NCBI GenBank assembly: GCA_017994115.1
Contig: JAGOLK010000005.1
Coordinates: 1-56,349 of the forward strand
Direction of reading: 5' to 3'
Length of the DNA stretch: 56,349 nt
From: Clostridia bacterium
GTDB lineage: Bacteria; Bacillota; Clostridia; Lutisporales; Lutisporaceae
Shown: positions 1 to 56,349 of the stretch, piece after piece
Numbering within the stretch: position 1 is the stretch's first letter
Layout of the letters: each line of letters starts with the position of its first letter
Made by a program: the position numbers and the translations under genes
Notes under the pieces: model-generated
Database searches by the model: none
What the model was told of the DNA's origin: nothing
What the model saw: only the letters and a program-made list of their open reading frames with translations

Positions 1-1
1 A

Positions 2-127
2 CAAGTAATGAATAGTCATTCCATACTGACAGAGCTGGCTGTAAAACATGGATGGGAAAGGCCCTACAGCTCACCTGCGGAACAGCTGGCAGATGTATAT
101 AAATATTCAATAACGGAAAAGCAATAA
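2..127 (+). CDS. C-terminal end of an unrecognised protein (partial)
   Basis: An open frame enters from the left edge and runs 41 codons to a TAA at 125-127. The tail contains HGWERPYSSPAEQLADVYKY and ends in TEKQ. I do not recognise the family from so short a piece. A GW pair near the end is also seen in some spore-coat CotF-like proteins, but that is too weak for a call. It points toward the REP-like palindrome at 148-210, which could terminate it. Confidence 0.5.
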   Translation, partial: QVMNSHSILTELAVKHGWERPYSSPAEQLADVYKYSITEKQ

Positions 128-147
128 GGATTCCGCAAAACAGGAAG

Positions 148-221
148 AGGACACGGGGACGTTTCTCCTGTCTCACTGAAAGTGAGACAGGAGAAACGTC
201 CCCGTGTCCTCCCCGTGTCCT
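148..221. repeat. REP-like perfect palindrome, copy 1
   Basis: Two 30-nt arms (148-177 and 181-210) are exact reverse complements around a 3-nt loop. The core reads GGACACGGGGACGTTTCTCC. An 11-nt piece of the right end (CCCCGTGTCCT) is repeated in tandem at 211-221. Related copies lie at 20155-20221 (palindrome) and 15490-15516 (half unit). It sits between two converging genes, where it could end transcription from both sides. Repeats of this kind are often mobilised by REP-associated tyrosine transposases; none is present in the window. Confidence 0.85.
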
Positions 222-230
222 CCTCTATCT

Positions 231-422
231 TTAAGGGCTCTTCTCCTCCCATGTTCTGAAAATCATAAAGGATTCATTATCGCACTCGGTGCACTTCCGC
301 TGAATCCCTTCCCCGTATTTTATTCTGCCTCCTACCCAATCCAGCCTGTTCCTGCTGTATTTCTCAAGAACATTATCCGACTTGCATTGACAGCAGACTA
401 CCTTGAATTCACCCAATTTCAT
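231..422 (-). CDS. Small zinc-knuckle protein
   Basis: A 63-residue protein with two CxxC pairs (C10/C13 and C44/C47), separated by about 30 residues that are rich in basic and aromatic residues. This is the pattern of a four-cysteine zinc ribbon. The start overlaps the stop of the upstream oxidoreductase gene as ATGA, and a perfect AAAGGAGGT lies inside the end of that gene, so translational coupling is very likely. The function is unknown. The coupling suggests a partner, a metal or redox accessory, or simply co-regulation with the flavoenzyme. Confidence 0.7.
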   Translation of the reverse strand: MKLGEFKVVCCQCKSDNVLEKYSRNRLDWVGGRIKYGEGIQRKCTECDNESFMIFRTWEEKSP

Positions 423-1519
423 TTACCTCCTTTAATCTGCGAAGCAATTTTTTTCTCAGAAGCTGCCAGTCTAAGGCCGATTGAAAGTATTTTTATAATG
501 TCAATATTCGTTCTGTACACTAACGGCCTGAACCCCGGAGCCTTCATAATTGTCATCAGCCTGTCAAAATCCTTATTGTCGGCAGCGTTTAACAGCGGTC
601 TCAGGGCGCCAAGCTCCCGGCTCTTTTTGTGAATATCCTTCAGCAACAGATTAATGTCGGTACCTTTTGCAATACTTCTGCCTATCATTACGCCGGACAC
701 TACGGCATTGAACTGTCCAAAGCCTAGGAAAGGCTCGATTCCGCCCCCTGCGGCACCTGCAAAATAGACCTTCCCCACCCTGTTGGTTGTAACACTTCCT
801 GCACGATGAGGCAATTTCCATGTTTCCAGCATATCATATTTTTTTAATATATCCCGGGACTGAAGAAAACGATGCCAATAGCCATTCAATTCCTCCTGTC
901 CGATACTTTGAACCACATGAGCTATAACCCCCTTGTTCTTACTGTAGGGAGCCGAGTATATGTATACCCCTTTTGTCAGCTCATTATCCAGCCACATCTG
1001 CAGGGTATCCTCTTCAAAATCACCTGCAAATATCCCTCCCATTACCCATGTCCTCATAACCTCCTGCCAAATGCCGTACCGGGCAGGTACTGACCAATGG
1101 CCGTTCGCCACTACGATATAATCAAATTCATTTTCCAGATCTTCCGGCTGCACAAAACTGTTGAAAATAATCTGTGACCTGACCTGTGAACGGAGCTGGT
1201 TTTTTACGGAGTCCTCTTCTTTCCCGCGAATCAGAAAATGACCCAAAGGTCCGGTAACGGTTACCTGATTGTTGGGCGAGTAGTGAATGACTTTTCTGAA
1301 TTGGCTCAAAGGCTTCAGTTTGATTCCCAGTACCTTGTCCAAATACTTGACCGGATCTGAGGCCGGACGGGTTATAAGCCCCAAAACGGCTGATACATGA
1401 GGATGATACTCCCCAATGAAATCATTTCGCTCAAAAATCACCGGAGATATTCCGTTCCTCTCCAATTCAATTGCACAGGACAATCCGGAGGTTCCTGCGC
1501 CTATTATAGCAACTTTCAC
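419..1519 (-). CDS. FAD-dependent oxidoreductase, geranylgeranyl-reductase-like
   Basis: About 366 residues. An N-terminal dinucleotide fold (VAIIGAGTSGLSCAIELER, GxGxxG) is followed by a middle domain. A second flavin-contact region near residue 260 reads VYFAGAAGGGIEPFLGFGQF, as in FAD monooxygenase and geranylgeranyl-reductase-like enzymes. The substrate cannot be told. An ATG at 1534 has no ribosome site; GTG at 1519 has GAGGGTG six bases upstream, so I start there. It is the first gene of a two-gene unit with the zinc-knuckle gene and is divergent from the ger operon. GxGxxG enzymes are diverse, so the family call is moderate. Confidence 0.75.
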   Translation of the reverse strand: MKVAIIGAGTSGLSCAIELERNGISPVIFERNDFIGEYHPHVSAVLGLITRPASDPVKYLDKVLGIKLKPLSQFRKVIHYSPNNQVTVTGPLGHFLIRGKEEDSVKNQLRSQVRSQIIFNSFVQPEDLENEFDYIVVANGHWSVPARYGIWQEVMRTWVMGGIFAGDFEEDTLQMWLDNELTKGVYIYSAPYSKNKGVIAHVVQSIGQEELNGYWHRFLQSRDILKKYDMLETWKLPHRAGSVTTNRVGKVYFAGAAGGGIEPFLGFGQFNAVVSGVMIGRSIAKGTDINLLLKDIHKKSRELGALRPLLNAADNKDFDRLMTIMKAPGFRPLVYRTNIDIIKILSIGLRLAASEKKIASQIKGGK

Positions 1520-1569
1520 ATACAGCACCCTCATACACTAATATTTACAATGTTATTATGCATAAAAGC

Positions 1570-1598
1570 AAAACTATCATTCATCCAATGATAGTTTT
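1570..1598. promoter_or_regulatory. Inverted repeat in divergent intergenic region
   Basis: Twelve-base arms AAAACTATCATT (1570-1581) and AATGATAGTTTT (1587-1598) are perfect complements with a 5-nt spacer. It lies between the divergent oxidoreductase and gerA genes. It has no U tract on either side, so an operator is more likely than a terminator. No protein can be named from the sequence. Confidence 0.45.
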
Positions 1599-1641
1599 GA
1601 TTAACGTGCCTGTGTCAACACCTTCTTCCTTGATGGACAGG

Positions 1642-1671
1642 GAATACAATTCGGCGGCTTTACTACATAAT
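1642..1671 (+). promoter_or_regulatory. Possible forespore (sigma G-like) promoter of the ger operon
   Basis: GAATA at 1642-1646 and CATAAT at 1666-1671 resemble sigma-G -35 and -10 elements, and gerA operons are known to be sigma-G dependent. The 19-bp spacer is one or two bases longer than usual, so this is tentative. Confidence 0.25.
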
Positions 1672-1730
1672 TTGCGCAGGTTTGAACAAAATAACAGAAA
1701 TGAAAATTCTTGATGCCGGGGAGTGGTTCC

Positions 1731-3224
1731 ATGCCTGCAATCAATGAGGAAGACAGTCTCTACAATAAAACTGCCAATGTATCAAGTGATAATGTCCGCT
1801 CGATTCTCGGAAGCAATGCGGATTATGTATCCCGTGTCATTCTTGTCAGGGATAAACCTGAAATACCCTCTGTTCTTGTATATATGGACGGGCTGGTAGA
1901 CGGCAAGCTGATAAATGATAATATACTGAAGCCCCTTTCCCAGGAGGAGCAGTTTGATTCCTGCAGCGGGGAAGAAGATGCTGTAAGGCTTATAAGCATG
2001 GGAAAGATATATTCCTCCTCAATAAAGGTAAGGACAAATATGAAAGACCTGACTGACGATATACTGACAGGAAGCGCGGCATTGATATTCAATGATGTAA
2101 AGACAGCCTTTACCTTTGAAGCCAAAGCTTCTCTAAGCCGAGCCATCTCCGAGCCTACAGGGGAAAATGTTATTAAGGGTGCTAAGGATTCTTTTATTGA
2201 GGACTTAAGGACCAATACCGCTCTGTGCCGTAAAAAGCTTACCTCTCCATACCTGACAATTGAACAGATTCGTTTGGGAAAACAGACAAAAAGCAATATT
2301 GCGATATTATATGTAAAAAATATAGCAAAAAGCAAATTGATAGATGAAGTGAAACAGAGGCTTGAAGCCATTGATATTGACAGGGTGCTTGACGCAGGTG
2401 TTATTGAGGGGGCAATCGTTGATGATAAGTATTCCGCATTCCCTCAGATTCAATATACCGAAAGGATTGACAGATTCTGCGCAAGCCTTGTTGAGGGCCG
2501 TGCGGGAATACTGATTGAAGGCCTGCCTACGGCTTATATAGTTCCGGGTACACTGCTTCAATTTCTGCAGGCTCCGGATGACTACTCATTTCAGTTCATT
2601 ATTGCATCCATTGTCCGATTTATCAGGTTTATGAGCATGTTCATAACACTGATACTTCCCGGCTTCTATATATCCATTACCTCCTTTCACCCGGAAATGC
2701 TGCCTGCGGAACTGGCCTTCTCAATAGTCGCATCCAGGGTGGGAGTGCCCTTCCCTATGTTTGTAGAAGTAATAATATTGCTGCTGGCCTTTGAGCTTTT
2801 GATTGAAGCCGGTGTTAGGCTGCCAAAGGTCATAGGCCAGACAGTATCAATTGTGGGTGGTCTTGTGGTAGGCCAGGCTGCCGTTGAAGCCAAGCTGGTA
2901 TCTCCGGCTACCGTTATGATTATAGCAATTACTGCCATCGCAGGCTTCCTTATGCCCAACCAGGATTTCAGCAATGCCATAAGGCTATGGCGCTTGATAC
3001 TGGCTATATTAGGCAGTATAATCGGTATGTTTGGGCTCACCTTTGGGTTGATATTCCTTCTATACCATTGGTGTAGGATTGAGACCTTCGGTGTTCCGTA
3101 CCTGGACCCCTTTGTCGCCAATGAGGATGAACAGTTTCAGGACACTATTTTCAGGCTTCCCATCTTTACCATGAAGAAGCGGCCAAGCAGCCTTGATACT
3201 AAAAATAAGAAAAGGATGGAGTGA
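1731..3224 (+). CDS. Spore germination protein, GerA family (A subunit)
   Basis: About 497 residues, the normal size for GerAA/GerKA. Residues 1 to about 240 form the soluble N-terminal domain, followed by a membrane domain of about five segments. Conserved family stretches are visible, including FITLILPGFYISITSFHPEM and the PFPMFVE...FELLIEAGVRLP block. The protein is part of the inner-membrane germinant receptor of the spore. An upstream TTG/ATG pair (1710, 1713) lacks a ribosome site; ATG 1731 has GGGGAG seven bases before it. It starts an operon with C, small membrane and B genes, spaced 6 nt from GerC. Confidence 0.93.
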   Translation: MPAINEEDSLYNKTANVSSDNVRSILGSNADYVSRVILVRDKPEIPSVLVYMDGLVDGKLINDNILKPLSQEEQFDSCSGEEDAVRLISMGKIYSSSIKVRTNMKDLTDDILTGSAALIFNDVKTAFTFEAKASLSRAISEPTGENVIKGAKDSFIEDLRTNTALCRKKLTSPYLTIEQIRLGKQTKSNIAILYVKNIAKSKLIDEVKQRLEAIDIDRVLDAGVIEGAIVDDKYSAFPQIQYTERIDRFCASLVEGRAGILIEGLPTAYIVPGTLLQFLQAPDDYSFQFIIASIVRFIRFMSMFITLILPGFYISITSFHPEMLPAELAFSIVASRVGVPFPMFVEVIILLLAFELLIEAGVRLPKVIGQTVSIVGGLVVGQAAVEAKLVSPATVMIIAITAIAGFLMPNQDFSNAIRLWRLILAILGSIIGMFGLTFGLIFLLYHWCRIETFGVPYLDPFVANEDEQFQDTIFRLPIFTMKKRPSSLDTKNKKRME

Positions 3225-3230
3225 GGCTAT

Positions 3231-4418
3231 ATGAGGAAATATGCAATTCTGACAGCCCTGCTGGCTCTAATGGCGGCTTTATCCGGATGTACGCAGATTA
3301 TCATGGGAAGAGCAGAAATTGATAAGCTGTTTATCGTAAGAGTGTTTTCTTTCGATGAAGCAGAGAAGGGCAAGGCCAGGATAACAGTTACTACAAAGGA
3401 TCTGTCAACGGGAGAAGGCGGAGAAGGTGCAACTCAAAAAGGAGAAAGCGTTGTATCCGAAGGAGATACTGTATTTGATGCTGCACGAAACCTGTCAACA
3501 TACCTAGACAGAAAGCTGAATGCAGGCCATACGGAGTTCATACTCTTCGGAGAGTCCATTGCCAGGAAAGGTGTACTCCCCTACCTTGATTTAATAAGCA
3601 GGCATCCGGAATTCCGTTATAATGCAAAACTGTATATCGTTAAAGGAGATACCGCTAACTCCCTGGTCGAAAAGGCAAATACCTCTAAATATTTTGTAGG
3701 GGACAGGTTAGCCCGTATAGAAGAACATATAGGCAGAACATCCATATCCGGAATGGTCACGCTTAATGAAGCGCTGCTTATATTTGATGAGAGGAATCTG
3801 GATACCTTCATTCCATATATTGAGCCGGTTCCTACAAGGGTATCGGGAGAAAAACCCGGCACCTGCGATATGGTACTGAGCGGCTATGGAATATTCCGGG
3901 AGGATAAGCTTCTCTACTTCGCTTCATGGGAAGAATCCCGGGGGATAAACTGGATTATGAACCGCATCGGTTCAGGGATAATTGTGGTAAAGGACCAGAC
4001 AGGCCAAGAAATTTCCTTGATAATAATCCATGGGAATTCCAAGGTAAAGCCCAGGATTGAAGGAGGAGAGCTTCACTGTGCCGTAGAAATTTCCTTCTCA
4101 ACCAATATAGGCGAGATAATGGGAGGCAGAAGTATATTTGACAGAGCTTCATTGGATTACCTTACTGAGCAGCAGGAGAAATCCATAAAACGCGAGGTGG
4201 AAAATGCCATAAGAACAGCACAGGAGAAAAATTCAGACCATTTCAGCATACTTTCAAAATTCATAATCAAGTACCCTTTACTTCGGGACTATTTTCAGGA
4301 AAACTGGCAGGAGCTGTTTCCCGATATCAAATTTGAAGTCAGTGTTGATTCCAGGATAGACGGAACTTATTTGATAAATGAACCGGTTACTGCCAGCAAG
4401 GAGGCTGTGGGAGAATGA
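3231..4418 (+). CDS. Spore germination lipoprotein, Ger(x)C family
   Basis: 395 residues. A lipoprotein signal peptide ends in LSGC (lipobox cysteine near residue 20), followed by the three-domain GerC body. GerC subunits are anchored outside the inner spore membrane and complete the A/B/C germinant receptor. The length matches the family. A Shine-Dalgarno (GGAGTGAGG) lies just upstream. The stop overlaps the next small gene as ATGA. Which germinant is sensed cannot be read from the sequence. Confidence 0.93.
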   Translation: MRKYAILTALLALMAALSGCTQIIMGRAEIDKLFIVRVFSFDEAEKGKARITVTTKDLSTGEGGEGATQKGESVVSEGDTVFDAARNLSTYLDRKLNAGHTEFILFGESIARKGVLPYLDLISRHPEFRYNAKLYIVKGDTANSLVEKANTSKYFVGDRLARIEEHIGRTSISGMVTLNEALLIFDERNLDTFIPYIEPVPTRVSGEKPGTCDMVLSGYGIFREDKLLYFASWEESRGINWIMNRIGSGIIVVKDQTGQEISLIIIHGNSKVKPRIEGGELHCAVEISFSTNIGEIMGGRSIFDRASLDYLTEQQEKSIKREVENAIRTAQEKNSDHFSILSKFIIKYPLLRDYFQENWQELFPDIKFEVSVDSRIDGTYLINEPVTASKEAVGE

Positions 4419-4618
4419 AGATATTCGTTTTGGTGCTTATTGTGATAATTGTTGTAATAGCAGAGCTAATACCAATAATGAAAAAGAAGCAGCATAAGGA
4501 GGCAGCAGTCCTAATAATGCTTGGAGCTGTAACCCTGGCCTACGGGTATTATTATATTACCCATGAGAACACTGCCAGTCTGGTAAATCTGATGTTTGAC
4601 ATATTCGGCTCAAGGTAA
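4415..4618 (+). CDS. Small membrane protein of the germinant receptor operon
   Basis: 67 residues with two hydrophobic segments (about 1-20 and 30-48), a KKKQHKE linker and a short C-terminal tail. Its ATG overlaps the GerC stop (ATGA), and the gerB-type gene follows 12 nt later, so it is co-translated with the receptor. Some ger operons carry a small two-transmembrane D-type subunit that modulates receptor function. This gene has the right size and topology, but the similarity is topological rather than a recognised motif. Confidence 0.75.
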   Translation: MKIFVLVLIVIIVVIAELIPIMKKKQHKEAAVLIMLGAVTLAYGYYYITHENTASLVNLMFDIFGSR

Positions 4619-4630
4619 GGAGATACTTAT

Positions 4631-5749
4631 ATGAAAACAGGCAAAGACAAAATATCGGTAAAGCAGCTTTTTTTTGTATTTACGATAATGGTGTCCTCTC
4701 CCACAACAAGACTGCTTCCTAAATTTTCGGCAGCAAAAGCCCAACAGGCAGGCTGGATATCCCCTATAATAAGTACGGTACCTTTTATCATGCTGATACT
4801 GGTTATTGACTCTCTGTTGAAGAAGTACAAGGGGCAGAGCATGTCTGATATTATCAGCAGCATTATGGGAAGATTCCTGGGAAAGCTGGTACTGGTGGTA
4901 TACCTGCTGTGGGCTTTCTGGCTCACGGCTATATACACACGTTATTATACTGAGCGGCTGACCAGTTCGATTTATCCCAACATCGACATTAACGTATTTG
5001 TAATATTAGCCCTTATACCCATAGCATACATACTCCGTTCCGGTTTCACCCCCATTGCACGGATGAGCGAAATACTGCTGCCCTTCATAGGGGCAATGCT
5101 TATAATACTGTCACTCTTTTTGCTTCCCAAGGTTAGAGCAGATAATCTGCTTCCGGTCTATTTCAACGACATAGTGCCTATATTCAAGGGAAGTATCTCT
5201 ATAACAGGGTTGCTGTCCTATCTGTTCCTTATGTTCTTCCTGAGCGACAAGGTTGTGAACCAGAAAAGCCTTCGAAAATTCGGCTACATTGCTGCTTATG
5301 TGAATATTTCAAGTATAATGGTGGTAAACTTCATTGTAATAGGCGTACTGGGCAGTTCCCTAGCCAGGAGGGTTTACATGCCCGTTCTGACTGTTGTAAA
5401 ACAGATTTCAATAATGGATATTATAGAAAATATTGAGGCTGTAGTCGTTGCCATATGGATTTTCGCCGACTTCACACTTATTGCCACTATGCTTGTCATT
5501 GTGCTCAACCTTATTAAGTCAATATTTAACCTATCTGATACAAAACCCCTGATTAATATTCTTGCTGTCCTGGTATATTACCTCTCCCTGGGAATAAGCG
5601 CCGGAAGGTTTGAGCTGGAGGATTTCACAAATAAGCTGCTCATGCCGATAAACCTGACCCTGGGCTACGGATTTCCCTTTGCTTTATTCGCTTTATCAGC
5701 GCTCAAAAAAAAGAAACAGCCCAAAAAAGCGGTCAATCCTTCCCGATAA
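4631..5749 (+). CDS. Spore germination permease, GerB family
   Basis: 372 residues with about ten membrane segments, as in GerAB-type members of the APC transporter superfamily. The N-terminus has the typical KISVKQLFFVF start and an early P-T-R-L-L-P stretch. The B subunit is thought to bind the germinant in the spore inner membrane. It is last in the ger operon and its TAA lies inside a terminator hairpin. Confidence 0.93.
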   Translation: MKTGKDKISVKQLFFVFTIMVSSPTTRLLPKFSAAKAQQAGWISPIISTVPFIMLILVIDSLLKKYKGQSMSDIISSIMGRFLGKLVLVVYLLWAFWLTAIYTRYYTERLTSSIYPNIDINVFVILALIPIAYILRSGFTPIARMSEILLPFIGAMLIILSLFLLPKVRADNLLPVYFNDIVPIFKGSISITGLLSYLFLMFFLSDKVVNQKSLRKFGYIAAYVNISSIMVVNFIVIGVLGSSLARRVYMPVLTVVKQISIMDIIENIEAVVVAIWIFADFTLIATMLVIVLNLIKSIFNLSDTKPLINILAVLVYYLSLGISAGRFELEDFTNKLLMPINLTLGYGFPFALFALSALKKKKQPKKAVNPSR

Positions 5750-5763
5750 TTCGGGAAGGATTG
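5734..5763. terminator. Bidirectional terminator hairpin
   Basis: CAATCCTTCCCGA (5734-5746) pairs perfectly with TCGGGAAGGATTG (5751-5763) around a TAAT loop that contains the gerB stop codon. It stands between two converging genes. The U tract is poor on both sides. Confidence 0.65.
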
Positions 5764-5769
5764 GCTGGC

Positions 5770-6234
5770 TTACTGCGGATTGTACAAGCCCATGCTCTCC
5801 ATATACTTGAAGACACTTTCTCCATGCTGCTGCTCTTCTTTCTGTATATGGTTCAGGGTTTGACGAATGTTTGGATCCCTGAATTCAAATATAGCCGTAT
5901 CGTATGCTCCTGAAACATACTTCTCAGTCATGAGAATATCGTTGCACAGGTCCCCGTCGCTTTTGCTTCCGGTTCCTGTTTTTATGGGCTGCTGCCCCTG
6001 TGCCCCCTGCTGGCCTTGCTGCTGATTCTGGTTCATGCCCGGCATCTGCCCGCTTAAAAGCTGGTTGATGGTATTAAGATGCTGCTGCTCGTGTTTTGCA
6101 TGGGAGCTGAAAAGCTGCTTCAGTTGAGGATCTTGGGCCTTGTTTGCATAATCATTGTATTTCTTAATGCATATCTCCTCATGGGTTTTCTGGTCCTGAA
6201 GCAACCCCTTTTCCTTTTGAGTCAGATTGTTCAT
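5770..6234 (-). CDS. CotF-domain spore coat-type protein
   Basis: About 154 residues in two helical halves joined by a Q/G-rich linker (QNQQQGQQGAQGQQ). The C-terminal half (DILMTEKYVSGAYDTAIFEF...IRQTLNHIQKEEQQHGE...) matches the Coat F pattern. The N-terminal half (HEEICIKKYNDYANKA...HAKHEQQHLNTIN) is a similar ferritin-like helical pair. Such proteins are found in the spore coat and as small helical stress proteins. ATG 6234 is preceded by GGAGGTG; an upstream in-frame ATG at 6273 is not. Confidence 0.85.
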   Translation of the reverse strand: MNNLTQKEKGLLQDQKTHEEICIKKYNDYANKAQDPQLKQLFSSHAKHEQQHLNTINQLLSGQMPGMNQNQQQGQQGAQGQQPIKTGTGSKSDGDLCNDILMTEKYVSGAYDTAIFEFRDPNIRQTLNHIQKEEQQHGESVFKYMESMGLYNPQ

Positions 6235-6279
6235 AAAATCACCTCCGGCTTTAGTATTTTTCATTGTAAGCAAAATATA

Positions 6280-9200
6280 CTAAAAGCCTTCGGTTTCATC
6301 TTCCATAACAGTTACAATTACTTTGTACTCAATATAGGAGTCATCATTTGCCGTTATTTTGTAAACAACCTCGCTGCTGAAATCATTCGGTGTTATACCG
6401 CTGTGCTGCTGCACTTCCCCAACATATACCGACTTTCCCAGATATGAAAATGAGGCAATCAAGTTTGACACAATTGTATTAGATGGAACAGATACTCTGA
6501 TTATACGGTTCTGCTGATCGATACGTCCTCTTGCCTTTGGTTTCAAACCTGCAAATCCAAATCTTAATAATTTTTTTTCATTTTCATCTGCAACTTTGAC
6601 TGTCACAGTATAGTTCCGGGTTGAGCCGTCCTGTGCCTTAACAGTATATATTACCGGATTGGTAAAATCATTTACTGTCTCTCCGCTTTTCTGCTCTTTT
6701 CTTCCAATCAGGACTTTACTGTTTTCCGAACTGACGAATACTGCCGCAAGTCTATTCAGTGAAGTTCCAAAGGGTACAGTAACGTTTATTTGATTCTCAG
6801 CTTCATTTATAACCCCTTCCGCTTCGGGAACAGAGAATCCGAATTCCTTAATAAGCTTTTCACTGCTGGGAGCAACAGTGACTGTCACAGTATATTCCCT
6901 GGCTGTACCGTCCTGTGCTGTTACAATGTACTTTACGGGGTTTGTAAAGTCTTGCACTGTCTCTCCGCTAACCTGCTCCGCTCCTTCCACCTTTACAACA
7001 GCTTCCGGCGAAACCTTGAAGGATGCAACAAGCTTGGTTCTGTCCGTACCGTAGGGTACTGTAAGTTCTATAGTCTTTTGCTCCTTGCCTACTTCCGCCT
7101 TTATAACAGGTTCCAATGTTCTGAATGCGAAAACGGTTATCTGGTTTTCAGAGTTTGGAGCTTTTTTCACTATTACGGTATACTCCTTTGTTGTTCCATC
7201 CTCAGCCGTTACTATATATTCCACCGGTTTACTGAAATCCGGCTCTTTACCCGACTTGACAGATATCCTGGTATTGTCCGGTATATCTATAACAGGCACC
7301 AGCTTGCTCAGGTCTGTTCTGTACGGCACTGTAACAGTTATAATCCTTTTTTCCTCATCTATCTCCCCGATGGCGGACTTAGGCCTTTCAAACCTGAAGG
7401 CTCTTATGGATTTGTCAAGCTCCTTCGCAATGGTCACCACTACCTTATAATCCTGTGAAGACCCGTCCTGGGCAATAACGGTATAGGTAACCTCCCCGGA
7501 AAAGTCATTGACAGTTTCTCCGCTGATCTGCCTCTTTCCTTTCACCTCTACCACTGCATGCTCCGAGCACTTGAAGCTTGCCGCCAGTTTCTTCACATCC
7601 GTTCCATGGGGCACTGTCAGGCTGATTATCCTGTCTTTCTTATCAATATTTCCGTCTATTCCGCTTGCTAGATTCTTGAAGCTGAAGCTGGTGATTTCCT
7701 TTAAAGAGGACGCAGCCGGAGGAGCCGGCTTATTTTCATCATCAGCTATGCCGCGGAAGCTATATGATACCCCGTCAGCTGTTATTCTGTATTTATCATT
7801 CTTATACAGCGGCTTTTTTGATGTTACTCTGAATACGTTATTGCTGATCCTCAAAGTACTGTCAATCAGATTTTCTCCTACGGCATTCCCTTCTCCATCC
7901 AGCTTATACAGGCTGCTTACCCTGGATATCCTGCTGCTCTTGTAAACCCTGAGATTGTATTCATTCAGCATATCCACACCCTGGATGTAATCACTGCTCA
8001 TGATGCTGGATCCCTCAAATTCTATCTCCAGGTCATCAATATCCAGTTTGTTTCCTGCAACATCCACCGCAGCCGACTTAGGCTCCAGGATATAATAGTA
8101 TTCGTCACTCATCTTATCCTCAGTATATATATTTACCACGGTATTATCTTCGGGATCAACTTCTGCAAAGTCAATATCTATTGTCCTAAGCTTGCCGTTA
8201 TCATCTTCATAAGTTATCTTATAGCTCCCCGGCTCCCTTATTGCTTCGCTGAATTTCACCTGAACCTTTTTGCAGTTAACGGCTTCAGCATATTCGATAT
8301 ACGGCTCCTCATCATCCTCCATGTATGATTCGAGAATTGTGCTGTTTGAATCTTCGTGGTCATCGTCTTCGTCATATGCGCCTAATCCCGCATAGTCTTT
8401 TACCATTTCAGTAAAATTGAATCTGAATTCTTTGTCAGGGGGTATGTTTCTATTTTTTGCTGTATAGTCCACAGTGCAATAAGCTTCCTCCGAATCCTCA
8501 TTATCAGGATTCAAATCAGCTGTCCAGCTTATGCTTAATCCTGAAGGGTTCTTTATCCCTGACACTCCATTCCCTATAAGCAGTACAGGTTCTGTAAACA
8601 CCACCCTGAATGTCCTCACATCCATCTGATTCCAGCCATCCACTTTCGGCGGGTCATTCTCATAATCAATTCCGTAGAACTCCAGGCCGTCTTCTAATTC
8701 ATATTTATTGCCCCTCATGTCCCATATGCCTTTAAGCTCGGTTACTTCGTACACTTCATTATCTTTCAGCACTTTATTTCCATCTATGACCATCACAACT
8801 GCAGTTCCGTCTTCCAGCACACTTCCCGCCTGTTTGAATTTAATGCCTGACGCTTTCATCTCAGCGTTTTCTGCATACACTTCCTCATCAAAATGTATCC
8901 AGACCTCTTTCTCATTTACAGCATCTATATAATCCACCTCGGGAGGATCATCATCATAATGACTGCCGCTGTATAGTATGTCTACTTCTACATTGCGCAT
9001 CATGTTGCCCGACAGGTCCTGAATACTGTTCATCTGTACTGTATGATTCCTGCCTGAGGACAGGGAGCTGACCGTAAGCCTGACGCTTTTTCCGTCTTGC
9101 TGCAGCACTGCCTTTGTAACCAAGGCTAATCCGTCTATCCTGTAATTAATTATATTCTCCGCCGATTTCTCATCCAGTTGGTTGTCGAAGTGCAGCTCCA

Positions 9201-11112
9201 GAGTTCTGCTGTCTATACATTCAACAGAGATAATGTAGGGAGGGGTTCTGTCCTCTGCCAATCCTTTGAACCTGTATTTCTTATTACTGCTTGAAGACTT
9301 CATTTCATTTCCAAACTCATCACATATTCCGCTGATTGTCAATAAATATGTTTCATTCTTCTCCATCTTACTGGTAATCAGCAGTACAGTCCTGCCTTCT
9401 GTCGAATAGAGGTCATTGGGATTCTTTATCCTTACATCCAGGATATCCAGCCCTCCCTCAATGTCATAGCAGTCAATGTCACAGGCGGATTCCACATCAA
9501 GGGCGTTGGAATCCGAGAATACAATTTCCACCATTGTATTCGTAACTGCTCTCGGGCTGTGTTCTATGGAAGGTCCGGATTTGTCACTGCTCTTGCCTCT
9601 GAAATCTTTCTTTATTGCCCTGGTAATGCTGTTTCCGCTTGCCGAAGCATCCTTGATACCCTCAATTATCAATGTATACGACTTTCCCGATTCCTGGCTT
9701 TCGGTAACAAGCTCAACAGAATCCCACAGGCCGTCGTCATCCCTGTCTTTGACCACGGCAGATTCCACATCCAAGTTCCCGCTGCTTCCCGTTATTCTGT
9801 AATTGTCTTCGTCCTGGGCGGTGGACTTATCCAGTCCGCTGCTGTCCGAAAACTCAAGGAGCAGCCTTACATTGTTCAGAACCGTCAGCCTGCTCAATTT
9901 CGGCGCACTGGTATCCTTTTTGCCTGTAAACCGTTTTGTAATTGACCTGGCTGTAACTCCATCCCCGTTCTTTATATCCCGTATCTTTAGTTCATAGGAA
10001 CGGCCCAATTCAATACCTTCCGTAGTAAGCCTCACCTTGGTATTGGTGCTGTCCAGCTTCGCCGAGACCACATCGGCTCCTGAGATTGTATAAGTATCGG
10101 CATCCTGGGCTGTCTCATCATCCAATACCCTGTCAAATGTAAGCTCCACCAGGTTTGTGTCCTTGCACTCGGCTTTTATCAGCTTCGGGGCAGTATTGTC
10201 CTTTTTGAGCCCTCTGAAGCTATAATCCTCATCATTGAGGGTCAGTGTATATGCAGTATTCTCTTTCATTGCCGAAGTTTCGATTATTATAGAATACTCA
10301 TTCTTAATTCTTGCTTCCTTTATGTCAAGGCCTTCAATTTCATACAGCCCTTCATCCTCAGCATCAGAATCTTCTATGGATTCTTCAAAAACCACTTCCA
10401 CCCTGCTGTTGGAAATGGCAATCACATATTTGACTTCAGAATCCAATTCCTTGGAATACAAGCCTGCTGATATTGCATCCCACTTATCCACATCCCCTAT
10501 ATCCACCAGGTATTCTATAAGAGTCCTGCGCTCTCCCTTCATTTTGGTATTGAGAGCCTCAACCGTAGCAATCGCAAGGCTTCTTACCGTAAAGTTCTTG
10601 GTACCGGCTACTTTATTCAAGCCCTTATCTTCTGCAAAATCAAGCACTTCCTCCCAGTCAAAATCTCCCTTGCCGTCAATTTTCTGCTTATAGCCCAGGC
10701 TTTCCAGGAGTACCTTGTAATATGCCCTCGAATCTATAAGGCTGTAAGGCATGAAGTTAACTCCGTCACCAATCCACCCAAGCTCCGGGTGATTTTTCAG
10801 GTAACTCAGCACATTTCTGCCTTCTTCCCAGGCAACTACACCGGCATCCTTGAAGTTCTTTCCTCCGTAATAGTCCAACGCTTCCTGTTCCAAACCCTTA
10901 AGCCTCAGGAACATTATTGCCGCCTGCAGCCTGCTGGGGCGCGTTTCAAGGTATGCTTCGTCTACAATTCCGGTATGTCCCTTCAGTATCCCCAAGTCTC
11001 TGCATATACGTCCCTCATAGCCGATATCATCATCGGCAATAACCTGCACTGGCAGTATTGCACCTAGAACCAGCGCAAGAATTGTAAGAACAGTTACAAA
11101 TCTTTTGACCAT
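6280..11112 (-). CDS. Giant secreted surface protein: SLH-like N-terminus, Ig-like repeats, DUF5018-like repeats
   Basis: 1,610 residues. Signal peptide 1-26. Residues 30-215 look like divergent SLH modules (GILKGHTG..., FKDAGVVAWEEGRNVLSYL). From about 220 to 1170 there is a series of Ig-like units with the pattern 'DxTAPxL...VELTFDRxLD...TYTLTI', resembling the bacterial Ig-like domains of S-layer proteins. The last 420 residues hold five repeats of about 85 residues with TVPYGTD, SGETVNDF and YTVxAQDGS motifs, as in DUF5018. It is probably an S-layer or adhesive wall protein. ATG 11112 follows AAGGAGG. The gene is monocistronic and divergent from folT. Confidence 0.8.
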   Translation of the reverse strand: MVKRFVTVLTILALVLGAILPVQVIADDDIGYEGRICRDLGILKGHTGIVDEAYLETRPSRLQAAIMFLRLKGLEQEALDYYGGKNFKDAGVVAWEEGRNVLSYLKNHPELGWIGDGVNFMPYSLIDSRAYYKVLLESLGYKQKIDGKGDFDWEEVLDFAEDKGLNKVAGTKNFTVRSLAIATVEALNTKMKGERRTLIEYLVDIGDVDKWDAISAGLYSKELDSEVKYVIAISNSRVEVVFEESIEDSDAEDEGLYEIEGLDIKEARIKNEYSIIIETSAMKENTAYTLTLNDEDYSFRGLKKDNTAPKLIKAECKDTNLVELTFDRVLDDETAQDADTYTISGADVVSAKLDSTNTKVRLTTEGIELGRSYELKIRDIKNGDGVTARSITKRFTGKKDTSAPKLSRLTVLNNVRLLLEFSDSSGLDKSTAQDEDNYRITGSSGNLDVESAVVKDRDDDGLWDSVELVTESQESGKSYTLIIEGIKDASASGNSITRAIKKDFRGKSSDKSGPSIEHSPRAVTNTMVEIVFSDSNALDVESACDIDCYDIEGGLDILDVRIKNPNDLYSTEGRTVLLITSKMEKNETYLLTISGICDEFGNEMKSSSSNKKYRFKGLAEDRTPPYIISVECIDSRTLELHFDNQLDEKSAENIINYRIDGLALVTKAVLQQDGKSVRLTVSSLSSGRNHTVQMNSIQDLSGNMMRNVEVDILYSGSHYDDDPPEVDYIDAVNEKEVWIHFDEEVYAENAEMKASGIKFKQAGSVLEDGTAVVMVIDGNKVLKDNEVYEVTELKGIWDMRGNKYELEDGLEFYGIDYENDPPKVDGWNQMDVRTFRVVFTEPVLLIGNGVSGIKNPSGLSISWTADLNPDNEDSEEAYCTVDYTAKNRNIPPDKEFRFNFTEMVKDYAGLGAYDEDDDHEDSNSTILESYMEDDEEPYIEYAEAVNCKKVQVKFSEAIREPGSYKITYEDDNGKLRTIDIDFAEVDPEDNTVVNIYTEDKMSDEYYYILEPKSAAVDVAGNKLDIDDLEIEFEGSSIMSSDYIQGVDMLNEYNLRVYKSSRISRVSSLYKLDGEGNAVGENLIDSTLRISNNVFRVTSKKPLYKNDKYRITADGVSYSFRGIADDENKPAPPAASSLKEITSFSFKNLASGIDGNIDKKDRIISLTVPHGTDVKKLAASFKCSEHAVVEVKGKRQISGETVNDFSGEVTYTVIAQDGSSQDYKVVVTIAKELDKSIRAFRFERPKSAIGEIDEEKRIITVTVPYRTDLSKLVPVIDIPDNTRISVKSGKEPDFSKPVEYIVTAEDGTTKEYTVIVKKAPNSENQITVFAFRTLEPVIKAEVGKEQKTIELTVPYGTDRTKLVASFKVSPEAVVKVEGAEQVSGETVQDFTNPVKYIVTAQDGTAREYTVTVTVAPSSEKLIKEFGFSVPEAEGVINEAENQINVTVPFGTSLNRLAAVFVSSENSKVLIGRKEQKSGETVNDFTNPVIYTVKAQDGSTRNYTVTVKVADENEKKLLRFGFAGLKPKARGRIDQQNRIIRVSVPSNTIVSNLIASFSYLGKSVYVGEVQQHSGITPNDFSSEVVYKITANDDSYIEYKVIVTVMEDETEGF

Positions 11113-11190
11113 CAAACGTACCTCCTTAAAAATATCAGTGCTTACCGACCAAACTGTCAATGGTGCACCCCTTTGATGTTTAAATGGCAA

Positions 11191-11480
11191 ATATTCACCT
11201 AATAATTAGATATGACTCTTTTCATGCAAACTGTACTGCTTTGATGATTTGTAACATACTCTTAACAGCTCTGTAATATTTGGCGGCACCATCTATATCC
11301 TCCTTATTTTATAGTACATCCCATATTCTTTCAATAATTACAGTTCGTCCCATTTCTACTATATTTTTGGCCGACAGTCAATTGCCGTATAATCCTGCTG
11401 CATTTAAGGAATTAAAGCAGTAATAGAGTAAATAATATGAAGCAGCTGCATGATGTCTCCTGCTTGCAATTGCTGAATAT
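11191..11480. other. Intergenic region between surface protein and folT promoter
   Basis: AT-rich sequence upstream of both divergent transcripts. I see no gene and no clear structured element before the folT promoter at 11481. The promoter of the surface-protein gene must lie here on the minus strand, but no convincing hexamer pair was found. Confidence 0.5.
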
Positions 11481-11508
11481 TTGATGTACAATTTCAATAC
11501 AATATAAA
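11481..11508 (+). promoter_or_regulatory. Sigma-A promoter of the riboswitch-folT transcript
   Basis: TTGATG (11481-11486) and TATAAA (11503-11508) are separated by 16 bp. The expected start near 11514 coincides with the first base of the riboswitch P1 stem, which supports the assignment. Confidence 0.65.
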
Positions 11509-11513
11509 AATAT

Positions 11514-11615
11514 GGTAGAGTAGGCTTACATGCGTAAAGTGCTGGTTGTACGGGAAGTTGACACCAGACGAAAAGCCCGCCAGGGCTTGCGGTATGTATG
11601 CTGCATTCCGCTGCC
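11514..11615 (+). ncRNA. Tetrahydrofolate (THF) riboswitch
   Basis: The sequence follows the THF (folT) motif: P1 GGUAG (11514-11518) with CUGCC (11611-11615), then GAGUAGG, a UGCGUAAAGUGC segment, CGGGAAGUUG, and near the 3' end a GCGGU...UGCAUUCCGCUGCC block. THF riboswitches bind reduced folates and repress folate transport or synthesis genes. The next gene is a folate-type ECF S component, an independent match of ligand and target. Confidence 0.88.
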
Positions 11616-11668
11616 ACTTAAGAGCCATCCCTCTTTAAGTGGTCTATTTGCCATTTAAAGAGAGGAGG
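11614..11668 (+). promoter_or_regulatory. Expression platform of the THF riboswitch
   Basis: One strand (CTCTTTAAGTGG, 11631-11642) can pair with either of two partners. Upstream it pairs with CCACTTAAGAG (11614-11624), which shares two bases with P1. Downstream it forms 12 bp with CCATTTAAAGAG (11651-11662), ending directly against the ribosome site AGGAGG (11663-11668). There is no U tract, so control is likely at translation: ligand-bound P1 would free the middle strand to fold against the ribosome site. The switching direction is inference. Confidence 0.6.
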
Positions 11669-11675
11669 TGATTGT

Positions 11676-12191
11676 ATGAGTAAGACAAAGACAATTGCTT
11701 TTGTCGGATTGCTCGTATCAATGGAAATCATATTTACCCGCTTTCTATCCTTTCAGACCCCGATAATAAGGATAGGCTTCGGGTTCATACCTATTGCTTT
11801 TACAGCTATTCTATTCGGCCCGCTTATGGGAGGAATGGCCGCTGCAGTTGCTGACATCATAGGCATGATGATTTTTCCAAAGGGGCCATATTTCCCGGGG
11901 TTTACATTGAGCGCATTTCTGACCGGTGCCATATATGGGCTGTTTCTATATAGAAACCCGGTTACAATAGTCAATATAGCGAAGAGTGTTTTGTTGATCA
12001 CAATTTTTGTCGATCTTGGACTGACTACCCTTTGGCTCTTCATGACTACCGGAGAAGCTGCAGCTGCACTCTTCGTGCCGCGTACTATAAAGAGCGCTAT
12101 TATGCTTCCGGTTCAAATAATAACAATTAATGTGCTGTGGAAGTATATCGGAAGTCATATCAACAAAACGAGCTATGCAAAAGAACATTAA
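11676..12191 (+). CDS. folT: Folate ECF transporter S component
   Basis: 171 residues, about six membrane segments. The N-terminus (IAFVGLLVSMEIIFTRFLSFQTP) and the following IRIGFGFIPIAFTAILFGP and AAVADIIGM stretches match folate-family S components. These bind folate in the membrane and join a shared ECF ATPase/T module, which is not encoded in this window. A strong AGGAGGTG precedes the ATG. The THF riboswitch immediately upstream supports the substrate. Confidence 0.9.
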   Translation: MSKTKTIAFVGLLVSMEIIFTRFLSFQTPIIRIGFGFIPIAFTAILFGPLMGGMAAAVADIIGMMIFPKGPYFPGFTLSAFLTGAIYGLFLYRNPVTIVNIAKSVLLITIFVDLGLTTLWLFMTTGEAAAALFVPRTIKSAIMLPVQIITINVLWKYIGSHINKTSYAKEH

Positions 12192-12225
12192 AAAGGCTTG
12201 GAGCCGACCGGCTCCAGGCCTTTTT
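12191..12225 (+). terminator. Intrinsic terminator of folT
   Basis: A stem of about 16 bp, AAAAGGCTTGGAGCCG with CGGCTCCAGGCCTTTTT (one G-U-type mismatch), starts at the folT stop codon and ends in five T residues. Confidence 0.85.
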
Positions 12226-12235
12226 CGCATAAGTA

Positions 12236-12529
12236 GAAGAATGCGGCATAACTATAAGTTTGCAGTCATACTCCCAGAGCAATAACCTTGTATACCGACT
12301 CGCACGATATTGGCTTTGGACAGAATCAGAGCTTGATACTTGTAAAATCCTGACGCACATAAACCCAACCTCCTGTTGGTATGTGCTGGATTTACCTCAC
12401 GTAAATCCCACGGATTTTACTGCATATCTTCACTCGATTCTGTTGCCCAAAGCCAATAAGTGTTCGCTGTTATACAAGGCTAGTGCTCTGCAGGATGACT
12501 GCAAATTTTGGATGTGTCGCATTATTCTT
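12236..12529. repeat. Long palindromic structured element, copy 1 (about 294 nt)
   Basis: Outer arms 12236-12350 and 12412-12529 are imperfect reverse complements over about 115 nt. The apex holds two separate hairpins: GCACATA...TATGTGC (12355-12386) and GGATTTAC-CTCAC-GTAAATCC (12388-12408). The ends read GAAGAATGCGGCAT and GTGTCGCATTATTCTT. The same layout occurs at 34636-34932, and a shortened version at 56032-56074. It fills the folT-LysM gap and contains no credible gene. It may be a MITE-like insertion or a structured RNA. Confidence 0.8.
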
Positions 12530-12603
12530 ATACTGTGCACAAGATATATTAGAATCTCCAAATGAATATTATTATATAACATGATTTCAAAGAGGTGAGC
12601 GTA

Positions 12604-13365
12604 ATGCCTTGTCAGCATTTGGAGTATTGCCCGGCCCCCGCCGAGCAAAACTGGTACATAGTGCAGGAAGGGGATACTCTATATTCAATATCAAAATTCT
12701 ACAATATTTCTCTGGATGATTTGATAGAAGCCAATCCTAATCTGGAGCCCGACCGTTTACTGCCGGGACTGGAGATAAGCATACCACTGGCGGCACAGCC
12801 TGCAGACTGTCCCTTTGGGGCCACAACCTACACCGTACAAAGAAACGATACCTTTTATTCCATTGCCAAAAAGTTTAAAATGCGATTGTCAGAATTGCTG
12901 AAATCCAATCCCGATCTCAATCCTGATGCGCTGCTCATTGGTCAAATAATATGCCTGCCTAAGATATCTTCAAGCTATTCCAATGAGGCCTATAGGGTCA
13001 GGTTCAGGTACCCTTATCTCTGGAGCAGATTTGACAGCAAGCGGCACGAAGGAATAGACGGATTTTTTCAGATATCTGCCATTTCCGATGATGCAGCCCC
13101 GGAAGAGATATGTAAAAAAGAAGCATACCATAAGCTGAAACCTTACGGTACGCATCCGACAATAAGCAGAACTGAATTCTGCGGCCGGCAAGCCTTCTTT
13201 ATTACGCCCTCTTCCGACCAGCCCAAGGAGATGCGGGGCCAGTCAGCCTTGATAGTTGAGTATTCAGAACCGGTCGAGATTGAAGGCAATAGCTGCAGGT
13301 ACTTCATTCTCTGGACAGACAAGGAGCATCTGCACGATATTGCCGATACATTGGAATTTTTCTAA
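12604..13365 (+). CDS. Protein with two LysM domains
   Basis: About 253 residues with no signal peptide. Two LysM modules: residues about 14-60 (WYIVQEGDTLYSISKFYNIS...) and about 78-122 (TYTVQRNDTFYSIAKKFKMR...). A C-terminal domain of about 130 residues (YRVRFRYPYLWSR...) is not recognised. LysM binds the glycan of peptidoglycan. Cytoplasmic LysM proteins in spore formers are often targeted to the spore, so a spore role is possible. ATG 12604 follows AAAGAGGTGAG; a GTG at 12595 lies inside that site. It converges on the GH18 gene with overlapping stop codons. Confidence 0.85.
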   Translation: MPCQHLEYCPAPAEQNWYIVQEGDTLYSISKFYNISLDDLIEANPNLEPDRLLPGLEISIPLAAQPADCPFGATTYTVQRNDTFYSIAKKFKMRLSELLKSNPDLNPDALLIGQIICLPKISSSYSNEAYRVRFRYPYLWSRFDSKRHEGIDGFFQISAISDDAAPEEICKKEAYHKLKPYGTHPTISRTEFCGRQAFFITPSSDQPKEMRGQSALIVEYSEPVEIEGNSCRYFILWTDKEHLHDIADTLEFF

Positions 13366-15401
13366 ATTGTCTTTGCTATTACATCCCATATTACGGGCTT
13401 TTCAAGGCCATACTTCCATGAAGCTATACCCGCAAGCCTGTACTTGTTCACCAATTCAGCTTTCAGCTTCATGGATTTTTCGTCTTCCAGCCATATCTTA
13501 TAGGTTACATTGCCCTTCTTGTATTCTGCATAGTATTGACCGCTTGCAGGATCCCAAATTTTTGCAGCTTTGTTTTCTGCGACGGTTTTTTCAGCTTCCT
13601 CCATGGAAATTGCCTTGGAGGTTACAACCGGTTTGCTGCTTCCGCTCACATACTCTTCCTTCCAGAGCCTTGTATAGAAGGGTACTCCCAGCAGAAGCTT
13701 TTCATGCGGTACTTCCGCAAGTACCCTCTTCAGGCTCTGCTCAACCCAGGACAGCTGTGCGACAGAGCCGCTTACAGGGCTTCCTCCCCAATGCTGGTCA
13801 TAGGTCATTAGCGCCACATAATCAACATACTCCGATAGCGCAGCCCTGTCAAAGCTTTCAGACCAGTTGGAGTTTACGGCGATTATAGACACGTCAACGG
13901 ATAGCACCAGATTATTGGCTTTTGTCTGTTTGGAAAGCTCCTTTATAAACTGTGTAAAAGCATTCTTATCCTTTATATACATATTTTCAAAATCGATATT
14001 TAATCCGTCAAGCTTATATTTCTTTGCATTGCTTATAAGGGAATCTATGAACTTTGCTTTCGCGCTTGCATTTCCAAGCAGCCCGTTAGTTAAATCGGAA
14101 TTGAATTGATTATCTACCAAAGCCCAGACCTTATACCCGTTTTTATGGGCCCAATTGCTGTAGCTCAAGCTTCCCCTTTCTTCCAGATCGCCTTTTTCGT
14201 TTGCCAGAGTAAACCATGTTGGTGAAACTACATTCAGGCCTTCAATTTTCTTGACATTCGACATGTCGGGGGTGTCTTTCCAGATATAATGCCAGGTAAG
14301 ATTTATCTTTGCTCCCGAGGCAAAATCTGCGCCAAATTCCGGAATGCTGTTATATACTGCCCATTTGTCCCCTATGTTTTTCATAAAAATACTTTTTCTG
14401 ACTGAATACCTGTCCCCATTCTCAAGGACCAGTTCATAAGCAGCTTCAATTTCAGCCAGGTACCTGGATTTGCTTAATACCGCAAAGCTCTCATTGTCCA
14501 TATGCTTGCTGCCGGCAAACCCCTTGGGATATTGTATTTTCAGCTGTTCAGACCTCTTGGCATTAAGTCTGGCTTCTTTTCCCACTGAAAGGGATATGGG
14601 AGTATCAAAGCCCAAATCGCCTTCACTCAGGGATTCTAAAACACTTCTTTCATAATCTGCCGCAAAAGCCTTCAGATATTCATCTTCAGCTTCTCCCGAA
14701 GCCTCCCTGGTTCTCAGTACTCTTCCTATTACCGCCGCGGCTTGTGCTCTTGTTGCTTTTCCTTTAGGGCCGAAGCTTCCATCGGGCAGCCCCTTGATTA
14801 TGCCCAATGCCGTTACCAGGTCTATGCTGTCCTTATACCTGTAATATTGCGGAATATCCTTGAAGCTAAGCATATTTCCGTTAACGTCAGCATTTTGTAC
14901 GGCTTTTGCCGTTATTACCGCCATTTCCTCCCTGGTTATTTCCCTGTAGGGATAAAAATAATAACCGCTGAAAACGGACAGCAAACCATGCTCCTTGGCC
15001 GCTGTAACATACTTATGGCTCCAGTGCTTGTCCGTAACATCGTTGTAGCTTTCGACAAACTCATCATCAGTAGGAATACCTATTGCTCTTACAAGCATAG
15101 CTACATACTCTTCCCTGGATATGCTCTTTTCCGGCAGCATTGTGGTGCTGTTGTAGCCCTTCATAATATCCATATAGCTCAGTTCAAGCATTTCGTCCCT
15201 TGCCCAGTGTTTGACTATATCCTTAAAGTTATAGGAATTGTCCTCAAAAAAAAGCAATTCGCTTTCAGCAGTCTGCTTGTCCAAAAGAGGCGCATCATCA
15301 TATGTATCCGCATTTTCGGCAGCAAAAGCAGGCAAACACACATTCAACACAAAAACTGTCATCAATAAAAATAAAAAATAACTTATGGCTCTTATCTTCA
15401 T
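13362..15401 (-). CDS. SLH-domain glycoside hydrolase family 18 protein
   Basis: 679 residues: signal peptide (1-28), three SLH modules (about 55-230; for example FKDIVKHWARDEM, YNDVTDKHWSHKYV, FKDIPQYYRYKDS), a linker domain, then a GH18 barrel from about 370 to the end. The catalytic motif is LDGLNIDFEN, with the proton-donor glutamate present, and ALMTYDQHWGGS follows. Bacterial GH18 proteins of this type include cortex and peptidoglycan N-acetylglucosaminidases (YaaH/YdhD type) as well as chitinases. SLH modules would anchor it to wall polymer. Substrate is not determined. Confidence 0.88.
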   Translation of the reverse strand: MKIRAISYFLFLLMTVFVLNVCLPAFAAENADTYDDAPLLDKQTAESELLFFEDNSYNFKDIVKHWARDEMLELSYMDIMKGYNSTTMLPEKSISREEYVAMLVRAIGIPTDDEFVESYNDVTDKHWSHKYVTAAKEHGLLSVFSGYYFYPYREITREEMAVITAKAVQNADVNGNMLSFKDIPQYYRYKDSIDLVTALGIIKGLPDGSFGPKGKATRAQAAAVIGRVLRTREASGEAEDEYLKAFAADYERSVLESLSEGDLGFDTPISLSVGKEARLNAKRSEQLKIQYPKGFAGSKHMDNESFAVLSKSRYLAEIEAAYELVLENGDRYSVRKSIFMKNIGDKWAVYNSIPEFGADFASGAKINLTWHYIWKDTPDMSNVKKIEGLNVVSPTWFTLANEKGDLEERGSLSYSNWAHKNGYKVWALVDNQFNSDLTNGLLGNASAKAKFIDSLISNAKKYKLDGLNIDFENMYIKDKNAFTQFIKELSKQTKANNLVLSVDVSIIAVNSNWSESFDRAALSEYVDYVALMTYDQHWGGSPVSGSVAQLSWVEQSLKRVLAEVPHEKLLLGVPFYTRLWKEEYVSGSSKPVVTSKAISMEEAEKTVAENKAAKIWDPASGQYYAEYKKGNVTYKIWLEDEKSMKLKAELVNKYRLAGIASWKYGLEKPVIWDVIAKTI

Positions 15402-15489
15402 TACCTCACACTCCCCATAACATTATATCAATTATGTAAACTAGATTTGTTACAGAGAGATTTCAAAAAACTTGTATTAAATAGAAAAA

Positions 15490-15516
15490 GAGACAGGAGA
15501 AACGTCCCCATGTCTC
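15490..15516. repeat. REP-like repeat, half unit
   Basis: A 27-nt GAGACAGGAGAAACGTCCCC...TGTCTC segment that matches the right arm of the palindromes at 148-221 and 20155-20221. Its ends (GAGACA/TGTCTC) can form a small hairpin by themselves. It lies just past the end of the ECF S-component gene. Confidence 0.75.
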
Positions 15517-15539
15517 ATCGGCTGTCTTGCCTGAATCTG

Positions 15540-16076
15540 TTATTTATTGAAATAACCGCTTCTTTTTATGGCTGCTATTATCACAAAAGCTATTGCCGCT
15601 CCTGCGCCGGCCTGTATGACATTGCCCAATATGCTGAATAACGGCTGTGTGATATTCCATGTTATAATTGCTTCCGCAGCATAATATCCAAATATCATCC
15701 AAATTCCTGCCGCAAGCATTCCCAATCCATTCTTAACCGCACTGCTGCCCTTTGAATCTCCAAGGTTTGCCAGGCTGCCTGCAATCAAACCCATTACCGC
15801 TTTTATCACGAAAGTATATGGTGCCCACACGGAGAAACCCGAAAATATATCAAACATGGTCATACCTATTGCTCCGGATATTGCGGCATATCTTCTGCCA
15901 AAGACCACCGCCGTAAGGAATATCATACTGTCTCCCAGATGTATGACTCCGCCGTTTCCGTAGGGTATATGAATAGCCCAGGCCGCTACAAAAGTCAATG
16001 CGGATAAAAGGCCCATCTGCACTAAATCTCTTATTTTCAAACTGGTGCCGCTGTAATTTGAATTTTTTGTTTCCAT
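15540..16076 (-). CDS. ECF transporter S component (ECF-type riboflavin/HmpT-like family)
   Basis: 178 residues, about five or six membrane helices. The pattern LVQMGLLSALTFVAAWAIHIP, HLGDSMIFLTAVVFG and VWAPYTFVIKAVMGLIAGS is typical of the pfam07155-like S components, whose substrates range over riboflavin, thiamin precursors and other vitamins. There is no riboswitch in the short leader to help decide. SD GGGGGAG precedes the ATG. The gene has its own promoter at 16128-16155. Confidence 0.85.
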   Translation of the reverse strand: METKNSNYSGTSLKIRDLVQMGLLSALTFVAAWAIHIPYGNGGVIHLGDSMIFLTAVVFGRRYAAISGAIGMTMFDIFSGFSVWAPYTFVIKAVMGLIAGSLANLGDSKGSSAVKNGLGMLAAGIWMIFGYYAAEAIITWNITQPLFSILGNVIQAGAGAAIAFVIIAAIKRSGYFNK

Positions 16077-16127
16077 TTTGCCGACTCCCCCAAAATTATG
16101 TATTGCTGTTGCTGCTTCTCTGATTTC

Positions 16128-16155
16128 ATTATACAGGAGCTGCCGGCGGGAACAA
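16128..16155 (-). promoter_or_regulatory. Sigma-A promoter of the ECF S-component gene
   Basis: On the minus strand TTGTTC (16155-16150) and TATAAT (16133-16128) are 16 bp apart. The transcript leader would be only about 45 nt, too short for a riboswitch. Confidence 0.65.
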
Positions 16156-16186
16156 TAAGGAATCTACAATTTTACGCACAGTTTAT

Positions 16187-16834
16187 TTAGTTTCTGCTTG
16201 ATTGTATCGATACAATCTCTTCTTTCTTTTCCACCTTTACATAATCAATATAATCAAGCCCTGCAAGGCCTAAATGTGTTGCAACCTGCTCTATGGTATA
16301 CAAAGCAACGATTTCTGTTATTTGGAGCTTCAGAATCCTTTCTTCTATTGGTGTAAGCACGGCTGCAAGCTGTTGTTTTATTGCGAGATCAAGGCTGAAA
16401 GGTTTTCCATAGGCTGCGGAAAGCCGAAAAAACAGCAGCGGATCTATCTCCACATCGCAAAGCCAATCATTAAAAAATTTATTCAGCTCTTCGTTAATCT
16501 CATTGAACAGCGCCTGTTTGGACGGATTATCAATAATTACGCTCTTGAAATTCTTCGTATGCTTTTTTAAAGGATTTATGAACAATGCGCAAACAATGAC
16601 CGGATAAAAATCCTTTGCCTCATATAAAAGCCTTTTATACTCCGCAGAGCTTATTATCTTCTTTTCATTAATATATCTCATCAGTGCCTCGATATTCTCC
16701 GAGACATAATAGTTCAAAAAAATTGTCCTCAAGGTACTGATAACGCCCCGCAATACAATGCTGTAAATCTCTGAAGGAGTTTTGCTGTCGTCTGCAATTT
16801 TCAGACTTCCTTTGCCATCTGCACTTTTCCTCAT
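16187..16834 (-). CDS. Uncharacterised protein
   Basis: About 215 residues, soluble, mostly helical, no signal peptide or obvious metal motif. The N-terminus contains SEIYSIVLRGVISTLRTIFL, the middle KRLLYEAKDFYPVIVCALFI, and the end EQVATHLGLAGLDYIDYVKV. I do not recognise a family. Start: a GTG at 16840 is embedded in GGAGGTG, so ATG 16834 is used. Its stop is close to the promoter of the downstream ECF gene, so the two need not share a function. Confidence 0.6.
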   Translation of the reverse strand: MRKSADGKGSLKIADDSKTPSEIYSIVLRGVISTLRTIFLNYYVSENIEALMRYINEKKIISSAEYKRLLYEAKDFYPVIVCALFINPLKKHTKNFKSVIIDNPSKQALFNEINEELNKFFNDWLCDVEIDPLLFFRLSAAYGKPFSLDLAIKQQLAAVLTPIEERILKLQITEIVALYTIEQVATHLGLAGLDYIDYVKVEKKEEIVSIQSSRN

Positions 16835-16949
16835 GTTCACACCTCCATAAGACTTTCAAGGAAATTTAATGAACCCCTGAGCCCTTTTTCCTCTATATCT
16901 AATTATTTACAAATTCTTTTTATCTATTCAGCAATTTGATATACATTAA

Positions 16950-16978
16950 TTGATTAATTTACCGGATATAAGTAAAAT
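16950..16978 (+). promoter_or_regulatory. Sigma-A promoter of rluF
   Basis: TTGATT (16950-16955) and TAAAAT (16973-16978) with a 17-bp spacer. Initiation would fall near 16985, giving an 80-nt structured leader. Confidence 0.6.
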
Positions 16979-16984
16979 ATAAAT

Positions 16985-17067
16985 ACAGGCACGGGGTTGC
17001 GGTTCAGGTATGCCCGGTAATTGTCCCCGGGCGGCTGCCGTGCAAAAAGTCGAAAGGGCATTTTTTT
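16985..17067 (+). promoter_or_regulatory. Structured leader of rluF
   Basis: A GC-rich leader in an AT-rich setting. GCACGG (16989-16994) pairs with CCGTGC (17038-17043), enclosing GCCCGG/CCGGGC (17012-17017 with 17027-17032). A TGCCC at 17011 could alternatively pair with GGGCA before the T7 run just ahead of the start codon. It does not match a riboswitch class that I know. Confidence 0.4.
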
Positions 17068-17814
17068 ATGAAAAACTCAGATCATGATGATAGTATCCGA
17101 ATCAACAAATACATAAGCGAAAAGGGTTTGTGCTCCCGCAGGGAGGCTGATGAGCTTATCAGACAGGGACGGATCACTATAAACGGCAAGAAGGCTTCCA
17201 TTGGCAGCAAGGTATATCCCGGGGATATTGTAAAGCTGGAAGGTAAAAAGCTCTCACCAAAAGCTCCTCCGGTCTATATCGCCTTCAATAAGCCTCCCGG
17301 AATTGTGTGTACTACGGACAGAAGGGAAAAAGACAATATTATCGACTTTATAAACTACCCTAAAAGGATATTTCCTGTCGGCAGGCTTGACAAAGAATCG
17401 GAAGGCCTGATTTTCCTCACAAGTGACGGTGATATAGTAAATAAGATACTCCGGGCAGGCAACAATCACGAGAAAGAATACATAGTGACGGTAGACAAAC
17501 CTGTTACTGCAGATTTTATCGAATCCATGTCAAAGGGTGTACGGATTCTGGGAACTGTAACAAAAAAGTGCAGGGTATCCCGGATATCCAGGTATGTGTT
17601 CAGGATAATCCTTACAGAAGGAATGAACAGGCAGATCAGAAGGATGTGTGAGGTGTTCGGCTATGAAGTGGTAAAACTGAGGCGGGTACGGATTATGAAC
17701 GTTAATCTCGGTTCACTTCCGGAAGGAAGATGGAGATACCTGACAAGTCATGAGCTTAATACAATCAACAAGCTTGTTGCAGAATCAGTGAAGACCGAAG
17801 AGGCCTCCAGATAA
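17068..17814 (+). CDS. rluF: 23S rRNA pseudouridine synthase, RluF type
   Basis: 248 residues. An N-terminal S4 RNA-binding domain ([21 protein letters not shown]) is followed by an RsuA-family catalytic core with [14 protein letters not shown], whose aspartate is catalytic. Later segments [27 protein letters not shown] and [15 protein letters not shown], and the end [13 protein letters not shown], closely follow E. coli RluF, which modifies U2604 of 23S rRNA. The E. coli basic C-terminal tail is absent. RluB and RsuA are relatives, but the LILRAG and LTxxEL features favour RluF. Confidence 0.88.
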
Positions 17815-17910
17815 AATGTTCCTCCGGAATCATCGTTTTGCTGGAACTTTTATTAATTATTGGCAGTCAAAGTTGTATAAATTCAAATAAGCTATGAAAG
17901 GGAGATAAAA

Positions 17911-20136
17911 ATGAAAAGGATGGTATCCATTATTACACTGACTGCAGTACTCTTAGGCATCCTGCTTACAGGGCCGGTAGCCGCTGCAGAGAATGGTAAT
18001 CTGGATCTTAAAGAGGCATTGGAAATTGCCAAAACAGCTTTTGACTTTGATACCACAAATCATGACTTTAACAGCAGCTATTCAGAAACAAAATTCGGAA
18101 GAAAGCTGTGGTACCTGAACTGGAATTCCAAGGAGGGCAGCGGCTCAAGCATGAATATTACCGTTGATGCGGCAACAGGAGAAATAATAAACATGTATCA
18201 ATGGAAGAACATGCCGCAGCCTTTAAACAAAATTCCAAAGCACACAAGGGAAGAAGCTTTGAAAGTAGCCGAAGCTCTGGCCAGCAGGCTCCATCCTGAC
18301 AAATTCAAAGAAACAGAACTCATGGACGATAACTGGAATAATATCTACCGTTATTATTACAGCAGCGATTCATACAACTTCAATTTCATAAGAAAGATAA
18401 AGGGAATAGACTTTCAGGATAATATGATACAAGTACAGGTGGACAAAAATACACTGGAAGTAAGAAGCTTCAACCTGGATTGGGATACGGTAATACCTAT
18501 TCCCGACTCTGCAAAAGCAATAAGCACGGATGCAGCAAAGAAAATATTTGAAGAAAAGCTCGGTATTGAGCTGGCATATCAGATGATATATCCGAATAAT
18601 TCAAGGGATTCCAAGCTGATACTGGTATACAATCAGAAGAATGCAAACCATCGTATTGATGCCATTACAGGCGAGATAATGACCCAGCCTTATTACGGAT
18701 TAATGGAAAAGTCCGCCATGGGCGGCGGCGATGCCGGTGCGGCAGGTGTTGCGATTACTCCCGAGGAGCAGAAGGTGATTGACGATTCCAGCAAGTATAT
18801 AAGCAAGGAAAAAGCCCTGGAATCTCTTACAAAACTTGTAGCTGTCGACAGCAGGTATAAAATGGATAATTCAAGCCTCTACGGCGGTTATAACAATGAA
18901 AACGCAGCCTGGAGCTTCAGCTGGAGCTATAATGACAGTAAAAACAATACTTACAGCTATATATACGGCACAGTGGATGCTGTTACCGGTGAAGTCAAAA
19001 GCTTTAACATCAATAACAGCGAGAATGAATACAAAGCCGGACGCACTCAAAAGTATACAAAGGAACAATGCAGGGAAATAGCGGAGAAATTCCTTAAAGA
19101 AATTCAGCCTGCCAAATTCAGCACCTCCGAATACAGGGAGCTGTACTATGAAATATATGCAGATCCTCAGAATGTACCCAGCTACAATATGAACTATATC
19201 AGGAAGGAGAACGGTATCTCTGTCCCCTTCAATAATATGAGCGTAGTGGTAAACACATATACCGGAGAAATAACAAACTTCTCCATGAACTGGCAGGACC
19301 TGGACTTCCCTGATGCAGCAGGTGTAATAAGCCTGGAAGACGCTTATAAGCTGCTGTACGCAAAGCATGACCTTATGCTTAAGTATATAAGGATATATAA
19401 TTATAACAGATTTGAAGACAATACGGAAATAAAGCTTGCTTACATGCTGGATGACTATTACGGAATGATTGATGCCAAGAGCGGACAGTTTATAGATTAT
19501 AGCGGAAAACCTGTCAGAGAATTCAAGGAGGTATCCTTCACCGACATAGAAGGGCATAAATATGAAAACGATATCAAGCTTCTTGTTGAACTGGGAATAA
19601 TTGATTCAACCGAAAACAAGTTCAATCCGGATACAAAAATAACCCAAAAAGAATTTGTTAAGCTTCTGATGAAAGCAACCCAGCCGGATTACTACCCTAT
19701 CCCCTATGCAGCAAGCGACAGCAGTGAATACGACAGGTACTATGAAAATGCCATAAATCAGAACATACTGTCCAGAAATGAAAAAAATCCTGAAGCCTGC
19801 GTCACAAGGATGGAAGCGTCAAAAATGATAGTAAAGGCACTGGGTGTAGGCTTTGTTGCAGACTTGGGGAGTATATTCAACCTCAATCTCAAGGATGCCG
19901 CAAGTATCACCGCAGAAAACAAAGGCTATGCCGCAATTGCAGCAGCATTAGGAATCGTTGACACTTCTGCAGGCAGCTTCGTACCAGGTTTGGAGCTTAC
20001 AAAAGCTGAAACAGCAGGGATGCTGATAAGCTATCTTAAGGTGGATAAAACCCCAAAATCATCAGAACCAACCGTAGGGACACCAGTAATAATGCCGGCG
20101 CCGGAAACTCCGGCAATAATGCCGAAGGCAGAGTAG
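17911..20136 (+). CDS. Secreted YcdB/YcdC-repeat protein with C-terminal SLH domains
   Basis: 741 residues. Signal peptide 1-27 (VAAAEN cleavage region). Several YcdB/YcdC-type units (PepSY-like) repeat the pattern 'VDAATGEI...' and 'TKEQCREIAEKFLKEIQP'. From about 540 to 710 there are SLH-type modules (FTDIEGHKYENDIKLLVELG, YAAIAAALGIVDTSAG). The last 25 residues are proline rich. PepSY-like domains are thought to inhibit proteases or act as propeptide-like folds; the SLH part anchors to the wall. GGGAG precedes the ATG. A REP-like palindrome follows the stop. Confidence 0.8.
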   Translation: MKRMVSIITLTAVLLGILLTGPVAAAENGNLDLKEALEIAKTAFDFDTTNHDFNSSYSETKFGRKLWYLNWNSKEGSGSSMNITVDAATGEIINMYQWKNMPQPLNKIPKHTREEALKVAEALASRLHPDKFKETELMDDNWNNIYRYYYSSDSYNFNFIRKIKGIDFQDNMIQVQVDKNTLEVRSFNLDWDTVIPIPDSAKAISTDAAKKIFEEKLGIELAYQMIYPNNSRDSKLILVYNQKNANHRIDAITGEIMTQPYYGLMEKSAMGGGDAGAAGVAITPEEQKVIDDSSKYISKEKALESLTKLVAVDSRYKMDNSSLYGGYNNENAAWSFSWSYNDSKNNTYSYIYGTVDAVTGEVKSFNINNSENEYKAGRTQKYTKEQCREIAEKFLKEIQPAKFSTSEYRELYYEIYADPQNVPSYNMNYIRKENGISVPFNNMSVVVNTYTGEITNFSMNWQDLDFPDAAGVISLEDAYKLLYAKHDLMLKYIRIYNYNRFEDNTEIKLAYMLDDYYGMIDAKSGQFIDYSGKPVREFKEVSFTDIEGHKYENDIKLLVELGIIDSTENKFNPDTKITQKEFVKLLMKATQPDYYPIPYAASDSSEYDRYYENAINQNILSRNEKNPEACVTRMEASKMIVKALGVGFVADLGSIFNLNLKDAASITAENKGYAAIAAALGIVDTSAGSFVPGLELTKAETAGMLISYLKVDKTPKSSEPTVGTPVIMPAPETPAIMPKAE

Positions 20137-20154
20137 AGCCAAAAAAGTGACATG

Positions 20155-20221
20155 AAAAGGACACGGGGACGTTTCTCCTGTCCCGCTTTGCGGGACGGGA
20201 GAAACGTCCCCGTGTCCTTTT
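20155..20221. repeat. REP-like palindrome, copy 2 (probable bidirectional terminator)
   Basis: Arms 20155-20186 and 20190-20221 (32 nt each) pair with one G-T wobble around a TTT loop. The outer 21 nt are the same as copy 1 at 148-221 (GGACACGGGGACGTTTCTCC), while the inner part differs (CCCGC/GCGGG instead of CTCACT/AGTGAG) and stays complementary. It lies between two converging genes, and its A4/T6 flanks make a good bidirectional terminator. Confidence 0.85.
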
Positions 20222-20230
20222 TTATGTAAA

Positions 20231-20971
20231 TTAGATTACAAGCCCTCCGTCTACCGAAAGTACAGTTCCTGTTATAAAGCTTGCTTCATCTGATGCCAGG
20301 AACAGATATGCATTTGCAATATCCTCCGGTTTGCCGAGCCTCTGCATGGGGGTTTTTTCCCTGATTGAATCCAGAACCTTTTCAGGAACAGTCTCAAGCA
20401 TTGGAGTCATTATAAAGCCGGGTGCAACAGCATTAACCCTGATACCCTTTCTTCCAAGCTCCTTGGCCCAGGTCTTTGTCATACCTATAACTCCCCATTT
20501 GGCAGCTGCATAATTTGTCTGGCCTATGTTTCCATATATCCCTACTACGGATGAAGCATTGAGTATTACGCCGCTTCCCTGCTCCGTCATAGTGTCAAGT
20601 ACAGCCTGAGCACAGTTGTATACGCCCTTCAGGTTGATATTGATAACTTTATCGAACTGCTCTTCCGTCATCTTCCTAAGCATTGCATCAGCTGTTATGC
20701 CTGCATTGTTAACAAGTATGTCTATTCTGCCCCAAACCTTCTTAACTTCCGCAACCATTTCATCAACCTGTGCCCTGTTGCCGACGTCTACCTTGAAGCC
20801 CAGAGCCTCTGCTCCCTTTGACTTAATCTCCTCTGTAACTTCTTTAATTGCGCTTTCGCGTGTGCCGCAAATCACTACCTTTGCGCCTTCCCGGGCAAAG
20901 ACCATTGCGGTCTCCTTGCCTATCCCTTTTGTAGAACCTGTGACTATGGCTACTTTATCCTTAAGCCTCAT
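20231..20971 (-). CDS. Acetoacetyl-CoA reductase / 3-oxoacyl-ACP reductase (FabG/PhaB-like SDR)
   Basis: 246 residues. Classic short-chain dehydrogenase: VTGSTKGIGKE nucleotide motif, NNAGITADAM, catalytic Ser in NASSVVG and YxxxK in YAAAK. FabG and PhaB cannot be separated by sequence alone. The gene is 24 nt behind a thiolase gene, so reduction of acetoacetyl-CoA to 3-hydroxybutyryl-CoA (usually NADPH dependent) is more likely than fatty acid elongation. No PHA synthase or crotonase is in the window, so the end product is open. Confidence 0.85.
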   Translation of the reverse strand: MRLKDKVAIVTGSTKGIGKETAMVFAREGAKVVICGTRESAIKEVTEEIKSKGAEALGFKVDVGNRAQVDEMVAEVKKVWGRIDILVNNAGITADAMLRKMTEEQFDKVININLKGVYNCAQAVLDTMTEQGSGVILNASSVVGIYGNIGQTNYAAAKWGVIGMTKTWAKELGRKGIRVNAVAPGFIMTPMLETVPEKVLDSIREKTPMQRLGKPEDIANAYLFLASDEASFITGTVLSVDGGLVI

Positions 20972-20995
20972 ATATTTCCCTCCTTTTTATGCATA

Positions 20996-22171
20996 CTACA
21001 TCTCCACTACAAGTGCGGTACCCATACCTCCGCCGATACATAAGGTTGCAAGGCCTTTTTTCACATTTCTTCTCTTCATCTCATATAGAAGTGTTACCAG
21101 TATCCTTGCGCCGCTGGCTCCCACCGGATGTCCAAGTGCAATTGCGCCTCCGTTGACATTCACCTTGTTCATGTCAAAGCCCAAATCCCTTGCCACTGCA
21201 ATAGACTGAGCTGCAAAAGCCTCATTGGCTTCGATAAGGTCTATATCCTCCAGCTTGAGGTTCGCTCTTTCCAAAGCTTTCTTTACTGCTTTAACCGGCC
21301 CTATACCCATTATGCTTGGATCCACTCCGGCAGATGCATAACCTGCTATTCTGGCAAGAGGCTTTATACCCAGCTCTTCCGCTTTATCCGCAGCCATTAC
21401 AACCAATGCCGCGGCACCGTCATTTATACCTGAAGCATTTCCGGCTGTAACCGTACCATCCTTCTTAAACGCAGGCCTCAGCTTCGCCAAGGCTTCTGCA
21501 GTTACTCCCGCTCTTGGGAATTCGTCGGTATCAACCACAATATCACCCTTTTTTGAAGGAATAACCACTGGAACTATCTCGTCCTTGAATTTGCCTTCCT
21601 TAATAGCTGCTTCGGCTTTGTTCTGGCTGGAGGCAGCAAAAGCATCCTGTTCTTCTCTGGTTATATTGTATTGTTCCGCCAGGTTTTCGGCAGTAATACC
21701 CATATGGTAATTGTTAAATACATCAGTGAGGGAGTCGTATATCATTGAATCTATTATTTCTCCGTGACCCATTCTGTAGCCTGTTCTGGCATTTCTGAGC
21801 AAATAAGGAGCTGCGCTCATGTTCTCAGTTCCGCCTGCAACAACAATGTCACATTCTCCGGATATAATCTGCTGGGCAGCAACCTGTACAGCCCTCAAAC
21901 CCGAACCACATATCATGTTTATTGTATAAGCAGGCTTTTCAACCGGTATCCCTGACTTCACAGCTACCTGCCGTGCCACTCCCTGGCCAAGGCCGGCCTG
22001 AAGAATACATCCCATGATGGTATCATCCACCATTTCAGGAGTTATCCCTGCTCTTTTGATTGCCTCTTTGACTGCAGTCACCCCAAGGTCTACTGCGGAA
22101 ACTCCTGCCAGGCTGCCGTTGAAATTACCTATTGCTGTTCTTGCCCCACTTGCGATAACAACTTCTCTCAT
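20996..22171 (-). CDS. Acetyl-CoA acetyltransferase (thiolase)
   Basis: 391 residues, full length for a biosynthetic thiolase. The nucleophile cysteine sits in [10 protein letters not shown] (about residue 88), and [11 protein letters not shown] and the C-terminal CIGGGMG supply the other active-site residues. It condenses two acetyl-CoA to acetoacetyl-CoA in the cytosol. GAGGAGG lies before the ATG. It heads a two-gene operon with the reductase and has a palindromic candidate operator upstream. Confidence 0.92.
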
Positions 22172-22208
22172 TGTGTTTAATACCTCCTCAATGAATTAAT
22201 TACTATTC

Positions 22209-22234
22209 GTATAAAAGCAATGCAACTTTTATGC
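22209..22234. promoter_or_regulatory. Candidate operator/promoter of the thiolase operon
   Basis: ATAAAAG (22211-22217) and CTTTTAT (22226-22232) flank CAATGCAA. On the minus strand TTGCAT within this palindrome could be the -35 of a promoter with TAATTA 17 bp on, so a bound protein would block it. The regulator is unknown. Confidence 0.4.
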
Positions 22235-22288
22235 CAAATTCGCTTCAACCCTATGTGACATAGAAAACGAGCAGCACTAAACACACAG

Positions 22289-22323
22289 ATGTTCCATGTA
22301 TTCTTGCGGAATACACGGAACAT
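22289..22323. other. Hairpin downstream of the epimerase gene
   Basis: Fifteen-base arms ATGTTCCATGTATTC and GAATACACGGAACAT with one A-C mismatch and loop TTGCG. There is no U tract on either strand, so it is a weak terminator at best. The rest of 22235-22465 holds nothing else that I can identify. Confidence 0.45.
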
Positions 22324-22465
22324 TTATATATTATGTAGCTGCATCAGAAAACTTCTATAATCACTTCATTGCCGCTCATTATCCATGTTTCAAAAATTAT
22401 TACCCGCCGTGTATTCAGTCGGTTTCAGTGTTTTCAGTGTTATCCGTATCTGATTTCCTTTTCGC

Positions 22466-23422
22466 CTAAAATTGGGCATATTCTTGCTTCTTGTACCAAT
22501 CTATAAACTTCTCTATTCCTTCTTCAATTGAAACCTCAGGATTATATCCCAATACAGCCTTCGATTTTGTTATGTCCGCATAAGTGTGTTCCGCATCTCC
22601 CTTCTGAACCGGCAAATACACTCTGCGCGCAGATTTGCCAAGCTTTTGTTCTATTAAGCTTATCAGATCATTAAGCTTTATTGGGTTTGAATTTCCCAGA
22701 TTGAATATGTCAAATGAACATTTGTGATAAATTGAAGCGACTATCCCATTAATAATATCATCAATATATGTGTAGTCTCTTGAACTTGTCCCATCTCCCC
22801 ATACAGGTAACTCTTTCCCTTCATCTATCAGCCTTGTAAAATAGTGTACAGCCATTTCCGGCCTTTGTCTTGGGCCATAGACTGTGAAAAACCTCAAGCA
22901 TATTACCGGTATGTCATAAAGCACATTATAGGTACTGCAAAACAACTCTCCGGCCAGCTTAGCTGCCGCATAAGGCGATATCGGCGATTTTTTGCCGTCT
23001 TCTTTAAAAGGGACAGAATTTAATCCGTATACGGAAGAGGTTGATGCGAAAATGAACTTCTTTACTTTAAAATCTTTGCTGAATTCAAGAAGATTGACTG
23101 TTCCCTTGATATCCACATCAACATACTCAAGGGGATTTCCAATGGATGTTCTGACTCCTGCAAGAGCTGCAATATGAACTACGGTATCTATATTAAATGT
23201 ATTGAATATTTTCTCCAAAAGCTTCCTATCTCTTATATCTCCTTCAATAAGGGTGTATCTCCGGTTTGAAAGGGCTGTCAATATATTCTTTCTTTTTATT
23301 TTCGGGTCATAAAAGTCATTAAAATTATCTAAATTTATTACCCAATATCCGAGCTCCAGAAGCTTTTCACACAAATGGGAGCCTATAAATCCCGCTCCTC
23401 CGGTAACCAAAACAGTACTCAT
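22466..23422 (-). CDS. UDP-sugar 4-epimerase (UDP-glucuronate epimerase-like)
   Basis: 318 residues, extended SDR. GGAGFIGSHLCE binds NAD; SSVYG and YAAAK (YxxxK) are the catalytic elements. The NFNDFYDPKIKR segment after beta strand 2 is typical of UDP-glucuronate 4-epimerases. The neighbouring UDP-glucose dehydrogenase makes UDP-glucuronate, so conversion to UDP-galacturonate fits well. A UDP-glucose or UDP-GlcNAc epimerase is the alternative. It overlaps the upstream ugd gene by 4 nt. Confidence 0.82.
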   Translation of the reverse strand: MSTVLVTGGAGFIGSHLCEKLLELGYWVINLDNFNDFYDPKIKRKNILTALSNRRYTLIEGDIRDRKLLEKIFNTFNIDTVVHIAALAGVRTSIGNPLEYVDVDIKGTVNLLEFSKDFKVKKFIFASTSSVYGLNSVPFKEDGKKSPISPYAAAKLAGELFCSTYNVLYDIPVICLRFFTVYGPRQRPEMAVHYFTRLIDEGKELPVWGDGTSSRDYTYIDDIINGIVASIYHKCSFDIFNLGNSNPIKLNDLISLIEQKLGKSARRVYLPVQKGDAEHTYADITKSKAVLGYNPEVSIEEGIEKFIDWYKKQEYAQF

Positions 23423-24735
23423 TTTCTTCCCACTCCCTTATATGAAAACCCGAAGCTTTTTACATAGTCAGGCTCATATATATTTCTCAGATCCACAAAA
23501 GCCGGATTGCGAACAATAGATTTCAGTCTTAAAAAATCCAATCCGGCAAAATCCTTCCATTCGGTGACAATCACAATGCAGTCGCTGCCTTCACAGGCCG
23601 AATATACATCACTGCAATATTCAACCGAAAAATCAGGATATACTTTTTCCGCATTTACCATGGCTTCAGGGTCATAAGCTTTGATTTTAGCTCCATTGTC
23701 CAGAAGCAATCTTATAATTTTTATAGCAGGTGCTTCCCGGACGTCATCGGTTTCCGGTTTGAAAGCAATTCCTAAAATTGTGATTGTCTTATTCTCAATA
23801 TCGCCAATTGTTTTTTTTATCTTTTCGAACATTATTCCGGGCCGATTATTATTTACTTCCACAGTGCTGTTTACAATCATAGGTAAGCATCCAAGGTTTT
23901 TGCCGAAATTCACAAGGGCCTTGGCATCTTTGGGAAAACAGCTGCCTCCGTAGCCGGGCCCGGGATTTAAAAACTTTGGCCCTATTCTGCTGTCCAGCCC
24001 CATTGCTTTAGATATAACGCTAATATCAGCATTGCAAAAGTCACACATATCTGCTATCTCGTTTATATAGCTTATTTTTGTTGCCAGGAAGGCATTGGAA
24101 GCATATTTTATCATTTCAGCCGTTTCTATATTAGACACAACCATTGGCAGATCCAGCTGAATCTGAACTGCATATATCCTTTTCATAATATTTATGGCTG
24201 CTTCTCTTTCAGCACCGATAACAATTCTGTCGGGCTTCAGGAAGTCCTTAACAGCAGTTCCTTCCCGCAGAAATTCCGGATTGGATACAACATCAAAGTC
24301 ATACCGTTTGCCTTTCTGCTGTAAAATGGATTTAACTTCTGATTTAATCCATTGTCCCGTTCCGACGGGTACGGTGCTTTTACATACTATAACCTTATAA
24401 CCCTCAATATGATTTGCTATATCTCGTACTGCCTGATGCACATATTTCATGTCAGCCGAACCATCCTCCAATGGCGGCGTACCCACAGCAATAAAAATCA
24501 CTTCAGCGTTTTCTACGGCATTTTTTATAGATGTTGTGAAGTTTAACCTCCCCAAATCGCAGTTTTCTTTAATAATACTCTCCAGGCCAGGTTCATATAT
24601 CGGAACAATTCCATTTTTTAATTTATTGATTTTATCCTCATCAATATCCATACAGATCACATTCATGCCCAGCAGTGCAAGGCATCCGCCCGTAACCAAT
24701 CCTACATAGCCGGCACCAATAACTGCTATATTCAT
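23419..24735 (-). CDS. ugd: UDP-glucose 6-dehydrogenase
   Basis: About 438 residues. NAD site IAVIGAGYVGLVTGG at the N-terminus; catalytic cysteine in GPGYGGSCFPKD (about residue 258); C-terminal UDP-binding domain with LGIAFKPETDDVREAP. It oxidises UDP-glucose to UDP-glucuronate with two NAD+. ATG 24735 follows AAGGAGGATT; the upstream in-frame ATG at 24756 does not have such a site. It lies between the glycosyltransferase and epimerase genes in one operon. Confidence 0.93.
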   Translation of the reverse strand: MNIAVIGAGYVGLVTGGCLALLGMNVICMDIDEDKINKLKNGIVPIYEPGLESIIKENCDLGRLNFTTSIKNAVENAEVIFIAVGTPPLEDGSADMKYVHQAVRDIANHIEGYKVIVCKSTVPVGTGQWIKSEVKSILQQKGKRYDFDVVSNPEFLREGTAVKDFLKPDRIVIGAEREAAINIMKRIYAVQIQLDLPMVVSNIETAEMIKYASNAFLATKISYINEIADMCDFCNADISVISKAMGLDSRIGPKFLNPGPGYGGSCFPKDAKALVNFGKNLGCLPMIVNSTVEVNNNRPGIMFEKIKKTIGDIENKTITILGIAFKPETDDVREAPAIKIIRLLLDNGAKIKAYDPEAMVNAEKVYPDFSVEYCSDVYSACEGSDCIVIVTEWKDFAGLDFLRLKSIVRNPAFVDLRNIYEPDYVKSFGFSYKGVGRK

Positions 24736-24762
24736 AGTAATCCTCCTTCCTGTCATAGTCTC

Positions 24763-25896
24763 CTAAGCCCTTTGAAAAAGCTGCAATAAATCATTGGCGA
24801 CTCTTTCCCAGTTATAACGCAGAACTGCAAGACTGCGCCCTTTTTTACCGAGTTTAAGCGCCATATCAGGATTGTCAAGCAGATAGTTTATTGCATACGT
24901 AAATTCATCAGGATTACTATAATCGTCTATTTCTATGCCGTTCCCGTATTCCCAGGATACTACCTCGGCATTTCCTCCTCTGTTCGTTGTTATAATAGGC
25001 AAGCCTGCGGCCATTGCTTCATAATGTACCCTTGACAATGGCTCTTCCCATTGAGATGCGCATAAAAATATATCGCCTAAACTGAAGAAATCAGGCATTT
25101 CTGACGGCGGAACAAAACCGGTGAATAACACAGGACCTTTCATCTTTTCGGAAAATGACTTCAGTGACCGTATATAATCATCGGATTTATTGCTGCCATA
25201 CCATTTACTTCCAACCACAACCAATGCTACATCATTTCTGTATTCCATAACTTTTCCCATTGCTTTTAGTACAATATCAGAACCCTTCTTGGGGCTAAGC
25301 CTGCTTACATAAAGAACTATTTTATCCTTGCCCAGCTTTGATTTTAATTCGGCCTTATTATTAGTTCCATTCTCAGACCACCAAGGTTGATATTTATCAA
25401 CATCAACCCCTGAGTAAACTACATTCAATTTTCTATCCGCAATAGGATATAATCTTCTGATCCCGTCAGCAATAAACTTGCTGACGGTGGTGATAAATTC
25501 TACCATCTCTATGCATTCAACAGCTGTTTCGGCAGGTATCTTTTCAGGAAGAAACATTTCATTATGAATGCTAAGGCTAAATTTTGCGTTTTTTAGTTTC
25601 TTGCCTAATACAGGAACCCAACGAGGCCTGTTGAATACATGAACTATATCAAACTCATCTTTTAGCTGAGTCATTACATTATTAAGGTATTCCTCCTTGT
25701 TCCTGCCGGGAACTCTTATATAGTTCACTCCATCTGCTGTCTCTTGTTCGGGCAAACTGGGATGCGCTATGCAAAAGACAGTCACTTCATGATATCTTGA
25801 TAAATAAGGCAAAATGCCATCAATATATTGTTGAATTGCACCGCCTGAAACTGGGGGAACAGGAAGCTTTTCCGTACAAATCAATGCAATTTTCAA
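24763..25896 (-). CDS. Family 4 glycosyltransferase, CotSA-like
   Basis: About 377 residues, GT-B fold. The N-terminus (KIALICTEKLPVPPVSGG) resembles Bacillus CotSA, a spore-coat glycosyltransferase encoded beside cotS. The donor-site region WEEPLSRVHYEAMAAGLPII carries the EX7E motif of GT4 enzymes. CotS-family genes lie less than 1 kb away, divergently, which repeats the cotSA/cotS association. Start: TTG at 25896 with GGAGGTG seven bases upstream. It is probably first in the operon with ugd and the epimerase, so a uronic-acid-containing spore glycan is a reasonable inference. Confidence 0.8.
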   Translation of the reverse strand: MKIALICTEKLPVPPVSGGAIQQYIDGILPYLSRYHEVTVFCIAHPSLPEQETADGVNYIRVPGRNKEEYLNNVMTQLKDEFDIVHVFNRPRWVPVLGKKLKNAKFSLSIHNEMFLPEKIPAETAVECIEMVEFITTVSKFIADGIRRLYPIADRKLNVVYSGVDVDKYQPWWSENGTNNKAELKSKLGKDKIVLYVSRLSPKKGSDIVLKAMGKVMEYRNDVALVVVGSKWYGSNKSDDYIRSLKSFSEKMKGPVLFTGFVPPSEMPDFFSLGDIFLCASQWEEPLSRVHYEAMAAGLPIITTNRGGNAEVVSWEYGNGIEIDDYSNPDEFTYAINYLLDNPDMALKLGKKGRSLAVLRYNWERVANDLLQLFQRA

Positions 25897-26050
25897 TATC
25901 TCACACCTCCGATCCATTCACAAAAATATGCACAAGCACTAATACGATTTAGTAACTGACTTGTCCTAGTACATAATATAAAGAAGTTCCATTTTTGATA
26001 CAGGTTATGCTAAAAAATGGGATGTATTTGCTGCCTTAAGAAGAAGTTGA

Positions 26051-26085
26051 ATTATTGATGCAAAATGAGTAACATACAATGTTAC
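26051..26085 (+). promoter_or_regulatory. Possible sigma-E promoter with overlapping palindrome
   Basis: GAATTATT (from about 26049) and CATACAAT (26073-26080) match mother-cell sigma-E elements with 16 bp between. The -10 lies inside a perfect 17-bp palindrome GTAACAT-ACA-ATGTTAC (26069-26085), which would allow a second regulator. Confidence 0.45.
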
Positions 26086-26155
26086 ATCTGAGTATTATTT
26101 TAGTGAGAGAGGCCAAGCCTTAAAGAAATAAATTGATTCAGAGGGAGGTGTTATT

Positions 26156-26371
26156 ATGAAATATCAGGAAGACTATGTCGGAACAAAAGCGGAACTCAGC
26201 GACTTCATTAAAAAAGTTATACCGGAACTGTTCGCCGGCAGGCTGGCAATTGAAGGCCAGACAGTACGCATCCCCGCTGACCGTAGCCTTGAATACAAAA
26301 TAAAATACGATTCAGCAGGGTCCTTAAACATCAAGGTGTCATGGGAAGATGAAGAAGAAGAGGAAGAATAG
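26156..26371 (+). CDS. Amphi-Trp domain protein
   Basis: 71 residues. The pattern ELSDFIKKVIPELFAGRLAI...VRIPADRSLEYKIKYD...LNIKVSWE followed by an acidic EEEEEE tail is that of the amphi-Trp domain family, a short amphipathic domain with a conserved tryptophan and no known activity. GAGGGAGGTG precedes the ATG. The possible sigma-E promoter and the cotS genes downstream suggest sporulation expression. Confidence 0.82.
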   Translation: MKYQEDYVGTKAELSDFIKKVIPELFAGRLAIEGQTVRIPADRSLEYKIKYDSAGSLNIKVSWEDEEEEEE

Positions 26372-26395
26372 GCGATCAAAAAGAATACATGATTA

Positions 26396-26425
26396 AATCA
26401 GGGGCGGATTTTATCCCCCCTGATT
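26396..26425 (+). other. Hairpin after the amphi-Trp gene
   Basis: AATCAGGGG (26396-26404) pairs with CCCCTGATT (26417-26425). No clear U tract follows, so partial termination or mRNA-end protection are both possible. Confidence 0.45.
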
Positions 26426-26450
26426 ACAACCTTTTCAGGGAGTGATTACT

Positions 26451-27482
26451 TTGACCGATATCAGCCGGGAACCTATTAATGAAGTACTAAGCAATTATGA
26501 TATTAAAGTTGAGGGGATCAGGAACGAATCATACAAGGACAAAAAAGGTGTATGGTGGGTGCAGACACCTCAAGGCTATAAGATATTAAAGAAAATATCC
26601 AATTCGGAAGATACACTGAAGTATATCCTGTCAGCTGTCAGGCACTTAACTAATAACGGGATACGCATACCCAAGATTAACAGCACCAGAGACGGCAGAG
26701 ATTATGTTAATATTAACGGAACCTGCTATGTCCTTTCAGATGCAATAAAAGGGAGAAATCCCAGTTATGAATCTCCTCGGGAGCTTGAGGCGGTTATCAA
26801 GGAAATGGCAAGGTTCCACCGGGCTTCGGCAGGCTTTTCCCCTCTGCCCGGCACCAAACCCAAAGTTCACCTTGGAATATGGATTGAGGACTATCAGGAA
26901 CAGATCGATGATATGGAGAAGTTCTATAAACAGGAAAAAGCTCAAGAGCGAACCGGAGCCATAGGCAAGCTGATCCTGCAGGAGTTCCCCGGATTCCACA
27001 ACCGGGCAATAAATGCAATAAGCGGTTTGAAGGGGCCTGAATACAAGGAGTGGGTTGATAAGGTAAGTAAAGCCGGCGGTCTATGTCATCAGGATTTTGC
27101 AGCAGGAAACCTGCTTCTGGATAGCTCAAACAACATGTATGTATTGGATACTGACTCTATAACCATAGACATCCCGGCCAGGGATATCAGGAAAATTTTC
27201 AACAAGGTTATGAAGAAAGCCGGGAGTTGGAACATCGATCTTACCAGGAAAATACTGGGCTGCTACCAATCCGAGAATCCCCTTTCCCCGTCAGAGTGGC
27301 ATGTGGTCAAGCTGGACCTCATGTTCCCCCATCTTTTCATAGGTGCTATGAATAAATACTATTACAGGCGGGATAAGGAATGGTCATACGAAAAATATCT
27401 TCTAAGGCTAAGAGAAATGTCTGCCTTTGAAAAGAGCATAATACAGGTGCTTGATGATTTTGAATCCCTGTTGCCTGAATAA
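26451..27482 (+). CDS. CotS-family spore coat protein (kinase-like fold)
   Basis: About 343 residues. Aminoglycoside-phosphotransferase/CotS fold: a lysine-containing N-lobe (GYKILKKIS), helix region, then the catalytic loop GGLCHQDFAAGNLLL (HxDxxxxN) and the metal site MYVLDTDSI, followed by DIPARDIRKIF. CotS/CotI proteins are located in the spore coat and some act as protein kinases; the key H, D, N and D residues are present here. TTG 26451 has GGGAG eight bases upstream; GTG 26442 lies in that site. Confidence 0.85.
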   Translation: MTDISREPINEVLSNYDIKVEGIRNESYKDKKGVWWVQTPQGYKILKKISNSEDTLKYILSAVRHLTNNGIRIPKINSTRDGRDYVNINGTCYVLSDAIKGRNPSYESPRELEAVIKEMARFHRASAGFSPLPGTKPKVHLGIWIEDYQEQIDDMEKFYKQEKAQERTGAIGKLILQEFPGFHNRAINAISGLKGPEYKEWVDKVSKAGGLCHQDFAAGNLLLDSSNNMYVLDTDSITIDIPARDIRKIFNKVMKKAGSWNIDLTRKILGCYQSENPLSPSEWHVVKLDLMFPHLFIGAMNKYYYRRDKEWSYEKYLLRLREMSAFEKSIIQVLDDFESLLPE

Positions 27483-27505
27483 CCCGGTCGGAAGGAGTGA
27501 GCAGC

Positions 27506-28526
27506 TTGGATAACCATGCGGAAGATTCAAACAGTCTTGTTAAGCTGGCACTTGATGTATTAAAAAATTATGACATCTCGCCATCAGCTGTGACAGTAGT
27601 CCAAAGCGGAAATATAAAGACGGTGTGGAAAATCCGGACCGACAGTGAAACCCTTTGCCTCAAGAGGTTGAAGCAAACCTATGACAAGGCTCTCTTCTCA
27701 GTCAATGCCCAGGTCTATATCAAAAACAAAGGAGGAAATGTTCCCGGAATAATGCTTAACATAAACAACCAGCCAATAACCATTTATGATGACCAGCTGT
27801 TTGTTGTTTATGAGTGGTTGAGCGGGAGAGATCTAAACTTCGGCATAAGTAAAGACCTGGAGTTGGCTGTCAAAGGGCTGGCCAAATTCCATGTGTTTTC
27901 AAAGGGCTACAATCCTATTGAAAATTCAAGAACCTCTTCCAAACTTGGCAAGTCACCGGAGCAGTATGCTTCAATGAAAAAAGTTTGAGGAATGGAAAGC
28001 AGCTGCGGCAAATAATGCTTCGGCTCCCCGCCATTCAACTTACCTGAAATACGCCGATTCCATGATTGAAATAGCAGGAAGAGCTATAGAACTCATAAAT
28101 AAATCATCCTATGACAGCTTAACCGAACCGGATTCCGGCTCAATAGTCCTGTGTCATCAGGATTACGGCAAGGGCAATACCCTTATGACCGACAACGGAA
28201 TATATGTGCTGGACTTGGATGGTGTGACCTATGACCTTCCCGCCAGGGACTTAAGAAAAATAATAGGAAAGCAGGCTGAAAACAAAAACCGGTGGAGTAT
28301 AGACCTCATTAACGAGGTCACAGATTGGTATACCCAGATAAACCCTATGGATGAGAAAGAAAAGCATGTCTTGTATATAGACCTGCTGTTCCCCCATTGG
28401 TTCTTTGGCCTTGTAAAGAATATTTACAAATCCAATAAAGCTGTTAAGCCGGCTAAAATTGAAATGATATGCAAGTTAGAGCAGGACAAGGTTCCGATTT
28501 TGGATTCCTTGCTGCGATGTATGTAA
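27506..28526 (+). pseudogene. Second CotS-family gene, interrupted by a frameshift at an A6 run
   Basis: The first part (27506-27988, about 160 residues) gives a CotS N-lobe (TVWKIRTDSETLCLKRL). It stops at TGA 27986 just after AAAAAAG (27977-27983). Removing one A joins it in frame to the second part, which begins FEEWKAAA and carries the catalytic loop VLCHQDYGKGNTL and YVLDLDGV. The joined protein would be about 339 residues, the same as its neighbour. Start TTG 27506 with AAGGAG, 24 nt after the first cotS gene. This could be a real mutation, a sequencing error in a homopolymer, or a slippage site. Confidence 0.8.
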
Positions 28527-28537
28527 TTCATCTGACA

Positions 28538-28564
28538 GGCCGATATCTGTCTTCGATATCGGCC
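28538..28564 (+). other. Hairpin after the cotS-like pair
   Basis: GGCCGATATC (28538-28547) and GATATCGGCC (28555-28564) pair perfectly around a 7-nt loop. AT-rich DNA follows but no continuous T run. It is probably an imperfect terminator between converging operons. Confidence 0.5.
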
Positions 28565-28666
28565 GCTAATATTAAATTATTTACACAAAAGCTTAGTAAA
28601 AAGAGAATGAGACGACCTGAAAGTGTGCTAGATCGCCCCTGTTTTAACATTTAAGCAGTTTCATCA

Positions 28667-28954
28667 CTATTTCCAAAACTCCATGAGATTATAACTGCAT
28701 TCCGGTTCCTCCTTCTTTGCAGTAAACTGTTCTGCAGCATCATCCAGTTCTGTTATGAACATATATTCCAGTTCCTTCTTCTTAGCAGCCAGATGCTCTT
28801 CTGCTTCATTCATATTCTTCTTATACTTGGCAACCAGCTTTCTATTGCACACTTGTCTGGGTATCTGCTTAAGTAATTTACCATATTCCTCTACTATTAC
28901 TTCAAGCACTGCTACCTCCTGCTTTAATTGAACAAATTCATTTGACAACTCCAT
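28667..28954 (-). CDS. Coiled-coil protein of the duplicated small-protein array (unit 2, gene B')
   Basis: 95 residues, almost wholly helical. Residues about 14-62 (LEVIVEEYGKLLKQIPRQ... then NRKLVAKYKK...HLAAKKKEL) align with the C-terminal 50 residues of the protein at 29420-29920 (IPRQ, NRKLVA, LAAK shared). The N-terminal MPEL-type domain of that protein is missing here, although the leader sequence is shared. GAGGAG precedes the ATG. Unknown function; it follows the Cys-rich gene at 29051 in the same direction. Confidence 0.7.
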   Translation of the reverse strand: MELSNEFVQLKQEVAVLEVIVEEYGKLLKQIPRQVCNRKLVAKYKKNMNEAEEHLAAKKKELEYMFITELDDAAEQFTAKKEEPECSYNLMEFWK

Positions 28955-28995
28955 GTTTTCATCTCCTCACTTGCTGGATTCCGTTATGTATCCGG

Positions 28996-29023
28996 AGGAT
29001 AAATGGTCTTTACCATTTATCCT
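28996..29023. other. Hairpin between array genes
   Basis: AGGATAAATGGT and ACCATTTATCCT form a perfect 12-bp stem with a CTTT loop. Five T residues follow on the plus strand only, although the flanking genes are on the minus strand. It may attenuate the minus-strand transcript or shield against plus-strand read-through from the cotS side. Confidence 0.5.
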
Positions 29024-29050
29024 TTTTCGGTCCTGGGCTATATTGAACAA

Positions 29051-29293
29051 TTAGCACTTACCATGGCCGTGTTTCTTATCTTCTTCTTCACAAACTGCGT
29101 TGATGTTGATTATTACCACATTGTTCAAAACAAAAATAAACTTTATTTTCTTTAGGCAGCAGCAATCATCGTTGCCATTACAGCCTCCGTCACTTTCTCT
29201 CAAGCTCATCATTTCTCTGATAGTATCCATATTACCAGAAATAACTCTTGCTGCATCAACTGATAGTAATTCCGGCATCTTTACATATTCCAT
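29051..29293 (-). CDS. Small Cys-rich protein of the duplicated array (unit 2, gene A')
   Basis: About 80 residues. N-terminus MEYVKMPELLSVDAARVISG, then an acidic Cys-rich segment (CNGNDDCCC), a lysine pair and a hydrophobic beta stretch KFIFVLNNVVIININA, then CEEE and a His/Cys tail. The same layout occurs at 30011-30316. I know no named family. A CCC group plus strongly acidic tail suggests metal binding or disulfide cross-linking, as in coat proteins; this is inference. AAAGGAGGTG precedes ATG 29293. Confidence 0.7.
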   Translation of the reverse strand: MEYVKMPELLSVDAARVISGNMDTIREMMSLRESDGGCNGNDDCCCLKKIKFIFVLNNVVIININAVCEEEDKKHGHGKC

Positions 29294-29335
29294 AAATTCA
29301 CCTCCTTTCATTTTCTGGGCGGAAAATTTAAACCG

Positions 29336-29384
29336 GTTCGTCTTCTTCCAATAGCATTATATGACTTGTACACTTTATTGCTAC
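29336..29384 (-). promoter_or_regulatory. Promoter block of unit 2 (shared with unit 1)
   Basis: At least 32 consecutive bases here are identical to 30365-30396. On the minus strand it contains CATATAAT (29363-29356), which fits a sporulation-type CATAnnnT -10 as well as a sigma-A TATAAT. There is no good TTGACA at the right distance, which favours a mother-cell sigma factor. Confidence 0.45.
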
Positions 29385-29419
29385 TGATTGTACAAAAAAA
29401 TCCATAACCCAAGTTTTCA

Positions 29420-29920
29420 TCACAGTTCCATCCTTTTTGCAGCTAATTGCTCCTCTATTTCAAGTATTTCTTTTTTACAACGGGCAACCAGTTTTCTGTT
29501 AAATATCTGTCGGGGTATCATTTTCAGGATCTTATCAATTTCGTTTTTTCTTGCTTCAAGTATTTCCATCTCCATCCATATATGCTTATGTCCGCCTGAA
29601 ATGGCTTCCCAGTCGTCATGTCCTTTATCATGGCCCCTATCGCCTATCTTTATATGACAGCCTTCAATATGCTCTTCCGCCTTTTCCCTGCAGCGGTCTT
29701 TATTGCAATCATCTGATGCATTATCCACACCAATGGTCACGTTACAAAATACAAGCTTGACAATTGTCGTATTATCTCCGCATTCCATACCGCAGTTCTG
29801 CCCTACAATAACCTTCTCCCCCGGCTGAGGATCGGTAATCGCTTTCAGCACTTCAGGATTTTCAGCTATCACCTCTGCAAACTTCGGTGTTATTAATTCA
29901 GGCATAATAACTTGATCCAT
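29420..29920 (-). CDS. Two-domain protein of the duplicated array (unit 1, gene B)
   Basis: About 167 residues. N-terminal part begins MDQVIMPELITPKFAEVIAE and continues to a beta stretch IVKLVFCNVTIGVDNA, echoing the KFIFVLNN stretch of the A proteins; it is rich in Cys, His and acidic residues (NCGMECGD, DDCNKDRC, HDKGHDDW). The last 50 residues form a coiled coil with IPRQIFNRKLVARCKK, homologous to the separate protein at 28667-28954. It therefore links both parts of the array. GGGAGGTG precedes ATG 29920. Function unknown. Confidence 0.7.
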   Translation of the reverse strand: MDQVIMPELITPKFAEVIAENPEVLKAITDPQPGEKVIVGQNCGMECGDNTTIVKLVFCNVTIGVDNASDDCNKDRCREKAEEHIEGCHIKIGDRGHDKGHDDWEAISGGHKHIWMEMEILEARKNEIDKILKMIPRQIFNRKLVARCKKEILEIEEQLAAKRMEL

Positions 29921-30010
29921 GCTTTCATCACCTCCCTTACTGGATTCTGTTATGTATAGTGAAGCATAGGTACAATAATTTAAGATTATGTACCTATGCA
30001 TTTCATATTA

Positions 30011-30316
30011 TTATTGTGGCTGGGGTTCTTCTTCTTCGCAGGCTGCATTAACGTTGATTACCACTGCATTGTTCAAAACAAATATGAATTTAACTTTTTT
30101 GGGGCAGCAGCATTCATCATCGTCTTTTACTTTATGTTTGGGTGCACATCCGCCGCTTTCCTTTTTGCTTTCATTCTTTTCCGATTTGAAAAAATCTTTC
30201 AAGGCTGCCGCCATTTCATCTTTGGGGCTTGGTTCTTCTTTAACAGTGTGAACATTGCCTGATAAAGCCTTTGCTAATTCCGGTGAAAGCATTTCCGGCA
30301 TTTTTACATATCCCAT
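30011..30316 (-). CDS. Small Cys-rich protein of the duplicated array (unit 1, gene A)
   Basis: About 102 residues. MGYVKMPEMLSPELAKALSG, a lysine/glutamate-rich spacer, then ECCCPKKVKFIFVLNN and a CEEEE tail. It is the paralogue of 29051-29293, with a longer middle (about 22 extra residues), and DNA similarity extends over the 3' half and the promoter block. GGAGGTG precedes ATG 30316. It lies first in the array, before gene B with about 90 nt between. Confidence 0.7.
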   Translation of the reverse strand: MGYVKMPEMLSPELAKALSGNVHTVKEEPSPKDEMAAALKDFFKSEKNESKKESGGCAPKHKVKDDDECCCPKKVKFIFVLNNAVVINVNAACEEEEPQPQ

Positions 30317-30351
30317 GGATTCACCTCCCTTCATTAAATTGACAGAGATTC

Positions 30352-30407
30352 GGAACCGGTTTGTCTTCTTCCAATAGCATTATATGACTTGTACTTACTA
30401 TTGCTAC
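30352..30407 (-). promoter_or_regulatory. Promoter block of unit 1
   Basis: Contains CATATAAT on the minus strand (30386-30379) in the same context as 29336-29384, including AACCGGTT and GTAGCAATA ends. Conservation spans both promoter and the start of the leader. Confidence 0.45.
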
Positions 30408-30412
30408 AATTC

Positions 30413-30436
30413 ATAAAAAAAACGCCTCACGGCGTC
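30413..30436 (-). terminator. Intrinsic terminator of the acnX operon
   Basis: On the minus strand ACGCC-GTGA-GGCGT is followed by eight T residues (30421-30414). It lies about 75 nt after the small-subunit stop and just before the promoter block of the small-protein array. Confidence 0.8.
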
Positions 30437-30511
30437 AAAAATTGATATGCACTGATATAAGTTTAAGGGCTTGCTCCTTTAAAGGGGATCATTCTCATTG
30501 TTTGCCTTGTT

Positions 30512-30925
30512 TCACATTATTTCGATGATTTCGTTATTAATACGGACGAATAAACCTGTTTTCAGCAGCTGATAATCGTCTTCAGAAATACTTATGATGG
30601 GCAGATTCAATCCATACATTTTTTCTGCTACAATAGAACCAATGGCTAAAATTTTTTCGCTATTAATATTAATTATTGCCCTGGGGGCGATCCCTTTTCT
30701 TAAAGCTTCAAGAATCACACCGGCTGTACTGCTTGATCCCTTTCCACAGGGAAAGGCAAAAATTTTGTCTTTTAATACCTCTTGATAAACATCGCTTCTG
30801 GTATCTACAATACTGCCTGTTTTAAAACTAAAACCGCCGAAAAAGCTAAAGGGTTCATGAGAAACAATGAGAGTTCCTTCCGTACTGCCTCCCACAAGAC
30901 TTTTTCCTTTGATAATTGTTTTCAT
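30512..30925 (-). CDS. Aconitase X swivel (small) subunit
   Basis: 137 residues. The conserved swivel-domain pattern is clear: GSTEGTLIVSHEPFSFFGGF, GSIVDTRSDVYQE, FAFPCGKGSSSTAGVILEAL. It forms one active site with the large subunit encoded 36 nt upstream. Known AcnX enzymes include archaeal phosphomevalonate dehydratase and bacterial cis-3-hydroxy-L-proline dehydratase. Here the subunits are separate, as in the archaeal and some bacterial forms. The substrate cannot be assigned, because no proline or mevalonate genes are nearby. Confidence 0.85.
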   Translation of the reverse strand: MKTIIKGKSLVGGSTEGTLIVSHEPFSFFGGFSFKTGSIVDTRSDVYQEVLKDKIFAFPCGKGSSSTAGVILEALRKGIAPRAIININSEKILAIGSIVAEKMYGLNLPIISISEDDYQLLKTGLFVRINNEIIEIM

Positions 30926-30961
30926 TTCATTTCCCCCGTATAATTATTGTAATCATTACGG

Positions 30962-32194
30962 CTAACCCTTGGGCTGAAGAGCCGTATTTACACATTCACC
31001 CAAACTTGCAAATACAACCTCCTTGCCAGTTAATGCCTTCATGTAATGGGCATATTTGGCTGAGTTTGTCATGACTGTTTTTATATCCCAACCGTTAAGG
31101 TCAGTATTTAAAAAGCAGGTGTCCCGGATAATTCTCACGCCGCTTTTTATCAAATTATCGATAATGAGGGTAGATTCTAACAGGGAATATACTTCTCTAT
31201 TGGTATAAATCCAAAATTCCATCTCTTTAGAAATAGACTTGCCATTAAGTAACTCTGCAATTTCCATTAGTTCCACTACGGATGCATGAGGGCACCCAAT
31301 CAGAATGGCATCTACACTTTCGGGAGCCGCGCTGCTTAAAGATTTCCTGGAATCTAAATACATTTCTTTTGTAATCTCTATAGTTTCAATATTGGATGAA
31401 TCATCTAATATTGAATTTAAATCCGGGGCTTCCGGCGTAATCCCAATCATATGAAACATAGCTACTGCCCCCGATGAAGCAATAGCTGCGGAAAATGCTT
31501 TCAGTTGATCTGATGTTACCCATTGTGGAATTCCGGTTATAGCGGGGATTTTATCCTTAGCAAGCTTACCCGCAAGATACCCCAATACAGCAAAGTCATC
31601 AGTGCTTGATTTTAAGGGTAACCCCTCACAGTTTATAATGATCTGAGCCAGGCGGTTTTTCTTGATATGTAATCCAAATTTGGGCGCCCGGCCGGTTAAT
31701 GCACAACAAAGGTCGGTGTAATCTCCATATCGTTCGGTTCTAGCACCAATGACAGAATTCACATATACTATGGCATTCGATTCTGCCCAAGCCACTTGCT
31801 CCCCAAATCGAGGTGCACAAACCCCTTGGTAAGGAGCGCAAGTCCAAGTAGGAATAGCGCCCATTTCTAAATAAGCTTTTTCCATTCTGGCATTTTTTTC
31901 TGCATACTCTGCATTCATTCTATGGTCTACCCAGCACTTAATGTCCCTGGAATTGGCATTAAGGGTTGTAGGTACCGCAACATGCCCCCCCATTTGCTGC
32001 ATTTTTTCAGCAAACTCCAAACCAGCCTCACCAACGGCGCCATAAAGGCAACCATCAATATGCACCTTAGAAATCGGAATTAGTTCCGCAGCCCCATACA
32101 ATTCGCCCAACTTAATAATGATTTCGAGAGCAATTTTTGCTGCTTCGCCTCTCTTACCGTATAAAATTTCCTGTTCATCTTGCGTTAATTTCAA
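30962..32194 (-). CDS. Aconitase X catalytic (large) subunit
   Basis: About 410 residues. AcnX signatures: HIDGCLYGAVGEAGLEFAE near the start, PYQGVCAPRFGEQVAWAESN and NSVIGARTERYGDYTDLCCA in the middle, and IGCPHASVVELMEIA near the end. The cysteines in these blocks are candidate [Fe-S] or substrate ligands. It is a predicted hydro-lyase. TTG 32194 (KLTQDEQEIL) follows AGAGGTG at six bases; upstream in-frame codons lack a site. Operon with the small subunit; terminator at 30413. Confidence 0.85.
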   Translation of the reverse strand: MKLTQDEQEILYGKRGEAAKIALEIIIKLGELYGAAELIPISKVHIDGCLYGAVGEAGLEFAEKMQQMGGHVAVPTTLNANSRDIKCWVDHRMNAEYAEKNARMEKAYLEMGAIPTWTCAPYQGVCAPRFGEQVAWAESNAIVYVNSVIGARTERYGDYTDLCCALTGRAPKFGLHIKKNRLAQIIINCEGLPLKSSTDDFAVLGYLAGKLAKDKIPAITGIPQWVTSDQLKAFSAAIASSGAVAMFHMIGITPEAPDLNSILDDSSNIETIEITKEMYLDSRKSLSSAAPESVDAILIGCPHASVVELMEIAELLNGKSISKEMEFWIYTNREVYSLLESTLIIDNLIKSGVRIIRDTCFLNTDLNGWDIKTVMTNSAKYAHYMKALTGKEVVFASLGECVNTALQPKG

Positions 32195-32290
32195 ATTTTT
32201 CACCTCTGTTTTTCTTCCAAGGCTTCTTATAGTAATTATAATCCACAATTTGTAACAAGTAAATTATTACAGGGTATCGCATCATTCCAA

Positions 32291-32329
32291 AACTGCAGCT
32301 TCAATTATTGCTCTTGCCTGCATTTCAGC
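32291..32329 (-). pseudogene. 39-bp copied fragment of ppdK
   Basis: These 39 bases differ at one position from 37999-38037 inside the intact ppdK, in the same orientation, and would encode AEMQARAIIEAAV. Nothing else of ppdK is present here. Similarity stops sharply on both sides. Confidence 0.85.
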
Positions 32330-32395
32330 GTAAAGCCTTCATTTTTTAAGTAAACTTCAACCAGATCCGCTATGGCCTGTTTATCAAGATTTTAT
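32330..32395 (-). pseudogene. Remnant of an OmpR-type response regulator receiver domain
   Basis: On the minus strand the fragment reads KILI, then after a small deletion with frame change DKQAIADLVEVYLKNEGFTL. This is the start of a VanR/OmpR-type receiver domain (KILIVDDE..IADLVEVYLKNEGF). It runs directly into the ppdK fragment. It is not a piece of the intact regulator at 34997, whose sequence differs (IAMLEKDYLEINGF). Confidence 0.65.
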
Positions 32396-32396
32396 T

Positions 32397-32423
32397 AAGC
32401 AGCAAACCAAAATCAGGCTGCTT
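32397..32423 (-). terminator. Weak terminator after the ABC permease gene
   Basis: AAGCAGC (32397-32403) and GCTGCTT (32417-32423) pair around a 13-nt loop; on the minus strand AATAAAATCTT follows rather than a T run. Confidence 0.35.
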
Positions 32424-32433
32424 CACCCCTGCC

Positions 32434-33639
32434 TCACATCACCGACCGTCTTCTTTGTGCAATATATGCCAGCAGAACCGCTATTACGGAAAGAGCTATA
32501 CAAACCATGAAAGCAGTTATGCCGTATGATAGCGGCATGCCAAATATATTGTACATTTTGACCCCGCCAAATACTACGCCGTAACTCGATAACGCCACAT
32601 AGTTGAAATCCGCAAGAGGCCCAAGCAATTCTTTGAGGCCATCGCTAAGGAAACCGAACAGGGCGAAGGTCAATATCATTGCAACACCCAAGCCGAATGT
32701 GGCAGTCTGATTCTTAAGTTTTGCGGATATAAGAGTGATTGCCAAACCGAAAGCCATCGCAGCAAGTATTATCCACAAAACACCCAGCATAGCCATCCCG
32801 CCTACCGTCGTGTCAAGTGTTGTCCATTCAAGCCCTGTAAAGCAGCGGGCAGGTGCGTCAAAACCGTCTAAATTACCGTAGGATATATATGTGCCTATAA
32901 ACATCCCCAAGAAAAATATGACAGTCAGGATAGCGGAAACCACACAGACACACAGCAGTTTGGCAGTAACAATCTCACGGCGGCCTTTGACTGAGCAAAG
33001 TATAATACTATCCATATCTGTTTTCACCTCCTGCGTGAATACAGGAGAAATTATAAAGGCTAAAAACATCAGGAGCAGAAGCCCTACTCTGGAGGGATCA
33101 AACGCAAGTGAATAGTAGTTCCAAAAAAGCGTGTTCTCAAAAACAGGCTCCCCTAGGGAAAGCTCAGTATCCAAACGATGTTTGTAATATTTGTATTCAT
33201 ATGTGTCCGTTTTGTCGGAAAGCTCTTTAAGTTTCTCCTTTATAGGATATACTCCCAGAATACTTGCTTTATCTTGATATTCCGGACCATTCCAATATTC
33301 CTGTACTCTTTTGCCAAATTTAGCATAATCGTTGTGAAATTTCTGAATAGGATTACGATGCAGGTACATATAGAATCCATCTTCATTACCTTTGCGGTAT
33401 TCTGCCTCGGTCGCTTCGGATATTGGTCCGGATTCAGCCAATTGTTCAGGGTTAAATTTTCCGGTGTTTTCTGAAACCAATCTGATATACTCGCTATAGT
33501 CATCACTTTTAATGAGCGCTAAAGTACCTTCCGCGGCGAGAAGTCCCATGAGCGTACAAATGATAAATATTGCAGCCAGCAGAATAAGGCGGCTTTTGTT
33601 AAACAGAAGCTTCTTTATTTCATATTTAAACAGTATCAT
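32434..33639 (-). CDS. ABC-2 type transporter permease
   Basis: About 401 residues with an N-terminal helix (LLFNKSRLILLAAIFIICTLMG), a large external domain of about 150 residues and a block of five helices at the C-terminus, ending in ALSVIAVLLAYIAQRRRSVM. This topology is that of ABC-2 permeases that work with BcrA-type ATPases in peptide-antibiotic export or resistance. The ATG overlaps the ATPase stop (TGATG), so expression is coupled. Substrate unknown. Confidence 0.85.
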   Translation of the reverse strand: MILFKYEIKKLLFNKSRLILLAAIFIICTLMGLLAAEGTLALIKSDDYSEYIRLVSENTGKFNPEQLAESGPISEATEAEYRKGNEDGFYMYLHRNPIQKFHNDYAKFGKRVQEYWNGPEYQDKASILGVYPIKEKLKELSDKTDTYEYKYYKHRLDTELSLGEPVFENTLFWNYYSLAFDPSRVGLLLLMFLAFIISPVFTQEVKTDMDSIILCSVKGRREIVTAKLLCVCVVSAILTVIFFLGMFIGTYISYGNLDGFDAPARCFTGLEWTTLDTTVGGMAMLGVLWIILAAMAFGLAITLISAKLKNQTATFGLGVAMILTFALFGFLSDGLKELLGPLADFNYVALSSYGVVFGGVKMYNIFGMPLSYGITAFMVCIALSVIAVLLAYIAQRRRSVM

Positions 33640-34514
33640 CAGGCAGTCCTCCAATCAGAATTAAACTCATATAGATAAGCATCTTCAAGAGTCGGTGGAG
33701 TGCTTATCGCATCAGCTGCAGGTTTATCGTCCGATACGACCCGTACTTCCATTCGGTTGCCCACCGGTATGACATTACTGATTATGTGATTGTTCTGGTA
33801 AACAACCAATTCGTCAACCGTCATTTTGATAAGCCATACCTTGCCTTCCATCGCGTCCACAAATCTCTGGCTACTCTCCATCCTGCCTACCTTGCCGTCT
33901 CTTATCATAACAGTCTGCCTGGCTATGGAATCAATGTCCGAGACAATGTGTGTGGAGAGAAGTACCGTCCTGTTGCGGGAAAATACCGAGATGAGGTTGC
34001 GGAACTTGATTCGCTCATGGGGGTCAAGCCCGGCTGTAGGCTCGTCCAGAATCAATATCTCCGGGTCGTTCAGGAGTGCCTGCGCAATACCGAGCCGCCG
34101 CTTCATTCCTCCTGAATAGTTGACACATTTACGGTGCAAGTCCTGAGTCAAACTCACCTGTTCCGCAAGGGATTGGATTTTTCTTTCCATATATTCACCC
34201 TTTAATCCTTTAAGAGCAGCAACAAAACGTAAATAATCAAGTCCTGAAAATTCAGGGTAAAAATCCAGGGATTGCGGAAGATATCCCAGTTTTGAGCGGT
34301 ATTCAAGGTCACAGGCTTTTCTGTTTTTTCCGTTTATTAAAACCTCGCCGCTGCTTGCCTCCATAACCCCGGCCAGAATACGGATAAGGGTGCTCTTGCC
34401 CGCGCCGTTTGGTCCCAAAAGGCCATAAACACCGTTTTCCATTTCAAAGCTGACACCGTCTAAGGCTAGTTTTTTCCCATATTTTTTGCTGATATTTTCG
34501 ATTGTCAGTTTCAC
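33639..34514 (-). CDS. ABC transporter ATP-binding protein, BcrA-type
   Basis: About 291 residues. Walker A GLLGPNGAGKST, Q-loop LGYLPQ, signature YSGGMKRRLGIAQALL, Walker B ILILDEPTAGLDP and switch histidine in STHIVSD are all intact. A C-terminal extension of about 70 residues follows. The open frame extends 63 codons upstream, but GTG 34514 with GGAGGCG is the only supported start. It pairs with the permease downstream; an adjacent two-component system probably controls it, as in bacitracin-type modules. Confidence 0.9.
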   Translation of the reverse strand: MKLTIENISKKYGKKLALDGVSFEMENGVYGLLGPNGAGKSTLIRILAGVMEASSGEVLINGKNRKACDLEYRSKLGYLPQSLDFYPEFSGLDYLRFVAALKGLKGEYMERKIQSLAEQVSLTQDLHRKCVNYSGGMKRRLGIAQALLNDPEILILDEPTAGLDPHERIKFRNLISVFSRNRTVLLSTHIVSDIDSIARQTVMIRDGKVGRMESSQRFVDAMEGKVWLIKMTVDELVVYQNNHIISNVIPVGNRMEVRVVSDDKPAADAISTPPTLEDAYLYEFNSDWRTA

Positions 34515-34635
34515 ATCAACGCCTCCATTTTCCTTAATAAGCTCATTATAGGAGGAATTCCTAAACTGCCTGATGAAAAAATATAAACATTTTCTAAACA
34601 TATATTCAATAAACTGGGGCTGTTGCACAACATAC

Positions 34636-34985
34636 GAAGAATGCGACATATCTGAAGTTTGCATAACCCTCCGCAAGAGACAGTATAGTATATCGAGGCA
34701 CACGGATTATGATTTTGACAGGACTACTGATATGCCTTTGGAAAAGTTCTACCGGTGCCAAAAGGCCCTCCATGGCCCGAGGCACCTAAGCCGGCCTCCA
34801 TGCCGGCTTCACGAACTTTTTACCAAAGCCATATCAGAGGCCTGTTGCCAAAATGCATAAAAGTGTACCCTGCTATACTATACAAGCTCTTGCTTGGTTA
34901 TGCAAACTTATAATTGTGTCGCATTATTCTTCAAATAAGAAAAGGAGCATCGCTTACTATATATTGAGTAGTTTTGCGACACTCC
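34636..34985. repeat. Long palindromic structured element, copy 2, with terminator-like tail
   Basis: Core 34636-34932 (297 nt): arms 34636-34749 and 34813-34932 are imperfect complements. The apex carries two hairpins, GGTGCC...GGCACC (34754-34786) and AGCCGGC...GCCGGCT (about 34790-34809). The tail GGAGCATCGC (34944-34953) pairs with GCGACACTCC (34976-34985); on the minus strand TTTTCTT follows, so it can end the response-regulator transcript whose stop is at 34997. It fills the gap between the regulator and ABC genes. No credible gene inside. Confidence 0.8.
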
Positions 34986-34996
34986 CATGCATATTT

Positions 34997-35689
34997 CTAA
35001 GAGTTAAGCCTGTATCCCGCACCCCACACGGTTTCTATAACCTTCGGTTTAGACGGGTCCTCCTCTATTTTCTCCCGGATACGGTTAATGTGTACCGTAA
35101 CTGTTGCGCTGTCGCCCGTATAATCAAATCCCCATATTTTTTCAAAAAGCTGTTCCTTTGAAAAAACTAAATTTGGGTTCTCAGCAAGGAATAATAGAAG
35201 CTCAAACTCACGGTTGGGCAGTTTGATTTCTGTTTCTCCTTTAAATACCTTCCAGCTCTTGGACATTATTTTTAAGTCCCCGATTATTATTGTTTCATCT
35301 TTGCTGCCTTTTGCAGACCCTGTCAGCCGTTCATACCGGTTCAGATGAGCTTTGACCCTGGCCACCAGTTCTGCAGGATCAAAAGGCTTGACGACATAAT
35401 CATCCGCTCCCAGGCCGAGCCCCCGGATTTTATCGGCTGACTCCGTACGGGCTGTTACCATAAGAATTGGTATATCGATATCGTCCCTTATTTGCCTGCA
35501 TATATCATAGCCGTTCTGGCCCGGCAGCATCAGGTCAAGCAGAACCAAAGCATAACCGCCTTTTTGTAGTGCCGCCAATGCTTGTCGACCGTCCGCTATG
35601 ATCTCAGCTTCAAAGCCGTTTATTTCCAGATAGTCCTTTTCCAGCATTGCAATTTCGGCATCATCTTCAACGATAAGTATTCTCTTCAA
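34997..35689 (-). CDS. Two-component response regulator, OmpR family
   Basis: About 230 residues. Receiver domain with acidic pocket (IVEDDAE), phospho-acceptor Asp in LVLLDLMLPG, and Lys in DDYVVKPFDP; C-terminal winged helix (LPNREFELLLFLAENP...TVTVHINRIREKIE...VWGAGYRL). It binds DNA to control transcription. TTG 35689 overlaps the kinase stop (TTGA) and has AAGGAGG eight bases upstream. Probable target is the neighbouring ABC operon. Confidence 0.93.
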   Translation of the reverse strand: MKRILIVEDDAEIAMLEKDYLEINGFEAEIIADGRQALAALQKGGYALVLLDLMLPGQNGYDICRQIRDDIDIPILMVTARTESADKIRGLGLGADDYVVKPFDPAELVARVKAHLNRYERLTGSAKGSKDETIIIGDLKIMSKSWKVFKGETEIKLPNREFELLLFLAENPNLVFSKEQLFEKIWGFDYTGDSATVTVHINRIREKIEEDPSKPKVIETVWGAGYRLNS

Positions 35690-37083
35690 GAGTTTTCCTC
35701 CTTTCTGCAAGGCAGGGAAATTTTAATTTGCAGCCCATTATTGTTTTCAGCCGTAACAAAACCGCCATGGGCTTCCACGATGTATTTTACAATATACAGA
35801 CCGAGTCCGCTTCCCGGGCTGCTTGGGCGGGAATCCGGCGAAGCCTCGCCGCCCCTCCAAAACCGTTCAAACAGCATCGGAAGGTGTTCTTCCGGCACCC
35901 CCTGACCGTTATCGGCAAACAGCAGGTGCTCCATGCCCCCCTCGCACCATATGGAAATACGCAGGGCAAGGGTCCCAACCTTTGCATATTTTATCGCATT
36001 TTCTGTCAGATTAAGTAATACACGGCGCATCTGCTCCGCATCTATTTCCACCGGGTGAGGTAGTGATGTAACATCCACGGTCATCTTTATGTTTTTATGT
36101 TCAAGCTCATCACCTATATTCTCCGCAAACCGGCGGGCAAAGTCTCCCAAATCCTCACGGTTAAGGGAAAGCGGCAAATTACCTGTTTCAAGATTTGAGA
36201 AATAGAATAGCTTTTCCATAAGTACATCTATATCGCAGGCTTTTTCATATGCTATCGAAAGATACTGCTCCCGTTTTTCCGGGGTATTTGCCACACCATC
36301 GCGCAAACCTTTAATATAGCCTTTGACAGAGGTCAGCGGAGTTCTGAGGTCGTGGGAGATACCGGTTATTAAATCCCTGCGTGCTCTTTCGTAAGCAGCG
36401 GTTTTCTCCCGCTCATGCATAAGATGCTCCTGCATGTGATTAAACGCTGTGCAGACAGACGCAAACTCATCCTTCCCCGTATAAACTATCGGTTTGGATA
36501 AATCACCGTTTTCAATACGTTTCGCACCATCCGCCAAAGCATTTAACGGGCTGAGGATGCGCCATACCATTTTGCGTGTGAAAAGCTGGCTAAGCAGCAG
36601 AATAACTGTAATGAACATCAGTCCGAATATCAGAAACCACTGCAGGAATCCGCTGCGAACATTCGTGTTTTCTGTCCTGCCTCCAACTGCAAATATTGAA
36701 TATGCCCCTTTTTCAACGGCAGCAAACGTAATTTCCTGTACTCTTCCCGCCAAAGTGCTTTGCTCGAGTTCCAATGCCTTAAGGCTGTTTATAATACTGC
36801 CTTGAGAATCACTCAGTGAAGAAAAGGCTACATTATCATCATCTATAACAAGCAGCTTGTAGCTGTATTGGCCGAGTCGGGTGTTCAGTGAGTCCCAATC
36901 TCTCGCTGAAGCGTCAAATTCATCAAGCATATCCGCGACATGAAAAACGTCCTTATCCAATAGCTCCTTACCGGGGTCCCCTGGGGACAAGAGGAATATT
37001 ATACTTATAGCGGTAAGCAGGAAAGCAAGGGAAAGAAACACCAATAAAACACTCGAAACCATAATACGGTTGATTATCTTCAT
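35686..37083 (-). CDS. Two-component sensor histidine kinase
   Basis: 465 residues. Two membrane helices (about 8-30 and 155-178) flank an extracytoplasmic domain of about 120 residues, followed by HAMP, HisKA with the phospho-acceptor in GISHDLRTPLTS, and HATPase with NLTENAIKYA, DNGQGVPEE and SGLGLYIVK. It is first in the kinase-regulator pair and overlaps it by 4 nt. The ligand is unknown; linkage to a BcrA-type ABC transporter suggests cell-envelope or peptide stress. Confidence 0.93.
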   Translation of the reverse strand: MKIINRIMVSSVLLVFLSLAFLLTAISIIFLLSPGDPGKELLDKDVFHVADMLDEFDASARDWDSLNTRLGQYSYKLLVIDDDNVAFSSLSDSQGSIINSLKALELEQSTLAGRVQEITFAAVEKGAYSIFAVGGRTENTNVRSGFLQWFLIFGLMFITVILLLSQLFTRKMVWRILSPLNALADGAKRIENGDLSKPIVYTGKDEFASVCTAFNHMQEHLMHEREKTAAYERARRDLITGISHDLRTPLTSVKGYIKGLRDGVANTPEKREQYLSIAYEKACDIDVLMEKLFYFSNLETGNLPLSLNREDLGDFARRFAENIGDELEHKNIKMTVDVTSLPHPVEIDAEQMRRVLLNLTENAIKYAKVGTLALRISIWCEGGMEHLLFADNGQGVPEEHLPMLFERFWRGGEASPDSRPSSPGSGLGLYIVKYIVEAHGGFVTAENNNGLQIKISLPCRKEENS

Positions 37084-37338
37084 GGTATAACCTTCTTTCG
37101 AACTATTTATCTATTCTTTCCAATTTATATAAAACCGGATGAAGGCCATCAGCACAACAGAAAATTTCAGTCCCTTTCTGCTTGATCCAGGGGTAATCAT
37201 GTCCTAATGCCAAAAATACAACCTTATCCTGAATTCCTGTCCATACTAATACTTTTAACCGAAAAAATAAGCTCTTAATATTCTATTACGATTTATTATA
37301 GCATATTTTTCAAAGCCTCCCATCACCTATAATAACAA
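37084..37338. other. Intergenic region upstream of the kinase gene
   Basis: AT-rich; must hold the kinase promoter. A minus-strand TATAAT is at 37300-37295, but no -35 is found at proper distance, as is common for activator-dependent promoters. No gene or repeat seen. Confidence 0.4.
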
Positions 37339-37372
37339 GGGTACTGCTTCTAATTATTAAGTAGCAGTACCC
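37339..37372 (-). terminator. Terminator of ppdK
   Basis: GGGTACTGCT (37339-37348) pairs with AGCAGTACCC (37363-37372); on the minus strand TTGTTATTAT follows. Confidence 0.75.
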
Positions 37373-37419
37373 CTCTTCTATTTATTATTAAGCCTCACAT
37401 AATCTGTCTTGTGTATTAT

Positions 37420-40062
37420 TTACTTCTGGCTGTATTCGCCCATTTTTTCCTTTATGGTTGCCTGGGCTGCAGCCAGCCTTGCTATCGGTACCCTGAAAGG
37501 TGAACAGGATACATAATTAAGCCCAACCCTATGGCAGAATTCAACGGATGCAGGGTCCCCACCGTGCTCACCGCAGATACCCAGCTTAATATCCGGCCTG
37601 GTCTTCCTGCCAAGGTCTACCGCCATCTTTACCAGCTTTCCAACTCCATTCTGGTCGAGAGTCTGGAATGGATCCTGATCGAATATGCCTTTTTTCAGGT
37701 ACTCCTCTATGAACTTGCCTGCATCGTCCCTTGAGAAGCCATAGGTCATCTGTGTAAGGTCATTAGTACCGAAGGAGAAGAATTCGGCTGTCTTTGCTAT
37801 TTCATCAGCAGTCACAGCTCCTCTGGGTACCTCAATCATTGTTCCGTACAGATACTCAAGCTTGATTCCCGATTCGGCTATAACCTTATCGGCAGTCTGC
37901 CTTACAACCTTCTCAATATACTCAAGCTCTTTCAGTTCACCTACCAAAGGTATCATTATTTCAGGATGGACATCTATGCCCTTACTCTTTTTAACCTCAA
38001 CTGCAGCTTCAATTATTGCCCTTGCCTGCATTTCAGCCAGTTCCGGATATGATACCGCCAATCGGCAGCCCCTGTGCCCCAGCATCGGGTTGAATTCATG
38101 AAGGCCTTCAACCCTTGCTTTAAGCTTTTCAAATTCGACGCCCATTGTCTTTGCCAGTTCTTTGATATCTTCGTCTTCCTGGGGAAGGAACTCGTGGAGC
38201 GGCGGATCCAGAAGCCTTATGGTAACAGGCCTTTCTTCCATTGCTTCAAATATTCCGATGAAATCCTCTCTCTGCATCGGAAGAAGCTTTGCCAATGCTA
38301 CCTTTCTTTGCTCTACTGTCTCGGATATTATCATTTCCCTTACCGCTGCTATTCTGTCTTCACTGAAGAACATATGCTCGGTACGGCAGAGGCCGATTCC
38401 TTCTGCTCCGAATTTCACAGCCTGCTCTGCATCCTTCGGTGTATCTGCGTTAGTTCTCACCTTAAGCCTTCTTACTCCATCAGCCCAGGACATAAGAGTT
38501 CCGAAATGTCCTGACATTTCCGGCTCTTTCGTCGGGATAACCCCCTCATAGACATAACCGGTGCTGCCGTTTAAGGATATATAGTCTCCTTCTTTGTATA
38601 CCTTGCCGTTTGCCTCAAACTGCTTCAATTCTTCATTGACCTTAAGTCCTTCGCAGCCCGCTACGCAGCACTTGCCCATTCCTCTTGCCACAACAGCCGC
38701 ATGAGAGGTCATTCCTCCTCTTGCAGTCAGTATTCCCTTAGCCATTGCCATTCCTTCAATATCCTCAGGGGATGTTTCAAGCCTTACAAGTATTACTTTT
38801 TCGCCGTTTTTTGATGCTTCAACCGCATCCGCTGCTGTGAAGTATGCTTTCCCTGAAGCAGCTCCAGGTGAAGCCGGAAGTCCTTTTGCTATCGACACTG
38901 CCTTTTTGAGTGCATCTGAATCAAAGTTCGGATGCAGCAGCTGGTCAAGCTGTGCCGGCTCTACCCTCAATACCGCTTCTTCCTTGGTTATTTTGCCTTC
39001 CTCAACAAGCTCAACGGCAACTCTGAGAGCTGCAGCAGTTGTCCTCTTCCCGTTTCTTGTCTGAAGCATGAAAAGCTTGCCCTTCTCTATAGTAAATTCT
39101 ATATCCTGCATATCCCTGTAGTGATTCTCCAGGAGATTTGCCACACTTATGAACTGGTCATAAACCTCCTGATTTATCTCGCTTAGCTTTTCAATGGTCT
39201 GAGGAGTCCTTATCCCTGCGACAACGTCTTCACCCTGCGCATTCATCAAAAACTCTCCGAATATCTTCTTTTCTCCCGTTGCAGGATTTCTTGTGAAAGC
39301 AACGCCTGTTCCGCAGTCATTCCCCATATTTCCGAATACCATTGACTGTACATTGACAGCTGTACCCAGATTTCCGGGTATGTTGTTCATGGCTCTGTAT
39401 ATTATTGCCCTTTCATTGTTCCAGGATCTGAAAACCGCTGTTACTGCCAGGAGCAGCTGATCCTTCGGGTTCTGAGGAAATTCCTCTCCTTTTTCCTTCC
39501 TGTAGATGCTCTTGAACTTCTCTACTACTTCCTTCAAGTCGGAAGCCGTAAGGTCGGTATCGTATTTTGCACCCTTTTCTTCCTTTATTTCATCAAGCAC
39601 TCTTTCGAATTTTGACTTGGGAATCTCCATCACAACATCGCTGAACATCTGTATAAACCTTCTGTAGCTGTCCATTGCAAATCTTTCATTATCTGTAATA
39701 TCCCTTACGGTCTTGACGACCTCATCATTCAAACCAAGATTGAGAATTGTATCCATCATGCCGGGCATTGAAAATTTCGCACCGGATCTTACCGATACAA
39801 GCAAAGGATTACTTCCTCCTCCGAAGGTCTTTCCCGTTGTGGCTTCAAGCTCTTTAAGCTTTTCCATTATCTCATCAATAAGCTCGCTCCAAAGCTGCTC
39901 CCCTCTGTTGTAATACTCGTTGCATGCCTCTGTAGTTATAGTAAACCCCGGAGGTACCGGCAGCCCTATATTGCTCATTTCAGCCAAATTGGCACCCTTG
40001 CCTCCCAAGAGGTCTTTCATTGAAGCTTTGCCTTCCTTGAAATTGTAAACGTATTTCTTCAT
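37420..40062 (-). CDS. ppdK: Pyruvate, phosphate dikinase
   Basis: 880 residues, the usual length. N-terminal ATP-grasp domain (LLGGKGANLAEM start), central phospho-histidine domain with GGMTSHAAVVARGMGKCC (His acceptor), and C-terminal PEP-binding barrel ending with the catalytic Cys region LGICGEHGGDP. It interconverts ATP + Pi + pyruvate and AMP + PPi + PEP. The Thr in GGMTSH is the site controlled by the PpsR-type regulator encoded just upstream (4-nt ATGA overlap). A 39-bp piece is copied at 32291. Confidence 0.96.
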   Translation of the reverse strand: MKKYVYNFKEGKASMKDLLGGKGANLAEMSNIGLPVPPGFTITTEACNEYYNRGEQLWSELIDEIMEKLKELEATTGKTFGGGSNPLLVSVRSGAKFSMPGMMDTILNLGLNDEVVKTVRDITDNERFAMDSYRRFIQMFSDVVMEIPKSKFERVLDEIKEEKGAKYDTDLTASDLKEVVEKFKSIYRKEKGEEFPQNPKDQLLLAVTAVFRSWNNERAIIYRAMNNIPGNLGTAVNVQSMVFGNMGNDCGTGVAFTRNPATGEKKIFGEFLMNAQGEDVVAGIRTPQTIEKLSEINQEVYDQFISVANLLENHYRDMQDIEFTIEKGKLFMLQTRNGKRTTAAALRVAVELVEEGKITKEEAVLRVEPAQLDQLLHPNFDSDALKKAVSIAKGLPASPGAASGKAYFTAADAVEASKNGEKVILVRLETSPEDIEGMAMAKGILTARGGMTSHAAVVARGMGKCCVAGCEGLKVNEELKQFEANGKVYKEGDYISLNGSTGYVYEGVIPTKEPEMSGHFGTLMSWADGVRRLKVRTNADTPKDAEQAVKFGAEGIGLCRTEHMFFSEDRIAAVREMIISETVEQRKVALAKLLPMQREDFIGIFEAMEERPVTIRLLDPPLHEFLPQEDEDIKELAKTMGVEFEKLKARVEGLHEFNPMLGHRGCRLAVSYPELAEMQARAIIEAAVEVKKSKGIDVHPEIMIPLVGELKELEYIEKVVRQTADKVIAESGIKLEYLYGTMIEVPRGAVTADEIAKTAEFFSFGTNDLTQMTYGFSRDDAGKFIEEYLKKGIFDQDPFQTLDQNGVGKLVKMAVDLGRKTRPDIKLGICGEHGGDPASVEFCHRVGLNYVSCSPFRVPIARLAAAQATIKEKMGEYSQK

Positions 40063-40877
40063 TCTTCGTTTGCCTCCTTTAATATTTGAAGTATTGTATT
40101 TGCTGTCTCCTCAATTGCCTTATCGGTTACGTCAACTATTCTGCAACCAATTTTGTTCATGATTTCTTCAGCATATTTATTCTCATAGGCTATTCTTTCC
40201 TTGCTGGCGTAATTTGCCTGGTCGCTTAGCCCATGGGATTTCAACCTTTCCAGCCGTATCGGGTTAAGCTGGTCTGTACTGATTACCAAACCAATTATTT
40301 TCTTCGGCGATATTTCAAAAAGCTCCTTGGGTGGCTTTACTTCCGGCATTAGCGGTATGTTTGCCACTTTTAAATTCTTGGTTGCCAAAAACATACCCAG
40401 AGGGGTCTTGGAGGTCCTGGAAATACCCAGCAGCACCAGGTCCGCCTTCTTGATGCCTCTCGGGTCCTTGCAGTCGTCATATTTTACCGCAAATTCCACG
40501 GCTTCTATCTTTTTGAAGTATTCATCATCAAGCTTTCTTGCCGCCCCCGGGATATCAGTCGGATGCTGCCCAGTGACTTTGGCAATTGCCTCCACAGCAG
40601 GACCCATTATGTCAACACAGACTATATTATGTATGGCCGCCTGTTCCATAAGATATTTCCTGAGCTCAGGCACAACAAGGGTGAACATTATTATACTGTC
40701 CAGGTCTTTGGCCTCGCTGATAACCTCCTGTATGCTCTCTATCTCGGTAACATACGGTATCCATCTGATCCTGATTTCACATTCGGGATACTGGGCGGAT
40801 GCGGCTTTTGCCACTTGTTCCGCAGTTTCGCCTATTGAATCCGATATCACAAATATTACTGCCCTGTTTTTATTCAT
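40059..40877 (-). CDS. ppsR: Pyruvate, phosphate dikinase regulatory protein (kinase/phosphorylase)
   Basis: 272 residues of the DUF299 family. The N-terminus VIFVISDSIGETAEQVAKAA and the P-loop-like LLGISRTSKTPLGMFLA are diagnostic. It phosphorylates PPDK on the active-site threonine with ADP and reverses this with phosphate. The direct overlap with ppdK confirms the substrate (rather than PEP synthase). Equivalent to B. subtilis yqfL, also next to ccpN. Confidence 0.94.
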   Translation of the reverse strand: MNKNRAVIFVISDSIGETAEQVAKAASAQYPECEIRIRWIPYVTEIESIQEVISEAKDLDSIIMFTLVVPELRKYLMEQAAIHNIVCVDIMGPAVEAIAKVTGQHPTDIPGAARKLDDEYFKKIEAVEFAVKYDDCKDPRGIKKADLVLLGISRTSKTPLGMFLATKNLKVANIPLMPEVKPPKELFEISPKKIIGLVISTDQLNPIRLERLKSHGLSDQANYASKERIAYENKYAEEIMNKIGCRIVDVTDKAIEETANTILQILKEANEE

Positions 40878-40891
40878 AATATCCCCCTAAC

Positions 40892-41560
40892 CTATTGCTT
40901 ATATAAATCATACAGCAGTTTAGTCACATTGGTTTTGGATACCTTGCCTGTTATTTTGAATTGTTCTTTGCCATCACCGTCTTTAAATGGTTCTACTACC
41001 GGTATACTGTCTATTTCATGGGTGATAAGCTTGACTACTGCATCATATGCGCTGTCATTATCGAATATATAAACTATATTCGGCATCCTTGTCATAATCA
41101 TTCCAATCGGCATATTGTGTATATCATTGTTACCGATTGCAATCTTTATAAAATCCTTTCTTGATACTACTCCGGAAAGTGCTCCTTTACTCTGCACGTA
41201 TATTGTACCGGCATCCCTCAAAAAAAGCATGACAATAGAATCATATACTGTTGCCGATTCATCCATGACCACAGCGCTTGACTTGATTTCAGTAACCTTA
41301 ATGCTTTTTATGAAATCATGGCCAATATCGTTTATTATCTTGCCGGAGTAAAAATAGCCAACCTTCGGCCTGGCCTCAAGCATGTCGGACATTGTAAGTA
41401 TTGTAAGATCAGGCCTTAATGCCGCCCTTGTCATATTCAGCTTTGCTGCCAGCTGCTCGCTTGTGATTGGTTGGTATTTCTTTACCAATTCAATTATCTG
41501 CTTTTGTCTGCTTGTGAATTCTATTGCAACCACCTGCCTCACGGAAATATTCAAAGCCAT
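40892..41560 (-). CDS. ccpN: CcpN-like transcriptional regulator (HTH plus CBS pair)
   Basis: About 215 residues. An N-terminal winged helix (RQKQIIELVKKYQPITSEQL, MTRAALRPDL, LEARPKVGYFYSG) closely follows B. subtilis CcpN; two CBS domains follow (SATVYDSIVMLFLRDAGTIY, NDSAYDAVVKLITHEIDSIP). CcpN represses gluconeogenic genes in response to energy state. Here it precedes ppsR-ppdK, an enzyme pair at the same node. The start is uncertain: ATG 41560 and GTG 41542 or 41533 are all possible, none with a strong ribosome site. Confidence 0.88.
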   Translation of the reverse strand: MALNISVRQVVAIEFTSRQKQIIELVKKYQPITSEQLAAKLNMTRAALRPDLTILTMSDMLEARPKVGYFYSGKIINDIGHDFIKSIKVTEIKSSAVVMDESATVYDSIVMLFLRDAGTIYVQSKGALSGVVSRKDFIKIAIGNNDIHNMPIGMIMTRMPNIVYIFDNDSAYDAVVKLITHEIDSIPVVEPFKDGDGKEQFKITGKVSKTNVTKLLYDLYKQ

Positions 41561-41568
41561 CCTGTCCG

Positions 41569-41600
41569 GGGATGTGTAAATATTCCTATTTACACATCCC
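41569..41600. promoter_or_regulatory. Perfect palindrome just upstream of ccpN
   Basis: GGGATGTGTAAAT (41569-41581) and ATTTACACATCCC (41588-41600) are exact complements with a 6-nt centre. No T run follows on the minus strand. It could be an autoregulatory operator for CcpN or a leader hairpin occluding the start region. Confidence 0.55.
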
Positions 41601-41663
41601 AAGTTTTTACTGTATTCACATTAAATACTATCATAATGCATTAACAAGCACAACAAAAATCAA

Positions 41664-43748
41664 TTATTTATTGACCACTATAGCCCCCAAATCAGCAATC
41701 CTGTTCATCATGTCTCCTATGCTCTTTAAAAGCCCCAGCCTATTGTTCCTGATTTCCTCATCCTCAACCATTACCATTATGTTGTCAAAAAAGTCGTCAA
41801 TGGGTTTCTTAAGTGTTATCATAAGCTTCAGAGCCTTTCCATACTCCCTGTTGTTCACATAGCCTTCAAACTCTGCATTTACTTCATTAAAGGCCCGTAG
41901 CAGCACCAGTTCGGCTTTCTCGGTGAACAACCCCGCGTTGATTTCCATGCTCTTGGCTTTAGATGCCAGGTTGGATACCCGATTGAAGGAGCCCAGTATG
42001 TTCATGAACTCATCCTTGCCTTTCCATTTTGAAAGCTCCTGAATTTTCAGATAAGAGTCATATATATCGTCAAACTCGGCATTTATTACAGCATCAATAA
42101 TGTCATACTCAAAGCCTTTGTCTATCATGACATTTTTGAATCTTTGCCTGAAGAACTCCAATATGTCCCTCTTTACTGACTTTTCATCACCCTTCAATAT
42201 CCCTTTTGCTTCAAAAGGCTTAAGGGAATTATCGATTAAATGCGCCAAACCAAGATGAATGTTACTGTCAAGTATAATAGATGTAACCCCTATTGCCTGC
42301 CTTCTTAAGGCATATGGATCCTGGGAGCCTGTCGGTTGAATTCCTATGGCAAAGCACCCGCATATGGTGTCCATTTTGTCTGAAATGCTAAGAATTGAGC
42401 CGTTCAATGTTTCAGGAGTACAATCCCCTGCAAATCTCGGCAGGTAATGCTCAAATATGGCATCCGCTACCTCCTTATCCTCTCCTTGCAGCAGTGCATA
42501 TTCCCTTCCCATTATACCCTGAAGCTCATCAAATTCCTTAACCATATTTGTGACCAAATCAGCTTTGCATAAATGTGCAGCCCTCAGCAGGTTCTTTTTC
42601 GCACCGGCGCTTAATCCCAAAATCGCAGCCAGATATTCTGCTATGGCAGAAATTCTCTGAGTCTTATCATATATTGTTCCCAAGGTTTCCTGGAATACCA
42701 CATTTTTTAGCTTCTCCGCGCAATTATCCAAGGATTCCTTCCTGTCCTCGCTGTAGAAGAAATCCGCGTCAGCCAGCCTTGCCTTAAGAACCTTCTCATT
42801 GCCTTCCTGCACCGTTTCGAGGAAGCGGCTGTCACCATTCCTTACAGTTATGAAGTAATTCATAAGATTCTTATTGCTATCCACAACCGGAAAATATCTC
42901 TGATGCTCCTTCATGGGAGTAATTACTGCTTCCTTCGGAAGCTTAAGGTATTCGGCATCAAAGCCGCCTGCAAGAGCGGTAGGATACTCTACAAGATATA
43001 CAACCTCCTCCAGCAGCTCTTCATCCATCAGCACTTCTCCGCCTTTTTCCCTGGCCAGTTCCTCGCACTGCTTGCGGATTATTGCGCGCCTTTCCTCCTG
43101 GTCCGCTATTACAAAGCCTGCCCTCAGCTTATCAAAATACTCTTCAGTGTTATTTATCTCAATGCTGCCTTTGGATAGTACCCTGTGCCCTTTAGTATAC
43201 CGGCTGCACTGTATTCCGTCCTTGTCAAACTCTATCAGCTCATCCCCCAGGATTGGCACCAGCCACCTGACAGGCCTTGCGAATCTGAAGGACTTATTGC
43301 CCCATTTCATTGACTTGGGGAAAGATATTGAAGTAAGTATATCGGGGAGTATGGTTTTCAGTACTTCTTTAACAGGCTGTCCCTTTTCCTGCTTCTTGTA
43401 GTATACATATTCCACACCGGAAAGCTCCTGTATAAAAATATCATTAAGCTCTGCCTTCTGGCCCTTTAAAAAGCCCAGCAGTGCTTTGCTCGGATTTCCG
43501 TTTTCATCGTAGGCTGCCCTCTTGGATGGCCCCTTCACCAGTTCTTCCAGATTCTCCTGCTGTTCCGCAATGCCTTTGACAAGCAGCACTATTCTCCTGG
43601 GAGTACCATAGGCCTTTACCTCTTCAAAAGCTATCCTGTAATTCTTAAGCATTGCTTCTGAAATACTCCTGACCTGCTTTAGGGTTGAAGGCATATAATT
43701 TGCAGGAATTTCCTCAGTGCCTATTTCATATAACAAATCCTTACTCAT
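41664..43748 (-). CDS. glyS: Glycyl-tRNA synthetase beta subunit
   Basis: About 694 residues. N-terminus [16 protein letters not shown] is the family hallmark; an HD-like region and a C-terminal anticodon-binding part (LLDSV-type helices) follow. It forms the alpha2-beta2 enzyme with GlyQ, charging tRNA-Gly. ATG 43748 lies after GGAGGTG and overlaps the glyQ stop by 8 nt. Confidence 0.95.
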
Positions 43749-44637
43749 TTTCTTCACCTCCGAATACAGCCTTCTTGAGCAGAGGATATCCCAATTCCTC
43801 TCTCTGCTTCAGATAACCTTGAGCTACAAGCCTTGCCAGGTTTCTTACCCTTCCTATGAAGCCGGTCCTTTCGGTAACGCTTATAGCCTTTCTTGCATCA
43901 AGAATGTTAAAAGTATGTGAACATTTCAGAACGTAGTCGTATGCGGGAAGTATAAGGCTTATATCCAGCAGTCGTTTTGCCTCTGCCTCATATTCGTCAA
44001 AAAGTGTAAAAAGCAGCTTGGTATCAGCTTCCTCGAAGCTATACTTTGAATGCTCAAATTCCGCTGTCTTGAACACATCTCCATAGTTTATCCCCGAAAC
44101 CCATTCAATATCAAATACATTATTTATATTCTGAATATACATCGCTATTCTCTCCAAACCGTAGGTCAGTTCCGCAGACTCCAGCTGACAGTCTATGCTG
44201 CCTACTTGCTGGAAGTATGTGTATTGGGTTATCTCCATTCCATCCAGCCAAACCTCCCATCCGAGTCCCCAGGCTCCAAGTGTGGGAGCCTCCCAATTGT
44301 CCTCAACAAACCGTATATCATGCTTAACGGGGTCAATTCCCAATGCTTTCAGGCTTCCCAGGTACAAATCCTGCACGTTGTCGGGAGAGGGCTTCAATAT
44401 TACTTGAAATTGATGATGCTGATACAGTCTGTTGGGGTTCTCTCCATACCTAGCATCCGCAGGCCTCCTTGAAGGCTCTACATAAGCTACTCTCCAAGGC
44501 TCCGGCCCCAAAGCCTTAAGGAAGGTATAAGGGCTCATTGTGCCGGCCCCCTTCTCCACATCATAAGGCTGTGCAATAATGCAGTGCTGGTCAGCCCAGT
44601 ATTTTTGAAGCGCCAGGATTATTTCTTGAAATGTCAT
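43741..44637 (-). CDS. glyQ: Glycyl-tRNA synthetase alpha subunit
   Basis: 298 residues. [24 protein letters not shown] and [19 protein letters not shown] are diagnostic for the bacterial alpha subunit, which holds the catalytic site for glycyl-adenylate formation. It is expressed from a T-box leader (44668-44895) with its own promoter. Confidence 0.96.
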
Positions 44638-44667
44638 TTTTCATCCCTCCATAATCTCCATTATACA

Positions 44668-44895
44668 ATAGAAAACCCTCCGTCCCTTGAAGTAAGGGAC
44701 GAAAGGTCTACTTCCGCGGTTCCACCCTTTTTGACTTGAAATCAATCAAGCCCTCTTTTTTAAGCTTATGCTCCAAAGCGCCCGTAATCACATGCACTGC
44801 CGGCTCACACCATGTGCTTTATTTGATAAAGCACCCCCGGTTCTCTGATAATGCACTTCCTGACTACTCCTCTTCTTCAACACATTACTAGCATT
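44668..44895 (-). ncRNA. T-box leader (tRNA-Gly sensing) of glyQS
   Basis: On the minus strand the T-box sequence GGGTGGAACCGCGG lies at 44727-44714. It is preceded by a stem I region (GAGGAGTAGTCAG..., AGAGAACCGGGG) and followed by a terminator CGTCCCTT...AAGGGACG then GGGTTTTC (about 44703-44671). A GGC in ACGGGCGC on the 3' side of stem I is the likely glycine specifier. Uncharged tRNA-Gly would stabilise the antiterminator and raise synthetase expression. Confidence 0.92.
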
Positions 44896-44901
44896 AACAC
44901 T

Positions 44902-44930
44902 AATTTAGCAAATCATAAATATTTTGTCAA
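44902..44930 (-). promoter_or_regulatory. Sigma-A promoter of the T-box/glyQS transcript
   Basis: TTGACA (44930-44925) and TAAATT (44907-44902) with a 17-bp spacer on the minus strand, giving a start near 44895 just before stem I. Confidence 0.8.
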
Positions 44931-44932
44931 TA

Positions 44933-45490
44933 TTATTGCTTAAATGTATTGTCGGTATTGTCATTGACAGCTCCGAAAGTATCTGCTGCATCTGCCAGCG
45001 CAGAATTGTGTCCTGTTGCCGGTGATGTCATATTTCTAAAATCATCTGCGGCATTTTTGATTTTGCCTGCCAAATTATCTGCTGTATTTGTGATTGCTTC
45101 CGATACATTAATCGTCTGCTTGTTGGGCCTTTCTACTTCTATTACGCATTTTGAAAGCAACGCAACTGCGGTTCCTATTGCCGTAAGCTGCGGTATCACC
45201 ACTGCGCTTATTGCTCCCGCAGTTACAGGAATGTCAAGTATTACATAGTCATCTTTCTTTACTCTTATTCTGTTCACATTACCGGATTTGACTATTCCCT
45301 TCAGCTTTTCAACAGCCTCACTGCCTTTTACCGAGATAGTCTCCGTCCACCTTTTATCTCCCGCCTCTTCAATATTTATCAAGGCATCCACTACATTGCC
45401 GTTTGCTGCTTCCAGGGCTTCCTTGGCTTCCTTATAGGTCACTCCTGTTCTATCTCTGATGATATCAACCTTTTCCAGACTTATATCCAT
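44933..45490 (-). CDS. DUF4342 domain protein with UBA-like N-terminus
   Basis: About 185 residues. Residues 1-40 (EKVDIIRDRTGVTYKEAKEALEAANGNVVDAL) form a UBA/EF-Ts-like three-helix domain; the middle (TETISVKGSEAVEKLKGIVKSGNVNRIRVKK) is the DUF4342 part, followed by a hydrophobic segment of about 22 residues that probably sits in the membrane, and a polar tail. Function unknown. ATG 45490 follows AAAGGAG. It lies between recO and glyQS; its stop is directly before the glyQS promoter. Confidence 0.8.
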   Translation of the reverse strand: MDISLEKVDIIRDRTGVTYKEAKEALEAANGNVVDALINIEEAGDKRWTETISVKGSEAVEKLKGIVKSGNVNRIRVKKDDYVILDIPVTAGAISAVVIPQLTAIGTAVALLSKCVIEVERPNKQTINVSEAITNTADNLAGKIKNAADDFRNMTSPATGHNSALADAADTFGAVNDNTDNTFKQ

Positions 45491-45521
45491 GGAACTTACT
45501 CCTTTCAGAACATTAATAAAT

Positions 45522-46298
45522 TTACTTCTGGGCATTCAAATCCTTCATAGAGTCTAAAAAATCAAGGGACTTAAACCTTTTATCCAGGTGACTTTGGATG
45601 AAGGATCTTGTTATTTTTTCAATTTCATTAAAAATAGTATTATCAATTTTCTTAGTATTTAGTCTAGAAATTTCAATGTTCAACAAAAAATTAATAGCTT
45701 CAGCCGTACCTTGGCTTATCTTGAAAACTTCTCCGACATTTTTTTGATTTTCACCGGTGCTGCAGCTGCTACATATTACTCCGCCCAAATCAACACTGAA
45801 TCTTGTATAATCCTCACTGCTCTTTCTGCATATGGCACACCTGGCAATATTAGGCCTGTACCCGCTGATATCCATAAGCTTGAGCTGATAGCCGACACTC
45901 AGTATCCCTATTGGTATAATTTCGGCGGAAAGATAGTATAGTGTCTTTGCAAGCAGCAGGAACAGTCTTTCACTGGGAATTCCCTCATCGGAAACAGCTT
46001 CTGCAAGCTCGGCAAAATATGTGGCATAAGAAAGCCTCAGCAAATCCTTCCTTATGTTATAAAAGGTTTCTCTCGTTACTGCCTGGGAAATGTGATAAAA
46101 GCTCGTGCCCTTATACAATACGAATTCACTGAAAACAAAAACCTCAGACGATGAAAGAAGGCTGCTTTTAGGTTTTCTGCAGCCTTTGGCAATTGCTTTA
46201 ATTTTTCCGTTGTTTCTCGTAAGTATTGTTAGTATCTTATCGGCTTCCCCCAGGTTGGTATACCTCAGGACTATGCCTTCCGTCTTGGATATCGGCAT
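45522..46298 (-). CDS. recO: DNA repair protein RecO
   Basis: About 258 residues. OB-fold N-terminus (KTEGIVLRYTNLGEADKILTILTR), helical middle and a zinc site (CAICRK...CSSCS) in the C-terminal part. RecO loads RecA on SSB-coated DNA with RecR. ATG 46298 follows GGGAGTG and is 4 nt after the era stop, the usual era-recO arrangement. Confidence 0.93.
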   Translation of the reverse strand: MPISKTEGIVLRYTNLGEADKILTILTRNNGKIKAIAKGCRKPKSSLLSSSEVFVFSEFVLYKGTSFYHISQAVTRETFYNIRKDLLRLSYATYFAELAEAVSDEGIPSERLFLLLAKTLYYLSAEIIPIGILSVGYQLKLMDISGYRPNIARCAICRKSSEDYTRFSVDLGGVICSSCSTGENQKNVGEVFKISQGTAEAINFLLNIEISRLNTKKIDNTIFNEIEKITRSFIQSHLDKRFKSLDFLDSMKDLNAQK

Positions 46299-46302
46299 TA
46301 TA

Positions 46303-47205
46303 TCACTCCCAATTATATCCGAAGTTCTTAAGTGCACTTCTGCTGTCACGCCAATTTCTTCTCACCTTGACCCAAAGCTGAAGATTGATCCTGCAATGCA
46401 GCAGGTTTTCTATGTCGATTCTGGACCTGATGCCTATCTCTTTCAGCATCCTGCCTTGCTTTCCAATTATTATTGCCTTGTGTGATTCCTTCTCGCAGTA
46501 TATTGCAGCCGCAATATCCATGAGATCCTTATTTTCCCTTTCTTTCATGGAGGTGATTTCCACGGCAGTGCCATGAGGCACTTCCTCCGATGTAAGCTCA
46601 AGGACCTTCTCTCTTATAATTTCTGATACAATGAATTTCTCAGGCATATCGGTATATATGTCCTCCGGAAAATACTTGGGCCCTTCCGGCAGATGCTTTA
46701 CTATTTCCTTCAGAAGCTCATCCAGATTCTCCCCGGTGCTTGCCGAAACAGGTATTATGCTGTCAAAATAATCCTCATGCATTATTAGGGAAGCTGCGAT
46801 CTGTTCCAGCCTGGATTTGGGTATCTTGTCTATTTTGTTCAGCACAAGTATGACCGGGGAGTTGACCTTTTCCGCCACCTCTGCGGCATGCATGTCTCCC
46901 GGCCCTATTTCTGTTGAACAGTCAAACATAACTACAACTACATCCACGCCTTTCAAGGACTCGGTTGCCGTTCTCACCATGTACTCCCCCAACATGTGCC
47001 TTGGCTTATGTATACCGGGAGTATCGATAAAAACTATCTGGTACTCACTTGTCGTATATATACAGCGGATTGAGTTCCTTGTGGTCTGGGGTTTGCTGGA
47101 AATAATGGATACCCGCTCCCCCAGCAGTTTGTTTATAAGGGTTGATTTGCCCACATTCGGCCTTCCAATGATTGTTACAAATCCTGATTTAAATTTGGTA
47201 TCCAT
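46303..47205 (-). CDS. era: GTPase Era
   Basis: 300 residues. G1 GRPNVGKSTLINKL, G3 DTPGIHKP, G4 NKID, and a C-terminal KH domain (IIGKQGRMLKEIGIRSR) are intact. Era binds the 3' end of 16S rRNA and acts in 30S assembly. It sits between cdd and recO as in most Firmicutes. Confidence 0.96.
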   Translation of the reverse strand: MDTKFKSGFVTIIGRPNVGKSTLINKLLGERVSIISSKPQTTRNSIRCIYTTSEYQIVFIDTPGIHKPRHMLGEYMVRTATESLKGVDVVVVMFDCSTEIGPGDMHAAEVAEKVNSPVILVLNKIDKIPKSRLEQIAASLIMHEDYFDSIIPVSASTGENLDELLKEIVKHLPEGPKYFPEDIYTDMPEKFIVSEIIREKVLELTSEEVPHGTAVEITSMKERENKDLMDIAAAIYCEKESHKAIIIGKQGRMLKEIGIRSRIDIENLLHCRINLQLWVKVRRNWRDSRSALKNFGYNWE

Positions 47206-47216
47206 GGCTCTACTCC

Positions 47217-47597
47217 TTAAAATTCAACAAATGCCTCGGGTAACAACTCCCCGATGGTATGAATCCTTACTTCATCTCCGCTTTTTGTAATAAGCTTTAT
47301 GTTCAAACCCCATTCGGACATGAACTGCCTGCAAATTCCGCAGGGATATGTGAAGCCCTTCAGGCTGCTGGCAACCGCAATGACTTCAAACTCCCTCTCT
47401 CCTTCGGATATTGCCTTTGTAAATGCAACCCTTTCCGCACATATGGTTGCGCCAAAGGATGAGTTTTCTATATTGCAGCCGGTATATACCTTGCCGCTCT
47501 TGGTCAGAAGCGCCGCCCCGACCTTGAAATTCGAATATTTCACATAAGCGTTTTCCATGGCTTCCTGTGCCTTTTCAATCAGAATATCGTAATTCAT
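47217..47597 (-). CDS. cdd: Cytidine deaminase
   Basis: About 126 residues. Zinc and catalytic residues are visible in TICAERVAFTKAI (CAE) and YPCGICRQFMSEW (PCxxC). It converts cytidine and deoxycytidine to uridine and deoxyuridine in pyrimidine salvage. ATG 47597 follows GGGAGTG and lies just after the stop of the upstream lipoprotein gene. Confidence 0.95.
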   Translation of the reverse strand: MNYDILIEKAQEAMENAYVKYSNFKVGAALLTKSGKVYTGCNIENSSFGATICAERVAFTKAISEGEREFEVIAVASSLKGFTYPCGICRQFMSEWGLNIKLITKSGDEVRIHTIGELLPEAFVEF

Positions 47598-47602
47598 GCT
47601 TT

Positions 47603-48661
47603 TCACTCCCTGATTTCAACCTTCACATAGTCCGGAACCACCTGTACCCATGTAACTCCCTTGTTCATAAGCACTTCATTGCCCTTAAGGTCCTTGTATA
47701 CCTCCTTCGCGCTCCTGCTGTCCTTGCTCCATTCAATCTCTATCAGCTTTCCTCCGCTAAGGTAGTATCCTCTGCCCTTGCCGATGTTCTTTATTTCCAA
47801 CCGCCCTACATCGTCAAGGACCTTTCTGGTGGTTTTTTCTACAATTATATTAGCTGCAGCTATTTCCTTTCCTGATTCCTTGTCTTTGAGCCTTGTTCCG
47901 TTTATCGTCCTATAATATAATTTGTCCTTTTCACTGTATTCATATCCAACAACATAATTTTTGCTGTAATTGAATATGATTGAGCGGGTATTCTTTCCAT
48001 CCGGTTCAAGAAATTCTTCGTTGAACTTGAAATACTCGGGTGCCGTTTTGTTATTGAATTTATTTGTCTCCATTACTTCCCTCATAAGCTTGGTGCTTGT
48101 ATACAGATTATGGGGCATCTTCCTGTCCTTTGACCTCCAGAAGCATGGGGACCCTTTCAAGTCATTCAGGGTATTTACCTTTAGTGTGACCAGGTCCTGA
48201 AGGGCCTGGGGGCTCCCGCCGCAATGCACATAGACTGCATTGAATTCCAGAGCTTTATCTATGAAATATGGCCTCGCACTTCTCACCGGACCTACTTTAT
48301 CCGCATGATTGTGGTGAAAAATTGCCATATATCTTGTGATATTGCCTTCAACAGGGATTTCATACACTATCTCCGCCTCTGAAAGTCCTGACTGGGGTCT
48401 TGCGTTGTATTCATTATCAATCATCACAGCTATAGGCCTGAGCTTCAAATCAGCCTCATATGTTACCAGCTCTCCCGTTAAAGGGCAAGGTGACCCCTTG
48501 GGAGGTTCGGGAGCCGGTGACGGAGTAGGCTCGACAACCGGTTCAGGTGTGACCTCCGGTTCAGTATTTGATACAGGTTCAGTGTTTTTGCTGCATCCGG
48601 AAAATAATACTGCGATAATACATAAAACCATCAGTATAAATCTACATCTGTTATTTTTCAT
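47603..48661 (-). CDS. DUF3048 (YerB-like) lipoprotein
   Basis: 352 residues. Lipoprotein signal with LFSGC, a P/E-rich linker (PEVTPEPVVEPTPSPAPEPP), then the two DUF3048 domains: RPIAVMIDNEYNARPQSGLSEAEIVYEI, VGPVRSARPYFIDKALEF and a C-terminal IVVE..TRKVLDD...VTWVQVVP. Cell-surface protein of unknown activity, found in many Firmicutes. In B. subtilis this slot between ybeY and cdd is occupied by dgkA. Confidence 0.88.
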   Translation of the reverse strand: MKNNRCRFILMVLCIIAVLFSGCSKNTEPVSNTEPEVTPEPVVEPTPSPAPEPPKGSPCPLTGELVTYEADLKLRPIAVMIDNEYNARPQSGLSEAEIVYEIPVEGNITRYMAIFHHNHADKVGPVRSARPYFIDKALEFNAVYVHCGGSPQALQDLVTLKVNTLNDLKGSPCFWRSKDRKMPHNLYTSTKLMREVMETNKFNNKTAPEYFKFNEEFLEPDGKNTRSIIFNYSKNYVVGYEYSEKDKLYYRTINGTRLKDKESGKEIAAANIIVEKTTRKVLDDVGRLEIKNIGKGRGYYLSGGKLIEIEWSKDSRSAKEVYKDLKGNEVLMNKGVTWVQVVPDYVKVEIRE

Positions 48662-48699
48662 TTGAGACCCTCTTTCATTAAAATAGAATCACAATATTT

Positions 48700-49182
48700 C
48701 TAAGCAAACTTCATATTCTTTAGTATTTCTTCCTGTTTATCGAACATTTCTCCCTCCGAAGCTTCTTCATCATGGTCATAGCCAAGAAGGTGCAGCATCC
48801 CATGCACCAGCAGAAAAGCCAGTTCCCGCTTAAAGCTGTGTCCGTACTCCTCTGACTGCTCCACTGCTTTTTCCATTGATATGACTATATCCCCCAATGC
48901 AATTTCCTCTTCTATATATTCGGCATCTTCATCCTCTGTATTAAGCTCTTCTTCAATGAACTCCACTAACGGAAAGGATAATACATCCGTTTCCTTGCCA
49001 ATATTCCTGTATTCTTTGTTCAGGCTCCTCATCTCTTGATTGTTCACGAAAGAGATACTTACCTCGAATTCTTCTTCGCATTGCTCATAGGCAATAACCT
49101 CTTCAACTACTTGTACGACAAAAGCTTCCAAAGCCTCATCAACTTTTATTTCCTCCTGCCTGTTGTCTATTAATACTGACAT
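48700..49182 (-). CDS. ybeY: Endoribonuclease YbeY
   Basis: 160 residues. The zinc signature HGMLHLLGYDH (HxxxHxxxxxH) is present near residue 125, and the family stretch LNKEYRNIGKETDVLSFPL precedes it. YbeY acts in 16S rRNA 3'-end maturation and ribosome quality control. An acidic insert (EELNTEDEDAEYIEEE) in the middle is longer than in E. coli but common in clostridia. Confidence 0.95.
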   Translation of the reverse strand: MSVLIDNRQEEIKVDEALEAFVVQVVEEVIAYEQCEEEFEVSISFVNNQEMRSLNKEYRNIGKETDVLSFPLVEFIEEELNTEDEDAEYIEEEIALGDIVISMEKAVEQSEEYGHSFKRELAFLLVHGMLHLLGYDHDEEASEGEMFDKQEEILKNMKFA

Positions 49183-49193
49183 GTGATAACCTC

Positions 49194-51260
49194 CTATTGT
49201 ATATCTTTAATAGTTTCCGGATATTCTATTCTATCATGGAATATTCCTGCCAGCACCTTCACGAAAGCCTGCCCTATCATCTCCAGATCCTTTAGTGTAA
49301 GGTCACAGTTGTCCAGTTGTGCATCATTGAGCTTATCCTTAATTATTTTTCTCACTCCCTGTTCAACCTGATCCTGGGTAGGCTCTGATAATGACCTGAT
49401 ATAGGCCTCAACCGAATCTGCCAGCATAACTATCGCAGCTTCTTCCGTCTGAGGCTTTCTGAATGGATATCTGAACTTACTCTCATCCACTGCTTCAGCC
49501 CCTTCCGCATTTAATGCCTTGTGATAGAAATATGCTACCAACGTATTTCCATGATGCTCCTCAATAATCCGTATTACTGTGGAGGGGAGCTTGTTCTTTC
49601 CGGCAATCTCCACTCCATCCTTTACATGGGAAGTAATGACCAGGGCACTTAGGTTGGGGGTAATTTTATCATGGGGGTTATCCCTGGTAATCTGGTTTTC
49701 CTTGAAGAAATATGGCCTTTTGAGTTTTCCAATGTCATGATAGTATGCCCCTACTCTGCACAAAAGCGGATTGGCACCTATGTCTTCCGCCGCTGCCTCC
49801 GCCAGATTTCCCACCAATATAGAGTGATAGTAGGTACCGGGAGCTTCGATAAGCAGTCTCCTCAGCATCGGTTGATTCGGGTTTGACAATTCCAGAAGCT
49901 TTAAAGGGGTGATGATGTCAAATACCGTTTCAAAAAACGGTAGCGTACCAATGGTAAGGACTGCTGAAAGAGTACCTCCTATTACGCCGTATAACCCGTT
50001 ATTAAGCATCTTGTATATATCCGCCCGGCTCAGAATGCCTTCACTGAATATGACCAGCAGGCTGACCAGGCTTACAGCCAATCCTGCCAGGATAAAGGTA
50101 CTTCTGTGGTGTGTTCTTGATACCATTCCCGCTCCAAGTATGCCGGTCAGGAGCATCATGACCACTACAGGCAAATCAAAGCCTCCAAGAAAACCTGCAA
50201 GTATGGACATCATTATATTTGTCATTATGGCTATTCTTGGGCTTACCAATATTGAAACAAGCATTGCTCCTGCGGGCAATACTATGAGATACTCGGAAAT
50301 ATTTTTGAGCACCATGGTAATAGTCAGTGCTATAATAGCTATCAAGCTGATAAGAAGTAAAGTGGAATTGCTGTCCCAAAGCTTTTTGTCAAGGCTTCGC
50401 AGGTACTGTCCCATAATAATAAGGCAGATACTGATTATTATCCCATAGCCTATATAGAATTGAATGTCAAATCTGTCATTATCGCTTTCGGCCAGAAGTC
50501 CATAGGCATTCAGCAGCTGAATCTGCTGAGATGATACTTCCTGTCCTTTGCTGACTATCAGAGTGCCCTTGCGAATGACTACATCCTCCACTTTTTCCCG
50601 CTCACTCTGTCTTCTTGCCAATGTTGTCTGCTCATCATAGTACATATTTGGTTTCAGAACCATTACGGCAATATCCGCGCCTATTTCATTAAGCTTGCTT
50701 TTCTTGGGAAGATTCATAAAGAATTCCCTTATATCACTTCTCTTGTCATTTAGCTGCTGTTCGGTAATCCTCCCGCTAAGCATCTGGTTGTTTATATATT
50801 TGATATTGTGTTCCAAAGATGTGAGATCTGTTTCCGAAGCATCAAGAAGCATATTATACAAGCTGTTTCCAAGGCTTATGTTGGAATTTTGCTCAAGAAG
50901 GTCAAGCTTCTGCGTCTTATTAAGCTCCGCATTACTCCTGACTGAATCCAGCAGTATAAAAAAGTCGCTTATTTTCTTTTCTATATCGATCTGAACAGTC
51001 AAATCCAGGTTATATACCGGTTGGACACTATCCTCCGCTTGTTTTTTCCTCAGCTCGGTGGCGGACTTGTCCACAATATCCGATGGAGCATATATGTCTA
51101 TGTCGGATATATCACCTACCTGGAGAAGATATTTCTGCGGCGCAGTATTCAGGACGAACAGGAAAAACAGCGCAATAAAAAGGCCTGCAATCAGCAATAC
51201 TCTGATTGTAGTGCTATTTCTTGCCAGCCTTTTTAAATCCGAAACCGAATACTTTATCAT
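49194..51260 (-). CDS. pgpH: Cyclic-di-AMP phosphodiesterase, 7TM-HD (PgpH)
   Basis: 688 residues. One N-terminal helix, an extracytoplasmic domain of about 230 residues, seven clustered helices (about 265-450), and a cytosolic HD domain with RVGAYYHDIGKLKRPYFF and ITSHVKDGVEIA...EEHHG. PgpH hydrolyses c-di-AMP. It overlaps phoH by 4 nt. B. subtilis yqfF occupies the same place. Confidence 0.93.
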   Translation of the reverse strand: MIKYSVSDLKRLARNSTTIRVLLIAGLFIALFFLFVLNTAPQKYLLQVGDISDIDIYAPSDIVDKSATELRKKQAEDSVQPVYNLDLTVQIDIEKKISDFFILLDSVRSNAELNKTQKLDLLEQNSNISLGNSLYNMLLDASETDLTSLEHNIKYINNQMLSGRITEQQLNDKRSDIREFFMNLPKKSKLNEIGADIAVMVLKPNMYYDEQTTLARRQSEREKVEDVVIRKGTLIVSKGQEVSSQQIQLLNAYGLLAESDNDRFDIQFYIGYGIIISICLIIMGQYLRSLDKKLWDSNSTLLLISLIAIIALTITMVLKNISEYLIVLPAGAMLVSILVSPRIAIMTNIMMSILAGFLGGFDLPVVVMMLLTGILGAGMVSRTHHRSTFILAGLAVSLVSLLVIFSEGILSRADIYKMLNNGLYGVIGGTLSAVLTIGTLPFFETVFDIITPLKLLELSNPNQPMLRRLLIEAPGTYYHSILVGNLAEAAAEDIGANPLLCRVGAYYHDIGKLKRPYFFKENQITRDNPHDKITPNLSALVITSHVKDGVEIAGKNKLPSTVIRIIEEHHGNTLVAYFYHKALNAEGAEAVDESKFRYPFRKPQTEEAAIVMLADSVEAYIRSLSEPTQDQVEQGVRKIIKDKLNDAQLDNCDLTLKDLEMIGQAFVKVLAGIFHDRIEYPETIKDIQ

Positions 51261-52234
51261 TCGCTCTCTCCTATTTCTTCTTCATGCTTTTCATAGGCTT
51301 TTATGATATCCTTTACCAGCTTATGCCTGACAACATCCTTTTCACTAAAGTATACAAATCCTATACCCTTAATACCTTTCAATATCTCCATTACTTGCTT
51401 CAGTCCGGAGTATTTCCCTTTGGGCAGGTCAATCTGTGTAATGTCCCCGGTAATAATTGCTTTGGAACCAAAACCCAATCTGGTCAGGAACATTTTCATC
51501 TGTTCCGAGGAGGTATTCTGCGCTTCATCCAGTATGATATATGAGTCATCAAGAGTTCGGCCTCTCATATATGCAAGGGGTGCCACTTCTATTACCCCTC
51601 TCTCTATATGCTTTTGATAGGTCTCCGCACCCATTATGTCATGCAAAGCATCATATAAAGGCCTTAGATATGGATCTACCTTGTTCTGCAGGTCTCCGGG
51701 CAAAAAACCCAGCTTTTCTCCGGCTTCCACTGCAGGCCTTGTAAGGATTATCCTGCTTACCTCATGGCTTTTGAAGGCCTTTACCGCCATAGCCATGGCA
51801 AGATAGGTCTTCCCTGTCCCCGCAGGGCCTATTCCGAAAACAACTTCATTGTTGCGTATTGCATCTATATATCTCTTCTGTCCTATTGTCTTGCTCTTTA
51901 TTGCTTTCCCCCTGGCGTTTGTGATTATAACACTGTCAAGCTCCTCACTCCTGCTTTCCCTGCCCTCTTTTACAAGTTCAATAGTATAGCTTACCGCATG
52001 GCTTGTAACAGCTTCACCGTTCTCCTGCATTTTCATAAGAGTATTCAGAGTTCTTTCTGCCATCGCAACGGCGTTTTCTTGTCCCACAATCTTTACTTCG
52101 CCCTCTCTGACAATTATGTCAATATTGAACTCATCCTCTATGACTTTAAGATTCTGGTCAAAGTTCCCAAAAAGATTCATTATTCTTTCCATATTATCAA
52201 TTTGTATACTAGCCTCAGTAAAGTGCTCCTGCAA
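51257..52234 (-). CDS. phoH: PhoH-family ATPase
   Basis: 325 residues. Walker A FGIGPAGTGKTYLAMA, Walker B YIILDEAQNTS, and the MKMFLTRLGFGSKAIITGD stretch are typical of PhoH. It is a predicted RNA-related ATPase usually found next to ybeY, as here. TTG 52234 follows AGGAGGAG at five bases. Confidence 0.94.
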   Translation of the reverse strand: MQEHFTEASIQIDNMERIMNLFGNFDQNLKVIEDEFNIDIIVREGEVKIVGQENAVAMAERTLNTLMKMQENGEAVTSHAVSYTIELVKEGRESRSEELDSVIITNARGKAIKSKTIGQKRYIDAIRNNEVVFGIGPAGTGKTYLAMAMAVKAFKSHEVSRIILTRPAVEAGEKLGFLPGDLQNKVDPYLRPLYDALHDIMGAETYQKHIERGVIEVAPLAYMRGRTLDDSYIILDEAQNTSSEQMKMFLTRLGFGSKAIITGDITQIDLPKGKYSGLKQVMEILKGIKGIGFVYFSEKDVVRHKLVKDIIKAYEKHEEEIGESE

Positions 52235-52262
52235 TTGTTCTCCTCCTAAGTATTATTCTACT

Positions 52263-53441
52263 TTAATTTATTTTTTGTTTCACGCCAATATCCTCAAGTA
52301 CCTCAACTCTTATCTTTGCTTTAACAGACTTTTTATCTGTGTAATAGTTTATATCCCTTTTCAGAATTACGGCATCTTCCGGTATCCGGAGCTTTATTCT
52401 TGCATTTAGCCTTTCTGCACATCTCTCCTTGGCCTCATCAACCATAATTGTCTTTAGTTCGGGTACTAATTCTTCAAATCTGTATTCAATAAGCTTTATT
52501 GGAAATACATAATCTCCGAAGCTTATCAAGTGCCTCTCTTCCACATATTCGTTAAAATCCTTGAAGTTCACACTTCTCTTCCTTGAGAATTCTTTGTCCA
52601 GCAGCTTCAGTTTATACTGCCGTGAAACCTTTCCGGTCGGCTTGAACTCTATTTGCTGAAGGGGTATTTCCTCTGCGTCCTCATACCATGTCCTTGCACT
52701 TACTTGAGCAAGAGAATGTATTTGCCTGGGTTCCAGGTTATCTCTCAATATTGTGCCTGTGACCAGCTTCTGTCCCTTTCTTACAGAATCCCCATCCTTA
52801 ACCAGGGGATCGCCGGAAAGCACCAACAGCTTTGTTATCACTCCGTCTTTTGCTGCAACAATGTCGCAGGCATCAGTACGGCTGATCAGCGGAGGCCCCT
52901 CACTTTTCTCAACAACCTCTACCACTGCCTTGGTACCTTTTATCTGTATCCCGATCCATGAAAGCTCCGGCATTTTTATCAGCACCTGATTCTCAATATG
53001 CCTTCTGTCCAGCCTTCCTTTCCAGCTTCCTTCCTTAAGCCCTTCGTTATAAAGGCATCTTAATATGCTCTCATTATCGACATCCTTGGTTCCAACTATT
53101 TCAATCATCCAGACAAAGGAGGACATTATGTAAATAAATACAAACAGCAGGAACAGACTGGAATAGAATAGCTTTCTTCTTCTTATATTCCTTAGGATAA
53201 AAGGAAAGCCCCTCTTGTTCAATATGCTGACCGAACTGTCCGTTTTTCGTACAATGTCCCTGAGCCTTCCGAAATTCTCCAGTCCTATTTTTGCCTTGAC
53301 CGTTGTATAGTCAAGCTTCTCGATATCCCATATGTAAATATTATTGACTACTGCAAGATTAATAAACCTTTCAATCTTCAATCCTTTAACAATAATAATA
53401 GCATATCCCCTCAAATAATTCCATATTCGTATGATAAACAT
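52263..53441 (-). CDS. yqfD: Sporulation protein YqfD
   Basis: 392 residues with one membrane helix (about 90-112, LFYSSLFLLFVFIYIMSSFV) and a long C-terminal part of repeated beta units resembling stage IV FtsH-less coat-associated proteins. YqfD is made in the mother cell and needed for normal spore formation in B. subtilis. The order yqfC-yqfD-phoH is conserved and supports the call. Confidence 0.9.
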   Translation of the reverse strand: MFIIRIWNYLRGYAIIIVKGLKIERFINLAVVNNIYIWDIEKLDYTTVKAKIGLENFGRLRDIVRKTDSSVSILNKRGFPFILRNIRRRKLFYSSLFLLFVFIYIMSSFVWMIEIVGTKDVDNESILRCLYNEGLKEGSWKGRLDRRHIENQVLIKMPELSWIGIQIKGTKAVVEVVEKSEGPPLISRTDACDIVAAKDGVITKLLVLSGDPLVKDGDSVRKGQKLVTGTILRDNLEPRQIHSLAQVSARTWYEDAEEIPLQQIEFKPTGKVSRQYKLKLLDKEFSRKRSVNFKDFNEYVEERHLISFGDYVFPIKLIEYRFEELVPELKTIMVDEAKERCAERLNARIKLRIPEDAVILKRDINYYTDKKSVKAKIRVEVLEDIGVKQKIN

Positions 53442-53473
53442 GTCTCTTATACCCCCAGCGCCTTCAATGATAC

Positions 53474-53746
53474 CTAGAATTCCATATTCGTTATTTCTCC
53501 CGTTATCGTAATTTCCTCCTGAAATATTGTCTTTATCGCAAGGTTTTTACCGTGAAGGGCGACTATACCGCTGCCGGTGTTGATTCTTATAAGCTCCTCG
53601 CTGTATTCGATTATACCCTTATGGTTTTCCACCGTTATCTGCCCCGTGCCAATGATGATTATTTTGGAAACATCCAGGACAATATCCTTGGGGAGTTCAA
53701 AAGCATTGGACAGCTTCTCTCTTAATTTGTAACTCCTTTTACCCAT
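53474..53746 (-). CDS. yqfC: Sporulation protein YqfC
   Basis: About 90 residues. LSNAFELPKDIVLDVSKIIIIGTGQITVENHKGI and GSGIVALHGKNL match YqfC (a YabP/YqfC-family beta protein). It works with YqfD in sporulation. ATG 53746 is preceded by GAGGTG. A terminator separates it from the gene upstream, so it may have its own sporulation promoter. Confidence 0.92.
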   Translation of the reverse strand: MGKRSYKLREKLSNAFELPKDIVLDVSKIIIIGTGQITVENHKGIIEYSEELIRINTGSGIVALHGKNLAIKTIFQEEITITGEITNMEF

Positions 53747-53794
53747 AGCACACACCTCTATATAAATGTATGCTGTGCTGTTTGAAGGAAGAAC

Positions 53795-53822
53795 AAAAGG
53801 AGTATCCTGCGATACTCCTTTT
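53795..53822. terminator. Bidirectional terminator between yqfC and the upstream gene
   Basis: AAAAGGAGTATC and GATACTCCTTTT form a 12-bp stem with loop CTGC; a T run flanks it on both strands. It separates the nfeD-floA transcript from yqfC-onward. Confidence 0.85.
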
Positions 53823-53828
53823 TTACGC

Positions 53829-54329
53829 TTATCTTATTCTTCTTTTCAATGCTCTGGGGGGCCCCAAAATCTCAGCCATGACTACGCTTCTAATAAGATT
53901 ATCCTCTGTTATTTCAAATATGAAGCCTTCTTCTTCCGTTTCTCTTATCTCAGACTTTAAGGTATCCAACCTGCTGTGTTCAGGATGTTCATCGCAGATA
54001 CCCTCAAGGCTTTGGTTAATCTCAATATAATCCAAGCTGCCGGTCCTGCTTCTGTCTTCAATCTCAATTCCTTCATTATCCTTAGCAAGCACCGATTCAG
54101 GCACATATTCCTCCGGTTCTCCAAACATCTCGTTCCAGCTTTTTCCCAAGTCCGCTAAAGGCCCTTCAGACCACTGGGGGATATGTTTTTGCCTTTGAAC
54201 CGGCTTCTGCCTGTATCGGCCTTGCTGCCTGTTCATGCCTCTTCTACCCCTGCCCTGGTTCTTCTGCTGCTTTGCAGCAAGGTTAAACAAGGCTATTGCT
54301 ATAGCTATTACAATATATATTCCTTCCAA
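53829..54329 (-). CDS. Uncharacterised membrane-anchored acidic protein
   Basis: 166 residues. One N-terminal hydrophobic segment (IYIVIAIAIALFNLAA), a basic Q/R-rich stretch (QGRGRRGMNRQQGRYRQKPVQRQ), then an acidic tail with WSEGPLADLGKSWNEMFG and a final IRSVVMAEILGPPRALKRRIR. I do not recognise the family; the terminal 'AEILGPPRAL' motif is also seen in proteins of this neighbourhood in clostridia. It follows floA. TTG 54329 has AAAGGAGGG upstream. Confidence 0.7.
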   Translation of the reverse strand: MEGIYIVIAIAIALFNLAAKQQKNQGRGRRGMNRQQGRYRQKPVQRQKHIPQWSEGPLADLGKSWNEMFGEPEEYVPESVLAKDNEGIEIEDRSRTGSLDYIEINQSLEGICDEHPEHSRLDTLKSEIRETEEEGFIFEITEDNLIRSVVMAEILGPPRALKRRIR

Positions 54330-54363
54330 CTACATCCCTCCTTTGATGGAGATGCTATAGGGG

Positions 54364-55356
54364 CTATTTCTTCTCCTTTTCAGCGGTGTCACTCTTTCCT
54401 GACTTTGATATTGCATCCCTCATCTGAGTATCAGCCTGCACATTCTGCAGTTGGTAGTAATCCATCACACCCATTTTTCCGTTTCTCAGGGCGTCAGCAA
54501 GTGCCTTAGGCACCTCAGCCTCTGATTCCACAACCTTAGCCCTCATTTCCTGAACTGCCGCCTTCATCTCCTGCTCTTTGGCAACAGCCATGGCACGTCT
54601 TTCCTCTGCCTTTGCCTGAGCTATTCTTTTATCTGCTTCCGCCTGGTCTGTCTGCAACTGGGCGCCGATATTCCTGCCTACATCCACGTCTGCTATATCT
54701 ATTGAAAGTATCTCAAAGGCTGTACCGGAATCAAGCCCCTTTGCCAGAACTGTCCTTGATATCAGATCCGGGTTTTCCAACACTGATTTGTGGCTCTCTG
54801 AGCTTCCGACGGTTGTAACGATACCTTCACCAACCCTGGCAATGATAGTCTCTTCTCCGGCACCTCCGACCAGTCTGTCAATATTGGCTCTCACAGTCAC
54901 TCTTGCTTTTGCTCTTACTTCTATACCGTCCTTAGCTACTGCTGCTACCACAGGAGTCTCAATTACCTTTGGATTAACACTCATCTGTACTGCCTGCAAA
55001 ACATCTCTTCCTGCAAGGTCAATTGCTGCAGCTCTCTCAAAGCCCAGTTCTATTTCCGCCCTCTGTGCGGCAATAAGCGCATTGACCACTCTATCTACAT
55101 TACCGCCGGCAAGATAGTGGGCTTCCAGCTGGTTTACTCCAAGATCAAGGCCAGCCTTCCTTGCTTTTATCAAAGGATTCACAATCCTGCTTGGTATAAC
55201 TCTTCTGAGCCTCATGCCCACAAGGTTGAATATCCCGATATTTACCCCTGCTGCCAAGGAAGAAATCCACAATCCAAGGGGCACAAAACTCAAAAATATT
55301 GTCAAACCAAGTATTATGACAAACAAACCCACTACATAAAATAATATTTCACCCAT
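54364..55356 (-). CDS. floA: Flotillin-like membrane protein FloA
   Basis: 330 residues. An N-terminal hairpin membrane segment ([26 protein letters not shown]), SPFH-like core ([21 protein letters not shown]) and an Ala/Glu-rich helical part ([19 protein letters not shown]). FloA organises functional membrane microdomains. It is preceded by an NfeD gene, its usual partner. Confidence 0.94.
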
Positions 55357-55378
55357 CTGAATACCTCCAATCCTATAA

Positions 55379-55861
55379 TCATACTCTTCTTACTACTATT
55401 CTGCCGCCTTCAATCTTTATAACCTCAACCTCAATACCCTTATCAATATATTCTGCTTCAGATACTGCATCTATCTTGTTTCCATCAATAATTACAGTGC
55501 CTGCAGATCTTAACGGAGTGGCGACAGTCCCTCGCATGCCCAGATATTTTTCATAGCCTTTTGTACTTACGTATCCTTCTTCATTTTTCTGCTCCGTATT
55601 TAATATCATTGATTTTACGAAGCGTTTACCGTAACCCAGCCTGTATAATGCAACAATCAGAATAATTGCTACTGCTATTGTTCCAACCAGCATGAGCAGG
55701 GCTTGGTAAAAACTGGACGTAATCAAAACTATGCTGGCCAGTACAAGTATTACTCCGGTTATTCCGGCAATTCCAAACCCTGGCATAAGTGCCTCAATCA
55801 TGAGAAGTACAATGCCCATAACATACAGGAATGCCGTAAGCAGATTCCAGTTTCCAAACAT
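55379..55861 (-). CDS. NfeD-family protein, short form
   Basis: About 160 residues: four membrane helices in the first 80 residues, then the NfeD beta-barrel domain ([30 protein letters not shown]...[17 protein letters not shown]). The N-terminal serine-protease domain of long NfeD (YqeZ) proteins is absent. NfeD proteins partner with flotillins; floA is 22 nt downstream. ATG 55861 with AGGGGTG is preferred over TTG 55879. Confidence 0.88.
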
Positions 55862-55956
55862 CCGTTTCACCCCTGACAATAAAAATTAGAATCTTTAATC
55901 AGAATTTCTTGCTTGAATGCGGTATTAGTTTATTTTATGCCAAGTATAGTCTGAGT

Positions 55957-55984
55957 ATAATATAATCATAACAGTTTTATGCAA
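55957..55984 (-). promoter_or_regulatory. Sigma-A promoter of the nfeD-floA operon
   Basis: TTGCAT (55984-55979) and TATTAT (55962-55957) on the minus strand, 16 bp apart. It lies between the structured-element copy 3 and nfeD. Confidence 0.55.
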
Positions 55985-56031
55985 GGTTAACAACTGGAAA
56001 TAAGTTAGGCAGGACAAGGGACTGCGGCATA

Positions 56032-56129
56032 GCTATCAGTTTGCAGTCATACTTCAGATACGTGCATTATTCTTCAAATATAAAAGGGAGTGTCGCTAAC
56101 TGCTTGTCAAGTAGTTTTGTGACGCTCTC
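56032..56129. repeat. Long palindromic element, copy 3 (core deleted) with tail hairpin
   Basis: The left end CTGCGGCATAGCTATCAGTTTGCAGTCATAC (in pieces: 56032-56052) matches copy 1, but after about 40 nt it jumps straight to the right end GTGCATTATTCTTC (56062-56075). About 230 nt of the core are missing. The tail GGGAGTGTCGC (56086-56096) pairs with GTGACGCTCTC (about 56119-56129); on the minus strand TTTTATATTT follows. It lies directly after the glnS stop and may terminate glnS. Confidence 0.7.
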
Positions 56130-56154
56130 TTTCATGTCCCCATATCTTCACATG

Positions 56155-56349
56155 TTATTCTTTCACAATCTTTGCCCAGGAATCCTTCAACCCTACTATT
56201 CTGTTGAAGACAGGCCTTTCCTCCGTAAAGTCCTTATTATCAGGACAGAAATAACCCATTCTCAGAAACTGATAGCCTTTTCCTATAGAGGCTTCCCTCA
56301 ATACTGGTTCAACCTTACAGCCGGTCAGCACTTCCAGTGAATTGGGGTT
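56155..56349 (-). CDS. glnS: Glutaminyl-tRNA synthetase, C-terminal end (partial)
   Basis: 64 codons enter from the right edge. The end [18 protein letters not shown], preceded by [12 protein letters not shown] and RPVFNR, is the C-terminal anticodon-binding part of GlnRS. A non-discriminating GluRS lacks this ending. The catalytic part lies outside the window. Confidence 0.9.

Follow-up and report, generated by a model that had tools for sequence, protein, structure and literature searches.

Array structure and leader sequences

Four small genes, designated A, B, A', and B', stand in this order in a row on the minus strand of the window, i.e., the whole 56,349-nucleotide stretch of DNA analyzed here, according to the list of open reading frames (Table 1). 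The positions of these frames as given by the first-pass annotation were confirmed. Between genomes of the genus, dN/dS ranges from 0.10 to 0.34 for the four genes (0.12-0.32 for A), so that A, B, A', and B' are all real coding sequences under purifying selection. In one relative (G004), B (L031:5265) has an in-frame TGA four codons ahead of the usual end and is slightly truncated. In the window, two adjacent genes at 30512-32248 (minus strand) encode a two-subunit aconitase X / cis-3-hydroxy-L-proline dehydratase-like enzyme (AcnX; small swivel and large subunit).

Table 1. Features of the array and of the adjoining island in the window.
Feature	Position	Strand	Description
CotS island	22466..28995		Present in the window and G002, replacing the YckD-response regulator-histidine kinase cassette of G001, G004, and G005 (blastn synteny); epimerase, UDP-glucose dehydrogenase, glycosyltransferase, amphi-Trp protein, CotS, frameshifted CotI, B'
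Gene B'	28667..28954	-	95 aa; corresponds to the helical hairpin of B, N-terminal region missing
B' leader	28965..28991	-	Copy of the B leader (exact match search)
Hairpin after A'	28997..29022	-	Ends in a T-run and forms a complete intrinsic terminator in G001 and G004
Gene A'	29051..29293	-	80 aa; paralogue of A
A' leader block	29331..29371	-	Same as that of A (pattern search)
Gene B	29420..29920	-	166 aa, ATG at 29920; A-like N-terminal MPEL segment, low-confidence beta/Cys region, variable linker, C-terminal helical hairpin
B leader motif	29931..29957	-	ATACATAACAGAATCCAGTAAGGGAGG, 27 bp; two exact matches in the window
A-B hairpin	29964..29999	-	Near-perfect, no T-run; kept in G000, G001, G003, and G004, mostly in G005
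Gene A	30011..30316	-	101 aa; MPEL N-terminus, CCC cluster, beta-rich C-terminus
A leader block	30354..30394	-	GTACAAGTCATATAATGCTATTGGAAGAAGACAAACCGGTT; promoter-like, with 5' UTR
Intrinsic terminator	30421..30436	-	Just upstream of the A promoter region

A 41-base block, GTACAAGTCATATAATGCTATTGGAAGAAGACRAACCGGTT, is common to the leaders of A and A'; it was found only before these two genes, twice per genome in five genomes of the genus (reversed-pattern control: 0). The two leaders have GTAGCA, 15 bases upstream of CATA, as a further invariant element. The block resembles a dedicated promoter together with a 5' UTR. CATATAAT is similar to a -10 element for a mother-cell sigma factor, agreeing at 7/8 positions with the sigma-E consensus, with no clear -35 element. 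The A/A' leader is nearly identical between paralogues and species; it also holds the palindrome AACCGGTT and a short ATG-started frame (MLLEEDKPV...) that runs into A in G003 and G005. The terminator ahead of the A promoter region (one found, with 1.4 expected in shuffled sequence) recurs as the same GACGCCGTGAGGCGTTTTTTT in the G001 leader. Between A and B, the 90-nt leader folds at -18 to -24 kcal/mol; this strong hairpin without a T-run might attenuate or stabilize the transcript.

In Pfam and NCBIfam scans, A and B had no match and A' and B' had matches below the cut-off only, and PHROGs offered no family for the four genes beyond weak coil similarity. The sub-cut-off matches of A' and B' in these three collections look like chance or generic coil similarity and were set aside. 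No meaningful relative was found in a PDB sequence search with A and B, nothing in an Rfam search of the array, and no relative of B in phage, plasmid, and IMG/VR collections.

Genome searches covered 99 relatives, 22 genomes of the order, 391 of the class (with the A profile), and 398 of the phylum (with the B profile). Among the genomes searched, A- and B-type genes occur only in the window's own genus, in all six of its genomes, namely, the source of the window (G000, a 1.97 Mb draft, 81% complete) and G001 to G005; none was detected in the 16 other genomes of the family or in the 391 class and 398 phylum sample genomes. Weak class matches to the beta segment of A (G046, G122, G125, G236) were dismissed as chance, as a simple motif look revealed no A-like frame there.

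A' is present in all six genomes of the genus, and orthologues of A occur in G001, G003, G004, and G005. In the window and in these four, i.e., all the relatives with a complete locus, A-B-A' is contiguous, with flanks that vary (e.g., PPDK/thiolase in G003, AcnX in G001, and a spore photoproduct lyase-like gene in G004). G002 shows A' and B' only, on a contig that begins 77 bases before A', and profile searches did not find A or B elsewhere in that genome. Those 77 bases (L029:1-77) are unrelated to the conserved leader, which may reflect the contig edge or a rearrangement that removed the A' promoter. The best reading of this distribution is that A-B-A' is a genus-restricted, co-inherited trio under purifying selection.

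Segments shared by A, B, and B'

B had been described as carrying an MPEL-type beta domain like that of the A proteins, and the first part of this domain was recovered. A profile built from A and A' only matches the N-terminus of B in all five genomes having B (E 9e-4 to 8e-3), a profile of residues 1-28 scores B at 12.5-22.8 bits (0/2000 shuffles reach any of these values), and hhalign aligns residues 1-27 of A and B at P 91.6%. The beta part of the claim was not demonstrable: for the proposed match IVKLVFCNVTIGVDNA / KFIFVLNNVVIININA, the A beta profile scores B no higher than about the median of shuffled sequence. Demonstrable sharing between A and B is limited to this N-terminal segment of approximately 28 residues, starting with MPEL. 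AlphaFold models of both proteins, obtained from shallow alignments, are of low quality (mean pLDDT 48 and 51), too low for a comparison of folds; they put a pair of short helices behind MPEL and then strands at similar places, the strands being predicted with very low confidence. The trio stays contiguous although its flanks change, its members are under purifying selection, and A and B have their N-terminal segment in common; these observations support a joint role of A and B, and the constancy of the A-B-A' trio supports a functional connection between the two.

The C-terminal coiled coil assigned to B survives in the form of an antiparallel helix-loop-helix (residues 104-134 and 142-165, block pLDDT 58-87), which is separated from the N-terminal part by a variable, low-confidence linker. 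The suggestion of metal binding or disulfide cross-linking fared unevenly. Some cysteines are conserved (C43, C47, C59, and C148 are invariant in B, as are C45 and C46 in A/A'), but the His/Asp-rich tract is confined to B of the window and its near relatives and is not conserved in G003 and G005, so that this tract does not point to metal binding.

The earlier account of B' as a protein that kept the coil and the leader of B and lost the N-terminal domain was borne out. The part of B to which B' aligns is its C-terminal third, i.e., the helical hairpin, at 45-63% identity with an invariant IPRQ..NRKLVA core, and the common leader ATACATAACRGAATCCAGYAAGKGAGG is present in exactly two copies in the window and in none of 100 shuffles. 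The presence of the B leader and the confinement of the match to the hairpin support the loss of the N-terminal domain. B' was found in only two of the six genomes of the genus, namely, in the window and in G002 (L029:417-710). The G002 orthologue begins with MDRGGLYRGK ahead of the hairpin, as expected if the region from the B start codon to the hairpin was deleted.

In an unrooted tree of seven hairpin sequences over approximately 59 residues, the B' hairpins are sister to that of G003 B with 71% support, and the group of G003, B', and G005 has 95% support; the B' hairpin of the window is 47% identical to that of the neighboring B and is not grouped with it. The grouping with G003 B is moderate evidence against B' being a recent duplicate of the adjacent B. 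Because B' is extra to B in the window and its coil branches among the B sequences, B' is probably a truncated paralogue and not the ancestral, unfused form. Misassembly of the window was discarded as a source of B', as G002 independently has the order A'-B'-CotI-CotS.

A possible role at the spore surface

The overall best explanation, to which slightly less than even confidence is attached, is that A-B-A' is a co-inherited set with a structural role in the spore and that B' is a truncated paralogue by the CotS island. A, B, and A' would most likely act together as structural, partly Cys-containing proteins that are made during sporulation and belong to the spore coat or surface. Through its N-terminal segment, B would enter the assembly to which A belongs, and through its helical hairpin it would self-associate or bind another partner. 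B', which appears to have lost the N-terminal approximately 100 residues and to have kept the leader, the ribosome site, and the hairpin, could work only by means of the hairpin, if it works at all.

A structural, spore-related role is regarded as most likely because the hosts are CotS-positive and the proteins are small, Cys-containing, genus-restricted, and narrow in distribution. CotS-family kinases score over the cut-off in all six carriers, which marks these as genomes of spore-formers, and lineage-restricted or narrowly distributed coat proteins are common (PMC3533761). A and B resemble small lineage-restricted coat and exosporium proteins in size, in their cysteines, in their narrow distribution, and in occurring in CotS-positive genomes. 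They differ in having no similarity to the coat families of Pfam and NCBIfam (no spore coat or exosporium family match was obtained in Pfam, NCBIfam, or the PDB), and a narrow distribution defines no family.

Somewhat less probable, and still to be taken seriously, is that A, B, and A' constitute another surface or stress-related small-protein system, next to which the CotS genes are incidental. Only two of the six loci adjoin CotS genes, the neighbors elsewhere being metabolic or two-component genes, and CotS genes score over the cut-off in 19 of the 22 family genomes, mostly without A/B, so that other genera of the family carry CotS and lack the array. Both observations count against a spore link, and the A/A' leader shows no clear mother-cell sigma promoter. 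This alternative has to contend with the CotS-positive state of every carrier and with the commonness of lineage-restricted coat proteins, and on inspection no signal peptide or membrane segment is evident in the proteins.

A bolder version of the spore-surface reading is a long shot: A and B might be the two components from which an undescribed spore-surface layer, specific to the genus, assembles itself, with the shared N-terminal MPEL segment as the handle, and the handle-less B', having come with the CotS island, might terminate or modulate assembly.

Origin of B' and the fusion argument

The homology between the window and G001 ends at 22481 and restarts at 28996, exactly at the hairpin after A'. 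Behind the array, G001, G004, and G005 carry, in this order, genes for a YckD-like protein, a response regulator, a histidine kinase, and a thiolase. In G003, the thiolase gene comes immediately after the array; the YckD gene is absent from G000, G002, and G003. In the window and G002, the T-run of the hairpin after A' is replaced by the B leader. Within the island, the epimerase and UDP-glucose dehydrogenase were recognized by sequence only. The CotI-type gene (27497-28526, plus strand) has a frameshift near 27985 in the window, which is either a pseudogene mutation or a draft-assembly error; its G002 orthologue is intact (343 aa).

A spore polysaccharide cluster of the form ytaA/cotS - cotSA/ytcC - ytcA - ytcB is known from Bacillus and some Clostridiales (PMC2860764). 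The island is similar in having CotS and CotI kinases, a glycosyltransferase, a UDP-glucose dehydrogenase, and an NAD-dependent epimerase. A, B, and A' do not belong to the described cluster, and B' lies at the edge of the island only in the window and G002; A, B, and A' are located elsewhere in four genomes of the genus.

B' may have arrived with or beside the CotS island. Alternatively, the A-B pair could have been duplicated in place to A'-B' before the genus radiated, with B' lost afterwards in four lineages. Such a duplication would account for the presence of A' in all six genomes, for the match of the A' leader to the A leader and of the B' leader to the B leader, and for the order A-B-A'-B', which resembles a duplicated pair. 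It is nevertheless less probable, since no B' remnant lies downstream of A' in G001, G003, G004, or G005, a complete terminator follows right after A', where B' would start, in G001 and G004, and the sole carriers of B' share the CotS island, with B' adjoining it. Because of the missing remnants in four relatives and the intact terminators in two, co-transfer of B' with the island is favored over an old duplicate.

The first-pass annotation had taken the neighboring fused and split forms as a hint of physical association. Domain fusion predicts functional links in general (PMC529437). As in Rosetta stone pairs, B carries two segments that are also found in separate neighboring proteins, A and B' being homologous to non-overlapping parts of B; unlike in such pairs, the separate coil B' is a truncated paralogue alongside the fused B and no alternative to it. 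The fusion argument requires a genome that encodes the two modules by separate genes instead of as one fused protein. Every complete locus has a full-length, fused B, invariably next to A and A', and none of the four relatives with a complete locus has a stand-alone coil gene. The coil stands alone only in the window, where it is additional to B, and in G002, whose contig begins 77 bases before A'. Thus, fused forms were indeed found in other genomes, but a split coil was never shown to replace the fused B. Likewise, no coil gene was seen without any A-type gene, which is a weak test because the six loci represent one syntenic array. The split B' does not show that the A and B proteins touch.

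The reading of B as a genuine fusion between an A-type module and a coiled-coil partner, with the A'/B' split showing that these modules bind, is accordingly quite improbable: the N-terminal segment common to A and B and the side-by-side position of A' and B' in two genomes, possibly co-transcribed after loss of the terminator T-run, are outweighed by the fused B of all complete loci, the nesting of the B' coil within B diversity, the shortness of the shared part (approximately 28 residues, with no significant beta part), and the variable linker of B.

When a split gene lies next to a fused one, it can be a truncated paralogue, which corrects a tempting inference, and it is the survey of six genomes of one genus that tells such a paralogue from a true split. 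If A and B prove to be spore-surface proteins, a lineage-specific pair would be added to the poorly catalogued coats of the clostridial relatives, which are mostly metagenomic, and B' would represent a natural domain-deletion experiment.
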